A stretch of 52,050 bases of DNA, from assembly GCA_029052015.1 (NCBI GenBank), contig JAIDJW010000143.1:1-52050 (forward strand), read 5' to 3'. The stretch's first letter is position 1; every line of letters starts with the position of its first letter. A program made the position numbers and the translations under genes. The DNA is from Paramuribaculum sp. (GTDB taxonomy: Bacteria > Bacteroidota > Bacteroidia > Bacteroidales > Muribaculaceae). The notes under the pieces are model-generated. The model searched no databases. It saw only the letters and a list, made by a program, of their open reading frames with translations, and was not told the origin of the DNA. This document shows positions 1 through 52,050 of this stretch, one piece after another.

Positions 1-62
1 TGCCTGTGGCATCATACGGTCCGATAATATTAAACTAATGGGAGTTTCTCGACACCCTTGAG

Positions 63-1142
63 ATGATACCGGTCAATCGTCCGGCGGCAGTCGGCAACGC
101 TTTTGACTGGATTGACGACATAAATGCTCAGACATTGATGCTCAGACGCGCGCAGCAGGAATATGTGTCAAACAATCCCGGCAAAATAAGGTGGAATGCC
201 AGGAATCTTCCGGAACCGCCAGCACAGTACAACGCATACGTCGACCCCGTGACTACCCGCATAGTGATTGAAGAGAGAAAACTCGGCGACCACTCGGCGC
301 AGGTTAACGAACTGCTCGATGTCAAGCCAATCGACTGGATTCAGAGCTTTAACGCATCGCTTCAGTTCAGCCAGGCATACGTTTCGCCAAACTGGTATCA
401 GGGCGGCAACCGCTCTCTGCTGGCACTGCTCAATGTGGTGTATAATGTCAAGCTCAACCAGAAGCTGCACCCCAAGCTTCTCTTTGAAACGACAGTCGCA
501 TATAAACTGGGCATAAACAGCGCGCCTGACGACACAGTGAGGTCATACAACATGAGCGAGGACCTCTTCCAGATAAACAGCACTTTCGGCTACAAAGCCG
601 TGCGCAGATGGTACTACTCAGCCAACCTGCAGTTCAAGACACAGATGTTTCGCAGCCACCAGTCCAATTCCGACAAACTCAGGGCCGCATTCCTGTCGCC
701 CGGCGAGCTGAATGTCGGCCTCGGTATGACATACGAGTACACCAACAAGCGCAAGACATTCAATTTCAATGCCTCTATTTCTCCCCTTTCATGGCAGATG
801 CGCACCTGCATCAACAACCAGATTGATGAAACCGCCTACGACATCAAGCCGGGACGCAATGTCGTAAACAAGATAGGTAGCAGCGCCGAATATTTCATGA
901 ACTGGAAGGTGACATACAACATAGCATACACATCGCGAATGTTTCTTTTCACAGACTACGAGCGGTTTCAGGGCGACTGGGAGCACACCATCGCGTTCAA
1001 CATCAACAAATACCTCTCCACTCAGATATACGCCCACATGAGATACGACACCACAACCCCGCGCGTTAAGGAGTCTTGGCACAAATTCCAGTTCAAGGAG
1101 ATATTCAGCCTCGGTTTCACATATAAGTTCGCCAACACATAA
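63..1142 (+). CDS. DUF3078-family protein, 5' part missing or interrupted
   Basis: The 359-residue product resembles the Bacteroidetes DUF3078 family: a short alpha/beta lead, then many amphipathic strands of outer-membrane barrel type (for example NASLQFSQAYVSPNWYQGGN and a C-terminal FSLGFTYKF ending in an aromatic strand). Family members normally carry a signal peptide, and none is present from this ATG. The same frame is open upstream (positions 3-35 read PVASYGPIILN), is stopped by TAA at 36-38, and then continues as WEFLDTLE into the ATG at 63. The natural gene therefore probably starts left of the window and is broken by a nonsense codon, or the base is wrong. It overlaps the next gene by one base (TAATG), suggesting translational coupling. 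The function of DUF3078 is unknown; outer-membrane location is inference. Confidence 0.65.
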   Translation: MIPVNRPAAVGNAFDWIDDINAQTLMLRRAQQEYVSNNPGKIRWNARNLPEPPAQYNAYVDPVTTRIVIEERKLGDHSAQVNELLDVKPIDWIQSFNASLQFSQAYVSPNWYQGGNRSLLALLNVVYNVKLNQKLHPKLLFETTVAYKLGINSAPDDTVRSYNMSEDLFQINSTFGYKAVRRWYYSANLQFKTQMFRSHQSNSDKLRAAFLSPGELNVGLGMTYEYTNKRKTFNFNASISPLSWQMRTCINNQIDETAYDIKPGRNVVNKIGSSAEYFMNWKVTYNIAYTSRMFLFTDYERFQGDWEHTIAFNINKYLSTQIYAHMRYDTTTPRVKESWHKFQFKEIFSLGFTYKFANT

Positions 1143-1738
1143 TGCGCCGCCTACTCTCTCTCCTTATCCTCGCTGTCGGCATGGCTACTGCCGTTTACGG
1201 CGAAACAGCTCTGCCGGCAACCTCACCTGCTCCCCTGCCCGGCTACAATGACAGGACTGTAGTGCAAAAGCGCATAGCGGCTTCAGGTCCACACCGTATC
1301 GAAGGAATATGGCGATTTCCCGAAACCGGATCGACAGTAGCCATAGAACGCGAGGACAACAACCGCGCACATCCGGGAGCAGTAACATACCGCATGATTG
1401 TGATGCGCAGCGACAACCGCTCGATACGCCCCGGCACATTTATGGGAATAATCACTCCCAGCGTCAAAAGTGATGTTTTCGATGCAAGCATATACACTTC
1501 ATCACACCGCAACAGCAGTCTGGATTCGCCCAGACGATTCACCCTCACCCTTGCCGAAAAGGGCGACCGCCTCGTTTTCTCGCGTGTGAAAAGCAAATAT
1601 TCGCTCAATCTGTGGCGGATTCTGCCATATATGTTCCGCTATGCGGTGCGCCGCAACAACAATACAGGAGAAGCCCCCGAAGGATGCGTCAAAATTTTTC
1701 CCGCACCGGCTGTTCCTGCCGAGCCACGTTATCTATGA
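1142..1738 (+). CDS. exported protein of unknown function
   Basis: The product is 198 residues. It begins with a clear Sec signal peptide (MRRLLSLLILAVGMATAVYG, cleavage probably near residue 20), followed by a Pro/Ala-rich linker and a single small domain rich in predicted beta strands (IEGIWRFPETGSTVAIERE; ARG/ASN-rich basic loops). No catalytic motif is visible and I do not recognise the family. The IEGIWxxP pattern followed by a YRMIVM strand resembles small lipocalin-like or serine-protease-associated domains in layout only. Its start overlaps the stop of the DUF3078 gene and its stop overlaps the next start (ATGA), so it is the middle gene of a three-gene unit of envelope proteins. Confidence 0.8.
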   Translation: MRRLLSLLILAVGMATAVYGETALPATSPAPLPGYNDRTVVQKRIAASGPHRIEGIWRFPETGSTVAIEREDNNRAHPGAVTYRMIVMRSDNRSIRPGTFMGIITPSVKSDVFDASIYTSSHRNSSLDSPRRFTLTLAEKGDRLVFSRVKSKYSLNLWRILPYMFRYAVRRNNNTGEAPEGCVKIFPAPAVPAEPRYL

Positions 1739-2202
1739 AAACAATTCTTGTGCTAATCCTGAGTTTGTGTTTCCTGTGGGCTTCTGCCGACAAAACCACC
1801 CGCCGCGGGCTCAGGGTTGCCGCTCCTACAAAAACCGAAGCAAGGAGCAATACCGCTGCCGACACCGTCGCTCCCTCTCCCGGCATGGTAGAGCTCAGCG
1901 GATATGACAAGCCCCTGCGGTCAAACAAAGAATCCATCTACATCACCAACGCCACCCGGCGTATCCTGCTGGAAACAGTGGTGGAAATCTCCTATTTCGA
2001 TAATTCCGGCCGACTGCTCCATAAGCGCGATGTGCGCATAAAAACAAATGTGCCTGCCGGAGAAACCCGACAGGCCACATTTTCTTCCTGGGACAAGCAG
2101 CGCACTATGTTCTACCACCGCAGCGGCAAGCCACGCACTGCCGACGGCACTCCCTACCGCATTAAAGCTGTGGCAAAAAGCGCCGTCTATGCCGTCAAAT
2201 GA
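1735..2202 (+). CDS. small exported conserved protein
   Basis: I choose the ATG at 1735 because it begins a good signal peptide (MKTILVLILSLCFLWASADK) and overlaps the previous stop in an ATGA; an ORF start at 1612 would lie deep inside the previous gene. The 155-residue product has a low-complexity Ala/Thr linker, then a beta-sandwich-like domain with GYDKPLRSNKESIYITN and VVEISYFDNSGRLLHKRDV. This pattern occurs in Bacteroidales proteins of unknown function that look like immunoglobulin-type envelope domains. Its stop codon abuts the stop of the convergent gene with no intervening base. Confidence 0.8.
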   Translation: MKTILVLILSLCFLWASADKTTRRGLRVAAPTKTEARSNTAADTVAPSPGMVELSGYDKPLRSNKESIYITNATRRILLETVVEISYFDNSGRLLHKRDVRIKTNVPAGETRQATFSSWDKQRTMFYHRSGKPRTADGTPYRIKAVAKSAVYAVK

Positions 2203-3174
2203 TTATCTGGAGTCACGAAGCTGAGTCAGCTCGAATGTACCCGACATATTCTGGACTTCAATCTTGCCGCTGAGAATCTCAAAAAAGAAATCGCGTATGC
2301 GCTCCACGCTCAAAGTGGCAGGATTTCCCGATGCATCCGGACCTAAATCATACGTTTTCAGCAGTTGTGAGCCCAGACTCGCCGCTGTGAGCAGAAAATG
2401 ATTGTGAAACTTGTCTGTGTCGATAAGGTCTGCCGCGAGCACCTTGCCCACAACCGTGTAACAGCGCAGAGTACGGCGCACATCCTCTTCCGTCAGAGTC
2501 GACTTGACCTCGTCGGTATTGAAATCCATAGGTATTTTGCCGCTATCGGGGCTTTGTGGCAAACCGCGGTAGAGGGCGCCGAGATCGGCGAGCGAGAGAT
2601 TAAACATACGTGTGCCAGGAGTGGCGCTGAGTTTCTCTATCGAGAAGGCGCTGGGCAGCAGCAGATAGATGTCGCCCGCAATCCTTACTGCCGGGGCATT
2701 GAATGTACCTATGATAGAATTTGTCAGCTCTATATCCTGCGTGGCGAAAACTCCGCCGATAACAACGCAGTTTTCAAGTATCACCTCATCGGCATATATG
2801 CTGCCGGCAACAAAAGCGTTGACAAGCGTCACAGTCTTGCCATTAACATCGGAGTAGAATGTTGGACGACATCCGGCTGCGCGCGACACGATTGAGTTTG
2901 CCGAGCCCACGCTTTTGCGCATCTTTACCGAACCGGTGTTGTCTGAACTGACATACAACTCGGTCTGGGCGAAAACCGCCCCCTGGATATCAACATCGCC
3001 GGCACGCGCCTCGATGCGGTTGCCGAAAATCGGCCCCTCGACGATTGTGTCGCCGGTAAAGATGATATTGCGGTTGAGCTCCGCGATTTTTTCAGGGAGA
3101 ATTGATCCCCGGACAAGATTATCCTTTAATATGACATCGGTTTCGTTAAACCTTATTTCCTTTAATTCTTTCAT
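2203..3174 (-). CDS. bactofilin-like beta-helix protein, last gene of the SPFH cluster
   Basis: The 323-residue product starts best at MKELKEIRF (3174); an in-frame ATG at 3231 would overlap the upstream gene. Residues about 15-190 are a ladder of short strands and turns with recurring small residues (IIFTGDTIVEGPIFG, VDIQGAVFAQTELYV, NAFVAGSIYADEVILENCVVIGGVFATQDIELTNSIIG), the signature of a right-handed beta-helix such as bactofilin/polymer-forming cytoskeletal domains. Residues about 195-323 form a helical C-terminal region. There is no signal peptide or membrane segment, so it is probably cytoplasmic or membrane-peripheral. It lies 10 bases after its upstream neighbour and ends flush against the convergent gene. 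Scaffold function is inference from fold and context; an ordinary beta-helix protein is the alternative. Confidence 0.7.
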   Translation of the reverse strand: MKELKEIRFNETDVILKDNLVRGSILPEKIAELNRNIIFTGDTIVEGPIFGNRIEARAGDVDIQGAVFAQTELYVSSDNTGSVKMRKSVGSANSIVSRAAGCRPTFYSDVNGKTVTLVNAFVAGSIYADEVILENCVVIGGVFATQDIELTNSIIGTFNAPAVRIAGDIYLLLPSAFSIEKLSATPGTRMFNLSLADLGALYRGLPQSPDSGKIPMDFNTDEVKSTLTEEDVRRTLRCYTVVGKVLAADLIDTDKFHNHFLLTAASLGSQLLKTYDLGPDASGNPATLSVERIRDFFFEILSGKIEVQNMSGTFELTQLRDSR

Positions 3175-3184
3175 GGTCGAATTT

Positions 3185-4231
3185 TTAATCTTTTTGTTGG
3201 TGTGTATCTGACGCAATTGCCGATGTTGCATCGAGATTGAAAAGCGAGGACATATAGCTTCTCACTCTGTCGGCATGAGCATCGTTGCCGGTGATATTCT
3301 CCACAATGAGGGTGTTGTAGCATGACCGTATGCGTCCGGCATTGCCCGCACTAACCCTGGCGCTCCAGCTCTCCGACTCCATGCCGGAACCGATGGCTGC
3401 GGCGCGCCGGGAGTCTATCATCTGCGACGGATAAGTGGAGTGCTGCAGCCCCTGCGCTCCGCTCACCGTCTCGACGTATGCCACCGGCACATAGTGCACT
3501 CCGGAAACGGAAGCGTCAAGAAGGCAATGATTCAGCAGTCGGTCCATGTTCTGCTGGTGGCGCAGAAAAGAGTTTGCCCGGCCTATCGACTGCATGGCGT
3601 CACGCTTTGCTATCGAGGCGGCTATGCGTGCGTGCAATGCCGACCCTTCAGATGCTCCGACAGCTATCATTGCCGCTCCCTCCGAAGTTTCAGCCGAAAG
3701 CGCATCTGCCTGCCGCTTGAACTTAAACGCGGGCTGATCAAGAGAGTATATGCGGTTTTCGAGTTCATTGTCAAGGTCGGTAAACAGCTTTGTGTACCTC
3801 TCGCGAAGCCTGCGGTAGTCGTTTGACATCTGCGTCTGCTTTGCCACGCAACTTTTGGCCAGCTCGCGCAGATGAATGAGGTGCGCGTCGATATTGGCCC
3901 GCAATTCCGCAATCTGCTGGCTGATCTCGCTCTGTACGGTTTTGAAAAAACCTTTCACAATGGTCGACCCCACCTTCTGGGCCGCCTCGCCGATAGAAGC
4001 TACCTGGGCGGCTTCCGTGGCTACCACGCTGCCCGTGAGCATACCCACACCGGTGTTACACTGCGCCACAGAGGCGTCGAAAGGATCGGTGTCGACATTA
4101 ACATTGACTGTCACTGTCTCGTATGCCGTGCCGGAGTACGATGTTGTGCCGCCTGACTGCGATGCCGGATAGCTTACACTGCCGCTGTAGTGCACCGCTA
4201 TGGTTTTGGTGAATGATCTGGTGTAACTCAT
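3185..4231 (-). CDS. helical protein, paralogue B of a tandem pair (unknown function)
   Basis: The product is 348 residues without signal peptide or membrane segment. It has a Ser/Thr/Tyr-rich N-terminus (residues about 1-45), then a long helical core that aligns with the next upstream gene: VDTDP near residue 46, then F-T-x3-S-x-ISQ-x2-A-x-LR, a D-HL motif, M-x2-DY, RY-x-K and a conserved LDQPAFKF. The core looks like a helical bundle or coiled coil. The start overlaps the stop of paralogue A by four bases (ATGA), implying translational coupling and perhaps a defined ratio or heteromer. I do not recognise the family. Neighbours (SPFH protein, coiled-coil membrane protein, beta-helix) suggest a structural role. 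Confidence 0.75.
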   Translation of the reverse strand: MSYTRSFTKTIAVHYSGSVSYPASQSGGTTSYSGTAYETVTVNVNVDTDPFDASVAQCNTGVGMLTGSVVATEAAQVASIGEAAQKVGSTIVKGFFKTVQSEISQQIAELRANIDAHLIHLRELAKSCVAKQTQMSNDYRRLRERYTKLFTDLDNELENRIYSLDQPAFKFKRQADALSAETSEGAAMIAVGASEGSALHARIAASIAKRDAMQSIGRANSFLRHQQNMDRLLNHCLLDASVSGVHYVPVAYVETVSGAQGLQHSTYPSQMIDSRRAAAIGSGMESESWSARVSAGNAGRIRSCYNTLIVENITGNDAHADRVRSYMSSLFNLDATSAIASDTHQQKD

Positions 4232-5154
4232 AGCGCTCCGTCCTTCAGGGTTGACATTTGGGCTGCGTTAAACATCTTCATCGCCATATCCTTTGCGCGC
4301 TGCGACATGCCAGACGAATCGACAAGCCTGCCGAACTCTCCGGCGAGCGCCCGCGACACCGGCGCGGGAGTCCACTGCGCATTCACGGCAGCCGCCGACA
4401 ATGCGGTGCGTATGGTGCCCTGCGCCTGCTGCGAGATGCCATGGTCGGTAACGTACACCGCGGTAGAGCGGTTGTCTGACGCGTCTATACGGCTCTCGCA
4501 CACCATCGCGGGATAAAGAATATGTCTGGAGGCTTCGCTGATATTCTCCGTCAACAGCACTTTGGCGGTCATATCATTGAGCTCGCGCGAACCTTCGAGA
4601 AAGCGCGAGGCGCTTCGCACCACCTGCATTCCGCGATATTTAATATTCGACGCTATTATATGCTGGCTCTGCTTCACGCTCTCCTCCTGCGACAGCGGCA
4701 CTATGGCCGTAAGCTGCGACGTGCGGTTTGTCACCTGCTCCATATCCTTTGTGGCGAAGTCCATCACCGGCCGGTCAAGCTCATACACTCTCTGCTTGAG
4801 ATTTCGGTTAATGGTGGTGAATGTCTTCAGATAGCGCGCGCTCGTGAGGTTATAGTCACGCTCCATGCGGTTGCGTATGGCTACAAGCTGCTTGCGCTGC
4901 TGGTTTAGCTGCATGAGATGCGAATCGACCTCGCTGCGCAATTTTGCCATCTTCTGCGAAATCTGCGAGCGTATGAGGGTATAGAATCCGCGGTTGACAT
5001 TGGAGCAGACATGCTCGGCGGCATCCTGCTCTGCTTTTATCACCGCCGCCTTCATTCCAACAACGGCCGCAGTGGTGCCGTTGATGTTATGGGTCACTGT
5101 GTTTATGCTGTGGGCCATCGGATTGGTATCCACAACGCAATCTATATATGCCAT
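4228..5154 (-). CDS. helical protein, paralogue A of a tandem pair (unknown function)
   Basis: The product is 308 residues, cytoplasmic by appearance. It opens with MAYIDCVVDTNPMAHSINTV and continues as a mostly helical protein with an aligned core shared with paralogue B: IRSQISQKMAKLRSEVDSHL, then a basic heptad-like stretch, RMERDYNLTSARYLKTF, and RVYELDRPVMDF. It lacks the extended Ser/Thr/Tyr N-terminus of paralogue B, so its shared VDT motif sits near residue 8 instead of 46. Similarity is clear along roughly the first 150 core residues and weak after that, which points to an old duplication. It lies 27 bases after the large coiled-coil gene in the same operon. No enzyme motif is visible. 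Confidence 0.75.
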   Translation of the reverse strand: MAYIDCVVDTNPMAHSINTVTHNINGTTAAVVGMKAAVIKAEQDAAEHVCSNVNRGFYTLIRSQISQKMAKLRSEVDSHLMQLNQQRKQLVAIRNRMERDYNLTSARYLKTFTTINRNLKQRVYELDRPVMDFATKDMEQVTNRTSQLTAIVPLSQEESVKQSQHIIASNIKYRGMQVVRSASRFLEGSRELNDMTAKVLLTENISEASRHILYPAMVCESRIDASDNRSTAVYVTDHGISQQAQGTIRTALSAAAVNAQWTPAPVSRALAGEFGRLVDSSGMSQRAKDMAMKMFNAAQMSTLKDGAL

Positions 5155-5181
5155 GATTCTGTGACTTTGGAATGTTAGACA

Positions 5182-7347
5182 TCAATTGCCAGAAACCGGC
5201 GGAACAGGTGGTGTCGGAGGCACCGGAGGAACGGGAGGAACGCCTGATGGCTCGTTGTCATCAGATTCTTCTCCTGACTCTTCACCGGCTGCTTCATCTT
5301 CCTCATACTCCTCATCGGAATATTCTTCGCTCTCGCTGTCAGTATCGTCATTTTCGGGCTCTTCATCTTCGGGCTCTACCTCGACTTCACTTATACCGGC
5401 AACCTCAGAGCCGGCAGACACTTCCGGCTGCATTTCCGGAGACTGCTCCGGAGTTTCTCCTGCATTTTCCCCAGTCTCCGGCATCTGACTCTCCGCTTGC
5501 GGCTCCTCGGCTGCAGCATTGTCAAGCTCCTCAAGAGCATTTCTGGCTATCGACGGCAAATTGAGCGATATGTGCTCGAAGGTTATCGGCGCCACATTTG
5601 GCTGCGGCGGTAGCTGAGAGCTCTTGGCAAAGAGCGGGTTGACCTCCGCAAGATTCTTGCGGCGGCTGTCCATGTCGTGTATCTCGCTCGCTGCGGTAGC
5701 CACTTCGTTTGAATATCCGTCGCGCAGCTTGGCGTCGTAGTACTCCACATGCCCGAAGCGCTCCGCCTTGAGGTCTATATCCTCCTTCAGGCGGTCCATA
5801 TAATCCTCGAAATCGTTCTGCACACGCTGGAACTCCTGACTCTGCATCTCGAATGCCGCAAGACTCTGCGCAGCATTGTCAGTGCTCTCCACTACCGATG
5901 CTTCAAGCGAGCCGGAATTTGCCATGGAGTCCTCGGTGCGCTGGAGCGCTATGAGAGTGTTGTATGAAGCAACATAGTCGCGCAGACTCGCCTGCATGAG
6001 GTTGATGATGTCGGCGCTCTCGGCGCGGTTTGCACGATAGAAGGCATCGGTATCCTGATGCCACTTGTTGAGATAGCTCAGCTTCTGGTCCTTGATATGG
6101 TTGTATATTCTCAGGCGCTCCACACGGTTTTCAGTCATAAGGTTCTGCACCACCGGCGCCACAATCTCCTCATAGAGCTGGTGAACACCGAAAGGCATTG
6201 TGGTAACCGAACCGTCCTCTGCGGTCCATGTACCTGACACCGGATTGAATTTCACGCGTGAACTTGGGCGCAGGCTGAATGGCTCATATCCCTGCACATC
6301 GTCGGTGAAATCGAATTTTTCATTGCGTATGCGCTCGATTTCCTCAAATTCAAGCACCGGCGAGTAGTGATTGTAAGGAGCTTTGAGTATTCGATAAAGA
6401 AGTTTGTTTGACTCAAGCACAACCTTGCCTACCGAAGCCACCTTCAGCGCCGAGATTGCCTGAACGGAGCCGGCTATCGTCACCATCAGCGACTTGAGCA
6501 CATCCTCAAACTGCTGTGTTTCGGTTGACAACGATTTTTTCAGACGGTTGATTTCCTGAAATCGCCTTACACCCGGCTCATATTTCTCGCTATCGAAAAC
6601 ATTGAGCACCGGAGCGTCCTCCGGAATATCTCGTGTGCCGAAGGTGTGCAGCCTGTCAAGCTCGGGTGAATTATCGAGCACAAGGGGCAGGCTCACCGAA
6701 GTCGTGTCGAGATCGTCCATACAGTAGGAGATCGTGCGCAGAGAGCGGTCAAGTGCCCCGAGATAATCGTTTTGAGTCACTTCCTGGATAGAAAGCGAAT
6801 AGTCGTCGGTCTCTATTGTCTCGGTTTCTTCCGAACTCTCGATAACCGGTGCAATCTTCGACAAATCCTCAAGCTTACCTATAGTCTGAATCAAAAGGTC
6901 ATTCTGCTTGGGCTGCGAGAGGGTGACAACGCTGTCGGCAACGCTTCCGGTGTAGTCCACTATAAAGCTTTTGTCCTCATACTTTACCTGGTCCGCAACC
7001 GGCACGTATGCCACGCCTAATTTTGTCACCGCATAGCCTCGGAAAATCTCGTCGTGGAGCTTACGGAACTCGTCGATACGCTCGTCGATGCCCTGTATCT
7101 GCTTCTCATAGCCGCTCTTTTTTATGAAATAGACGAAAAATAGGATGATTGTCAGAAACCACACCCACAGCCCGGAGATTTTTTGCTGCAAAGCAGCTTT
7201 TTCCTCTTCGAGTGAGGCGATGTTGCGCTCGATACGTTCTTCCTCTTCAACTATCTTCTCGGCGGCCTGCCGATAGTAGTTGAAAAGAATTTTCGCTTCG
7301 TCCTGATACACGTTTTCGGAATCAGGGAAGATTCTACCTGTATTCAT
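5182..7347 (-). CDS. large coiled-coil membrane protein with acidic and proline-rich tail
   Basis: The 721-residue product has an N-terminal heptad-rich helix (about 25-58, EEEERIERNIASLEEEK), one membrane helix (about 59-76, WVWFLTIILFFVYFIKK), a further helix, then a long soluble region with several helical stretches (about 100-610). The last ~107 residues are low complexity: a Glu/Pro segment, then a run almost entirely of Glu, Asp and Ser, and finally PPVPPVPPTPPVPPV. With no signal peptide and basic residues just after the helix, topology cannot be fixed. Proline repeats of this kind commonly bind SH3-, WW- or profilin-like partners; none is identified here. It sits between the four-helix protein and the paralogue pair, in the same direction. 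I do not recognise the family. Confidence 0.8.
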   Translation of the reverse strand: MNTGRIFPDSENVYQDEAKILFNYYRQAAEKIVEEEERIERNIASLEEEKAALQQKISGLWVWFLTIILFFVYFIKKSGYEKQIQGIDERIDEFRKLHDEIFRGYAVTKLGVAYVPVADQVKYEDKSFIVDYTGSVADSVVTLSQPKQNDLLIQTIGKLEDLSKIAPVIESSEETETIETDDYSLSIQEVTQNDYLGALDRSLRTISYCMDDLDTTSVSLPLVLDNSPELDRLHTFGTRDIPEDAPVLNVFDSEKYEPGVRRFQEINRLKKSLSTETQQFEDVLKSLMVTIAGSVQAISALKVASVGKVVLESNKLLYRILKAPYNHYSPVLEFEEIERIRNEKFDFTDDVQGYEPFSLRPSSRVKFNPVSGTWTAEDGSVTTMPFGVHQLYEEIVAPVVQNLMTENRVERLRIYNHIKDQKLSYLNKWHQDTDAFYRANRAESADIINLMQASLRDYVASYNTLIALQRTEDSMANSGSLEASVVESTDNAAQSLAAFEMQSQEFQRVQNDFEDYMDRLKEDIDLKAERFGHVEYYDAKLRDGYSNEVATAASEIHDMDSRRKNLAEVNPLFAKSSQLPPQPNVAPITFEHISLNLPSIARNALEELDNAAAEEPQAESQMPETGENAGETPEQSPEMQPEVSAGSEVAGISEVEVEPEDEEPENDDTDSESEEYSDEEYEEDEAAGEESGEESDDNEPSGVPPVPPVPPTPPVPPVSGN

Positions 7348-7416
7348 GGCATTGCTGATAAATGATAAAATGGTTTATAAAAACGGGTTAATTTAATTAT
7401 GTGTGTCTTATTAGTT

Positions 7417-8124
7417 CTATGCGAGACACGCCCTGCTGCGCCGGTTGCACAGCATCTCCATCTCGTCAAGAAGAGCGGCTATATTTTTTTCGTTGAGCGT
7501 ATATGCCGGTATTGCCCTTCGCATATCTCCGGCTATCTCAACAATGCGCCGCTCTGTGTCGGCAGCCTCGGTGCTAAGGCAGGGAGACGTGTAGCGCAGA
7601 GTCTCCGCAAGCTTGTCTATACGCGCCTTGACATCCGCGGACACTCCTTCCGCGTGAGCAGTCTGCTCAGCCAGCGCACGCACGGCACGCCGTGCCTCGT
7701 CGATTCCTCCCTGACGCTGAGACTCGGCTGCGTGCACTCTTGCCGCCTTGGCAGATGACGTGATGCCGGCGAAGATACCGCAGGCGAGCACAAACAGCAG
7801 CACAAGCTGCACTATCAACTGATATCTGAACGCCACAATGCTGCCTGTGTTCATCAGCAGCATAGCGCCGAGGGCCGCAAAGGCATACAGCCCCTTGACA
7901 TACCATCTTATGCCGATACCCGCCGCCTGCCGACCGGCCGGGTCATCAAGACTGACTGCCGGAGTAGCGATTGTGAACACCGCAAGCTGAAACACAATGC
8001 TGGCAACGACAATATTGAGTGTCAGGATATTTTCCGGCATTTCGCCGCCGAAAACCAGGAATGCGGCGATAATGAGAGCTTCGCCAGCTGCCGCGAGTAT
8101 ATAATAAAACGTTTTGTTCATCAT
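7417..8124 (-). CDS. four-helix integral membrane protein with helical cytoplasmic domain
   Basis: The 235-residue product has four predicted membrane helices (about residues 6-25, 33-53, 74-93 and 100-122) followed by an Ala/Arg/Glu-rich helical domain to the end (AESQRQGGIDEARRAVRALAE; TLNEKNIAALLDEMEML). The start is ATGATG, so either Met could be used. It lies nine bases downstream of the SPFH gene and 69 bases upstream of the large coiled-coil gene. No catalytic or binding motif is recognised. A membrane anchor or partner for the SPFH protein is inference from operon position; B. subtilis YdjG/YdjH, which accompany the SPFH protein YdjI, are an analogous but not evidently homologous arrangement. 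Confidence 0.75.
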   Translation of the reverse strand: MMNKTFYYILAAAGEALIIAAFLVFGGEMPENILTLNIVVASIVFQLAVFTIATPAVSLDDPAGRQAAGIGIRWYVKGLYAFAALGAMLLMNTGSIVAFRYQLIVQLVLLFVLACGIFAGITSSAKAARVHAAESQRQGGIDEARRAVRALAEQTAHAEGVSADVKARIDKLAETLRYTSPCLSTEAADTERRIVEIAGDMRRAIPAYTLNEKNIAALLDEMEMLCNRRSRACLA

Positions 8125-8133
8125 CGTTTGCGT

Positions 8134-9414
8134 TTAGCGTTTGTTGCCGCAGCGGGCGCAGAATTTAGAGCCGGGAGGGAAAGGAGCCCCACAACGGCTG
8201 CACACATCGGCGCCGGCAGCCCCTACAGGCTTGCCGCAGTTGGGGCAGAAAGCGGCTCCGGGCTGAAGCTTGGTGTCGCAACCCGGACAGCGCGCCTCTA
8301 TAACCAGAGGATTGCCGCAGCTCACACACCGACGGGCATTTTCGTCATTGTCGGTGCCGCACGCCGGGCAGGGATTATATTTGTGCCCGCAATTGGGACA
8401 ATAATCCATATTGGAGGGAAAGCGCTTGGCACAGCCTGCGCAGTACACCATCCTCACCTGCTGAGGCTGCTGCATGGGCTGCTGAGCACCGGGGGCGCCG
8501 GGCACAGCCCCCGGAGCAAAAGTGGGCTGCTGATACTGCGGGGTCATCATACCGGCGCCAACTCCTCCTCCGCCGCCCATGCCGCCCATCATGTTGATGG
8601 CCATGAGACCGCCGAGAAGTCCGCCGTTGTTGTCGCCGCCGAAGCTGCCTATTGCATTGTTGGCGGTGTTGAACATCTGCTCCTGCTGCCATGTGTGGCC
8701 CGTAATGCTCTGGGCACTCTGGCTCGACAGGGCTTCCTTGACCTTACGCCCTTCGGGGGTGGTGGTGTCAATATCTATATTGCTGACATAGAATTTGGTG
8801 AGCTCCAGCCCAAGGTCGTCCCAGAAAGGAGCCATCTGCTGCCGCAGCACATTCGAAATCTGGTCGAGATAGCCCGATATCTGTTTGTAGCCCACGTGAT
8901 TTGCGGTCATGAACTGCACAATAGCGCTCTTTGCTTTGGTTGTGAATTCGCCGGTAAACTGGCTCGTCATGTCAAACTCTGTGAAATCGACTTTTGGTCC
9001 CACCACTTTTACAAGAAACTTCTCCGCGTCAATAATCCTCAGACCGTACTGACCGTCTGCGGTCAGCGGGAGCATGGTGTTGTAGTCGCTGTCGTGTATA
9101 CTAAGGCTGCCGATGCTCCAGCCTATGTTGAAAGCCTGGATTCTGTTGACAAACCATATCTCTGCGGTAAAGGGATTTTTGCCTCCGAAAGGAAATCCGT
9201 AAAGATTGCGCAGTATAGGAAGATTCTCGGTGTTGAGAGTGTGGCGCCCCGGACCAAACTTGCCCATGAGCTTGCCTTTGGAAAAGAGCACTGCCTCCTG
9301 ACTCTCCTGCACAATCAGCTGTGTGTAAGTACTTAGATTGTTTTCCGGATATTTATGGGCATAGATGACAGGCATTCCCTGCGGTTGCCATATCACCGCA
9401 TCAATAATAGCCAT
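8134..9414 (-). CDS. SPFH-domain protein with four C-terminal zinc ribbons (YdjI / virion-core-like type)
   Basis: The 426-residue product has an N-terminal SPFH (band 7) domain (about 25-240), including LIVQESQEAVLFSKGKLMGK and GPGRHTL, a Gly/Met/Gln/Pro-rich flexible linker (about 255-320), and four tandem four-Cys zinc ribbons. The cysteines fall at 325/328/339/342, 349/352/363/366, 376/379/390/393 and 405/408/419/422, each spaced CxxC-x10-CxxC. SPFH proteins form membrane-associated rings or microdomains, and the SPFH-plus-zinc-ribbon form is often annotated as virion core protein and includes B. subtilis YdjI of a PspA-type stress operon. It is the first gene of the cluster behind a good promoter. 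A role in membrane stress or organisation is inference; the architecture is secure. Confidence 0.88.
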   Translation of the reverse strand: MAIIDAVIWQPQGMPVIYAHKYPENNLSTYTQLIVQESQEAVLFSKGKLMGKFGPGRHTLNTENLPILRNLYGFPFGGKNPFTAEIWFVNRIQAFNIGWSIGSLSIHDSDYNTMLPLTADGQYGLRIIDAEKFLVKVVGPKVDFTEFDMTSQFTGEFTTKAKSAIVQFMTANHVGYKQISGYLDQISNVLRQQMAPFWDDLGLELTKFYVSNIDIDTTTPEGRKVKEALSSQSAQSITGHTWQQEQMFNTANNAIGSFGGDNNGGLLGGLMAINMMGGMGGGGGVGAGMMTPQYQQPTFAPGAVPGAPGAQQPMQQPQQVRMVYCAGCAKRFPSNMDYCPNCGHKYNPCPACGTDNDENARRCVSCGNPLVIEARCPGCDTKLQPGAAFCPNCGKPVGAAGADVCSRCGAPFPPGSKFCARCGNKR

Positions 9415-9462
9415 TGCACTTTACTTTAAGGTTGATATTTAACAAATTAGATGTGTGTTTCG

Positions 9463-9494
9463 CAAATATAACCATTTTTTATCTTTTGTGCAAA
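9463..9494 (-). promoter_or_regulatory. Bacteroidetes-type promoter of the SPFH cluster
   Basis: On the minus strand, TTTG (9491-9494) is followed after 20 bases by TATATTTG (9463-9470), matching the Bacteroidetes -33 TTTG and -7 TAnnTTTG elements. Transcription would start near 9457, about 40 bases before the SPFH start codon. Confidence 0.65.
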
Positions 9495-9508
9495 TAAAAG
9501 TAGCAGAG

Positions 9509-9605
9509 CGCCCCGTCACGGACGCGGAGGGGCGGGAGCATTGCCTATGGAGCGGCGGTTTTCAACCGCCGTATGCAGCGGACGGCGCTTGAAAAGCGCC
9601 GCCCC
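9509..9605. repeat. cluster of three GC-rich hairpins
   Basis: Two near-twin hairpins lie 11 bases apart: 9553-9571 (arms CGGCGGTT / AACCGCCG, loop TTC) and 9583-9601 (arms CGGCGCTT / AAGCGCCG, loop GAA), each with an 8 bp stem and 3-base loop. A third, larger-looped one pairs CGCCCC (9509-9514) with GGGGCG (9529-9534). No strong U tract follows on either strand. They lie between the fimbrial operon's last gene and the SPFH promoter and could act as a terminator or mRNA-stabilising structure, or be a REP-like repeated palindrome. The rest of the 9415-9631 gap holds only the promoter. Confidence 0.7.
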
Positions 9606-9631
9606 ATATTTGCATGTTGTAGCCTTAATAG

Positions 9632-12097
9632 TTATTGTACTTTGTAGAAGGCGCGGATGCGGTTGGGCTCAGTACGCGGACGACTGCCCGGGTCGTAAGT
9701 CACTTTATTATTCCAAACGACATAATGATGTGTCTGACTATTCACATTTTCACCTGCCGCATCAATTCTTGTAGCTCGGGCTCTGTCCTCATCTTCACGT
9801 TGCCCTGTTGGTCCTAAGGCGGTCTCCCTAACCTCTTTTCCAGCAGATGCTGACCAGTAAAGGATATCCTGGAATTCCGGGAATGTATTCCAATAGTTGA
9901 TGAGACCGACTTCAAGTTCGCGGATACCGGGCAAGTACCATTTGCTTTCATAAATCGATCCATCTGCATTTCGCTTATTCTTGCCCATAGCATAGTGGAA
10001 AGCGGTCTCCGGCTTTTCTGTGTTAAACATCTGCACACTACTCATTGGTACAGAACTTGCGCCGATGACCCAACTCGACATCGCCTGACCATTGGAATAG
10101 ACTTCGTATGATTCTGTGGAACCTTTAAATCCGGAAGTAGACGTATTATCAAGTCCCCAGGGCAGACCGCTGTAAAGCTCGGCGGGCATATCATGCTTGT
10201 CAAGAGGGTCTTTGTGGTCAAGATATTCCTCGTAATATTCCATCCAGCCGTCAATTGTCTCGCCTGATATTGTGCCTCGCACTCTGAGCAGGGCTTTCTG
10301 GTCAATTTCGAGGATGCGGTCGCGATCCTCGCCCTCATCATTGTGGTAATGGATGCGGACGCGGGCGGTGCGGTCGCCATAATTGGCGGGGTTATTACTC
10401 TCCGGCACATTCTCGTCAATATAGAAGTAGATGCGTGTGCGCGTTCCGCCCTCGGGGTCGCTGCCCTCAAAGTTGTTGCCTACACTTACGCTGGTATTCG
10501 CAGCCAGAGTATTGGTGACAAGGTCATGCGTGAAGTAGCGGCGGGCTCCGCGTCCGGCGGTGAGCACACCTCTGTCATATATATAGGTAGTGTTGTCAAG
10601 ACCAGCCGGTTCGGTGGTCATATTTATAGCCGGCACCTTTTCCATTCGCAACCAGCCGGGCATCTGTCCGGTAAGCTCGTCGGCAAGTATCTCTATGTCG
10701 ACCGTGCTCAGGCAGGTGGCACTCCCCTCCTCCATGCGCATGAAGTAGATGTCCATCGGCAGGGCGGTGGCATGGGCGTCAATCTTGCGCTCGTTGACGA
10801 TGGAGATGTACACCGGATTGTCGGTGCGCACATTCACTCGGCCGTCAAAGGTGTAGACAGTGGGGTCGTCATTGCGCACATAGTCGAGACCGCGGATGGA
10901 TATGCGGTTTTTGTAGCAGTGATTGCGGCGCACCTCGAAGTTGTCGACGGTATTGTTGCCGAGATACACTGTGAACTGCGCATCGTATTTGAGCCCCTGA
11001 TGGGTGATGTAGCGCCCTTTCATCACAAACGCGCTGGCTGTCTCCTTCTGTGCGATGGTCGGTTTCCAGCGCTGCTTGAGGTCGCCGTTTTTATCGTTTT
11101 CAACGATTGCGTCGGGATAGTCAGCCTCTCCGGTTGCCTTGCGCACATTCTCGTAGGTATAGTAAGTGAAGAGCATCGCCTCCTGGCCGTCGATGAGTGT
11201 GCGGTCGCTGACCTTGATGGTTTTTTCGGCCCTGAGGTCTGCACCCTTGCCAATAAGAGTCGTGTCGTTGGCACCAACTTCAGTAAAGGGCACGCATATC
11301 GGCATATTCTTGATACCGTACTCGGTGACGCGGAGCGTGGGCAGCTGATGGTCGTGGCTCGTCTGGTTGGCATCAAGACGCACCTGCACATCCACTCTCG
11401 CCATGAGCGCCCTCATGTCAAGATCTATCTTGCCGTCCTGAGCAAGTATCGCCTCATCAGCACCGCTCTTATACAGCACTACCATAGGCATGCCTCCGGC
11501 GGGGAGCTTGGTAATCTCATCGTCCTTGCGCTCCTGCGGGCGATAATACCAGTTCATGAGGTCGCTGAGGTGGGTGATGGTTATCTCTTTGGTCGGGTCG
11601 GAAGCATCGCCATGACATATCTTGCCGTCGTCTGTTATGTCTGCAACACGAAACTTGCATTCTTTGTGGTCACAGCCCGGGTCATCACATATCGCGTTAG
11701 CTACCGCGAAAATCTGCACGCCCTTAAGAGCGGTCTGACCGACAAACGCATCCTTTGGCACACTCACCGCCGCGAGCTGGCTATAGCCGAGGTCCACAAC
11801 ATGATATGGCTGCCAGGGCACATCTGCATCGGGATTTGGCTGAAGAAAATTGCCGTCGCTGTCAAAAAAGAAGAGGTGCAGGCGGTTTATCCGCTTCTCC
11901 TCAGCCTCTTTAGGCTCAAAATTTTCATTGCCGAAGGCGCGCGACATCAGCACCTGCGGCAGCATGTCGGTGCAGCGCGCGGTGATGGTCACAGCGCCCT
12001 CAGGCGCAGGCTCGGGAGCGTCAAATTTTTCCGAGGCGCACCCGCTGAGGAGCGCCGCGGCTGTGAGTGCGGAGAGTATTATATGGTGTAGTTTCAT
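9632..12097 (-). CDS. DUF4906-type fimbrial lipoprotein, probable tip or anchor subunit
   Basis: The 821-residue product has a lipoprotein signal peptide ending in LLSGC (Cys about residue 20). A fimbrillin-like N-terminal region follows (AVTITARCTDML; RINRLHLFFFDSDGNF), then long beta-rich domains typical of DUF4906 proteins found at the end of Bacteroidales fimbrillin loci. The C-terminal 200 residues contain WYLPGIRELEVGLINYW and YWSASAG, reminiscent of the FISUMP/DUF1566-type C-lectin-like modules seen on surface proteins. It is the last gene of the operon, one base after the preceding fimbrillin gene. By analogy with FimC-E and Mfa3-5 in Porphyromonas, large accessory lipoproteins cap or anchor the pilus. 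The exact role here is inference. Confidence 0.75.
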   Translation of the reverse strand: MKLHHIILSALTAAALLSGCASEKFDAPEPAPEGAVTITARCTDMLPQVLMSRAFGNENFEPKEAEEKRINRLHLFFFDSDGNFLQPNPDADVPWQPYHVVDLGYSQLAAVSVPKDAFVGQTALKGVQIFAVANAICDDPGCDHKECKFRVADITDDGKICHGDASDPTKEITITHLSDLMNWYYRPQERKDDEITKLPAGGMPMVVLYKSGADEAILAQDGKIDLDMRALMARVDVQVRLDANQTSHDHQLPTLRVTEYGIKNMPICVPFTEVGANDTTLIGKGADLRAEKTIKVSDRTLIDGQEAMLFTYYTYENVRKATGEADYPDAIVENDKNGDLKQRWKPTIAQKETASAFVMKGRYITHQGLKYDAQFTVYLGNNTVDNFEVRRNHCYKNRISIRGLDYVRNDDPTVYTFDGRVNVRTDNPVYISIVNERKIDAHATALPMDIYFMRMEEGSATCLSTVDIEILADELTGQMPGWLRMEKVPAINMTTEPAGLDNTTYIYDRGVLTAGRGARRYFTHDLVTNTLAANTSVSVGNNFEGSDPEGGTRTRIYFYIDENVPESNNPANYGDRTARVRIHYHNDEGEDRDRILEIDQKALLRVRGTISGETIDGWMEYYEEYLDHKDPLDKHDMPAELYSGLPWGLDNTSTSGFKGSTESYEVYSNGQAMSSWVIGASSVPMSSVQMFNTEKPETAFHYAMGKNKRNADGSIYESKWYLPGIRELEVGLINYWNTFPEFQDILYWSASAGKEVRETALGPTGQREDEDRARATRIDAAGENVNSQTHHYVVWNNKVTYDPGSRPRTEPNRIRAFYKVQ

Positions 12098-12098
12098 A

Positions 12099-13316
12099 TC
12101 AGTTGATAATGATGTCGTTGTCAGAGCCCTCCTGCCAGTACTCTATGCCGTTGGCGGTGAGCATGAGCAGTATCTGGTCACCGAGGAAGTTGATATTCAG
12201 GCGATAGTTTGTGCCCGCCTGAGGCATGCGCCCGAGATCGAAGTCAACAGTCTTTTCATACTCGACACCGTCGAAAGTATACTTGACGATAATATGCTTG
12301 TCTGTGCCCAGATATTTGCCGGGACCTCCGGTGATATTCGGCAGCAGGAGCACAACAGTGCCGGCGGGTTTGGTGTCGGTCGCTCCGGCGGTCTTGGCTG
12401 ACCGCGCGGGCACCTCTACCGATTTGACAATACGGTTGACTCCTTCACCGCTTGCTTCGAGAAACTGGAAGGTGCCGTAATAAAGGTCACTTCCGACAGT
12501 TATTTGCGGGTCGGAGGGTGAAAAATCTATGGTAGCATCGCGATAGAAGCCGCCGTTGAGAGTCACGCTGTTGACCTTCACCGCACCGGCCTCGCTATAG
12601 TTATTGAGCTGCACGCTCAGACCGCTCATTATATGTCTGAATTTCAAATCCACGGCACCGCTTGCGCGCACATGGTCGGTGGTGATGGCATACATAGCGT
12701 CGGTGGTGGCGTCTGGGTGACGCTCGATGCGGTTGTCCGATGAGCCCACGCCATTGCCGTGAGGGTCGTTGCTGCTGCCGTAGACCACCGTATATTTCAG
12801 ACGTGGCGCGCCGAGGTCATTGCCCTTTTCTGACGACACCTCAAATCTTCCGTCGTAGGGGTAGTAGGCAACGAAGGTGTAGCGAAAAGCCGAGGGGTCC
12901 ACACCCGTGGCAGACTCGCCCAACATAGATTTGGTGTACCAAAGCCCTACCTTTTTGTCATCGGTGGATTTATAAAAGCATCCGTTGCCTTCAACCTGAA
13001 GTTCAGCCCGGTCAAGCACATCGGGGCAAACGAGGGATTTCTTTACTTCCCATACGGAGGAACCCGATGTTGGCTCATCCAGCGAGGTGTCGTTGACATG
13101 ACGCGGAATACAGTAGCCCATCACACCGAAAGATTCGCCCTCGGGCAGGTAGCTGTTGATGAGATTCGCCCTTGAAGCGTCATCGGAGTCAATGACGAGG
13201 GGGCGGCAGAATGTGATAGTGGCGTCAGTGTCCGGAGCGTCAGGCGCGTCTCCCGAACAGGAGGCGAGCGCGAGTGCTGCCGACAGCGCGACGATATGTA
13301 AAGCGGTTAACTTCAT
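12099..13316 (-). CDS. fimbrillin-family lipoprotein 3
   Basis: The 405-residue product carries a lipoprotein signal (LALASC, Cys about residue 19) and the fimbrillin-like Mfa/FimA layout: an early ITFCRPLVIDSDDASRA segment (Arg is the usual protease-processing context in this superfamily), a central DLKFRHIMSGLSVQL motif, which is the conserved 'FRH..S/A.L' signature, and a C-terminal strand set ending GTNYRLNINFLGDQ. FimA-superfamily subunits are exported as lipoproteins, trimmed by gingipain-like proteases after Arg/Lys and polymerised by strand exchange. It is longer than the two preceding fimbrillins and adjoins the DUF4906 gene, so it may be an accessory rather than stalk subunit; that assignment is inference. 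Confidence 0.85.
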   Translation of the reverse strand: MKLTALHIVALSAALALASCSGDAPDAPDTDATITFCRPLVIDSDDASRANLINSYLPEGESFGVMGYCIPRHVNDTSLDEPTSGSSVWEVKKSLVCPDVLDRAELQVEGNGCFYKSTDDKKVGLWYTKSMLGESATGVDPSAFRYTFVAYYPYDGRFEVSSEKGNDLGAPRLKYTVVYGSSNDPHGNGVGSSDNRIERHPDATTDAMYAITTDHVRASGAVDLKFRHIMSGLSVQLNNYSEAGAVKVNSVTLNGGFYRDATIDFSPSDPQITVGSDLYYGTFQFLEASGEGVNRIVKSVEVPARSAKTAGATDTKPAGTVVLLLPNITGGPGKYLGTDKHIIVKYTFDGVEYEKTVDFDLGRMPQAGTNYRLNINFLGDQILLMLTANGIEYWQEGSDNDIIIN

Positions 13317-13368
13317 TGTCTGAGTCTGGTGGATGGAGAGATGTATATATGTGTATGGTCGCTATGCG

Positions 13369-14409
13369 TTATCTTGGCAGGTCGATATTGAGGTCGTTGA
13401 TATTTACGGGAGCCGTTGTCCAGTCCTCTACAACCGGAATATCGAAGAAAATGTGAGTGTTAAGCGCAAAGTTATATGAATAGCTCTTGCCGGGCAGCCA
13501 GGTGCCGGCGAGAGTTGAGGTTGCGGTCTGCTCGCCCAAAGAGCCTTCGGTAAACTCATAGACTATTTCAATCCTAAGGGCTGTGAAATTCTGAGGAATG
13601 GCGAGAATGACTTCATCGCCGAAAATATCCACAGGCTCGTTACCGAGCTGCAACCCTTCAGCACCTATTGTTGCGGTATAGACGGCAGTCCGCTCGCCAT
13701 GAGTCCAGCCGCCGAGCGATGAGCCGTCGGCGCTGAATGTGGTGCCGTCCCACGAACCGGAGTCGGATATGCCGCTGACTCTAAACGACTTGACCTTCAC
13801 CTTACGCGCATCGGCGTCCGGCTTGCCGTCGGAGCCGAGGTAACGGTCGTCAGAGCGCCCCCTGAAGGTGACGCGGCTCAGCAGGTGGCGAAACTTCAAA
13901 TCGACCGCAGGCTGAGTGCTGCCGTCAGCAAAAACCATGCGCCTGTCGGATGCAGACATCAGATCTGTGCCTCTTGCCGTGAAACCATTGACAGCTATAT
14001 GTGAATCAGCACCGCTGCCGGTGGTATATACAACTGTAGCTCCCTGAGGCAGCACGGCGGGATATAGAGCACGGAATTCGTATGTAAAGCCGGGCATCCA
14101 GTACTCCTCGTTGTCGTATGACCAGCTTCCGGAACTGAATGTCACAGTGCGCGCGTCAAACACCGGGAAAGTGCCGGTGACGTCAGACGGATTATAAAAC
14201 AATCCCCACACATTGAATGCGCATCCTTCGGTCTCGAAGGTGGATTTGGTTGCGGCAGCGCGGGAATCTGCCGCCGACACTTTAAATGTCAGCGGCATAC
14301 GGCCATCGTCCGGCTCATCGACAGTGGAGCTTGAACAGGCAGCGAGGGCAGCGACACAAACAGTCGCCGCCGCAGTGCGCCATATTCTTGAAATGGAGTT
14401 CAAATCCAT
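13369..14409 (-). CDS. fimbrillin-family lipoprotein 2
   Basis: The 346-residue product has a lipoprotein signal (VAALAACSSS, Cys about residue 25), an N-terminal domain with LTFKVSAADSRAAATKS, a YDNEEYWMPGFTYEFRALYP block typical of fimbrillins, the conserved DLKFRHLLSRVTF motif, and a C-terminal domain with TWLPGKSYSYNFALN. It closely parallels the next upstream fimbrillin in motif order, so the two are probably an amplified pair. Six bases separate it from that gene and 52 non-coding bases from the following one. It is a likely pilus subunit; whether stalk or accessory cannot be told from sequence alone. Confidence 0.87.
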   Translation of the reverse strand: MDLNSISRIWRTAAATVCVAALAACSSSTVDEPDDGRMPLTFKVSAADSRAAATKSTFETEGCAFNVWGLFYNPSDVTGTFPVFDARTVTFSSGSWSYDNEEYWMPGFTYEFRALYPAVLPQGATVVYTTGSGADSHIAVNGFTARGTDLMSASDRRMVFADGSTQPAVDLKFRHLLSRVTFRGRSDDRYLGSDGKPDADARKVKVKSFRVSGISDSGSWDGTTFSADGSSLGGWTHGERTAVYTATIGAEGLQLGNEPVDIFGDEVILAIPQNFTALRIEIVYEFTEGSLGEQTATSTLAGTWLPGKSYSYNFALNTHIFFDIPVVEDWTTAPVNINDLNIDLPR

Positions 14410-14415
14410 TGATTA

Positions 14416-15516
14416 TCAATTATTGTTGAACGACTGGTCAAATGTGAAGTTCGCATTACCTGTCGCGGACACCCAACCGTCATCGCCCGCATTTGCATCA
14501 GGCACGATAGAACCGGTAAAACGGATGGGGTCCATACCTGTGGCGCTGCCGGATAGTGTTATTTTGTTATTTATGCTCTGTCCCATGCTCCAGTTAGGCT
14601 GCCATGTAGCGGTGATGGTGTTGCCCATAACGCCTTTAAGTTCGCCATTGCTGTCAGGAGCAAGAATATCAAAGTCGAATATGAGGCGGACGTTGGCATA
14701 CTGGTAAGCGAAAGGTATCATGAAAACAGCTTCTGTTTCAAGATTCGTTCTCGTAGGATTGGATTGGTCGGCAGAATTCGGCGTCTGAATTATGCCATCG
14801 GCATTTGTCAGAGTGAGAGATACTGTAGGATTCTCAACGAGTCTGTCCTCAGCAACTGATGTCCATGAACCGGGATAGTTGTCACCGGAGCCGCTGAATG
14901 TGCCGTGGTCTCTGAAATTTGATATCCGCACATTGCTGATTTTCACCGTGTAATTCTCACCTGGTATCTGGCTTGCGAAAGTGAATTTCAGACGTGTGAG
15001 CACATGCTTGAATTCAAAAGCTACCGGATCGGGAGTCACTCCGGACTGGCTCGGCGGACGCTTCTGATTGAGAGACCGGGCAAAAACAAGGTCATGAGTG
15101 CAATGGCTTTGGTTGACTGTAAAATCAACTATATTGAACACGGTGCCGTTAAGGTTGGCGTTGCCGGTGGTGCCGGTGCTTACCGATGTATTCTCGCAGC
15201 TATATGCATAAAAGTCGTATGTGCCCTGCGGATTCCAGTAGCGCTCGTTGGCATATGTCCATCCGCCATCGCTCTTATTGACTGCATCGCCATGAAACAC
15301 CTGTACCGGATGCGACGAAGTGGGCACAGTGTATGTGCCGTACACATAAAAGCGGCTGAAGTTATCATTTGCGAGCGCTCGGGAATTTTTGCTCATGTGT
15401 GTGTCGAAACCGATACGTGTAGCTCCACTTTCTTTAACGTCATCGACTATGTCGGAACTTGTACAGCCGACTGCGACAACGCATGCCATAGGCAGCAGAT
15501 AGTTGAAAAGTTTCAT
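14416..15516 (-). CDS. fimbrillin-family lipoprotein 1
   Basis: I prefer the start MKLFNYLLPMACVVAVGC (15516), which gives a compact lipoprotein signal with lipobox VAVGC; the in-frame ATG at 15528 adds only MVNT. The 366-residue product contains TRIGFDTHMSKNSRA, a YANERYWNPQGTYDFYAYS block, the conserved EFKHVLTRLKFTF motif (Lys replaces the usual Arg of FRH) and a C-terminal WQPNWSMGQSINNKITL, all characteristic of the fimbrillin family. It is the first fimbrillin after the DUF5119 gene. In comparable loci this position often holds the major or first structural subunit, but this is inference. Confidence 0.85.
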   Translation of the reverse strand: MKLFNYLLPMACVVAVGCTSSDIVDDVKESGATRIGFDTHMSKNSRALANDNFSRFYVYGTYTVPTSSHPVQVFHGDAVNKSDGGWTYANERYWNPQGTYDFYAYSCENTSVSTGTTGNANLNGTVFNIVDFTVNQSHCTHDLVFARSLNQKRPPSQSGVTPDPVAFEFKHVLTRLKFTFASQIPGENYTVKISNVRISNFRDHGTFSGSGDNYPGSWTSVAEDRLVENPTVSLTLTNADGIIQTPNSADQSNPTRTNLETEAVFMIPFAYQYANVRLIFDFDILAPDSNGELKGVMGNTITATWQPNWSMGQSINNKITLSGSATGMDPIRFTGSIVPDANAGDDGWVSATGNANFTFDQSFNNN

Positions 15517-15545
15517 TGTGTTAACCATTATGTAATTACTATATT

Positions 15546-16571
15546 TTAATCTACTTCAATTGTCGGGAAATCGACATCGGTCCAGTCGCCCCAATCATCT
15601 ACATCGACTTCAAAGCCTGACTCGACCTGACTCTCTTCGTCAATGATATAGAGCCCGCTCACCGTAATCACTCCTCCTCGGGGCTGGCGCTGCATCTGGC
15701 TTGTGACATCATACTCGAATGTCTTGATTTTGCCGTTGGGCAGCATGGTCTCAAGATTGAGGGTAAAGCGAAGCGCCGAGTCAACGACCGCACCGTCGCG
15801 CCCATAATGCTCGCCGGGAAATCCGGGCACACCGAAGGTCTTCACTTTCGCTATCACTCCCCAGGCGGTGACTTCGCAGTCGAAAAGCACTGTTGCGGCA
15901 TCATCAGAAGTAGAGCCGTCGCGCAGATACACTCTCTCTGCCATGCCAGCGAGCGCTCCGCGCGCCAGTTTGACAAACTCTACCCCCTCCTCAAACTCAT
16001 ACCTTATTATATAGGTGTAGACAAGCGGACGCATGGTCACAGGCATAGGAGTGGTTTCATGAATGCCGCTCGGAGGCACCTGCGAGGAATAAGCGCCGTA
16101 CAGCACATCGGGAGGGCTGACGGTGCGCTCGCCCCGGTGAAGCGGCAGTAGCGTGGCGCGTGAGCGGGTTGTTGTTGTGGCGGTGGCATCTGACAGAGAT
16201 GCGGCATCGTTGATGACAATATATTCTGTGTCGTTGTTGTAAAAAAGGATGTCATACGGACCCTCGCCGAGGTTTACCTCGCCACCTCTGGCATCAAGGA
16301 AGTGGAGAGCCGGCTGGGAGCCGTCGGCGGGATAGACTGTCATGTTCACCGACTCCGGCTCGCCGGGGCGATGTGATTCGTATGTGCCCTCGCATGCCTC
16401 GTCATTCCAGTTTGCGGCATGATTCTCTCCATAATCACGTTCCCACTCTTTCTCATAGTCGATAGATACCTGCGAGCGCCGGAAATGGTCATAGCACAGC
16501 TCCTGACGGCACGATGTGAGAGCTACCGCGCCGAGAAATATGCAGAATATGTTTTTTACGCTGATTTGCAT
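15546..16571 (-). CDS. DUF5119 lipoprotein of the fimbrial locus
   Basis: The 341-residue product has a lipoprotein signal (LGAVALTSC) followed at once by CRQELCYDH, a hallmark of DUF5119 proteins. Two beta-rich domains follow: NMTVYPADGSQPALHF and PYDILFYNNDTEYIVI resemble the first, and VTMRPLVYTYIIRYEFEEG and a VSGLYIID strand the second, a fimbrillin-anchor-like arrangement similar to FimB/Mfa2. In this superfamily such proteins sit in the outer membrane and set pilus length or anchorage. The C-terminus is strongly acidic (EVDVDDWGDWTDVD). It lies 12 bases after the DUF3575 gene. The DUF5119 call is from recognition; the anchor role is inference. Confidence 0.8.
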   Translation of the reverse strand: MQISVKNIFCIFLGAVALTSCRQELCYDHFRRSQVSIDYEKEWERDYGENHAANWNDEACEGTYESHRPGEPESVNMTVYPADGSQPALHFLDARGGEVNLGEGPYDILFYNNDTEYIVINDAASLSDATATTTTRSRATLLPLHRGERTVSPPDVLYGAYSSQVPPSGIHETTPMPVTMRPLVYTYIIRYEFEEGVEFVKLARGALAGMAERVYLRDGSTSDDAATVLFDCEVTAWGVIAKVKTFGVPGFPGEHYGRDGAVVDSALRFTLNLETMLPNGKIKTFEYDVTSQMQRQPRGGVITVSGLYIIDEESQVESGFEVDVDDWGDWTDVDFPTIEVD

Positions 16572-16583
16572 TGAAAAAGCTCC

Positions 16584-18365
16584 TTATTTTGATTTGACCG
16601 CCCAAGGACGCCACACGAGCGCAAACTTGACTTTCAGCGGTCCGAAATAGCCTGCGGTTTTGGCGCGCTGATACACATGATGACCGTTCATCGGCTCGTA
16701 ATCCTTATAGCTCAAGCGCATATAACCGACACCCAGCTCGGCGTCAAACGACAGCTTGTCGCTGACCGGAAACATGAAGCCATAGCTCACGCCGGCAAAC
16801 CATGCGTGGCCTCTGTGACCGGTTCCACCGTTTTCAAGGTCATACCACGTAAAGCCGGGGAAGGCTCCGAGGTAATGCCCGCGGAAAAACGACGGAGAGC
16901 GGAACCACCAGCGCACTTCAGGCGACACTGCCGCTACCTGATAGACCTTGTTTTTACCTTTATTTTTCCACCATGCCATCTCATACTCGAGATTCACCGA
17001 CCATGAAGATGCGAATGAATATTCCACTTCAAGCGACGGGGCAAGCGCCGCGTCATAGAGAAGGTTGGTCTTGAACGCCCAGCGCTCAAAGCAGGGATTA
17101 GCCGCACCGGATTTTGCCGGCACGTTGCTTTTGACCTCATCAGGCATGGAAGGTGAGGATGGTGCGGGAATAGCAGGCGGGAACGAGGACACTGATTTAT
17201 CTTCGGGTCCGAACTGACGCTTCAAGGCTTCGGGGTCACCGACCACCACCGCTATAGTAGAGCGCATGGAAGTAAACACCTGCTCACGAAGACAGGAGTA
17301 AGAAGCACCCTTGTTGAGCCGCTTGAGTCTCGACATACGCTCCGCAGGGTCGCCGTCGATAATCTCAAGAATCCGCCTGCTGTCTCTCATGCCGGGATTT
17401 GAAGATAAAATATGCCTCACTTCACCCCATTCCACACCGGGACCACTGATTGTGACCATTTCTACATCAGCAGATGTAGCCTCGGCTATTGACTTGCGGA
17501 GAGCTTCGCTACGTGTAATACCTACATTTCGGTTTATATCGTTGAGTCCGTCCGGTGCGGAGAAGTGTGCCACATACACTGCCGTAGGCTCGCCTGCCGC
17601 TTTGCGGCGCTCGATTTCCTTTATTATCGCGTCATAGCCCGATTTATTGGACTGACGGCTCATATCCGGCTTGGTCTGACCAATGAGATATATCAGCCGC
17701 ACGGCATTGGCGGGAAGCATTACGATATCCGCCGCAGGCGACTCCGGCGCCGGATCATGACCACGCAATGCCACATCCTCGTCAGCCTTGCGCGCGGCAG
17801 CGACTTCCTCGGGTGTGCCGACAACTACCGTCACCAGCGAGCGCATGAGCGGAAAAATATATGAACGGAGATATTTGTATGTCGCCCCGCCATTCATCTG
17901 CCGGAGGCGTTTCATTCTCATATCCGGGTCGCCGTCGATAGCGGCTATTATCTCATCGCGGCTGTCGACACCCGGGGTAGAAGATACAATCCTGCGCATA
18001 AGCGCCCAGCCATCCTTGCCGTCTGTAACCTCTATGAGCGAGGGAGCCACTTCAGCCTCGGCTGCAAGCGCGCCGCGCAGCCCGGAGGCGCGCGAAATAC
18101 CCACATTCCGGTTGACAGCGTTAAGACCGTCCGGCGCGGAGTAGTATGTTATGCTTACCGCAAGTTCTTCGCCGGAAGCCTTGCGCCGTGTCAGCTCGCT
18201 GACGATGCGGCTATATGAATTGCGGTTGATATCGCGGGTCATATCCGGTTTGGTCTGCCCTATCTTATAGCTGAGACCGATTGCGTGCGGTGCAACAGCC
18301 TCCGCGATTACCGGCAGACACAGCGCTAAAGCGCATAATATGTAGTGAAGCTTTCTCATCTTCAA
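16584..18365 (-). CDS. OmpA-like / DUF3575 outer-membrane protein with duplicated periplasmic domain
   Basis: The 593-residue product has a signal peptide (about 1-23), two tandem copies of an approximately 150-residue domain (about 34-184 and 226-379), a Pro/Ser linker (about 390-425) and a C-terminal DUF3575 barrel (about 427-590, WAFKTNLLYDAALAPSLEVE). The copies share IGQTKPDM, SAPDGLN, NRNVGI and IDGDP motifs and match across their length. DUF3575 proteins head many Bacteroidales fimbrillin loci and often pair one OmpA-like periplasmic domain with the barrel; here the periplasmic part is doubled. It is the first gene of the fimbrial operon, 12 bases before DUF5119. A role in pilus export or outer-membrane anchoring is inference. 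Confidence 0.82.
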   Translation of the reverse strand: MKMRKLHYILCALALCLPVIAEAVAPHAIGLSYKIGQTKPDMTRDINRNSYSRIVSELTRRKASGEELAVSITYYSAPDGLNAVNRNVGISRASGLRGALAAEAEVAPSLIEVTDGKDGWALMRRIVSSTPGVDSRDEIIAAIDGDPDMRMKRLRQMNGGATYKYLRSYIFPLMRSLVTVVVGTPEEVAAARKADEDVALRGHDPAPESPAADIVMLPANAVRLIYLIGQTKPDMSRQSNKSGYDAIIKEIERRKAAGEPTAVYVAHFSAPDGLNDINRNVGITRSEALRKSIAEATSADVEMVTISGPGVEWGEVRHILSSNPGMRDSRRILEIIDGDPAERMSRLKRLNKGASYSCLREQVFTSMRSTIAVVVGDPEALKRQFGPEDKSVSSFPPAIPAPSSPSMPDEVKSNVPAKSGAANPCFERWAFKTNLLYDAALAPSLEVEYSFASSWSVNLEYEMAWWKNKGKNKVYQVAAVSPEVRWWFRSPSFFRGHYLGAFPGFTWYDLENGGTGHRGHAWFAGVSYGFMFPVSDKLSFDAELGVGYMRLSYKDYEPMNGHHVYQRAKTAGYFGPLKVKFALVWRPWAVKSK

Positions 18366-18428
18366 TCTGATAGATTGGCGTGTGTTTTCTCCGTATCGAC
18401 CGATTGGTTAGCGTAAAAAAACAGGCAA

Positions 18429-18436
18429 CAAATATA
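18429..18436 (-). promoter_or_regulatory. -7 element upstream of the fimbrial operon
   Basis: The minus strand reads TATATTTG, a full match to the Bacteroidetes -7 consensus TAnnTTTG, about 64 bases before the DUF3575 start. No TTTG is seen 19-21 bases upstream, so the -33 half is missing and the promoter could be weak or activator-dependent. Confidence 0.5.
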
Positions 18437-18510
18437 CCACTTTTTTCATAATTATGAGCGATTGTTAACCAAACAACTACAAAAAAACATCAATCTCTCA
18501 GCCCGCTATG

Positions 18511-18560
18511 ACAAAAAAAGCGCTCCGCAATGCAGATCCTTGAATCTGCATTGCGGAGCG
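18511..18560 (-). terminator. intrinsic terminator of the phosphoglucomutase gene
   Basis: A perfect 17 bp inverted repeat (18521-18537 with 18544-18560, six-base loop CCTTGA) is followed on the minus strand by a T7 run (18512-18519 region). It lies about 55 bases past the enzyme's stop codon and separates it from the fimbrial operon promoter. Confidence 0.9.
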
Positions 18561-18614
18561 AATATAGCTATAGGTTATGTCAGCGCTGCGGCAACCGAGC
18601 TGCTGACAGACACA

Positions 18615-20369
18615 TCAGTCTATGCCGAGGTCTTTCTTGATAACCTCGATTTTGGCATCGGCGGCTGCGGTTGCAGATTCATAATCTGCCGCCTCAGTCA
18701 TCTTGCCGCGCACCTCGACATAGAACTTGATTTTGGGCTCTGTGCCTGAGGGACGCACGGATATCTTGGTGCCGTCCTCGGTGAAATACTGTATCACATT
18801 CGAGGTTACAGGCATATCCATCTTGACTGTATTGCCCGAAACCGCATCGGTAGCGGAGAGTGTCTCGTAGTCCTTGATTGTGATAACCGGGCTGCCACCG
18901 ATAGATTTGGGAGGATTTGCACGGAAATTCTTCATTATTTCCTGAATCTCCTCTGCGCCTTTTTTGCCCTGACGCACCAGCGAGATACCGGCTTCGCGTG
19001 AGAAACCGTACTTGATATATATATCCTGAAGCATCTGCATGAAGTTCATGCCGCGCTCCTTTGCCCAGGCTGCGGCCTCGGCGAGAAGCGAAACTGCGGA
19101 GACAGCGTCTTTGTCGCGCGCGAAATCTTCGGCAAGAAATCCGTAGCTTTCCTCGCCGCCGCCGAGATAGCGGGCGGTGTTTTCGTGGTCGCGTATCACT
19201 GCGGCAATCCATTTGAAGCCGGTGTAGCAGTCAAACATCCGGATATTGTTTTTGTCCGCGATGCTCTTGATTGTTTCGGTGGTTACGATTGTCTTGACAA
19301 TGTATTCATTACCGGTGAGCTTGCCGAGCTCGGCATTACGGGTCATGATGTAGTTGAGAAGAATCATCACAATCTGGTTGCCGTTTAGCAGCACATATTC
19401 GCCGGCAGCGTTGCGGGTTACTGCGCCGACACGGTCGGCATCGGGGTCAGAAGCCATCACAAGGTCGGCGCCTACCTCTTTGGCCTTGGCGATAGCCATT
19501 GCCATTGCGGAGGGCACTTCGGGATTAGGCGAGGCAACTGTGGGGAAGTTGCCGTCGGTGATATCCTGCTCCGGCACATGGATGATATTTGTAAAGCCGT
19601 AATTGGCAAGAGACTCCGGTATGAGATTCACTCCGGTACCATGAATCGGGGTGTAGACAATCTTCATGTCGTGGTTTGCCTTGACAGCGTCAGGGCTGAG
19701 CTGGAGACCCTTGATTGCGGCGAGGAATGCATCGTCGACTTCCTTGCCGATGATTGTTATGTTGGACTTGTCGCCCTTGAATTTGATTTCGTCAACTCCT
19801 TTGATTCGGCCTACATGGTCAATGATATTGGTGTCGTGCGGAGCGATAATCTGAGCGCCGTCTTCCCAATAAGCCTTGTAGCCGTTATATTCCTTGGGGT
19901 TGTGGCTTGCAGTGATATTAACACCGCTCTGACAGCCGAGGTGACGGATAGCGAACGAGAGCTCCGGAGTGGGACGGAAGCTGTCGAAGAGGTACACCTT
20001 GATGCCGTTTGCTGAGAATATGTCGGCAACAATCTCGGCAAAAAGCCGGCTGTTGTTGCGCACGTCATGACCTACGGCTACCGAAATCTGCGGCAGATCT
20101 GCAAATGCCTCCTTGAGATAATTTGCGAGACCCTGTGTGGCAGCGCCTACAGTATAGATATTCATGCGGTTAGAGCCCACGCCCATAATGCCGCGCAGAC
20201 CGCCGGTGCCGAATTCAAGGTCCTTATAGAATGCTTCGATTAATTCTGTGTTGTCTTCCGCCTCAAGCATACGCTTCACTTCCGCGCGGGTGTTGTCGTC
20301 ATAGCCTTCAGAGAGCCATACCTGAGCTTTGGCTTTCACTGCGTCAAGCAGTTCCTTGTTATTTTCCAT
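18615..20369 (-). CDS. phosphoglucomutase / phosphomannomutase family enzyme
   Basis: The 584-residue product is a full-length alpha-D-phosphohexomutase of the long PgcA type. It shows the catalytic serine loop (GVNITASHNPKEYNG, about 145-160), the metal-binding DPDADR loop, the sugar-binding GGEESYG loop, and the phosphate-binding RPSGTEPKIKFYVE near the C-terminus. It should interconvert glucose-1-phosphate or mannose-1-phosphate with the 6-phosphate forms in the cytoplasm, via a phosphoserine and a bisphosphate intermediate, feeding glycan and nucleotide-sugar synthesis. Substrate preference cannot be read from sequence. It is a single-gene unit with its own promoter and terminator. Confidence 0.95.
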   Translation of the reverse strand: MENNKELLDAVKAKAQVWLSEGYDDNTRAEVKRMLEAEDNTELIEAFYKDLEFGTGGLRGIMGVGSNRMNIYTVGAATQGLANYLKEAFADLPQISVAVGHDVRNNSRLFAEIVADIFSANGIKVYLFDSFRPTPELSFAIRHLGCQSGVNITASHNPKEYNGYKAYWEDGAQIIAPHDTNIIDHVGRIKGVDEIKFKGDKSNITIIGKEVDDAFLAAIKGLQLSPDAVKANHDMKIVYTPIHGTGVNLIPESLANYGFTNIIHVPEQDITDGNFPTVASPNPEVPSAMAMAIAKAKEVGADLVMASDPDADRVGAVTRNAAGEYVLLNGNQIVMILLNYIMTRNAELGKLTGNEYIVKTIVTTETIKSIADKNNIRMFDCYTGFKWIAAVIRDHENTARYLGGGEESYGFLAEDFARDKDAVSAVSLLAEAAAWAKERGMNFMQMLQDIYIKYGFSREAGISLVRQGKKGAEEIQEIMKNFRANPPKSIGGSPVITIKDYETLSATDAVSGNTVKMDMPVTSNVIQYFTEDGTKISVRPSGTEPKIKFYVEVRGKMTEAADYESATAAADAKIEVIKKDLGID

Positions 20370-20413
20370 ATAGGGTTAAAGTTTTAAGATGATGTCAGAT
20401 TTGTGGTATGTCA

Positions 20414-20444
20414 CAAATTTACAGCAATTTCATGAAACGGCAAG
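20414..20444 (-). promoter_or_regulatory. Bacteroidetes-type promoter of the phosphohexomutase gene
   Basis: On the minus strand CTTG (20441-20444) is followed after 19 bases by TAAATTTG (20414-20421). The start of transcription would be near 20408, leaving a leader of about 40 bases before the ATG at 20369. Confidence 0.6.
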
Positions 20445-20460
20445 CATTGCCACCCCTAAA

Positions 20461-20504
20461 AAACAAAAAAAAGAATCTCCGGCTCGGAGATGAGCCGGAG
20501 ATTC
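20461..20504 (-). terminator. intrinsic terminator of the OmpA-family gene
   Basis: A 13 bp stem (20473-20485 with 20492-20504, loop GGAGAT) is followed on the minus strand by a T-rich tract (TTTTTTTTGTTTTTT). It lies about 40 bases after the porin stop codon and just upstream of the phosphohexomutase promoter. Confidence 0.9.
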
Positions 20505-20543
20505 CGAAGTTGTCACTTATATAATTCTTACGAGATTTCTCTC

Positions 20544-21740
20544 TTAGGGCTGGGTGAAGATTACGATGCGGTTCCAGTCATTTGTGTCGTAAGGCTGAAC
20601 ATCGCTGCCGTTAGCCTGGATGGTGAGTCTTGATGAGTCGATACCGTAGTTTACAAGGGCGTCAACTACTGACTGGCCGCGGCGCTGTGAGAGCTCCATG
20701 TTGTATGCTGCAGAACCGGTGTCTTCGTCAGCATAGCCCTGCACGATTACGTTTGCATTGGGGTTAGCCTTCATCCATTCAGCCACATTGTAGACATTGA
20801 CCATTTCCTCGTCAGAGATTGCCGCGCTGTTGATTTTGAATCGTACGGTTGCGAGCATGGGAGTCTGAACAACCACTTCCTGGGCAACTACTTCGGGGCA
20901 CGGGAGCTGAGCTTCTGCGGCAGCAAGAGCGGCAGCCGTTGTGGCGAGTTCGCCGCGAAGGTCATTGACCTGATTGTTGAGAGAGTTGATGTATCCGAGG
21001 TATTCGCAGGGATTGTATGATTTGAATTCACGTCCGCCGATATTGAAGAGGAAGCCGCCGTATGCGCTAACATTAGCCTCGATGGGGTCGCCGGAAGCGA
21101 CATTGTTGAAGTTATCGCCGTAGAAGTTCACACGACCTTCCGCAAAGAAATCAACATACTTGCAGAGACGGAAGCGGAGCTGAATACCTGCTGACACGGG
21201 AAGAGCCCATTCTTTAGTCTTGCGGTGACCGTCGCCGTCAGGAATGCTTGCGGTGGCGGGATCAAAGCCCCAGGTATATGTGCCGCCCACACCGACAAAC
21301 GGAATGATACTGAACACGCGGTCGGATTTCACACCACCGATAGAGTTGAACATATCCCACATAAGGTCGGCGTTCGCGTTAGCCATATTGATGTGGTCTT
21401 TAGTCACCCAGTCAAGGTGGAGCTTGCCGTAGTATCCGGTGATACGGAATCCCAGATAGGGGCTGAACCAGCGACCGAAGCCGACATTGTACATCGCTGT
21501 GATGTGGCGTTTGCTGTCACCCTTGTTCAGGTAGTGGTCAACGTATGGCACCTGCATTCCGGCGCCCAACTGGATAAACCAGTTATCTTTCCATGATGAA
21601 CTGTAAACGGGTTTGCAGTTGACTGGAACTTCGGTGACAACCGTTTCCTCCACAACTACAGCTTCCTGAGCCTCTGCATAGTTGGCTGAGAGCAGCATTC
21701 CGCCGCATCCCACAATCGCTAAAAGAAGGTTCTTTTTCAT
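20544..21740 (-). CDS. OmpA-family major outer-membrane porin
   Basis: The 398-residue product has a signal peptide (about 1-24, ending NYAEAQ), an N-terminal beta barrel (about 45-235, WKDNWFIQLGAGMQVPYVDH through AYGGFLFNIGGREF), a helical linker with SLNNQVNDLRGELATTAAAL and a CPEV motif, and a C-terminal OmpA/MotB peptidoglycan-binding domain (about 295-395) with VQGYADEDTG, NMELSQRRGQSV and a terminal NRIVIF strand. Such proteins are among the most abundant in Bacteroidales and tether outer membrane to cell wall. The terminator after it and long structured leader before it fit a strongly expressed single-gene unit. Confidence 0.93.
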   Translation of the reverse strand: MKKNLLLAIVGCGGMLLSANYAEAQEAVVVEETVVTEVPVNCKPVYSSSWKDNWFIQLGAGMQVPYVDHYLNKGDSKRHITAMYNVGFGRWFSPYLGFRITGYYGKLHLDWVTKDHINMANANADLMWDMFNSIGGVKSDRVFSIIPFVGVGGTYTWGFDPATASIPDGDGHRKTKEWALPVSAGIQLRFRLCKYVDFFAEGRVNFYGDNFNNVASGDPIEANVSAYGGFLFNIGGREFKSYNPCEYLGYINSLNNQVNDLRGELATTAAALAAAEAQLPCPEVVAQEVVVQTPMLATVRFKINSAAISDEEMVNVYNVAEWMKANPNANVIVQGYADEDTGSAAYNMELSQRRGQSVVDALVNYGIDSSRLTIQANGSDVQPYDTNDWNRIVIFTQP

Positions 21741-21793
21741 TTCTCTCGTAAATTTTAATGAAACTTATTGTTAATGTTTTCTTTTTTGTCGTG

Positions 21794-21826
21794 CCACGGG
21801 GGATAACCTTGATAACCGTGCCGTGG
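21794..21826 (-). promoter_or_regulatory. hairpin in the porin 5' leader
   Basis: In the region between the divergent porin and dxr genes, CCACGG (21794-21799) pairs with CCGTGG (21821-21826); a second CCGTG at 21816-21820 could pair with the same arm, so two alternative stems are possible. GGTTATC occurs twice in the loop on the minus strand. It would lie in the porin mRNA leader and may affect stability or translation; no regulatory proof exists in sequence. Confidence 0.4.
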
Positions 21827-21931
21827 GCGGCATTTTGATTTTATAACATTATCTCATTTTTTTTGTTCGGCAGTGTTCTGCACTTTTTTTCGTTTTTGCC
21901 GTTTTTTTCAGACTGATTGGAGTTTTCTCAC

Positions 21932-21939
21932 TACCTTTG
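21932..21939 (+). promoter_or_regulatory. -7 element upstream of dxr
   Basis: TACCTTTG matches the Bacteroidetes -7 consensus. It lies 31 bases before the dxr ATG at 21971. No clear -33 TTTG is present at 19-21 bases. Confidence 0.5.
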
Positions 21940-21970
21940 CACCTTAATAATAGAAGACAACCAGCAAGTG

Positions 21971-23137
21971 ATGCAAAAAAAACATATAGCCGTTATAGGC
22001 AGCACCGGATCGATAGGCACCCAGACCCTTGATATTGTTGCCCAGCGACCCGAAAAATTCGCTATCAGCGTGCTCGCCGCAGGAAGCAATGTCGAGCTCC
22101 TAATCAAGCAATCGCTCACGCATCGCCCCGCTCTCGCCATCATTGCCGACGAATCGAAATACAAAATCCTCAAAGAGGCTCTCGAACCGGCAGGCATAGC
22201 CACCGCTGCCGGAGCCGGAGCGCTCGCTGACGCGATGGAACGGGAGGATTTTTCGACCGTTGTAACTGCAACCGTCGGCTACAGCGGTCTTGAGCCCACC
22301 ATACGCGCCATACGCGCCGGCAAGGACATCGCTCTCGCCAACAAGGAGACCCTTGTGGTTGCAGGCGAGCTGATTACACGCCTGCTCAGCACCTCCCCCT
22401 CCTCCATTCTCCCTGTCGATTCGGAGCATTCAGCCATCTACCAGTGTCTGGTAGGCGAGGACCCCGCTACAGTCGACCGCCTCATCATCACTGCCTCCGG
22501 CGGTCCTTTCCGCACTCATTCCGCCGAGCGGCTTGCCAGAGTGACAGTTGCCGACGCACTAAAGCATCCCAACTGGAATATGGGCAACAAAATCACCATC
22601 GACTCGGCAACGATGCTCAACAAAGCCTTTGAAATCATCGAGGCCCGATGGCTCTTCGGCATCCCTGCCCAAAGAATCGAGGCTGTTGTGCATCCGCAGA
22701 GCATAATCCACTCTATGGTACAATTCTGTGACGGAGCGGTAAAGGCACAGCTCGGACTCCCAGACATGCATCTGCCCATCCGCTATGCTCTCGGCGACGG
22801 AATGCGCATTGACGCACCCGAACGCCGGCTCACCATTGCCGACTATTCGTCGCTGACGTTTGAAAAACCGGACACCGAGCGCTTCCCCTGCCTCGGACTG
22901 GCATACCGCGCGCTTGACGAAGGCGGCACCACAGCCTGCACCGTCAATGCCGCAAACGAAATAGCTGTTGCGGCATTTCTCCGGGGAGAAATCAGCTTTC
23001 TGGACATTTACCGCGTAATCGAAGCCACTCTCGGCACCACCGGCTTTATTGCCAAACCCGGCTACGAGGATTATGTGGCCGTCAATACCGAAGCGCGCTC
23101 AAAAGCGCAAGAAACCATCAAAAAAATCATTATCTGA
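21971..23137 (+). CDS. dxr: 1-deoxy-D-xylulose-5-phosphate reductoisomerase
   Basis: I place the start at MQKKHIAVIGSTGSIG (21971) because the nucleotide-binding strand begins there; an ATG at 21917 would precede the promoter element. The 388-residue protein has the NADPH loop GSTGSIG, the metal-site block ILPVDSEHSAIYQCL, the substrate lid NMGNKITIDSATMLNK and VHPQSIIHSMVQF. It converts DXP to MEP, the committed step of the methylerythritol phosphate isoprenoid pathway, in the cytoplasm. It is followed after two bases by rseP, a neighbourhood conserved in many bacteria, and heads a probable four-gene operon. Confidence 0.97.
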   Translation: MQKKHIAVIGSTGSIGTQTLDIVAQRPEKFAISVLAAGSNVELLIKQSLTHRPALAIIADESKYKILKEALEPAGIATAAGAGALADAMEREDFSTVVTATVGYSGLEPTIRAIRAGKDIALANKETLVVAGELITRLLSTSPSSILPVDSEHSAIYQCLVGEDPATVDRLIITASGGPFRTHSAERLARVTVADALKHPNWNMGNKITIDSATMLNKAFEIIEARWLFGIPAQRIEAVVHPQSIIHSMVQFCDGAVKAQLGLPDMHLPIRYALGDGMRIDAPERRLTIADYSSLTFEKPDTERFPCLGLAYRALDEGGTTACTVNAANEIAVAAFLRGEISFLDIYRVIEATLGTTGFIAKPGYEDYVAVNTEARSKAQETIKKIII

Positions 23138-23139
23138 CA

Positions 23140-24507
23140 ATGGAGACATTTCTCATAAAAGCCGCACAGCTCATTGTAGCCTTGGGCATGCTCGTGATTA
23201 TTCATGAATTCGGCCACTACATTATAGCGCGCGCGTTCGGCATCAAAGTCGAGAAGTTTTACCTGTTTTTCAACCCCTGGTTTTCGCTTGTCAAATGGAA
23301 ACCGAAGAAAAAAACGGTGAAATATGACAAACACGGCAATGAAAAAGCCTCGTGGCGTGACACCGAATACGGCATCGGCTGGGTGCCGCTCGGAGGCTAT
23401 GTCAAAATCGCCGGCATGATTGACGAGAGTATGGACAAGGAGCAGATGGCACTGCCCGCGCAGCCGTGGGAGTTCCGCTCCAAGCCTGCATATCAGCGCC
23501 TGCTCGTGATGCTCGGAGGCGTGATTTTCAACTTCATACTCGCCATAATCATCTACGCCGGCATCGCATGGCACTGGGGCAACAAATACATTCCACTCGA
23601 CACCGCTTACGAGGGCATGGATTTTGTGCCCGCGGCACAAGCAATCGGATTTCGCAACGGCGACATACCTCTAAGCGCCGACGGCGAGAAGATTGACGCC
23701 TCAAAAAGCGACTTCATGTACCGCATGGCATCGGCAAAGGAAGTAACAGTGCTCCGCAACCACACCGACACCGTAAGCATAGCCATTCCCTCCGACTTTG
23801 TGCTCAAGCTCAACGACAGCGAAGGGTTTATGGCACTGCGCATACCTGTGTTCATCGCGCGCCTGCAGCCCGGCGAGGCGGCACAGAAGGCAGGACTCGC
23901 CGAGAATGACAGGATTATTGCTGTCGGCAACACCCCCACTCCATCATACCGCGAGCTCACCGAGGCCCTTCTTGACCATGCCGGAAAGGAGTGCGACATC
24001 ACTGTGGAGAGAGACGGCCGGAGAGAGGTATTCCGCGCAACTCCGTCCGAAGGGGGCAAGCTCGGATTCCAGCTCAAGAGCCCCGAAGAGGTATACCCCA
24101 CAATAAGTGTGAAATACGGCATATTCGAATCAATACCGCAAGGATGGACTATCGGCACCACCACCCTCGCCAACTACGTGAGCTCGATGAAATATGTTTT
24201 CACCTCGGAGGGCGCGCAGAGCCTTGGCGGCTTCGGAGCAATAGGCAACCTCTTCCCCGAGAAGTGGAACTGGTATAGCTTCTGGCAGATAGCAGCATTT
24301 CTGTCTGTAGCGCTCGCCTTCATGAACATCATTCCCATTCCGGCGCTTGACGGCGGCCATGTGATGTTCCTGCTCTATGAGGTGATAAGCCGGCGCAAAC
24401 CGAGCGAAAAGGTGATGGAATACGCCCAGTATGCAGGCATGGCATTCCTGCTTCTGCTGCTTGTGTATGCCAACGGCAACGATCTTTTCAGGGCATTCAT
24501 AAAATGA
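23140..24507 (+). CDS. rseP: RseP-type site-2 intramembrane zinc protease
   Basis: The 455-residue protein has the HEFGH zinc motif in its first membrane helix (His22-Glu23...His26), a further membrane helix near RLLVMLGGVIFNFILAI, a periplasmic PDZ domain (about 200-300; RLQPGEAAQKAGLAENDRII), and a late helix with NIIPIPALDGGHV supplying the third zinc ligand. RseP cleaves anti-sigma factors and leftover signal peptides within the inner membrane. The region after the first helix has an insert (WKPKKKTVKYDKHGNEKASW) common in Bacteroidetes homologues. An anti-sigma protein with one membrane helix lies elsewhere in this window (48819-49445), but nothing shows it to be a substrate. Confidence 0.95.
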   Translation: METFLIKAAQLIVALGMLVIIHEFGHYIIARAFGIKVEKFYLFFNPWFSLVKWKPKKKTVKYDKHGNEKASWRDTEYGIGWVPLGGYVKIAGMIDESMDKEQMALPAQPWEFRSKPAYQRLLVMLGGVIFNFILAIIIYAGIAWHWGNKYIPLDTAYEGMDFVPAAQAIGFRNGDIPLSADGEKIDASKSDFMYRMASAKEVTVLRNHTDTVSIAIPSDFVLKLNDSEGFMALRIPVFIARLQPGEAAQKAGLAENDRIIAVGNTPTPSYRELTEALLDHAGKECDITVERDGRREVFRATPSEGGKLGFQLKSPEEVYPTISVKYGIFESIPQGWTIGTTTLANYVSSMKYVFTSEGAQSLGGFGAIGNLFPEKWNWYSFWQIAAFLSVALAFMNIIPIPALDGGHVMFLLYEVISRRKPSEKVMEYAQYAGMAFLLLLLVYANGNDLFRAFIK

Positions 24508-25697
24508 ACAATATGAATTATAAGACTATAAGACTGCGCCGCGGCAAGGAAGAGTCGCTGAAGCGCTTCCATCCCTGGGTGTTTTCCGGAGCCATAGAAA
24601 CTATGGAGGACGGCATTGAGGAAGGCGACATAGTAAGAGTTGTATCCTCAACAGGCGAGCCCCTCGGCACCGGGCATTTTCAGATAGGGAGCATAGCGGT
24701 GAGAATGCTTGACGGCAGCGACACCGCCATTGACGAGGATTTTTACCGCTTGCGCCTGGAAAAAGCCTGGAAGTTACGCGAATCGCTTGGTCTTACAGCC
24801 GACCCCGAGGCTGCGTTCAGGCTCGTACACGGCGAAGGAGATTTTCTGCCCGGACTGATTGTTGACATCTACGGCTCCACAGCCGTTATGCAGGCACACA
24901 GCCCCGGCATGCATTTTGCCCGCAACACCATCGCTTCCGCTCTTACCACCCTTGACGGCGGCAGAGTACGCAACGTGTACTACAAATCAGAGACCACACT
25001 CCCTTACAAAGCGAGTCTTGACCCGCAGAACCAGTATATAATCGGAGGTTTTGAAACCGATATAGCCATTGAAAACGGCCTGAAGTTCCGGGTCGACTGG
25101 CTCAAAGGGCAAAAAACCGGGTTCTTTGTTGACCAGCGCGACAACCGCTCCCTGCTCGAGCGCTACAGCCGCGGCAAAAAGGTGCTCAATATGTTCTGCT
25201 ACACCGGCGGATTTTCAGTATATGCGATGCGCGGAGAGGCCGAGAGAGTTGTTTCAGTGGACAGTTCTGAAAAAGCTATCAGCCTCACCGAAGCAAACAT
25301 AGCGCTCAATTTTCCGGAAGACAAGCGTCACACCGCAGTGGCAGAAGATGCATTCAAATACCTCTCTGCCATGCAGCCTGGCGAATTTGACCTCATTGTC
25401 CTTGACCCGCCGGCATTCGCCAAGCACCGCGGAGCCATCAAAAACGCGCTCCGCGGCTATCAGCGCCTCAATGCCAAAGCCATTGAAAAAATAGCTCCCG
25501 GCGGGGTACTCTTCACTTTCTCATGCTCTCAGGCCATAAGCCGGGAGCAGTTCAGGCTCGCGGTATTCTCAGCAAGCGCACAGACCGGGCGCAAGGTGCG
25601 CATACTTCACCAGCTCACCCAGCCCGCCGACCATCCCGTAAACATCTATCATCCCGAAGGCGAATATCTCAAGGGACTCATATTATATATAGAATAA
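24504..25697 (+). CDS. rlmI: RlmI-type 23S rRNA (cytosine) methyltransferase
   Basis: The 397-residue protein has an N-terminal PUA domain (about 1-85; FHPWVFSGAIETMEDGIEEG), an EEHEE-type linker domain and a C-terminal Rossmann methyltransferase with VLNMFCYTGGFSVYAMRG, the VDSSEKAISLTEANI strand, DLIVLDPPAFAK and the FTFSCSQAIS motif. Its architecture matches E. coli RlmI, which makes m5C1962 in 23S rRNA with S-adenosylmethionine. The start overlaps the rseP stop in an ATGA; a Met three codons later is an alternative start. The precise target nucleotide is inferred from family membership. Confidence 0.88.
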   Translation: MNNMNYKTIRLRRGKEESLKRFHPWVFSGAIETMEDGIEEGDIVRVVSSTGEPLGTGHFQIGSIAVRMLDGSDTAIDEDFYRLRLEKAWKLRESLGLTADPEAAFRLVHGEGDFLPGLIVDIYGSTAVMQAHSPGMHFARNTIASALTTLDGGRVRNVYYKSETTLPYKASLDPQNQYIIGGFETDIAIENGLKFRVDWLKGQKTGFFVDQRDNRSLLERYSRGKKVLNMFCYTGGFSVYAMRGEAERVVSVDSSEKAISLTEANIALNFPEDKRHTAVAEDAFKYLSAMQPGEFDLIVLDPPAFAKHRGAIKNALRGYQRLNAKAIEKIAPGGVLFTFSCSQAISREQFRLAVFSASAQTGRKVRILHQLTQPADHPVNIYHPEGEYLKGLILYIE

Positions 25698-25699
25698 CA

Positions 25700-27703
25700 A
25701 TGAAACCATTCTTTATCCGGGCTGCCGCCGCACTGACGATAGCCTGCACTTGTTCAGCTATGGCAACAGAAAAAAAAGAATTTAATTATGTTGTAGACCG
25801 CTTTGCCGACATAGAGGTGCTCCGCTACACTGTGCCGGGTTTCGAGAGCCTGCCCCTGCAACAAAAAAAGCTTGTGTACTATCTCACTGAGGCCGCTCTC
25901 TACGGCAGAGACATACTCTGGGACCAGAACAACAAGCACAACCTCGCGCTCCGCTCCCTCCTCGAAAATATCTATACCGGATATGCCGGCGACCGTAACA
26001 GCGCCGACTTCAAGGCATTCGAGACATATCTCAAGCAAGTGTGGTTTGGCAACGGCATCCATCACCACTATTCGATGGATAAATTCACTCCCGGCTTCAG
26101 CCGTGAGTTCATTACCGCCGAAATCGCGAAACTTCCCGCCAATAAAAAGCCTGCCGACACCGAAACGCTCCTCAAGGTGATTTTTGACCCTTCGTATATG
26201 GCAAAGAAAGTCAACCAGGCCGAGGGCGCTGACCTTATCGCCACTTCGGCAAGCAACTTCTACGAGGGTGTTAGCCAGGCTGAGGTTGAAGCCTATTATG
26301 CAGCCCGCAAGGACACTACAGACACCACTCCCGTGATGCATGGCCTTAACACCCGCATCACCAAGGACGCAGCGGGCAATATCGTCGAGCAGACCTACCA
26401 TGTGGGCGGCCTATACTCGCCGGCAATCGAAAAAATCGTGGAAATGCTCGGCAAAGCCGCTGAAAACGCGGAAAATGCGAAGCAGCGAGCCGTCATTGAC
26501 AAGCTCATCGAATTCTATCGCTCCGGCGACCTCAAGCAATTTGACGAATATTCCATTCTGTGGACCGGCGACACCGACTCCCGCGTGGACTTCATAAACG
26601 GATTTATCGAGAGCTACGACGACCCCCTCGGCATGACCGGCTCCTGGGAATCTATCGTAAACTTCAAGAATCTCGAAGCCTCGCACCGCACGGAAGTAAT
26701 CAGCGGCAATGCCCAGTGGTTTGAGTCCAACTCACCTGTCGACCCCCGTTTCCGCAAAGACGAGGTAAAAGGAGTGACAGCAAAGGTTATCACCGCAGCT
26801 ATTCTTGCCGGCGATTCCTATCCCGCCACACCGATAGGCATCAACCTGCCCAACTCCAACTGGATACGCGCCACTCACGGCTCAAAGAGCGTCACAATCG
26901 AAAACATAACCCAGGCTTACGACGAGGCTTCACATGGCAACGGATTCAACGAGGAATTTGTTGACGACGCCGCCATGCGTGACCTCATGGACAAATATCT
27001 ATTTATCACCGACAATCTCCACACCGACCTCCACGAATGCCTTGGTCACGCTTCCGGAAAGCTTCTGCCCGGAGTGGACCCCGACGCTCTCAAAGCACAT
27101 GGCTCTACCCTTGAGGAAGCACGCGCCGACCTGTTCGCCCTTTACTATCTCGCCGACCCCAAACTCATAGAGCTCGGCCTCATTGACAACCCCGACGCCT
27201 ACAAGGCACAATACTACAAATACCTTCTCAACGGCCTTATGACACAGCTCATGCGCATCGAGCCCGGCAAGGATGTTGAAGAAGCCCACATGCGCAACCG
27301 CAAGCTCATATCCGAATGGGTGCTTGAAAAAGGAGCTGCCGACAATGTTGTTGCCCTCGAGAAAAAAGATGGCAAAACATACGTCAAAGTCAACGACTAC
27401 CCCGCTCTGCGCAAACTGTTCGGCGACCTCCTCGGAGAAATACAGCGCATCAAGAGCGAAGGCGACTATGACGCAGGCGCCGCCCTCGTTGAGAAATACG
27501 CAGTCAAAGTAGACCCGACCCTCCACCGCGAGGTTCTTGACCGCTATGCCACCCTTTCAATCGCCCCCTACCGCGGATTTGTCAATCCGGTCTACAAGAC
27601 TGTAACCGACAAAGACGGCAACATCACAGATGTGACGGTTGAATACACAGAAGACTATATTCCGCAGATGCTACGCTACTCGGGCAATTACTCCACCCTA
27701 TAA
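25700..27703 (+). CDS. exported dipeptidyl peptidase III (peptidase family M49)
   Basis: The start at MKPFFIRAAA (25700) lies two bases after the methyltransferase stop; an upstream ATG at 25523 falls inside it. The 667-residue protein has an N-terminal signal sequence (LTIACTCSAMA; Cys in a weak lipobox, so lipid attachment is possible). The zinc motif HECLGH (His445-His450) and the second motif EEARAD (472-477) define M49 enzymes, which remove dipeptides from the N-termini of short peptides. M49 enzymes of eukaryotes are cytosolic, whereas Bacteroidales forms are exported. It closes the operon and is followed by a strong terminator. Use in periplasmic peptide nutrition is inference. Confidence 0.93.
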   Translation: MKPFFIRAAAALTIACTCSAMATEKKEFNYVVDRFADIEVLRYTVPGFESLPLQQKKLVYYLTEAALYGRDILWDQNNKHNLALRSLLENIYTGYAGDRNSADFKAFETYLKQVWFGNGIHHHYSMDKFTPGFSREFITAEIAKLPANKKPADTETLLKVIFDPSYMAKKVNQAEGADLIATSASNFYEGVSQAEVEAYYAARKDTTDTTPVMHGLNTRITKDAAGNIVEQTYHVGGLYSPAIEKIVEMLGKAAENAENAKQRAVIDKLIEFYRSGDLKQFDEYSILWTGDTDSRVDFINGFIESYDDPLGMTGSWESIVNFKNLEASHRTEVISGNAQWFESNSPVDPRFRKDEVKGVTAKVITAAILAGDSYPATPIGINLPNSNWIRATHGSKSVTIENITQAYDEASHGNGFNEEFVDDAAMRDLMDKYLFITDNLHTDLHECLGHASGKLLPGVDPDALKAHGSTLEEARADLFALYYLADPKLIELGLIDNPDAYKAQYYKYLLNGLMTQLMRIEPGKDVEEAHMRNRKLISEWVLEKGAADNVVALEKKDGKTYVKVNDYPALRKLFGDLLGEIQRIKSEGDYDAGAALVEKYAVKVDPTLHREVLDRYATLSIAPYRGFVNPVYKTVTDKDGNITDVTVEYTEDYIPQMLRYSGNYSTL

Positions 27704-27735
27704 TATATATAGGTGTATTCCGGAATTGCCAAAAT

Positions 27736-27774
27736 AAACAACAGGGCTGTCATCACGACAGCCCTGTTGTTTTT
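27736..27774 (+). terminator. intrinsic terminator after the DPP III gene
   Basis: A 16 bp stem (27736-27751 with 27757-27772, loop ATCAC) is followed by GTTTTT. The remaining bases to 27960 hold no clear promoter; TAACTTTA at 27911-27918 is a one-mismatch -7 element for the next gene. Confidence 0.9.
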
Positions 27775-27960
27775 AACCTTAAATCTAATACCATGAAAAA
27801 ACACAGTGCAAATATAGTAATTATACACTTACAACGCCGCTACACACAGACAGTTCGGAGGCAATCATATTATTAACATTTTTTAATGCAACGCTCTTAT
27901 CGCCGTTTTGTAACTTTACAGCGAAAAGAATATTCTTACAACATAACACCCTCATAGCTG

Positions 27961-28671
27961 ATGAGAATTAAAATACTGGTAATCGACGACGAAGAAGCAC
28001 TGTGCGAGATACTTAAATTCAATCTTGAGAAAGAAGGATACGAAGTCGATTGCTGTTATAGCGCCGAAGAAGCGCTTGAACTGGATCTGTCCGGCTATTC
28101 ACTCATGATTGTCGACATTATGATGGAGCGCCTGAGCGGATTTGACTTTGCAAAAAGAGTGCACAACAATGCTGCCACCGAATATATCCCCATACTATTC
28201 TGCTCCGCCCTTAACGGCGAGGACGACATTGTCATGGGGCTGAACATCGGTGCTGACGATTATATAACCAAACCTTTTGTGATAAGCGAAGTGCTCGCCC
28301 GCGTGCGTGCCGTGCTCCGTCGCAACAAAGCTCCCCGTCAGTGGTCACTAAATCCCGGCAACGGTATTTACGAACCGGACATAACCTTCGAGAATCTGCG
28401 TATAGACCAGAACGAGAAGCTGTGCTACCTCAACGACACGGATGTCAATCTCACCAAAACCGAATTTGACATACTGCTGTTTCTCCTCAACCACCGCAAC
28501 CGCATCTACTCACGCGAAGAGATTATCCGTCAGGTGTGGAACAGCGAGGTGGTTGTCACCAACCGCACCATCGACACCAACATAGCTCGCCTGCGCAAAA
28601 AGATAGGACCTTACGGCAACAATATCATCACACGCCTCGGATTCGGTTATGGTTTCAAAGAGACGGTCTAG
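27961..28671 (+). CDS. OmpR/PhoB-type response regulator
   Basis: The 236-residue protein has a receiver domain (about 1-122) with acidic residues Asp9, Asp10, phospho-acceptor Asp52, Ser82 and Lys104, and a C-terminal winged-helix DNA-binding domain (about 130-236) with TKTEFDILLFLLNH and TNRTIDTNIARLRKK. The downstream kinase gene overlaps it by 23 bases in another frame, so both are co-transcribed. It resembles the RprY/RprX-like pairs of Bacteroides in general plan, but I cannot assign the specific regulon. No target operator is evident in the window. Confidence 0.92.
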   Translation: MRIKILVIDDEEALCEILKFNLEKEGYEVDCCYSAEEALELDLSGYSLMIVDIMMERLSGFDFAKRVHNNAATEYIPILFCSALNGEDDIVMGLNIGADDYITKPFVISEVLARVRAVLRRNKAPRQWSLNPGNGIYEPDITFENLRIDQNEKLCYLNDTDVNLTKTEFDILLFLLNHRNRIYSREEIIRQVWNSEVVVTNRTIDTNIARLRKKIGPYGNNIITRLGFGYGFKETV

Positions 28672-30109
28672 CTACAGATGGCACCTCTTTTTCCCGATGC
28701 TGGGAATCATATGGGGCATCATGCTGATTCTCATAGTATATCAGTACTATGCCTTCAAGGATGCCAACGACAACATCAAGCGCATACAGCTCGAATTTAT
28801 CGGCAAGCGCCTGATTGACGCCTATGACCATGATACCGACATGAGGCAATTCATGAACTTCGTGTCATCGTATCTTGAAGACAACTACAACGACGGCACC
28901 GTAATGGTGTATAACAACGAAGAGGATAAGATCGAGTACAGTATCGGCATCACACTCATTCAGGACGGCTCAGATCTCATCAGCAAGATAGACACCGACG
29001 AGGTCATAAAATACAAGTCGGGCAACGGCAGCATAAACGAAGCCTGGTATTTCAAGAAATATTCAAGCGACGACGGCAAAATATCCGTCATAGCCGCTGT
29101 GCCCGGCACCGACTCCCTCTGGAGCGCGCTTGAGGCTAACAAGAACCTGTGGTACATAATAATCGCCATAGCCCTCGCCGCCACATACTTCTGCTATCTT
29201 TCAACCCGCTACCTGACGCGAAATGTCACACTTCTGAAAAAATTTGCCGAGAGCGCCACCGAAAGCGACTTCAATTATGACGAAAGCCGCTTTCCACACG
29301 ACGAACTCGGTGATATCTCGCGACAACTTGTGAAGCTGTATCGTGAAAAGGTCGACGCGGTGTCACAAACCGAAAAAGAGCACCGGATAGCTCTTCATGC
29401 CGTGGAAGAAAAAGCGAGAATCAAGAAGCAGCTCACAAACAACATTAACCATGAGCTCAAGACACCCATCGGTGTCATCAAGGGCTATATCGACACTCTG
29501 CTATCAACTCCCGACATTGACGATGCCACACGCACCCGTTTTCTCACCCGCGCACAGGAAAACACGGAGCGACTTTGCAGCCTTCTCAACGACGTCAACA
29601 CCATGACTCGCCTTGAGGACGGTACAAGCAACATCCCTGTGGCTGATATCGACTTCCACGACCTCGTGTTTACCATTGAGAGCGACACCCGGATTTCCGG
29701 CATCACCGCGAACATGAAATTTTATTTCGATTTGCCTCTCGACTGCAAGGTCAAAGGAAACACAAGCCTGCTCACCGGATTAGTGTCCAATCTTGTAAGA
29801 AATGCCGCCCAACACTCTCGCGGCACAGAAATGCACCTCAACATGGTGATTGAATCTGACAAGTATTATACTTTCAGCTTCTACGACAACGGCACAGGAG
29901 TAGCCGACGAGCATCTGCCCCACCTGTTTGAACGCTTTTACCGCATCGACACCGGGCGCTCGCGAAAGGTTGGAGGCACAGGCCTGGGCCTGCCTATCGT
30001 AAAGAACACTATCGAGGCTCTCGGCGGAAGCGTGTCGGTGCACAACCGCGCAGAAGGAGGCCTGGAATTCCTGTTTACGCTTGAAAAATGGATGCCAAAT
30101 AGCAAATAA
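28649..30109 (+). CDS. membrane sensor histidine kinase
   Basis: The 486-residue protein has a first membrane helix (about 13-35), a periplasmic sensor region (about 36-167), a second helix (about 168-188), a HAMP-like linker, a dimerisation/phospho-acceptor helix with NINHELKTPIGVIKGY (His268) and a HATPase domain with LVSNLVRNAAQHSRG (N box), FYDNGTGVADEH (G1) and GGTGLGLPIV (G2). It is the partner of the preceding regulator. The sensor domain has no recognisable ligand motif. A shorter start is possible, but this one gives a basic N-terminus before the first helix. An imperfect inverted repeat (TGTTACACAAT...ATTGTAACA, about 30139-30168) follows it. Confidence 0.92.
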   Translation: MVSKRRSSYRWHLFFPMLGIIWGIMLILIVYQYYAFKDANDNIKRIQLEFIGKRLIDAYDHDTDMRQFMNFVSSYLEDNYNDGTVMVYNNEEDKIEYSIGITLIQDGSDLISKIDTDEVIKYKSGNGSINEAWYFKKYSSDDGKISVIAAVPGTDSLWSALEANKNLWYIIIAIALAATYFCYLSTRYLTRNVTLLKKFAESATESDFNYDESRFPHDELGDISRQLVKLYREKVDAVSQTEKEHRIALHAVEEKARIKKQLTNNINHELKTPIGVIKGYIDTLLSTPDIDDATRTRFLTRAQENTERLCSLLNDVNTMTRLEDGTSNIPVADIDFHDLVFTIESDTRISGITANMKFYFDLPLDCKVKGNTSLLTGLVSNLVRNAAQHSRGTEMHLNMVIESDKYYTFSFYDNGTGVADEHLPHLFERFYRIDTGRSRKVGGTGLGLPIVKNTIEALGGSVSVHNRAEGGLEFLFTLEKWMPNSK

Positions 30110-30186
30110 TTGTTAAATAGCCAACCTCTTTTCGCGCTGTTACACAATTGTATCTTCATTGTAACACGGATGTAATATAGCGTATT

Positions 30187-30194
30187 TATTTTTG
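30187..30194 (+). promoter_or_regulatory. -7 element for the U32-family gene or leader RNA
   Basis: TATTTTTG matches TAnnTTTG. The expected start is near 30201, 167 bases before the coding start at 30368, leaving an unusually long leader for this window. No -33 TTTG at the standard distance. Confidence 0.5.
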
Positions 30195-30352
30195 CACCAG
30201 AAAATAACACCAAAGCTCTCGCTTAGGTAATAAGATATAGAAATCTATACCTCCAATCAGAAAAAACAGCATTATTGCATAATAGTAATTAAGAGTATAC
30301 TACAAAAACCTTGCGCGCGGAATGTCGACCGACATCACCGCGCGATTTTTTT
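30195..30352 (+). ncRNA. structured leader or small RNA ending in a terminator
   Basis: Between the -7 element and the U32 start codon, the strand can form small hairpins (TATAG/CTATA near 30236-30249; ATTAT/ATAAT near 30272-30284) and ends in a stem-loop plus T7 at 30314-30352. A promoter-to-terminator span of about 150 bases just before a start codon fits either a stand-alone small RNA or an attenuator/riboswitch-type leader. I match it to no known RNA family. Confidence 0.4.
30314..30352 (+). terminator. terminator-like hairpin 15 bases before the U32 start codon
   Basis: CGCGCGG (30314-30320) pairs with CCGCGCG (30338-30344), with an inner ATGTC/GACAT stem, followed by A and seven Ts (30346-30352). 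The U32 ATG at 30368 lies just after, so transcripts must pass it to express the gene unless a further start exists downstream. Confidence 0.75.
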
Positions 30353-30367
30353 GAACAACTCACGCCC

Positions 30368-32218
30368 ATGACCCGACCGCCACGCCCAATAGAACTCCTC
30401 GCACCGGCAAGAAATGCCGAAATAGCCATTGAAGCGATAAAGCACGGCGCAGACGCCGTGTATATAGGACCGCCTCACAACGGAGCCCGCGCAGCAGCCG
30501 CCAACTCGATAGAAGAGCTTGCGGCAGTGGCCGATTTCGCACATAAATACAATGCCAGAGTTTACGCCACTGTCAACACAATCATTTACAACGACGAACT
30601 AAGGCGTGTGGAGAGGATGATACGCGACCTGTACAGAGCAGGCATAGATGCGGTTATTGTGCAGGACATGGCAGTGCTCCGCATGGACATTCCTCCCATA
30701 GCCCTCCATGCAAGCACCCAGTGCGACATCCGCACCCCTGAAAAAGCCCGATTTCTTGAAGCAGCCGGATTCAGCCAGATTGTGCCGGCGAGAGAACTCA
30801 CCCTTGACGAAACAGAGCGGATTTGCAAGGCTGTATCAGTGCCGGTAGAGGTATTTGTACACGGAGCATTATGCGTGAGCTACAGCGGAGACTGCTACGC
30901 AAGCCTCGCCGCCACCGGCCGGAGCGCCAACCGCGGAGAATGCGCCCAACTTTGCAGAATGCCATACACGCTGACCGACAAGCACGGCAACATCCTTCTT
31001 GAAAACCGACACCTGCTTTCGCTAAGAGACCTCAACCGCTCCGGCGCGCTCGCCGATTTACTTGCAGCAGGAGTATCCTCATTTAAAATCGAGGGCAGAC
31101 TGAAGGACGCGGCATACGTCAAAAACGTCGTTGCCGCATACCGCATGGCGCTCGACAGCATCATAGATTCCAATCCCGAACTATACACCCGGTCCTCATC
31201 AGGACGCTGCGACTACTCTTTCACGCCCGACCTCAACAAGAGCTTTAACCGAGGATACACTTCCTACTTCACTAAATCCGAAGCTCCATCAACCCCCATG
31301 GCGTCATTTGCATCCCCTAAATGGATTGGAGAGAAAATCGGCACCGTAAAGGCTTGCCGACATAACTATATAGAGCTTGATACCAGAAAAAAACTAACAA
31401 ACGGCGATGGGATGGGCTACTTTGACACAAATGACCGTTTCATCGGTTTTCGCGTAAACAGAGCGGAAGGCACAAGAGTTTTTCCCGCCACCAAAACCAC
31501 AATCCCCGCCGGCACTCCCATATACCGCAACAGCGACAAAGCGTGGACCGATATGATCGGAGGGCAAACAGCCATCCGGCTAATAGACATAGCCATGACT
31601 TTACGCGCCACGCCATCCGGCATCGCGCTGGACATACAAGACACCGACGGATGCAAGGCGACTGTTTCGGTGGACGGAGATTTCCAGACAGCCCGCACGA
31701 CGCAACACGAGCGACGCAAGGAAACCCTTGAAAAAACGGGCTACACCTGCTTTAAGGTATCCGCTATTGACGACACTGCCGGCAACATCTTCATCCCGGC
31801 ATCGGTTCTCACCGGACTGCGCAGAGACTCCATTGCCGCACTTGAGCGCTCGCGGGCGCTCCACCACCGCTATACCTACCGCAACAAAGCACCTGAAGCA
31901 CCTGAATTGCCAACAGGTACAACATTGACTTACCGCGACAATGTTGCCAACACGCTTGCTATAGACTTTTACACTGAAGCCGGCGCCACAGCGTCAGAGC
32001 CGGCACTCGAATGCAATCCTCAATCAATAAGCGACGGCACAATAGTGATGAACACCCGCTACTGCCTGCGGCGAGAGTGCGGCAAATGCCTCCGCACCGC
32101 TGAAGGGCGACAATGGCAGGGGCCGCTTTCCATCAGTAATGACAACTATGCGTTCCGACTTGAATTCGACTGCAAACAATGCCGAATGCTTGTAAAAACA
32201 AGCTTTCCCCGCCGTTAA
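30368..32218 (+). CDS. peptidase U32 family protein, RlhA-like
   Basis: I choose MTRPPRPIELLAPARN (30368) since the family begins with the IELLAPAxN strand; an in-frame ATG at 30311 would overlap the terminator hairpin. The 616-residue protein has the U32 core with VFVHGALCVSYSGDCYASL and NRGECAQLCRMPY, whose cysteines are conserved in the family, and a long C-terminal DUF3656-type region. E. coli RlhA (YdcP), of similar length, makes 5-hydroxycytidine at C2501 of 23S rRNA using prephenate-linked chemistry. The C-terminus adds a Cys cluster (CLRRECGKC, then CKQCRM) that could bind metal. RlhA-like function is inference. Confidence 0.85.
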   Translation: MTRPPRPIELLAPARNAEIAIEAIKHGADAVYIGPPHNGARAAAANSIEELAAVADFAHKYNARVYATVNTIIYNDELRRVERMIRDLYRAGIDAVIVQDMAVLRMDIPPIALHASTQCDIRTPEKARFLEAAGFSQIVPARELTLDETERICKAVSVPVEVFVHGALCVSYSGDCYASLAATGRSANRGECAQLCRMPYTLTDKHGNILLENRHLLSLRDLNRSGALADLLAAGVSSFKIEGRLKDAAYVKNVVAAYRMALDSIIDSNPELYTRSSSGRCDYSFTPDLNKSFNRGYTSYFTKSEAPSTPMASFASPKWIGEKIGTVKACRHNYIELDTRKKLTNGDGMGYFDTNDRFIGFRVNRAEGTRVFPATKTTIPAGTPIYRNSDKAWTDMIGGQTAIRLIDIAMTLRATPSGIALDIQDTDGCKATVSVDGDFQTARTTQHERRKETLEKTGYTCFKVSAIDDTAGNIFIPASVLTGLRRDSIAALERSRALHHRYTYRNKAPEAPELPTGTTLTYRDNVANTLAIDFYTEAGATASEPALECNPQSISDGTIVMNTRYCLRRECGKCLRTAEGRQWQGPLSISNDNYAFRLEFDCKQCRMLVKTSFPRR

Positions 32219-32248
32219 CATATATTATTGAACGAGCACCTAAAATCC

Positions 32249-32279
32249 TTGCAGAAAAGAGGAATATTCTTTACTTTTG
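32249..32279 (+). promoter_or_regulatory. Bacteroidetes-type promoter of galE
   Basis: TTG at 32249-32251 (in CTTG) is followed after 20 bases by TACTTTTG (32272-32279), matching TAnnTTTG. The leader to the ATG at 32308 would be about 22 bases. Confidence 0.6.
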
Positions 32280-32307
32280 CGGAATACAAAAACTAAATTC
32301 ATTCCAA

Positions 32308-33345
32308 ATGAAAAAGGACAGGATTCTTGTAACCGGAGGCACCGGATACATAGGCTCACATACCACTGTCGAGCTTCAGAACGCCGGCTATCCGGTAGTA
32401 ATCATCGATAATCTTTCAAACTCCAACATCGAGGTTCTCGACGGCATTGAAAAAATCACCGGCATTCGCCCTGACTTCGTAGAGGGTGACTGCACCAATA
32501 TCAACGACCTCAAAGAGCTCTTTGCCAAATATCCCGACATCCGCGGCATCATCAACTTCGCCGCAAGCAAGGCTGTCGGCGAATCTGTTGAGAAACCCAT
32601 CCTGTACTACCGCAATAACCTCGGCACCCTGCTAAACCTTCTTGACCTCATGGGTCCCAACGGTGTGAAGGGCATTGTATTCTCATCATCATGCACCGTG
32701 TACGGCGAGCCCGATGTAAATCCCGTTACCGAACAGTCGCCTATCAAGAAGGCAACCTCGCCTTACGGCAACACCAAACAGATTTCAGAAGAAATCATCA
32801 CCGATGTCATCAACGCAGGAGCGCCCTTCAAGAGCGTAATACTCCGCTACTTCAACCCGGTGGGAGCACATCCCTCCGCAGAAATAGGCGAACTCCCCAA
32901 CGGAGTGCCCCAGAACCTCATTCCCTACATCACCCAGACAGCTATCGGCATCCGCAAGGAGCTGAGCGTGTTTGGCAATGATTATCCCACTCCCGACGGC
33001 TCTTGCATCCGCGACTTCATCAATGTTGTCGACCTCGCAAAGGCTCACGTCAAGGCTATGGACCGCATGCTTGAGAATCCGGAGGCGGCTCCTATTGAAA
33101 TCTACAACCTCGGCACCGGCAACGGAGTAAGCGTGCTTGAGCTTATCAACACCTTCGAGAGCGCCACTGGAGTGAAAGTGCCCTACAAGATTGTAGGCCG
33201 TCGCACCGGCGATATAGAAAAAGTGTGGGGCAACCCCTCTCTTGCCAACGAAGTGCTCGGATGGAAAGCAGACACTCCCCTTGCCGACACTATGCGCTCG
33301 GCATGGGCATGGCAGTGCAAGCTCCGCGAGCGCGGCATCATGTAA
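32308..33345 (+). CDS. galE: UDP-glucose 4-epimerase
   Basis: The start at MKKDRILVTGGTGYIG (32308) follows a promoter closely and begins at the NAD-binding strand; an ATG at 32179 would overlap the previous gene. The 345-residue protein has the GGTGYIG dinucleotide loop, the catalytic SSSCTVYGE region and the YGNTK pair (Tyr-x3-Lys), a short-chain dehydrogenase epimerase. It interconverts UDP-glucose and UDP-galactose for surface polysaccharide and galactose metabolism. It is followed after nine bases by the DUF4105 gene. Substrate could include UDP-GlcNAc, which the sequence alone does not settle. Confidence 0.93.
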   Translation: MKKDRILVTGGTGYIGSHTTVELQNAGYPVVIIDNLSNSNIEVLDGIEKITGIRPDFVEGDCTNINDLKELFAKYPDIRGIINFAASKAVGESVEKPILYYRNNLGTLLNLLDLMGPNGVKGIVFSSSCTVYGEPDVNPVTEQSPIKKATSPYGNTKQISEEIITDVINAGAPFKSVILRYFNPVGAHPSAEIGELPNGVPQNLIPYITQTAIGIRKELSVFGNDYPTPDGSCIRDFINVVDLAKAHVKAMDRMLENPEAAPIEIYNLGTGNGVSVLELINTFESATGVKVPYKIVGRRTGDIEKVWGNPSLANEVLGWKADTPLADTMRSAWAWQCKLRERGIM

Positions 33346-33354
33346 CACACACTG

Positions 33355-34596
33355 ATGCGCACTCTCGCCACCAAAATATTTATGCTCGTGGCGGCAATGC
33401 TTTTCGCATTGCCGCCATGCGCTTTTGCCGCGCAGCCGCTTGACAGCACTACGGTTGTGAGCGTGCTCGTCTGCGATCCCGGACGCGACATATATGAGCT
33501 TGAGGGTCACGCGGCGCTGAGAATAAGAAATTCCGCAACCGATTATGCGGTAAACTGGGGTCTTTTTGACTTCGAGGCACCGAATTTCGTGTATCGCTTT
33601 GTAAAAGGCGAAACCGATTATATGGCTGGAGCCATCCCCACCCCGATGTTTGTTGACTATTATCGTGCGCAGGGACGAAAAGTGACCGAGCTCGTCCTTG
33701 ACCTCACACCGGAGGAATGCGCGAGAATCGTCGATGCCGTAAATATCAACCTTCAGCCGCAAAACCGCACTTCCCGCTACAACTACGTCAAGGACAACTG
33801 CTCGACGCGCCCGCTCGCCATCATCGAAAAATCTCTTGCCGACACCCTTACTCTCGCACCGGCGCCTGCCACACTTACCGGACAACCGGCTACATTCCGC
33901 AACACCATGCGCCGGCATCACGCCAACTATCCCTGGTATCAGTTCGGCATAGACCTCGCTCTCGGCAGCGGCATCGACTATCCGCTTAATCCGCGCGAGG
34001 CTGCTTTCGCACCTACCGCCCTGCTTACGATGCTTGAAGGAGCGACTGCCGGCAACCGCCGCCTCGTGAGCGACATCAACGTCATGACACCCGGAGAGTC
34101 TGTGATTGCACCACCCACCCCCTGGTATCTGACGCCGCTGTGCGTATTCTGCGTGCTCTTTGCGCTATGCACCCTCATCACCCTTGCCGACCTTTCGCGC
34201 CGCAAGGTGACGCGCTGGTTTGACGCGGTGCTGTTCAGCGCATTCGGCATCACCGGATGCATACTCGCATTTCTGGTATTCGTGTCAAGCCACGAAGCAA
34301 CAAGCCCCAACTGGCTGCTGCTGTGGCTCAATCCGTTATGTCTTCTTGTGCCGGTATGTATATGGTTTCGCAGAGCCTCCGGTTTCCTTATCTGCTATCA
34401 ATTTGTTAACTTTGCAGCAGTAATTGCGGCAATAATATTGATGCCGATAATGAACCAAAGCTTCAATTGGGCATTTATACCGTTGGCGGCTTGCGACATC
34501 ATGCGCTCGCTAAGTTATATCCACATCACACGATGCGAAAGAAAAAGGAAAAATCTCTATCGAATAAGATACTCGGGGTCATTCTCATCTCGCTGA
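33355..34596 (+). CDS. DUF4105 membrane protein
   Basis: The 413-residue protein has a signal peptide (about 1-25), a periplasmic DUF4105 domain (about 35-265) with LEGHAALRIRN, WGLFDFEAPNFVYRFVKGE and RYNYVKDNCSTRP (the His and the Asn-Cys-Ser-Thr-Arg motif are conserved and suggest an NlpC/P60-like Cys/His site), and then four or five membrane helices in the C-terminal third. The domain is also called the N-terminal periplasmic domain of Lnb/lacto-N-biosidase-type proteins. The activity of the family is not established; a cysteine hydrolase or acyltransferase role is inference. Its 3' end overlaps the next gene by 64 bases. Confidence 0.85.
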   Translation: MRTLATKIFMLVAAMLFALPPCAFAAQPLDSTTVVSVLVCDPGRDIYELEGHAALRIRNSATDYAVNWGLFDFEAPNFVYRFVKGETDYMAGAIPTPMFVDYYRAQGRKVTELVLDLTPEECARIVDAVNINLQPQNRTSRYNYVKDNCSTRPLAIIEKSLADTLTLAPAPATLTGQPATFRNTMRRHHANYPWYQFGIDLALGSGIDYPLNPREAAFAPTALLTMLEGATAGNRRLVSDINVMTPGESVIAPPTPWYLTPLCVFCVLFALCTLITLADLSRRKVTRWFDAVLFSAFGITGCILAFLVFVSSHEATSPNWLLLWLNPLCLLVPVCIWFRRASGFLICYQFVNFAAVIAAIILMPIMNQSFNWAFIPLAACDIMRSLSYIHITRCERKRKNLYRIRYSGSFSSR

Positions 34597-36143
34597 TAGG
34601 AATGGCTGCTGAGGCGCAGACAGCGCCCAAGCGCCCCAAGCTGGTTGTCGGCATAATGGTCGAAGGACTCAATGCCGACTATCTTTCGCTTCTCAACGAC
34701 TATTTCAGCCCCGGAGGCTTCAAGCGGCTCATGCGCGACGGAGCCACTATCACGGATGTGGACTACGGCACTCCCCTTGACGCCGCAGCCGCCACAGCCA
34801 TGGTGTTTACCGGAGCGACACCGCCTGTAAACGGCGTGCCATCGGCAAGAATCTATAATCCTGACACAAAACGCACGTCAACCACTCTGCTCGATCCGAG
34901 CAAAATCGGCAATTTTACCGACGAAACCTATTCGCCGGCTCAATTGCTCGTATCCACCATCAGCGACGAGGTACGACTCGACGCGGCAGGCACAGGCTGG
35001 GTCTACAGCATCGCGCCCGATCCGACCGTAGCCATCATCATGGCAGGTCATGCCGGCAACAGCGCCTTCTGGATAGATGACAAAAACGAACGCTGGGCCA
35101 CCACCACCTATTACAAGGATGTGCCCTCCACCATAACATCGCGCAACTACCGCACTCCTCTCGCCACAAGTCTTGACACGATGTCATGGGCGCCCCTGCT
35201 ACAGCCGTCACTGTATCCCGACATACCGGAATACAAGGCGCAATACCCTTATCGCTACACTTTTTCGCGCCGGGATGTCGACCGCATGAAGCGCTTCAAG
35301 GCATCGCCCAAAGTCAACACGGAGGTGACGTCTCTCGCAAAAGACTACCTGACATCCATGCAATTTGGCGTGCGCGGCCCGGTGGACATGCTCAATATTG
35401 CATACACAGTCGCACCTTACACATACGGACACGACGCCGACAACCGTCTTGAGATTCAGGACGCATACATACGTCTTGACCGCGAACTGGCATCGCTGTT
35501 TGACGCTATTGACCGAAAAGCCGGAGCCGGCAACTCGCTTGTTTTTCTCATCGGACACCCCGCCGCGAGCACCTCGCGCCGCGATGACGAGAAATGGGGT
35601 GTGCCTTCTGGAGTATTCTCCACCCGCAAGGCAATATCCCTGCTCAACACCTACCTCATGGCTCTTCACGGCGCCGGCGAATGGGTCAGCGGCTACTACG
35701 ACCGCAATTTCTACCTCAACAGCCGCACCATCAAGGACAATAAACTCGATGCGGCCACCGTGCGCGCCGAAGCCGCCGAATTTCTCGCCCGCATGAGCGG
35801 AGTGAGCCGCGTGTTCACTATCGACGATATAATAGCGTCGCGCGCCGGCGACAAGGCTGCCGCACTTAAGCGCAACACATCCGTGCGCCACTCCGGCGAT
35901 ATAATTGTAAGCATCACCCCCGGTTGGGAAATCGAGGATGACTTCAACCTCAAAGGCCCCGAAACGACCTCCAAAGTGTATCGCGACAACTTTGTAGCGT
36001 CACCGGCATTCCTTATGGGCACCGGGGTTCCTGCAATCAAAATCGACACTCCGGTCGATGCACGCACTATCGCCCCGACCGTCAGCCGACTGCTGCGCAT
36101 ACGCTCGCCCAACGCGGCATCGCTGCCTGCCATCAGATTCTGA
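34533..36143 (+). CDS. alkaline-phosphatase-family protein, apparently inactive
   Basis: The start at MRKKKEKSLSNKILGVIL (34533) begins a signal peptide ending GMAAEAQ and overlaps DUF4105 by 64 bases. The 536-residue protein has the fold pattern of PafA-type alkaline phosphatases (RPKLVVGIMVEGLNADYL; YSPAQLLVSTISDEV; AGHAGNSAFWIDDK; IQDAYIRLDRELASLFDAID). The expected active-site residues are changed: the metal Asp is Glu44, the nucleophile loop is PLDAAAATAM, the Asp of the D-Y-x-G-H motif is lost (APYTYGHD), T-A-D-H-G is LIGHPA, and no late THG motif is seen. It is probably a secreted pseudoenzyme or has altered chemistry. These replacements are read by hand alignment, not computed. Confidence 0.8.
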   Translation: MRKKKEKSLSNKILGVILISLIGMAAEAQTAPKRPKLVVGIMVEGLNADYLSLLNDYFSPGGFKRLMRDGATITDVDYGTPLDAAAATAMVFTGATPPVNGVPSARIYNPDTKRTSTTLLDPSKIGNFTDETYSPAQLLVSTISDEVRLDAAGTGWVYSIAPDPTVAIIMAGHAGNSAFWIDDKNERWATTTYYKDVPSTITSRNYRTPLATSLDTMSWAPLLQPSLYPDIPEYKAQYPYRYTFSRRDVDRMKRFKASPKVNTEVTSLAKDYLTSMQFGVRGPVDMLNIAYTVAPYTYGHDADNRLEIQDAYIRLDRELASLFDAIDRKAGAGNSLVFLIGHPAASTSRRDDEKWGVPSGVFSTRKAISLLNTYLMALHGAGEWVSGYYDRNFYLNSRTIKDNKLDAATVRAEAAEFLARMSGVSRVFTIDDIIASRAGDKAAALKRNTSVRHSGDIIVSITPGWEIEDDFNLKGPETTSKVYRDNFVASPAFLMGTGVPAIKIDTPVDARTIAPTVSRLLRIRSPNAASLPAIRF

Positions 36144-36189
36144 CCCCACTTTTAGGGCACGGTAGGCGTTATTTTTCAGCTATTTAAAC

Positions 36190-36197
36190 TATCTTTG
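36190..36197 (+). promoter_or_regulatory. -7 element upstream of secA
   Basis: TATCTTTG matches TAnnTTTG about 74 bases before the secA ATG. No -33 TTTG at 19-21 bases upstream. Confidence 0.5.
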
Positions 36198-36270
36198 CAC
36201 TCGGTTTCGGCACCTTTAGTCCGCCGAAAGCGCGTCTTATTGTAAAACATATTAAATATCAATATATTAA

Positions 36271-39200
36271 ATGTCATTCACATCATTTCTAAGCAAGATA
36301 TTCGGCAACAAGTCACAGCGCGACCTCAAGGAGATACGCCCCATTGTCGATTCAATCATAGCTCTCGGCCCTGAAATGCAGGAGCTGTCAAACGATGATC
36401 TCCGCAACAGAATCACCGCTGTCAGAGCCGACATCAAATCTGCAATCGCAGACGACGAGCAGGCCATCAGAAACAAAAAAGAGGAAATAGAAACTCTGCC
36501 GTTTGACAAGCGTCAGCCGCTATGGGACGAAATCGACCGCCACGAAAAGAATATTATCGACACTCTCGAAACCAAACTCAACGAGCATCTGCCGGTTGTT
36601 TTCGCAGCTCTGCGTGAAACCGCCGCACGATTTGCCGCTAACGAAACTGTGGAGGTTACTGCCACACAGATGGACCGCGACCTTGCGGCGCAGGGACGCG
36701 ACTTCGTCAGCATAGAGGGCGACAAAGCGATATACCGCAACCACTGGCTTGCCGGCGGCAATGAAATAAAATGGGATATGGTGCACTATGAGGTGCAGCT
36801 CATAGGCGGCGTGGTGCTCCATCAGGGCAAAATAGCCGAGATGGCCACCGGTGAGGGAAAGACCCTCGTAGCTACCCTGCCGGTATTCCTGCGCTCGCTC
36901 TCCGGCCGCGGAGTGCATGTGGTGACTGTCAACGACTACCTGTCGAAGCGCGACAGCGAGTGGATGGGTCCGCTGTATATGTTCCACGGCTCGACAGTTG
37001 ACTGCATCGACAAGCATCAGCCCAACACCCCCGCACGCCGCGCCGCATACAACTGCGACATAACATTCGGCACAAACAACGAATTCGGCTTCGACTACCT
37101 CCGCGACAATATGGCGATGGCTCCGGACGACATGGTGCAGCGCAAGCACTACTATGCGATTGTCGACGAGGTTGACTCAGTGCTTATCGACGATGCCCGC
37201 ACACCTCTCATCATCTCCGGTCCCGTACCCAAAGGCGACGACCAGATGTTCAACGAGTACCGCCCGAATGTCGAGAAAGTTGTCAGCGCCCAGCGCAAGC
37301 TCGTCACGCAGCTTCTCAGCGATGCAAAGACCAAGCTGGCGAGCGATGACAAAGAGGTGCGCAAGGAGGGTGCGTTGCTGCTCTTCCGCGCATTCAAGGG
37401 ACTCCCCAAAAACGGCGCCCTCATCAAATTCCTCTCGCAGGAGGGCATGAAGAATGTACTCCTCGAAACCGAGGCATATTATCTGCAGGACAACTCACGC
37501 GAAATGCCCAAGGCCACCGAGCCGCTATATTTCGTAATTGACGAAAAAAACCGCAGCGTGGAGCTTACCGACAAAGGTATCGACCTGCTCACCGGCACCA
37601 GCAGCGACCCGCAGTTCTTCGTGCTGCCTGACATAGCCGCCCAGCTGTCCGAAGCAGAGACAATCACCGACTCCGCCGAGCGCAGCACCCGCAAGGACGA
37701 GCTCATGCAGAACTATGCAATCAAGGCAGAGCGTGTCCACACAGTCACCCAGCTCCTCAAGGCATACACCCTCTTTGAAAAGGACGTGGAATATGTGATC
37801 GACGACAACAAAATCAAGATTGTCGACGAGCAGACAGGACGTATCATGGAGGGTCGCCGATACTCCGACGGCCTCCATCAGGCTATCGAGGCGAAAGAGG
37901 GCGTGAAAGTCGAGGCCGCCACGCAGACTTTCGCCACCATCACCCTGCAAAACTACTTCCGTATGTACCACAAGCTCGCCGGCATGACCGGTACCGCCGA
38001 AACCGAGGCGGGCGAGCTCTGGGATATCTACAAACTCGATGTGGTGACCATACCCACCAACCGCCCTGTTGCGCGCAAGGATATGGACGACCGCGTCTAC
38101 AAGACCAAGAAAGAAAAATATGCTGCTGTAATCGACGAGATACAGAGACTTGTCGGCGAGGGACGCCCGGTGCTCGTCGGCACAACCTCCGTCGAAATCT
38201 CAGAGCTTCTCAGCCGAATGCTCACAATGCGCCGCATTCCCCACAATGTGCTCAACGCCAAGCTCCACCAGAAAGAGGCAGAGATTGTTGCCCAGGCAGG
38301 CAAAGCCGGTACGGTTACAATCGCCACCAACATGGCGGGCCGAGGCACCGACATCAAGCTGCCCGAAGAGGTCAAGCAGGCGGGTGGTCTCGCCATCATC
38401 GGCACAGAGCGCCATGAGAGCCGCCGCGTCGACCGTCAGCTCCGCGGACGTTCAGGCCGTCAGGGCGACCCGGGTTCATCGGTATTCTATGTGTCGTTCG
38501 AGGACCAGCTGATGCGCCTCTTCGCCACCGACCGCGTGATGAAGATGCTCGACACCCTCGGACTCAAGGAGGGCGAAATGATTGAGAGCGGCATGGTGAC
38601 ACGCGCCATCGAGAACGCCCAGAAGAGAGTAGAGGAAAACAACTTCGGCATACGTAAGCGCCTGCTCGAGTATGACGACGTGATGAACAAGCAGCGCACA
38701 TACATCTACACCCGCCGCCACCACGCGCTGCTCGGCGAGAGAATCGGCATCGACATAGCCAATATGTTCTACGATGTTATCGAAAACCTCGTAAACACCT
38801 ACGACTCGGCTTCCGGCTACCATGAACTTTCGATGGAACTGTTCAAGATTCTAACCATCGAAACTCCGTTTACCGAAGAGGAATTCCGCACACTGAGCAA
38901 GGAGGAGGCTATCGACCGTATCCACGCCGCCGCTATCGAGGCGTTCGACCGCAAGAGCGCCCGCATAGCCGAGGTTGCGCAGCCTGTTGTGAAGGACTGT
39001 GTTGAAAACCGCGGCATGAACACCATGATAATCGTGCCCATGACCGACGGCAAGCGCATATTCAATCTGCCGGTCGACATCATGGCTGCATATAACTCCG
39101 AGAGCAAGTCTATTGTCAAGGAGTGGCACAAAGCTATCATGCTCGTCACAATCGACGAACTGTGGAAGGAACACCTGCGCGAGCTCGACCAGCTCAGACA

Positions 39201-39603
39201 GAGTGTGCAGAACGTATCCTACGAGCAAAAGGATCCTCTGGTAATCTACAAGGTAGAGTCGTTCCATCTCTTCGAGCAGATGCTCAACAACCTCAACACC
39301 AAGGTTATCTCCGCTCTCATGCGCGGCGCGATATATGTGCAGCAGCGCCCGGCAGCGGATGTCGACGAACGCCGTCCCGAGCCCGAGGTGCAGCGCCAGA
39401 TGCCTCAGCGTCAGGCGCCCCCGGCATATCGCGAGAGCCGAAGCGAGCTTCCCGGCGATGCAAACCGCGCGGCAGCGTCAGCCCAGCAGGGCGAGAAGCA
39501 GCGCCCTATGCCTGCACAGGCGGCCCCGAAAATCAACAGAAACGACCCCTGTCCCTGCGGAAGCGGCAAAAAGTACAAGAACTGCCACGGAAGAGGACTT
39601 TGA
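36271..39603 (+). CDS. secA: SecA preprotein translocase ATPase
   Basis: The 1110-residue protein is a full SecA of the long Bacteroidetes type. Visible are the Walker A motif in [14 protein letters not shown], the [20 protein letters not shown] Walker B/DEAD region, the nucleotide-binding motor with [13 protein letters not shown] and [16 protein letters not shown], helical wing/scaffold regions, and a C-terminal linker (Pro/Gln-rich) ending in the zinc-binding [16 protein letters not shown]. It is longer than E. coli SecA (901), with extra sequence after the preprotein-crosslinking region (about residues 330-460). It drives export of Sec substrates through SecYEG, consistent with the many exported proteins nearby. 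No mutation or break is visible. Confidence 0.97.
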
Positions 39604-39638
39604 CAGCTATAGAACTTGTTTAGAAACACAATAACCGT

Positions 39639-40550
39639 ATGGAAAACAACCGCTCAAAACTTATATGGGTGGCTCTCGCACTCGTTGCGCTACTTGTTGC
39701 CGCCCTCGTGTTCAGCATATTCCAGGTGACATCGCTAAAGAGTGAAGTCGACTCAACACGTGCCGAGAATGAGCAGCTACAGCTCACTAACGAGCAGCTT
39801 CAGCTCTCAAACGAGTTTGAGGCGATAAACTCTCGATTCGCACAGTATGAGGATCAGGCAACCCAGCTTGGAGGCGATACCATACTCGCCAAATACAATG
39901 CGGCGAAAAACAAAATCGAGCAACTCCTCGATGAGCTCAACTCAGAAAAAAAGAAGAGCCAGCAGCGCATAACACAGCTGCAGAACGAAATCGCCACTCT
40001 GCGCGGACTTCTGCGCCATTACATAGCGCAAGTTGACTCGCTCGGCAAGGAAAATGCCGGACTCCGCGCCGAAAACGCCCAGATTAAGGACGAAAACATG
40101 CAGCTTTCGTCAAAAGTAAGGGAGGTGTCGAAAACCAACGAAACTCTCAGCGAGCGCATGACTCTCGCAGAGAAGCTTAACGTTACCGGCGTCACCCTCA
40201 CTCCGCTGCGCAAAAACGGCAAGAAAGAGAAGAATGTCACCAAAGCCAAGCAGCTTATGGTCACCTTCACTATTCCGCAAAATAACTCCACACCGGTCGG
40301 CTCAAAGACCATCTATATGCGCATAACCAGCCCCGAAGGCTCGCTCCTCGGCAATGCCGGAAGCTTCAGCTTTGAAGGAGCATCACTCCCCTGCACCGCC
40401 AAAAAGACTATCGAGTATGCCGGCGAGGAGATACCCGGAGTGACACTATACTGGGATGTCAACACAGCACTGACGCCCGGTGACTACACTGTTGAGCTAT
40501 TTGCCGACAACTACCGGCTGGCATCGCGCCACTTCACTCTGAAAAAATGA
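39639..40550 (+). CDS. membrane-anchored coiled-coil protein
   Basis: The 303-residue protein has one N-terminal membrane helix (about 8-28), then a long coiled coil (about 30-180; repeated ENEQLQLTNEQLQL and RAENAQIKDENMQL heptads), and a C-terminal beta-sandwich domain (about 190-303; TPVGSKTIYMRITSPEGSLL and TPGDYTVELFADNYRL). The layout suggests a periplasmic protein projecting from the inner membrane. It occurs as a conserved hypothetical in Bacteroidales genomes by my recognition, with no assigned role. It follows secA after 35 bases and overlaps the MgtC-type gene by four bases. Confidence 0.8.
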   Translation: MENNRSKLIWVALALVALLVAALVFSIFQVTSLKSEVDSTRAENEQLQLTNEQLQLSNEFEAINSRFAQYEDQATQLGGDTILAKYNAAKNKIEQLLDELNSEKKKSQQRITQLQNEIATLRGLLRHYIAQVDSLGKENAGLRAENAQIKDENMQLSSKVREVSKTNETLSERMTLAEKLNVTGVTLTPLRKNGKKEKNVTKAKQLMVTFTIPQNNSTPVGSKTIYMRITSPEGSLLGNAGSFSFEGASLPCTAKKTIEYAGEEIPGVTLYWDVNTALTPGDYTVELFADNYRLASRHFTLKK

Positions 40551-41272
40551 CCGAACTGCTTCAGGACTTTCTCGGCTCGATAAATTCGCTTGAGGTCACC
40601 ACTGCATCTACTGCGTTCAAGCTCTTTCTGAGCATGCTGCTCGGTTGCTGCGTGGGAGTGGAGCGCAAGCGCAAGGGGCAGATTGCGGGCATACGCACAT
40701 TCGCACTCATCGCAATGGGCGCAACCCTCGCCATGCTCCTGTCAATCTATGTGCCGCAGGAATATCTGGGGCTTAAAAACGGGGATCCGGGACGTATCGC
40801 CGCCCAGGTTATAACCGGCATCGGCTTCCTCGGCGCCGGAGCCATCATACAGATGAAGGGGTCGGTGCGGGGACTCACCACCGCCGCAAGCATCTGGATG
40901 GTGGCCACCATCGGCATGGCTGTCGGCGTGGGCATGTATGTGGTATCGATTCTCGCGACTGCCCTGATTCTTGTGATACTGGTCATAATCGAAGCGATAG
41001 AGCGCAAGGTGCACGTCGGTCAGGAAACACGCATAGTGCGCATCCGCGTACACGGCATCGTCGAGGATATAGACTCCTACCGCAGAGTGCTTGATGCATT
41101 CAGGATTCATCTTGTCAACGTCTACGCCGAGTATGACTACGAGGCGGAGGTGACACGCCTCAACCTCGTTGTGCTCGTCAAGGATACTACCGATTTCATC
41201 GCCCTGTTCTCATCGCTGCGCAAGCTCAATGACACCGAGGGCATATCTCTCGCCAACCAGGTAAGTATATGA
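40547..41272 (+). CDS. MgtC/SapB-family membrane protein
   Basis: The 241-residue protein has the MgtC N-terminal membrane domain with four or five helices, the LGCCVGVERKRKGQIAGIRT signature, GIGFLGAGAIIQ and GLTTAASIWMVATIGMAVG, and a C-terminal cytoplasmic domain of ACT-like layout (about 160-241). MgtC proteins modulate magnesium homeostasis and the F1Fo ATPase in some pathogens, but many homologues are uncharacterised. It overlaps both neighbours by four bases and is translationally coupled to the CPA2 antiporter that follows, so a shared ion-homeostasis role is plausible (inference). Confidence 0.9.
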   Translation: MTELLQDFLGSINSLEVTTASTAFKLFLSMLLGCCVGVERKRKGQIAGIRTFALIAMGATLAMLLSIYVPQEYLGLKNGDPGRIAAQVITGIGFLGAGAIIQMKGSVRGLTTAASIWMVATIGMAVGVGMYVVSILATALILVILVIIEAIERKVHVGQETRIVRIRVHGIVEDIDSYRRVLDAFRIHLVNVYAEYDYEAEVTRLNLVVLVKDTTDFIALFSSLRKLNDTEGISLANQVSI

Positions 41273-43509
41273 TACTCGCAGCAGTAGAGGCAGCGAATCT
41301 GCCGGTGGAAGGTCTGATAACGGACCTGGCGTTCATCCTAATCCTCGCGGCAATAACCACCGTGCTGTTCAAATGGATGAAGCAGCCGGTGGTGCTCGGC
41401 TACATTGTCGCCGGGTTTCTTGCAAGCCCCAACTTCACCTACCTGCCGTCCGTTACCACTCAGGAGAATATCGAATTCTGGGCGCAGATAGGCATAATTG
41501 TGCTGCTGTTTTCGCTCGGACTGGAGTTCAGCTTCAAGAAACTTGTCAATGCCGGCGGTTCGGCGGTCGTTACAGCCTTAATAATCGTGACCGGAATGAT
41601 GTGCGCGGGCTTTGCCATAGGTCATCTGCTCGGCTTCTCCAACATCAACAGCATGTTTCTCGGAGGAATGCTCTCCATGTCCTCCACCACCATCATCATC
41701 AAGGCATTCAATGACCTCGGTCTTCAGCACAAGAAGTTTGCTTCTCTGGTTTTCGCGGTGCTGATTGTCGAGGACCTCTTCGCGGTGCTGATGATGGTGA
41801 TACTCTCGTCCATCGCCATAAACAACAGCCTTGCCGGCGGCGAGATGCTCTACAGCGTCACAAAACTGGTGTTTTTCCTCGTGATGTGGTTTGCCGTAGG
41901 AGTGTTTGTGCTCCCCACCCTGCTAAACGCGTCGCGCCGGTTCCTCAATTCCGAAACTCTTCTGATAGTAGGCATGGGACTATGCCTGGGCATGGCGGTG
42001 TTTTCCGTCTACTGCGGATTCTCGCTCGCCCTCGGCGCATTCGTCATGGGGTCAATACTTGCAGGCACCAGCTTTGCCGAACGCATAGAGCGCGTTGTCA
42101 CCCCTGTAAAAGACCTATTTGGCTCGGTATTCTTCATATCAGTGGGCATGATGGTAAATCCGAGTGTGATTTCAGAGTATCTCACTCCTATCCTGATTCT
42201 CTCCGCGGTAGTTATCGTGGGGATGATACTTTTCGGCACCTTCGGCATGCTCGTCACCGGGCAGCCGCTCAAAGTTGCCATTGAAGCGGGATTTTCGCTC
42301 ACCCAGATTGGCGAATTCGCCTTCATCATCGCCACCCTCGGCATGAGCCTGGGAGTGCTCGACCCGACGATATATCCCATAGTCGTGGCAGTGTCGGTGC
42401 TCACCACCTTCACCACACCTTATTTTATACGCATGGCCGATCCGGTGTACGCCGGCATTGTGCGCATCCTCCCCAAGCGCCTGCACTTCCTCATCGACCG
42501 CTACACCGACAAGGCTTCCTCCGAGAGCGAAACCGGCATGCTGTGGAAGAGCGTCATCCACCGCTATATGTGGCGCGTGATGCTCTATGCGGTGATTCTC
42601 ATCACCATATCCATTATATCGGTAAAATGGCTACTGCCATGGCTCACCGGCTTCAGCCCATCATGGGGCAGGCTGATATGCTCCACTGTCACCCTACTGG
42701 CCATGGCTCCCTTCCTGCTCGCACTCTCCTATCCGGCATCAAAAAAGACAGAGCGCAAGCGCCTTCTTGCGGCAAACGCCCGCTTTGACGTGCCGCTGAT
42801 AGTAATGACCCTCTTCAGGATGCTGATAGCCCTGGTGTTTGTGATATATATTCTCACACGGATATATTCGGCATGGGTTGGCGCTGTGTTCGGCTTCGCG
42901 ATATTCGCTCTCCTTATGTTCGGACTGTCGAAAAGGCTAAAAAAGAGGATGCGCCGCATAGAGTCACGCTTTATCGACAATCTCAACGAGCGCGAGCTGC
43001 GACGGAGCGGACGCAACAACAATATCGTCAGCAATCTCCACCTCGCCTACATGACCGTGGGCTATGACTGCCCCTTTGTCGGCGAGCGCCTGCAGGACAG
43101 CGGACTCCGCACCCGGTTCGGCGTGAATATCGCAACGATACAGCGAGGCAACACCCTCATCCCCGTTCCTGCCGGCGAAACCCGCATCTTTCCCGGCGAT
43201 GTGCTCGGAGTGATCGGCACCGACGAGCAGATTCAGGCGATGCTGCCCATTGTTGAGAGCGCCGAGGAAGAGCAGAGCACAGCCACCGACGGCGGAGGCT
43301 ACAAGCTCACCACCGTGCAGCTCAGCGACACTTCGCCCCTTGTCGGCAAAAGCGTTGCGCAGTCGCGCCTCAGCACCGACTACAAGGCACTCCTTGTGAG
43401 CATCAACCGCGCCGACGAATTCTTCACCCCCAAAGCCGACACTGTCTTCAACTCCCACGACATCCTCTGGATAGTCGCCACCAAATCCACCCTCGCCGCC
43501 CTCCGCTAA
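41269..43509 (+). CDS. CPA2-type monovalent cation:proton antiporter with TrkA-C domains
   Basis: The 746-residue protein has a Na/H-exchanger domain (about 15-400, twelve or more helices; GIIVLLFSLGLEFSFKKL and FLGGMLSMSSTTIIIKAF), a second membrane segment (about 430-560) and a soluble C-terminal region with two TrkA-C/RCK-C modules (about 590-665 and 685-746; VGERLQDSGLRTRFGVNIAT and LVGKSVAQSRLSTDY). The architecture is of the KefB/CPA2 kind, with ligand-gated regulation through the RCK-C pair instead of a full KTN domain. It overlaps the MgtC-type gene in an ATGA. The transported ion cannot be read from sequence. Confidence 0.9.
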   Translation: MILAAVEAANLPVEGLITDLAFILILAAITTVLFKWMKQPVVLGYIVAGFLASPNFTYLPSVTTQENIEFWAQIGIIVLLFSLGLEFSFKKLVNAGGSAVVTALIIVTGMMCAGFAIGHLLGFSNINSMFLGGMLSMSSTTIIIKAFNDLGLQHKKFASLVFAVLIVEDLFAVLMMVILSSIAINNSLAGGEMLYSVTKLVFFLVMWFAVGVFVLPTLLNASRRFLNSETLLIVGMGLCLGMAVFSVYCGFSLALGAFVMGSILAGTSFAERIERVVTPVKDLFGSVFFISVGMMVNPSVISEYLTPILILSAVVIVGMILFGTFGMLVTGQPLKVAIEAGFSLTQIGEFAFIIATLGMSLGVLDPTIYPIVVAVSVLTTFTTPYFIRMADPVYAGIVRILPKRLHFLIDRYTDKASSESETGMLWKSVIHRYMWRVMLYAVILITISIISVKWLLPWLTGFSPSWGRLICSTVTLLAMAPFLLALSYPASKKTERKRLLAANARFDVPLIVMTLFRMLIALVFVIYILTRIYSAWVGAVFGFAIFALLMFGLSKRLKKRMRRIESRFIDNLNERELRRSGRNNNIVSNLHLAYMTVGYDCPFVGERLQDSGLRTRFGVNIATIQRGNTLIPVPAGETRIFPGDVLGVIGTDEQIQAMLPIVESAEEEQSTATDGGGYKLTTVQLSDTSPLVGKSVAQSRLSTDYKALLVSINRADEFFTPKADTVFNSHDILWIVATKSTLAALR

Positions 43510-43534
43510 TCCCACCCGATAATTCATGCAATGA

Positions 43535-43566
43535 TTTGTATTTAAATGAGAAATAGACTACATTTG
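43535..43566 (+). promoter_or_regulatory. Bacteroidetes-type promoter of the KAP gene cassette
   Basis: TTTG (43535-43538) is followed after 20 bases by TACATTTG (43559-43566). Both halves match the consensus, and the start would be about 28 bases before the ATG at 43601, which is preceded by GGAGAG. The AT-rich cassette thus carries its own promoter directly after the antiporter stop. Confidence 0.65.
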
Positions 43567-43600
43567 TGATATTCTTAGTTTCTGAATTTGGAGAGAGCAA

Positions 43601-44038
43601 ATGGCTAACTACTATTGCAAATACTGTGGGGCGAAAGCAAGTTCAATTCTATCGTTGACAAACGGGACGTGTTCCCGGCACCCTAAGGGACGCAATCAGG
43701 GGATGCATGAGTTATATGAAGGAGTAGAGGATTCGGAATATATATGTAAGTATTGCGGAACTAAAGCAACATCTATATCGTCTTTGACTAACGGCACATG
43801 CAGAAAAAATCCATACGGCAACGGGGAAGGTCATCACGAACCTTTCATCGGCGGAATACGGAAAGAGTATGTATGTAAATATTGTGGTGATAAAGCTACG
43901 TCCATTCAGTCCCTCACTAACGGATTATGTCCCCATCATCCAACGGGTAGAGGCAAAGGAAGGCATGCACCGACTATTCTGCCTTGCTCTGACCCCAATC
44001 TTATAGATGACCTGTTCAAAAAAATATTCGGTTCTTAA
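43601..44038 (+). CDS. small protein of three zinc-finger-like repeats
   Basis: The 145-residue protein is made of three repeats of about 43 residues, each starting YxCKYCG and keeping S-x-x-SLTNG-x-C. Cys and His positions are 6/9/24/27/36, 49/52/67/(Asn70)/79 and 92/95/110/113/122, giving C-x2-C-x14-C-x2-H-x8-H with the His missing in the second repeat. Zinc binding is therefore likely in repeats 1 and 3 and less sure in repeat 2. The tail (LIDDLFKKIFGS) is helical. I recognise this repeat as one that occurs in uncharacterised Bacteroidetes proteins but know no function. It lies eleven bases before the KAP NTPase and is probably co-transcribed. Confidence 0.8.
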   Translation: MANYYCKYCGAKASSILSLTNGTCSRHPKGRNQGMHELYEGVEDSEYICKYCGTKATSISSLTNGTCRKNPYGNGEGHHEPFIGGIRKEYVCKYCGDKATSIQSLTNGLCPHHPTGRGKGRHAPTILPCSDPNLIDDLFKKIFGS

Positions 44039-44049
44039 AATAATCCCAA

Positions 44050-46026
44050 ATGGCAACTTCAATATCGGACCTCCCATATATAGATGAGGAATATGATTTA
44101 AAAACAGAGTATTATGTCAAGGGGCTGGAAGCATTTATCAGAAATGCGCAGACCCCGATGACTATTGCTCTGCAAGGAGAATGGGGAAGCGGAAAAACGT
44201 CATTGATGACCCGTCTTAACCGGGTCTTATGCCATGGTGAGAATTCTGATTTTATCGGAATTACAATCAACACCTGGGAATACTCCATGCTTGCGTCGCC
44301 GGAAGAAACCGTCTATAATATCCTCGGTAAGCTGGTAAAAGATGTAAGCAAAAACGACTCCAAAGCCAAAAATGTATTTAACCGTTTTCTTCGTGGTACC
44401 GGAAGATTCCTGTATCGAGGTGGTCGCGAACTCCTTAAAGCTGTTCCTGTTGCAGGGACAACACTTGGCTTTGCCATAGAGGCAATAAATGTACCCACAG
44501 AAAATCCGTATATCACCAATAAGGAAGAGGAAGCATCCCTATCGGAAGTAAGAGAGGCGTTGGAAACTGCCGTCAACAACCGGATAACCAAAGAGGCACA
44601 AAAGAAGGGAATTATAGTTTTTGTTGATGATCTGGATCGTCTGAATCCCCCTGTGGCTGTTGAGATTCTTGAGCTGTTCAAGAATGTATTTACCATTGAA
44701 AATTGTATCTTCATATTAGCTATTGACTATGAAGTTGTGGTAAAAGGACTTGAACCTAAATTCGGGAAACTTACAAATCAGAATGAGAGAGAGTTCCGCT
44801 CATTCTTCGACAAGATAATACAGGTACCGTTCTCACTCCCTGTAAATAGCTATCGACCTATTAGTTTTGTAGTGACATCATTGAACAAGATAGGGTATAT
44901 ACAAACAAAATTGACAGATGAACAACAAAACCTGTTTGAGGCTGTGGTCAAAGCATCAGTAGGTAACAATCCACGCTCTATAAAACGATTGATAAATACC
45001 CTCTCTCTACTTGATTGCATAGCCAAGGAACAAGTGATTAGCAATAATTCTGCCCATAATTATGGAACCGACATAAAATTAACCGGTGACAATCTCATAC
45101 TGGACAAATTGCTGAATTTCATAGTTGTCGCCATACAGATATGCTATTCTCGGATTTATTCGCTTTTGGTTAAGAAACCGAATTTCACCGAATGGAATCG
45201 AGAATTTGCATCCCGCGAAGGGATAGATGCGGCCATTGACGATGAGGATGCTGACTGGAAAGATATTCTTGAAGCGGCATGCACCGCCGACAAATATCTT
45301 AATCTGCGCCATCTTGATATCTTGAAGTTGTTTTCGATGATTATAGATATCGTCAGTCAGAGCGGTGGCAATATCAATGAAAATATCAATGCAAGACTAA
45401 AGGATATTCTTGACAAAGCAGCCGTGACAGGAGTGAGCGCCAATGTAAAAGTGGCAGATTTTGACAAAAAGGCGTTCATTCAGAAACTTTATGATAATGT
45501 TGGCAGACGCATTCGGCAGCTTCGCCCTGACATAGAAGACATTAAAGTCAAGAACAATACCGGCAACGGCGGATTTAAATTCAGGGATGAGAATAACCGT
45601 GGATATGACATCCGATTCATTCCATCGTATGAACCGGATAATACTGTGACTCTGACAATAGAAATGAGCACGAAAATAACACGCTCGGAGGATATGCTCA
45701 ATAAGGCGTTGGATGACCTGCTGGAGAATAATCAGTTGACAAACGCCTTGTCAGAGCTCGATGCAAAAATATCTCCATTGCTGCAGAAACTGTCCTTTTT
45801 CGAAAGTAAACACTCCAATGACGATTTGTGGTTTACCTCTTACTCGGAAGAATTGCGTTATATGCACGAGAAAGGCTTTATGTCAGGCGATGTCACACAC
45901 GATGCCGTGTATAGGCTTAAGTTGCAGAAAGCATCGGATTTCGAAGACGGTAGAGTTGTTGATGCTATTGCTGATGTCGTTATTGCAAATTATGATTTTA
46001 GAAAAACGATGTCAACATACAGATAA
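44050..46026 (+). CDS. KAP-family P-loop NTPase
   Basis: The 658-residue protein has Walker A GEWGSGKTS (Lys49) and Walker B IIVFVDDLDRL (Asp193-Asp196), with the helical insertion between them expected for KAP-family NTPases and a Gly-rich hydrophobic stretch (AVPVAGTTLGFAIEAI, about 131-146) that may contact a membrane. Residues about 200-330 hold the arginine-bearing sensor region (NNPRSIKRLINTL). The C-terminal 300 residues are unassigned and helical. KAP NTPases include phage-exclusion and animal signalling proteins such as Kidins220 and F-plasmid PifA. Context with a zinc-finger protein and a glycosylase-like protein suggests a defence role, which is inference. Confidence 0.9.
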   Translation: MATSISDLPYIDEEYDLKTEYYVKGLEAFIRNAQTPMTIALQGEWGSGKTSLMTRLNRVLCHGENSDFIGITINTWEYSMLASPEETVYNILGKLVKDVSKNDSKAKNVFNRFLRGTGRFLYRGGRELLKAVPVAGTTLGFAIEAINVPTENPYITNKEEEASLSEVREALETAVNNRITKEAQKKGIIVFVDDLDRLNPPVAVEILELFKNVFTIENCIFILAIDYEVVVKGLEPKFGKLTNQNEREFRSFFDKIIQVPFSLPVNSYRPISFVVTSLNKIGYIQTKLTDEQQNLFEAVVKASVGNNPRSIKRLINTLSLLDCIAKEQVISNNSAHNYGTDIKLTGDNLILDKLLNFIVVAIQICYSRIYSLLVKKPNFTEWNREFASREGIDAAIDDEDADWKDILEAACTADKYLNLRHLDILKLFSMIIDIVSQSGGNINENINARLKDILDKAAVTGVSANVKVADFDKKAFIQKLYDNVGRRIRQLRPDIEDIKVKNNTGNGGFKFRDENNRGYDIRFIPSYEPDNTVTLTIEMSTKITRSEDMLNKALDDLLENNQLTNALSELDAKISPLLQKLSFFESKHSNDDLWFTSYSEELRYMHEKGFMSGDVTHDAVYRLKLQKASDFEDGRVVDAIADVVIANYDFRKTMSTYR

Positions 46027-46092
46027 AAAGCATCTGTTTCGGGAAATGAGACAGCACGCAGTTAATTTTGCTGCTACAAGTACTGCGACATT

Positions 46093-46947
46093 ATGAAAGA
46101 TATAAAGTACAATCCTATTGAAGAGAGAACGCTCAACGACAGACTGGTAAATCTTTATGGTCCAAAAATTCCGGGGCTCTATTCAGCCGTCAAGCCATTG
46201 TTTGATGACCCGGAAGCAATCAAACCGGCGTTGCCGCTCCTGATTGAGCTCAACGATAATGAGGCGTATGAGAACGCCGATTTACACGTAATGGTCTTCG
46301 GCAGGGAAACCAATAACTGGAATGACACCGATGAAAGAGGTGATTGTCCTTATGGCACATACAATTTCAACCTTTCAACTTCAGATGATATCCTGAACGA
46401 AATAAGGGGAAAGCATATCGATGGAGAAGCGGAAATCTACGGACTTGGAGATATTTACCACGCATATTGTTATGAAGACAATGGTGTTGGAAAAACAATT
46501 TTTACGCGAAGACAAAATCAACTGATACAGCAACTCAGGGAGCGTCTTGGCAACTGCAAGGTTGAAGCTGTCTGGAACAACATTTCAAAAATAGGGTGCG
46601 GAGGCACCGACTTCGGTAATAGTTGTCGCAAACCTACAGCTGAGATTCGTAATATCGAACGGGAGTATTTCAACATTGTTGCCGCTGAGGTTGAAATTCT
46701 TCGACCGGACATCATCGTATTCCTTACAGGTTTTTATGCCGATGACGAAATCAAATACAAATTCTGTCTCTCTGATAATGATTTCCAGCCGGTTAAGAAG
46801 GGCATCTTTCTTGACAGAGTAAAAATACCGGGAGTGAGATATGCCGCACGCACAATTCATCCTTCGCGCCAGAGCAAAGAGAATCTGAAGCTCCACTTTG
46901 ATGCTTTGATTGATGATATTGTAGGTGCAATAAGCATTCCACAATAG
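46093..46947 (+). CDS. uracil-DNA-glycosylase-fold-like protein
   Basis: The 284-residue protein is not a standard glycosylase but has a motif order resembling that superfamily: an early HVMVFGRETNNWND (66-79, at the place of the catalytic loop), AVWNNISKIG (159-168), a RPDIIVFLTG strand (204-213) and TIHPSRQ (254-260, at the place of the HPS minor-groove loop). It has no signal or membrane segment. It follows the KAP gene by 66 bases in the same direction. UDG-fold proteins are known in phage defence (for example the Brig1-type glycosylase against modified DNA), which would fit here, but this fold assignment is by eye. An unrelated nucleotide-binding fold remains possible. Confidence 0.6.
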   Translation: MKDIKYNPIEERTLNDRLVNLYGPKIPGLYSAVKPLFDDPEAIKPALPLLIELNDNEAYENADLHVMVFGRETNNWNDTDERGDCPYGTYNFNLSTSDDILNEIRGKHIDGEAEIYGLGDIYHAYCYEDNGVGKTIFTRRQNQLIQQLRERLGNCKVEAVWNNISKIGCGGTDFGNSCRKPTAEIRNIEREYFNIVAAEVEILRPDIIVFLTGFYADDEIKYKFCLSDNDFQPVKKGIFLDRVKIPGVRYAARTIHPSRQSKENLKLHFDALIDDIVGAISIPQ

Positions 46948-47207
46948 CATCTGAATATGCGGCAGTGTCTTCAGATATAGCCGCTACAATTAGTGCGCCA
47001 AAGGCGTGTCGATTATCCAAAACCCTATATGTTGCCCATCATGTCAAGTGCTTTTTATCGCTGCGGAGCAGTGGGCACCCTTGCGGGAATTTTTCTCACG
47101 ACCCCAAGGGGTCTTTTTCAAGAGTTAGCGCTTTTATCACGTAGTCTCGCTGACGCTCCACTACGCGCTATTGTCTCGCCACCTCTGACGAGGTGTAAGC
47201 GCCTCAC
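46948..47207. other. non-coding, hairpin-rich region after the KAP cassette
   Basis: No gene is visible. The stretch has a terminator-like element at 47100-47118, a CACCTC/GAGGTG hairpin (47180-47195), a CGTAG/CTACG pair near 47140-47165 and CGCCTCA/TGAGGCG (47200-47219), which spans the stop codon of the convergent gene. Composition shifts from AT-rich to GC-rich here. No att site or inverted terminal repeat could be identified, though the site may mark the edge of the inserted cassette. Confidence 0.5.
47100..47118 (+). terminator. probable terminator of the KAP cassette
   Basis: GACCC (47100-47104) pairs with GGGTC (47109-47113) around a four-base CAAG loop, followed by TTTTT (47114-47118). 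The stem is short, so confidence is moderate. Confidence 0.6.
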
Positions 47208-48296
47208 TTATTTGAGGCGGAGCTCGAGGAGAATGGGGTTGATGTCGTCGGTTCCGGTGCCGGCGCCGAGCTGGGCTTCGTCAATGCCGCAATAGATGCA
47301 GTCGCCTGACGAGTATTGGGCGGGAAGGGCGTAATATGTCTGGCCATCAATAACGACGGGGAATCCGGGGGATTCTTCGCCGCGGGAGGTGCGCGAGAGA
47401 AGGAGCTTGCCGCTGCGGTCGTAGATCTGGACGGTTATCGCGCCCTTGCAGTTGTATGCGACGAATACGTAATCATCGACCACGAAGCTGTCGTAGCGTA
47501 TATAGTTTTTCGCATTGGCGTACATCTCCTCAAAGCTGGTGAAGCGTGGCGATGCGTAGCTGCCGAGAGTGAAAGCGACTTCGGGATGAAGGCCGCCGCG
47601 GTCGATGGAGTATAATGTGTCGTTATTCTCTATGAAAAGGCGGTTGTCGCTATAGGTGAGCTCGCGTGACATCCACACGGGGCCTTCCTCTGACGGCAGG
47701 GTTTCGTAGACAAACGGCGTGGTGAGCGTGTCAGTAAGCTGCCATGCGGAGTCGTAGAAGTATATCTTCATATTGTTGCCCTCGGCAAATTCCGACACTC
47801 CCGCCCATCCGGTGCCGTAAGGGTATATGGCGCCGCAAAGGGTGTCGGTGCGCTCCATAGTGCAGTTGCCGTAAAGGTCGTAGGCGAGGATACGGTTGCC
47901 GCCGACATTGTTCTCAACAACCCATCCCTTGCCGTCAGGTGTCGGCCACTGATAGTGAATCATGCGGTATTCGCCGGGGCCGTTGCCTTTTTTATTGAAG
48001 GACGAGATGCATTTGCCGGTGCTCTTGTCGAAGGTCATTAGGGTTTCGTTTTCCTCGATAAAAATCGTGTTGCCGATGACACCGCGCAGATTCATCATTG
48101 TGGAAAGCATGGATGAGTCGGTGAATTCCGGACGGATAACGGTTTTTATCTCAAAAACATCCCCGGGATTGCCGTAACTGTCCTTGTCGACATTGGCAGC
48201 AAGGTCTATGACGGGCAAACCAGAGCAGCCATCACGAGTGCCGGAGCAGGAGGAGAGAAGGAGAACGGTTGCAAAAAGGGCGATAGACTGTTTCAT
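47208..48296 (-). CDS. 6-bladed beta-propeller lipoprotein
   Basis: The 362-residue protein has a lipoprotein signal (LLLSSCSGT, Cys about residue 17) and a run of about six beta-propeller blades: repeats of the kind IFIEENETLMTFDKSTGKCI, NRILAYDLYGNC and LLLSRTSRGEE, with FNKKGNGPGEY being the familiar GxGPGE motif of Bacteroidetes 6-bladed beta-propeller (BF3164/TolB-like) proteins. The family is common beside ECF sigma factors and outer-membrane transport genes in Bacteroidales. It lies four bases after the DUF4252 gene, so it is in the sigma-factor operon. Ligand and exact role are unknown. Confidence 0.85.
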   Translation of the reverse strand: MKQSIALFATVLLLSSCSGTRDGCSGLPVIDLAANVDKDSYGNPGDVFEIKTVIRPEFTDSSMLSTMMNLRGVIGNTIFIEENETLMTFDKSTGKCISSFNKKGNGPGEYRMIHYQWPTPDGKGWVVENNVGGNRILAYDLYGNCTMERTDTLCGAIYPYGTGWAGVSEFAEGNNMKIYFYDSAWQLTDTLTTPFVYETLPSEEGPVWMSRELTYSDNRLFIENNDTLYSIDRGGLHPEVAFTLGSYASPRFTSFEEMYANAKNYIRYDSFVVDDYVFVAYNCKGAITVQIYDRSGKLLLSRTSRGEESPGFPVVIDGQTYYALPAQYSSGDCIYCGIDEAQLGAGTGTDDINPILLELRLK

Positions 48297-48300
48297 CCGG

Positions 48301-48822
48301 TTACATCTTCTGAATGTCCTTGCCTATATTAGTCAACTGGCTCGCCGGAATATTACCGGAAAAGACGATGAATTTACCTTTGTCGGATGCAGTACTTGTA
48401 AAAAGAACTATCTTCTTATATATTTTTTCGGTGCTGTTGCGATTAATCTTCACTTGCGACAGCTCGCCGTAAACGTATGTGCTTTCCTTATCATTAGTGA
48501 GTGTAATAAGACTTTCGGCATTTTTGTTGTACCAGAAATAGCTTTCAATTATTTTGCTTGCCTTATCTACTGCGGCATTGCTGCGGAGAGTAAAGATGTC
48601 GATAGCCTCAAGTCCCTTGACATTCTCAAGATACGGCACCTTTTCACGGACATCTGACGACACCATGCCGAGCATGGATTTAGTCACCTTGACTTCGGAA
48701 ACATTCTTTTCTTTGCCCAGTTCTCTTAAAAGAGATATGAAGTAGCTATCCTGATGACTGTCGGCGAACACCGCTCCACAGGAAATTATCGCCATTATAA
48801 GCGTTACGAGTATCTTTTTCAT
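48301..48822 (-). CDS. DUF4252-family exported protein
   Basis: The 173-residue protein has a signal peptide (about 1-20, ending AVFAD), then a DUF4252 domain with VSEVKVTKSMLGMV, NVKGLEAIDIFTL, VDKASKIIESYF and a C-terminal FIVFSGNIPASQLTNI. DUF4252 proteins are typical companions of Bacteroidetes ECF sigma/anti-sigma pairs and are thought to be envelope-located; their role is unestablished. The start overlaps the anti-sigma stop by four bases (ATGA). The composition is slightly more AT-rich than the genes on either side. Confidence 0.85.
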   Translation of the reverse strand: MKKILVTLIMAIISCGAVFADSHQDSYFISLLRELGKEKNVSEVKVTKSMLGMVSSDVREKVPYLENVKGLEAIDIFTLRSNAAVDKASKIIESYFWYNKNAESLITLTNDKESTYVYGELSQVKINRNSTEKIYKKIVLFTSTASDKGKFIVFSGNIPASQLTNIGKDIQKM

Positions 48823-49445
48823 TTCAGTGCTGTGTTAAGTGATTTATCAAGTTCTTCAATCTGTCTGGTTACCTGTCTGGCCTGCCGGCCTGCCTCGTTG
48901 ATTTTGTCGAACAGAAGCGCTATCGACGCTTCCCCTTCGAGGAGAGCGGCTGCCGCCTGAGCCTGCTGCGAGGAGCTCACCTTCTTCGAGGTTTTGGTCT
49001 GCACACGCTCGGGAGTGTGCACCCGTGGCACCGGCTGCGGCATTGTCACGGCTGCGGCAGGAGTGAAGGTGTCGCCGGTCTCGACAACCTGCGCAAGGAG
49101 CAGCGGGTCTTCATCGGCAGCCGGTGTCATAAGCCTCACCGCAAGGACGGCAATCAGCGCAACCGCGGCGGCAATGCCGGCAAAAGCCATCCAGGCAGCC
49201 ACCGCCGGACGCTTCGCCCGGCTTTGCGCGGCGATAGCGGCGCGGATATCGCTCTCGAGTTGCGCCGGCACTTCGATATCATCAATGCCTGACATGGCCG
49301 CGAATATCCGGCGGTCGGCCTCAAGGTCTGCAGGAATGCCGGCAGCCGAGGCAAAATAGCTCTTTATCCGCCGGATTTCTTCCGGCGATGCGTCGCCGTT
49401 ATAATAACGGTCGAGCAGCTGTCGGATGTTTTCTGTTGTTTTCAT
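48819..49445 (-). CDS. anti-sigma-factor-like membrane protein
   Basis: The 208-residue protein has an N-terminal cytoplasmic domain (about 1-80; LLDRYYNGDASPEEIRRIKS with a conserved Tyr-Asn-Gly motif common to Bacteroidetes anti-sigma proteins), one membrane helix (about 85-107, WMAFAGIAAAVALIAVLAV) and a periplasmic Pro/Thr/Gln-rich tail ending in a helical segment (VTRQIEELDKSLN). There is no zinc-finger (HisXXXCysXXCys) motif, so it is not a classical ZAS anti-sigma domain. It overlaps the sigma gene by four bases and the DUF4252 gene by four. Inhibition of the ECF factor is inference from context. Confidence 0.82.
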   Translation of the reverse strand: MKTTENIRQLLDRYYNGDASPEEIRRIKSYFASAAGIPADLEADRRIFAAMSGIDDIEVPAQLESDIRAAIAAQSRAKRPAVAAWMAFAGIAAAVALIAVLAVRLMTPAADEDPLLLAQVVETGDTFTPAAAVTMPQPVPRVHTPERVQTKTSKKVSSSQQAQAAAALLEGEASIALLFDKINEAGRQARQVTRQIEELDKSLNTALK

Positions 49446-49939
49446 AATATATCGCTTTTTGAGAAGAGTTGCTTAAGTTTTTTGCGCCCGCGGCTCAGGA
49501 GCGCCCTCACGTTGACCTCTGTCAGCCCCGTCGCCTCGGCTATCTCCTGACTGGAGAAGGCTCCGAAAGCGTTCAGCTCCATTACCTGACGCTGTGTGTC
49601 CGGCATGGTCTGTATGGCTCCCGCGACAATGCGGAGCGACTCTCTCCGCTCCATTGCCGCCTGCTGGTCATCGTCACTGCACTTTTCGGCCACAAAGTCA
49701 ATTGGCGCCGATGGCTGCGTCCGGGTCATGCGTGTGACGCATTCGTTGCGCACCGCGTTGATTGCATAGCCGCTGAGAGAAGAAACGGAGTCTAGAGCGT
49801 GGCGGTTGTTCCACAGCCTGACCATAATATCCTGCACAACATCAGCGGCATCGTCAGCAGAGCCGAGGATAGCGACCGCCACGCGGTACATGGCCGCATG
49901 CATCGGTATAATCTCGTCGTTGAATCTCCTCTCGGTCAT
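49442..49939 (-). CDS. ECF-type RNA polymerase sigma factor
   Basis: The 165-residue protein has region 2 (about 10-80; ADDAADVVQDIMVRLW, the core-binding signature) and region 4 (about 100-155; MPDTQRQVMELNAFGAFSSQEIAEATGLTEVNVRALLSRGRKKL helix-turn-helix), lacking regions 1 and 3. It is the first gene of a four-gene operon with its anti-sigma partner, DUF4252 and a beta-propeller lipoprotein. No autoregulatory promoter consensus can be read with confidence upstream (49940-50010). Confidence 0.95.
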   Translation of the reverse strand: MTERRFNDEIIPMHAAMYRVAVAILGSADDAADVVQDIMVRLWNNRHALDSVSSLSGYAINAVRNECVTRMTRTQPSAPIDFVAEKCSDDDQQAAMERRESLRIVAGAIQTMPDTQRQVMELNAFGAFSSQEIAEATGLTEVNVRALLSRGRKKLKQLFSKSDIL

Positions 49940-50016
49940 CTGTCGCTTTTTCTATGCTCTCACTATTATGACTCAATCCGGGGCCGTTTGTGACAAAAAA
50001 AAACGTTTTTTTAAAT

Positions 50017-50056
50017 CAAAAAGGGTGAGACTCGCTGACCGGTCCCACCCTTTTTG
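50017..50056 (-). terminator. terminator of rpoC
   Basis: An 11 bp stem (50017-50027 with 50046-50056; outer CAAAAAGGGTG) with a secondary GAC/GTC pairing follows the rpoC stop by about 26 bases on the minus strand. The T5 run lies in the stem's 3' arm, so it could act on both strands. Confidence 0.8.
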
Positions 50057-50082
50057 TTCAGTTATTGAATTGTGCGAGCAGG

Positions 50083-52050
50083 TTATTCGCCGGCGCGCTT
50101 GTCGTTGATTTCTATTTGCTCGGCTTCCTCATAGATGCTCTCGATGTCATCCTTGCCACCGACAACGAGACGGTCGTACTCGCGGAGTCCGGTGCCGGCA
50201 GGAATAAGGTGACCGCAGATAACATTTTCCTTCATGCCCTCAAGAGTGTCGGTCTTGCCGTTGATGGCGGCTTCGTTGAGCACTTTGGTGGTTTCCTGGA
50301 AGGATGCGGCAGACATGAAGCTTGATGTCTGCAGAGCCGCGCGGGTGATACCCTGAAGTATCTGCTCGGAAGTAGCGGGCACTGCATCACGCACCTGAAT
50401 GAGATTGAGGTCGCGGCGCTTGAGCGCTGAGTTCTCGTCACGGAGCTTGCGGGCGGTGATAATCATGCCGGGCTTCACGGTTTCTGAATCTCCGGCGTCT
50501 GTCACAACCTTTTTGCCCCAGATGCGGTCGTTTTCTTCCATGAATGCGCGCTTGTCGACAATCTGCTGCTCAAGGAAGCAGGTGTCGCCCGGGTCAAGAA
50601 TGTTGACCTTGCGCATCATCTGACGCACGATAACCTCAAAGTGCTTGTCGTTGATCTTCACGCCCTGCATTCGGTACACGTCCTGAACTTCGTTGACGAT
50701 GTACTCCTGCACGGCTGTCGGACCCATGATGTTGAGGATGTCGGCGGGAGTGACGGCACCGTCGGAAAGCGGTGTGCCGGCTCTCACATAGTCGTTTTCC
50801 TGTACGAGAATCTGCTTGGACAGGGGCACAAGATATTTCTTGACTTCGCCTATGCGCGATGTGACTGTAATCTCGCGGTTGCCGCGCTTAACCTTGCCGA
50901 AGTTGACCTCGCCGTCGATTTCTGCAACGATAGCGGGATTTGACGGGTTGCGCGCCTCGAAGAGCTCGGTGACACGGGGCAGACCACCGGTGATGTCACC
51001 GGCGCTACCTGTTGCGCGAGGTATCTTGACGAATATTTCGCCGGGCTTGAGCACAGCTCCTTCATCAACCATGAGGTGAGCGCCCACAGGCAGAGCGTAG
51101 GTCTTGATAATCTGTCCGTTGGCATCAAGGATATTGGCTTCGGGCACTTTGCCGCGGTCCTTGGACTCGATGATGACTTTTTCGCGGAGACCTGTCTGCT
51201 CGTCGGAGTCGACGCGGTATGTGATATTTTCGGTAAAGTTTACGTATTCGACCTTACCACCTGCTTCGCTGACGATGACGGCGTTGAAGGGGTCCCATTC
51301 GCATATCACATCGCCTTTCTTGACAGCTGCACCATTATCAAAGTACAGTTTGGAGCCGTAAGGTATGTTTGCGTTGGTGAGCATCATCTTGGTGTTGGGG
51401 TCGATGATGCGCATCTCTGCGAGACGTCCTATAACCACTTCCACATTGCGTCCGTTCGCATCCTTTTCATCGGTCTTGACAGTGCGGAGCTCGTCGATTT
51501 CGAGCACACCGTCGTAGCGCGAGGTGACGGATGATACCGCAGCGATGTTGCTGGCGACACCACCGACGTGGAATGTACGCAGTGTGAGCTGTGTACCCGG
51601 CTCGCCGATTGACTGCGCGGCGATGACGCCGACAGCTTCGCCTTTCTGCACGAGGCGGTTGTTTGAGAGGTTGCGGCCGTAGCACTTTGCGCAGACGCCT
51701 TTCTTTGACTCACATGTGAGTACCGAGCGGATTTCGACAGATTCGATGGGCGAAGCGTTGATGCGGTCTGCCGCCTCATCGTTGATTTCCTCGCCGGCGG
51801 CAACGATAATCTCGCCGGTTATGGGGTCGATAACGTCGTGAACGCTCACGCGGCCGAGGATTCTCTCTCCGAGTGATGCAACGACCTCGTCGTTGTTTTT
51901 AATTTCCTTGCAGACAAGTCCGCGGAGTGTGCCGCAGTCCTCTTCGTGGATAATCACGTCGTGGGCCACGTCGACCAGACGGCGGGTGAGGTAACCTGCG
52001 TCGGCGGTCTTAAGCGCGGTGTCGGCAAGACCCTTACGGGCACCGTGGGT
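50083..52050 (-). CDS. rpoC: RNA polymerase beta' subunit, C-terminal part
   Basis: This is a partial gene: the frame continues without a stop through the right end of the window, reading [13 protein letters not shown] and [13 protein letters not shown], the bridge-helix region (E. coli beta' about 780-810). Visible parts include the second zinc site (EEDCGT with [11 protein letters not shown]), the trigger loop ([16 protein letters not shown] followed by RTFHVGG) and the C-terminal [18 protein letters not shown] with [14 protein letters not shown]. The stretch shown is about 656 codons. GTG-initiated ORFs inside it (for example near 51969) are not real starts. The region between the trigger-loop halves has the insert with [19 protein letters not shown], common in this phylum. 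Confidence 0.97.

Follow-up and report, generated by a model that had tools for sequence, protein, structure and literature searches.

In Bacillus subtilis, the pspA-ydjGHI operon encodes an SPFH-zinc ribbon protein (YdjI), the membrane anchors YdjG/H and PspA (PMC8581546, PMC11237479). YdjI has no membrane anchor of its own and depends on YdjG/H for its membrane localisation; it recruits PspA (PMC8581546). HflK/C, which are SPFH proteins of a different kind, are partners of the protease FtsH (PMC2636767). Here we analyzed a locus from Paramuribaculum sp. (Bacteroidales, Muribaculaceae; assembly GCA_029052015.1, contig JAIDJW010000143.1, positions 1 to 52,050). This whole stretch of 52,050 nucleotides is referred to as the window. 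ORF analysis places six open reading frames, g1 to g6, on its minus strand, running from 9414 to 2203. The original prediction had read these genes as one cluster with a possible joint role in a membrane scaffold.

The layout of the genes agrees with the single promoter and the mostly short or overlapping junctions that had been described. A Bacteroidota-type promoter, TTTG-N20-TATATTTG, lies at 9463..9494 on the minus strand (exact pattern match, 80-49 nt before g1). A strict match to the motif recurs ahead of g1 in 15 of 72 relatives, whereas the internal control stretches contain none. In order from g1 to g6, the junctions measure 9, 69, 27, -4 and 10 nt, the negative value being a 4-nt overlap between the g5 start and the g4 stop. 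Median junctions in relatives range from 8 to 23 nt. For g6, the start at 3231 in the ORF list was judged too early because homologues start with MKELKEI. Fimbrillin-like genes lie upstream on the same strand (window 9632-14409), and those at 12099-13316 and 13369-14409 match Mfa_like_1. Elsewhere in the window, the stretch at 44050-46947 has a GC content of ~41%, compared with ~52% around it, and encodes a P-loop NTPase of the KAP family (44050-46026) as well as a 284-aa protein without a match. It is possibly an accessory or defence island.

To place the locus among genomes, we scanned 85,462 genomes (one per species) with a profile of g3. This yielded 145 relatives, and the analysis continued with the 80 best. 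Gene order in these 80 loci was read with profiles of all six genes. The arrangement g1-g2-g3-g4-g5-g6, in fixed order on one strand, is present in 66 of the best 80 of the 145 relatives. Of the 14 incomplete loci, 12 have their missing genes past a contig end. The other two (L091 and L103) carry g3-g6 only, with other genes upstream, and a further genome (G102, locus L022) likewise carries only g3-g6; the g3-g6 core can apparently persist without g1-g2. Presence is also joint: a g4 query detects 9 of 119 same-family genomes and the g6 profile detects exactly those 9. Across 59 complete cassettes, pairwise distances of the six proteins are correlated (r = 0.83-0.94), and the correlation between g3 and g6 distances reached at most 0.18 in 200 label shuffles. 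Such correlations are expected of any co-inherited neighbours, so they demonstrate co-inheritance and not interaction. No seventh conserved gene was found, as recurrent flanking families occur in at most 6 of the 80 loci and at scattered positions. The idea that six unrelated genes are neighbours by chance is refuted by the genome survey and retains practically no probability, as the genes keep their order, occur together and have correlated distances; no point in its favour was found. The six genes are a conserved cassette, and the predicted co-occurrence and conservation of order are strongly borne out. In one genome record (JAFVBC01), two contigs carry identical cassettes (L075 and L077), reflecting either a genuine duplication or an artefact of assembly.

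The cassette is rare. It occurs in 9 of 119 genomes of the family, in 7 of 295 genomes of the order and in 1 of 346 genomes drawn from the phylum. The single genome in the last set is the window's own, and both g3 and g6 are absent from the other 345 Bacteroidota genomes of that draw. Within the genus, the cassette was found in the window's genome and one other (G105) but not in six further genomes. The carriers are scattered gut and environmental (sediment) Bacteroidota, and they include the isolate genomes of Barnesiella An55, Capnocytophaga sputigena, Labilibaculum filiforme and Bacteroidales bacterium CF. In a tree based on g3, g4 and g6, cassettes from Muribaculaceae fall in several separate places, and the copy from G105 (L048) is not the sister of the window's copy. 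This scattered presence suggests a history of horizontal transfer plus loss. No viral, plasmid or phage carriage was found in searches for g3 in IMG/VR viral contigs and plasmids and for g6 in phages. One locus whose record is labelled Clostridiales (L087) shares a contig with a same-family genome (G094); labels of metagenome-assembled genomes, for example Chitinophaga for L081 or Ignavibacteriae for L097, are therefore not trustworthy alone.

The first gene, g1 (8134..9414, minus strand; 426 aa), encodes an SPFH (Band_7_1) domain, a Gly/Gln-rich linker and four C-terminal zinc ribbons. The SPFH/Band-7 assignment is clear (PF13421, E = 2.4e-35, 122.5 bits relative to a cut-off of 24), as is that of the zinc ribbons (PF12773, E = 9.7e-23). 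The eight CxxC motifs that make up the four ribbons are present in 71 of 73 relatives, and none of the 73 has a transmembrane segment. Cassette-type g1 proteins (E below 1e-200) were detected in seven genomes of the family, every one of them a cassette carrier. The second gene, g2 (7417..8124, minus strand; 235 aa), encodes a membrane protein with a helical C-terminal part. The four transmembrane segments previously proposed are predicted in 65 of 75 relatives and three in the other 10. Pfam matches of g2 are noise and point to no known family, and they include no TPM, NTF2-like or zinc-ribbon model of the YdjG/YdjH type. XpaC was considered and rejected, since PF10112 matched just 1 of 47 members (E = 0.003) and nothing in the window's genome.

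Judged by sequence, g3 (5182..7347, minus strand; 721 aa) is the best-conserved core of the cassette: in 51 relatives it is 54-71% identical to the window protein. An AlphaFold2 model of moderate confidence (pLDDT 64, pTM 0.33) predicts a helical hairpin (residues 13-65/69-100) whose tip is hydrophobic, a small beta domain, and long helices at 257-327 and 388-477 followed by a disordered tail, with residues 613-721 below a pLDDT of 50. Foldseek searches of this low-confidence model against the PDB found no match below E = 0.001. The tip (aa 57-77; 7117..7179, minus strand) is hydrophobic in 53 of 76 relatives (KD17 > 1.5), and in several it is amphipathic rather than transmembrane, being Trp-rich in a few. 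The acidic, proline-rich tail (aa 606-721; 5182..5532, minus strand) is variable, and based on a scripted count it is net negative in 74 of 76 relatives, with a median charge of -36 and a minimum of -111. After the acidic stretch, the tails of some relatives (for example L086, L063, L056 and L089) end in swappable modules, namely a LEM-like domain (26.6 bits, cut-off 24), an L7/L12 CTD (E = 3.2e-29) or triple zinc ribbons (E = 5.4e-15); a Pfam search of the window's own g3 tail found no such module. In L091 and L103 the tail ends in amphipathic-looking helices. The g3 of G105 is split into frames of 77 aa and 531 aa (L024 and L048), possibly by a frameshift or an assembly error.

The products of g4 (4228..5154; 308 aa) and g5 (3185..4231; 348 aa), both on the minus strand, are helical proteins of no known family, g5 having an N-terminal extension. 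The original prediction that they are paralogues is supported by profile comparison (hhalign probability 100, E = 8.5e-51, over 295 columns). Mean column identity in the g4 alignment is 58%. Comparison of g3, g4 and g5 with 18 PspA sequences by hhalign was negative, and homology of these proteins to PspA/ESCRT-III was rejected.

The last gene, g6 (2203..3174, minus strand; 323 aa), had been called a bactofilin-like beta-helix protein. The AlphaFold2 model is confident (pLDDT 87.4, pTM 0.87) and consists mainly of strands followed by C-terminal helices; the predicted secondary structure is consistent with a beta-solenoid. The model thus supports the beta-helix part of the claim, but Foldseek found no match below E = 0.001 against the PDB or viral models, and no bactofilin was matched. 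The bactofilin part stands only weakly. PF04519 is the most frequent weak match (42 of 48 members), and the sole PDB profile match is bactofilin A (E = 0.2). However, three inspected PF04519 matches score 19.6-21.8 bits, below the family cut-off of 27.9, and the window's g6 has no PF04519 match. Comparison of the g6 profile with 30 canonical Bacteroidales bactofilins also fails (probability 1%). Canonical bactofilin membership was thus rejected. Canonical bactofilins scoring over the PF04519 cut-off are present in 82 of 99 genomes of the order and in 0 of 59 of the window's family.

Based on these data, we propose that the cassette products assemble as a scaffold on the cytoplasmic face of the inner membrane, most likely used for inner-membrane organisation or protection under envelope stress; we give this reading a probability of roughly 40%. 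By analogy with YdjI and its anchors YdjG/H, g1 would oligomerise and g2 would tether it to the membrane. The modelled g3 may form the core, its hairpin tip dipping into the membrane and its long helices reaching into the cytoplasm, while the swappable acidic tail could recruit clients or space the array apart. The paralogues g4 and g5 might assemble on g3 as a hetero-oligomer, taking the place of PspA in the Ydj module, and the predicted beta-solenoid g6 would join the components into a patch or ring. We infer the seating of g4/g5 and of g6 on g3 only from their co-inheritance. The use under envelope stress is a prediction of the Ydj analogy, not a result.

A joint membrane-scaffold function is favoured by the conserved order, the short junctions, the identical set of carrier genomes, the correlated distances and the lack of an extra neighbour. 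The link to the membrane comes from g2, with 3-4 predicted transmembrane segments in 75 of 75 relatives, and from the g3 tip, which is hydrophobic in most. Against it are the amphipathic character of the tip segment in several relatives, the lack of PspA-like homology and the weak link between g6 and bactofilins. An accessory role in conflict or in a particular niche would likewise be in keeping with the patchy presence. More tentatively, the cassette may build an inner-membrane polymeric patch or organelle-like platform of an unknown type, in which g3-g6 would be a new-family core, the SPFH assembly would be optional and the exchangeable acidic tails would choose clients.

Two other functions should be set beside the scaffold. 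The patchy distribution, the two same-genus copies that are not sisters in the tree and the swappable g3 tails would be expected of an accessory defence or conflict system, i.e. a horizontally spread, membrane-bound sensor-effector with g1-g2 as sensors of membrane disturbance and g3-g6 as the responding part. We consider this unlikely, however, because PADLOC gives no clear match for the six proteins (the best, LeoBC to g5, has E = 9.6e-5 and is of the coiled-coil type), none of the six has an enzyme or toxin domain, and the cassette was not found in the viral, plasmid or phage searches. A defence-island context was also rejected, as ordinary chromosomal genes make up most of the flanks and few of 100 flanking genes match PADLOC at E <= 1e-15 (20 models, one protein each). 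The L7/L12, zinc-ribbon and LEM-like modules of some g3 tails, together with the HflK/C-FtsH partnership (PMC2636767), would fit a client-handling platform. Here an SPFH cage and scaffold would bring particular proteins or ribosomes to the membrane to be folded, inserted or turned over, with the tails as recruitment arms. This too is improbable, since the cassette encodes no protease, chaperone or ATPase and has none as a conserved neighbour, and the window's g3 tail is without such a module.

A bactofilin-type cytoskeleton for cell shape or envelope positioning, with g6 as the putative filament and the other proteins as its anchors, would build on the frequency of weak PF04519 matches and on the bactofilin A match. 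We regard it as very doubtful, given that the inspected matches fall below the cut-off and that the canonical profile comparison fails; furthermore, the unit has no conserved neighbour and hence no peptidoglycan enzyme at its side. The membrane scaffold is the best available reading; on it, the cassette would encode an SPFH-organised membrane assembly, with a four-protein core of no known family.

The cassette ties five unannotated conserved families into one testable unit that moves among gut and sediment Bacteroidota, and the carrier isolates make it accessible to genetics. If it is a membrane scaffold, SPFH proteins would work with partners other than PspA, NfeD and FtsH. The phylum would also have an alternative membrane-protection machine, PspA being present in about one fifth of the sampled Bacteroidales genomes (21 of 99 in the order, and 0 of the 4 cassette genomes in that set).

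Comparison with known systems was made at the level of families and of whole modules. Searches with g2-g6 found no Pfam or NCBIfam match above the curated cut-offs; in PADLOC and PHROGs, the matches were weak and of the coiled-coil type. Member-by-member Pfam searches of g2, g3, g4 and g6 gave matches only in the variable g3 tails, apart from the weak PF04519 matches of g6. By these searches, g2-g6 are five conserved families without annotation. In line with the original prediction, a search of mostly open-access literature found no description of this gene set and no paper naming SPFH and bactofilin together. TelA proteins are helical and membrane-linked, as cassette proteins are. However, the TelA toxic-anion-resistance family (PF05816) matches nothing in the genome of the window, where all six genes are present, and it does not appear in the top 25 families by number of matches to g3 or g4 members; this reading was rejected. 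Bactofilins (PF04519) share with g6 a predicted beta-rich fold and a weak sequence match, but g6 has 323 aa with C-terminal helices and its profile is not alignable to the canonical Bacteroidales ones.

Distant SPFH-zinc-ribbon genes of the same family occur in other small operons (L129-L135), with a conserved hydrophobic protein of 114-125 aa in L132-L135. Such operons (for example L133, L134 and L135) resemble the cassette in having an SPFH-zinc-ribbon gene, followed by a hydrophobic protein of ~115-125 aa and, in some, by zinc-ribbon proteins. They differ in that their g1 homologue is only remotely similar (E = 1e-45 to 1e-58, compared with below 1e-200 for cassette copies) and nothing matches g2-g6. 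The analogy to the Ydj/PspA module made in the original prediction survives in part. Both have an SPFH protein with a C-terminal zinc ribbon and without a membrane segment (YdjI and g1), an integral membrane partner encoded alongside, and helical proteins in the unit. In contrast, the cassette has no PspA, which is also without a match in the window's genome, its g2 matches no TPM, NTF2 or zinc-ribbon model, and it adds g3, g6 and the g4/g5 paralogue pair. On our best reading, the Ydj/PspA module is the nearest described system, and the cassette is likened to it without being a member of it.
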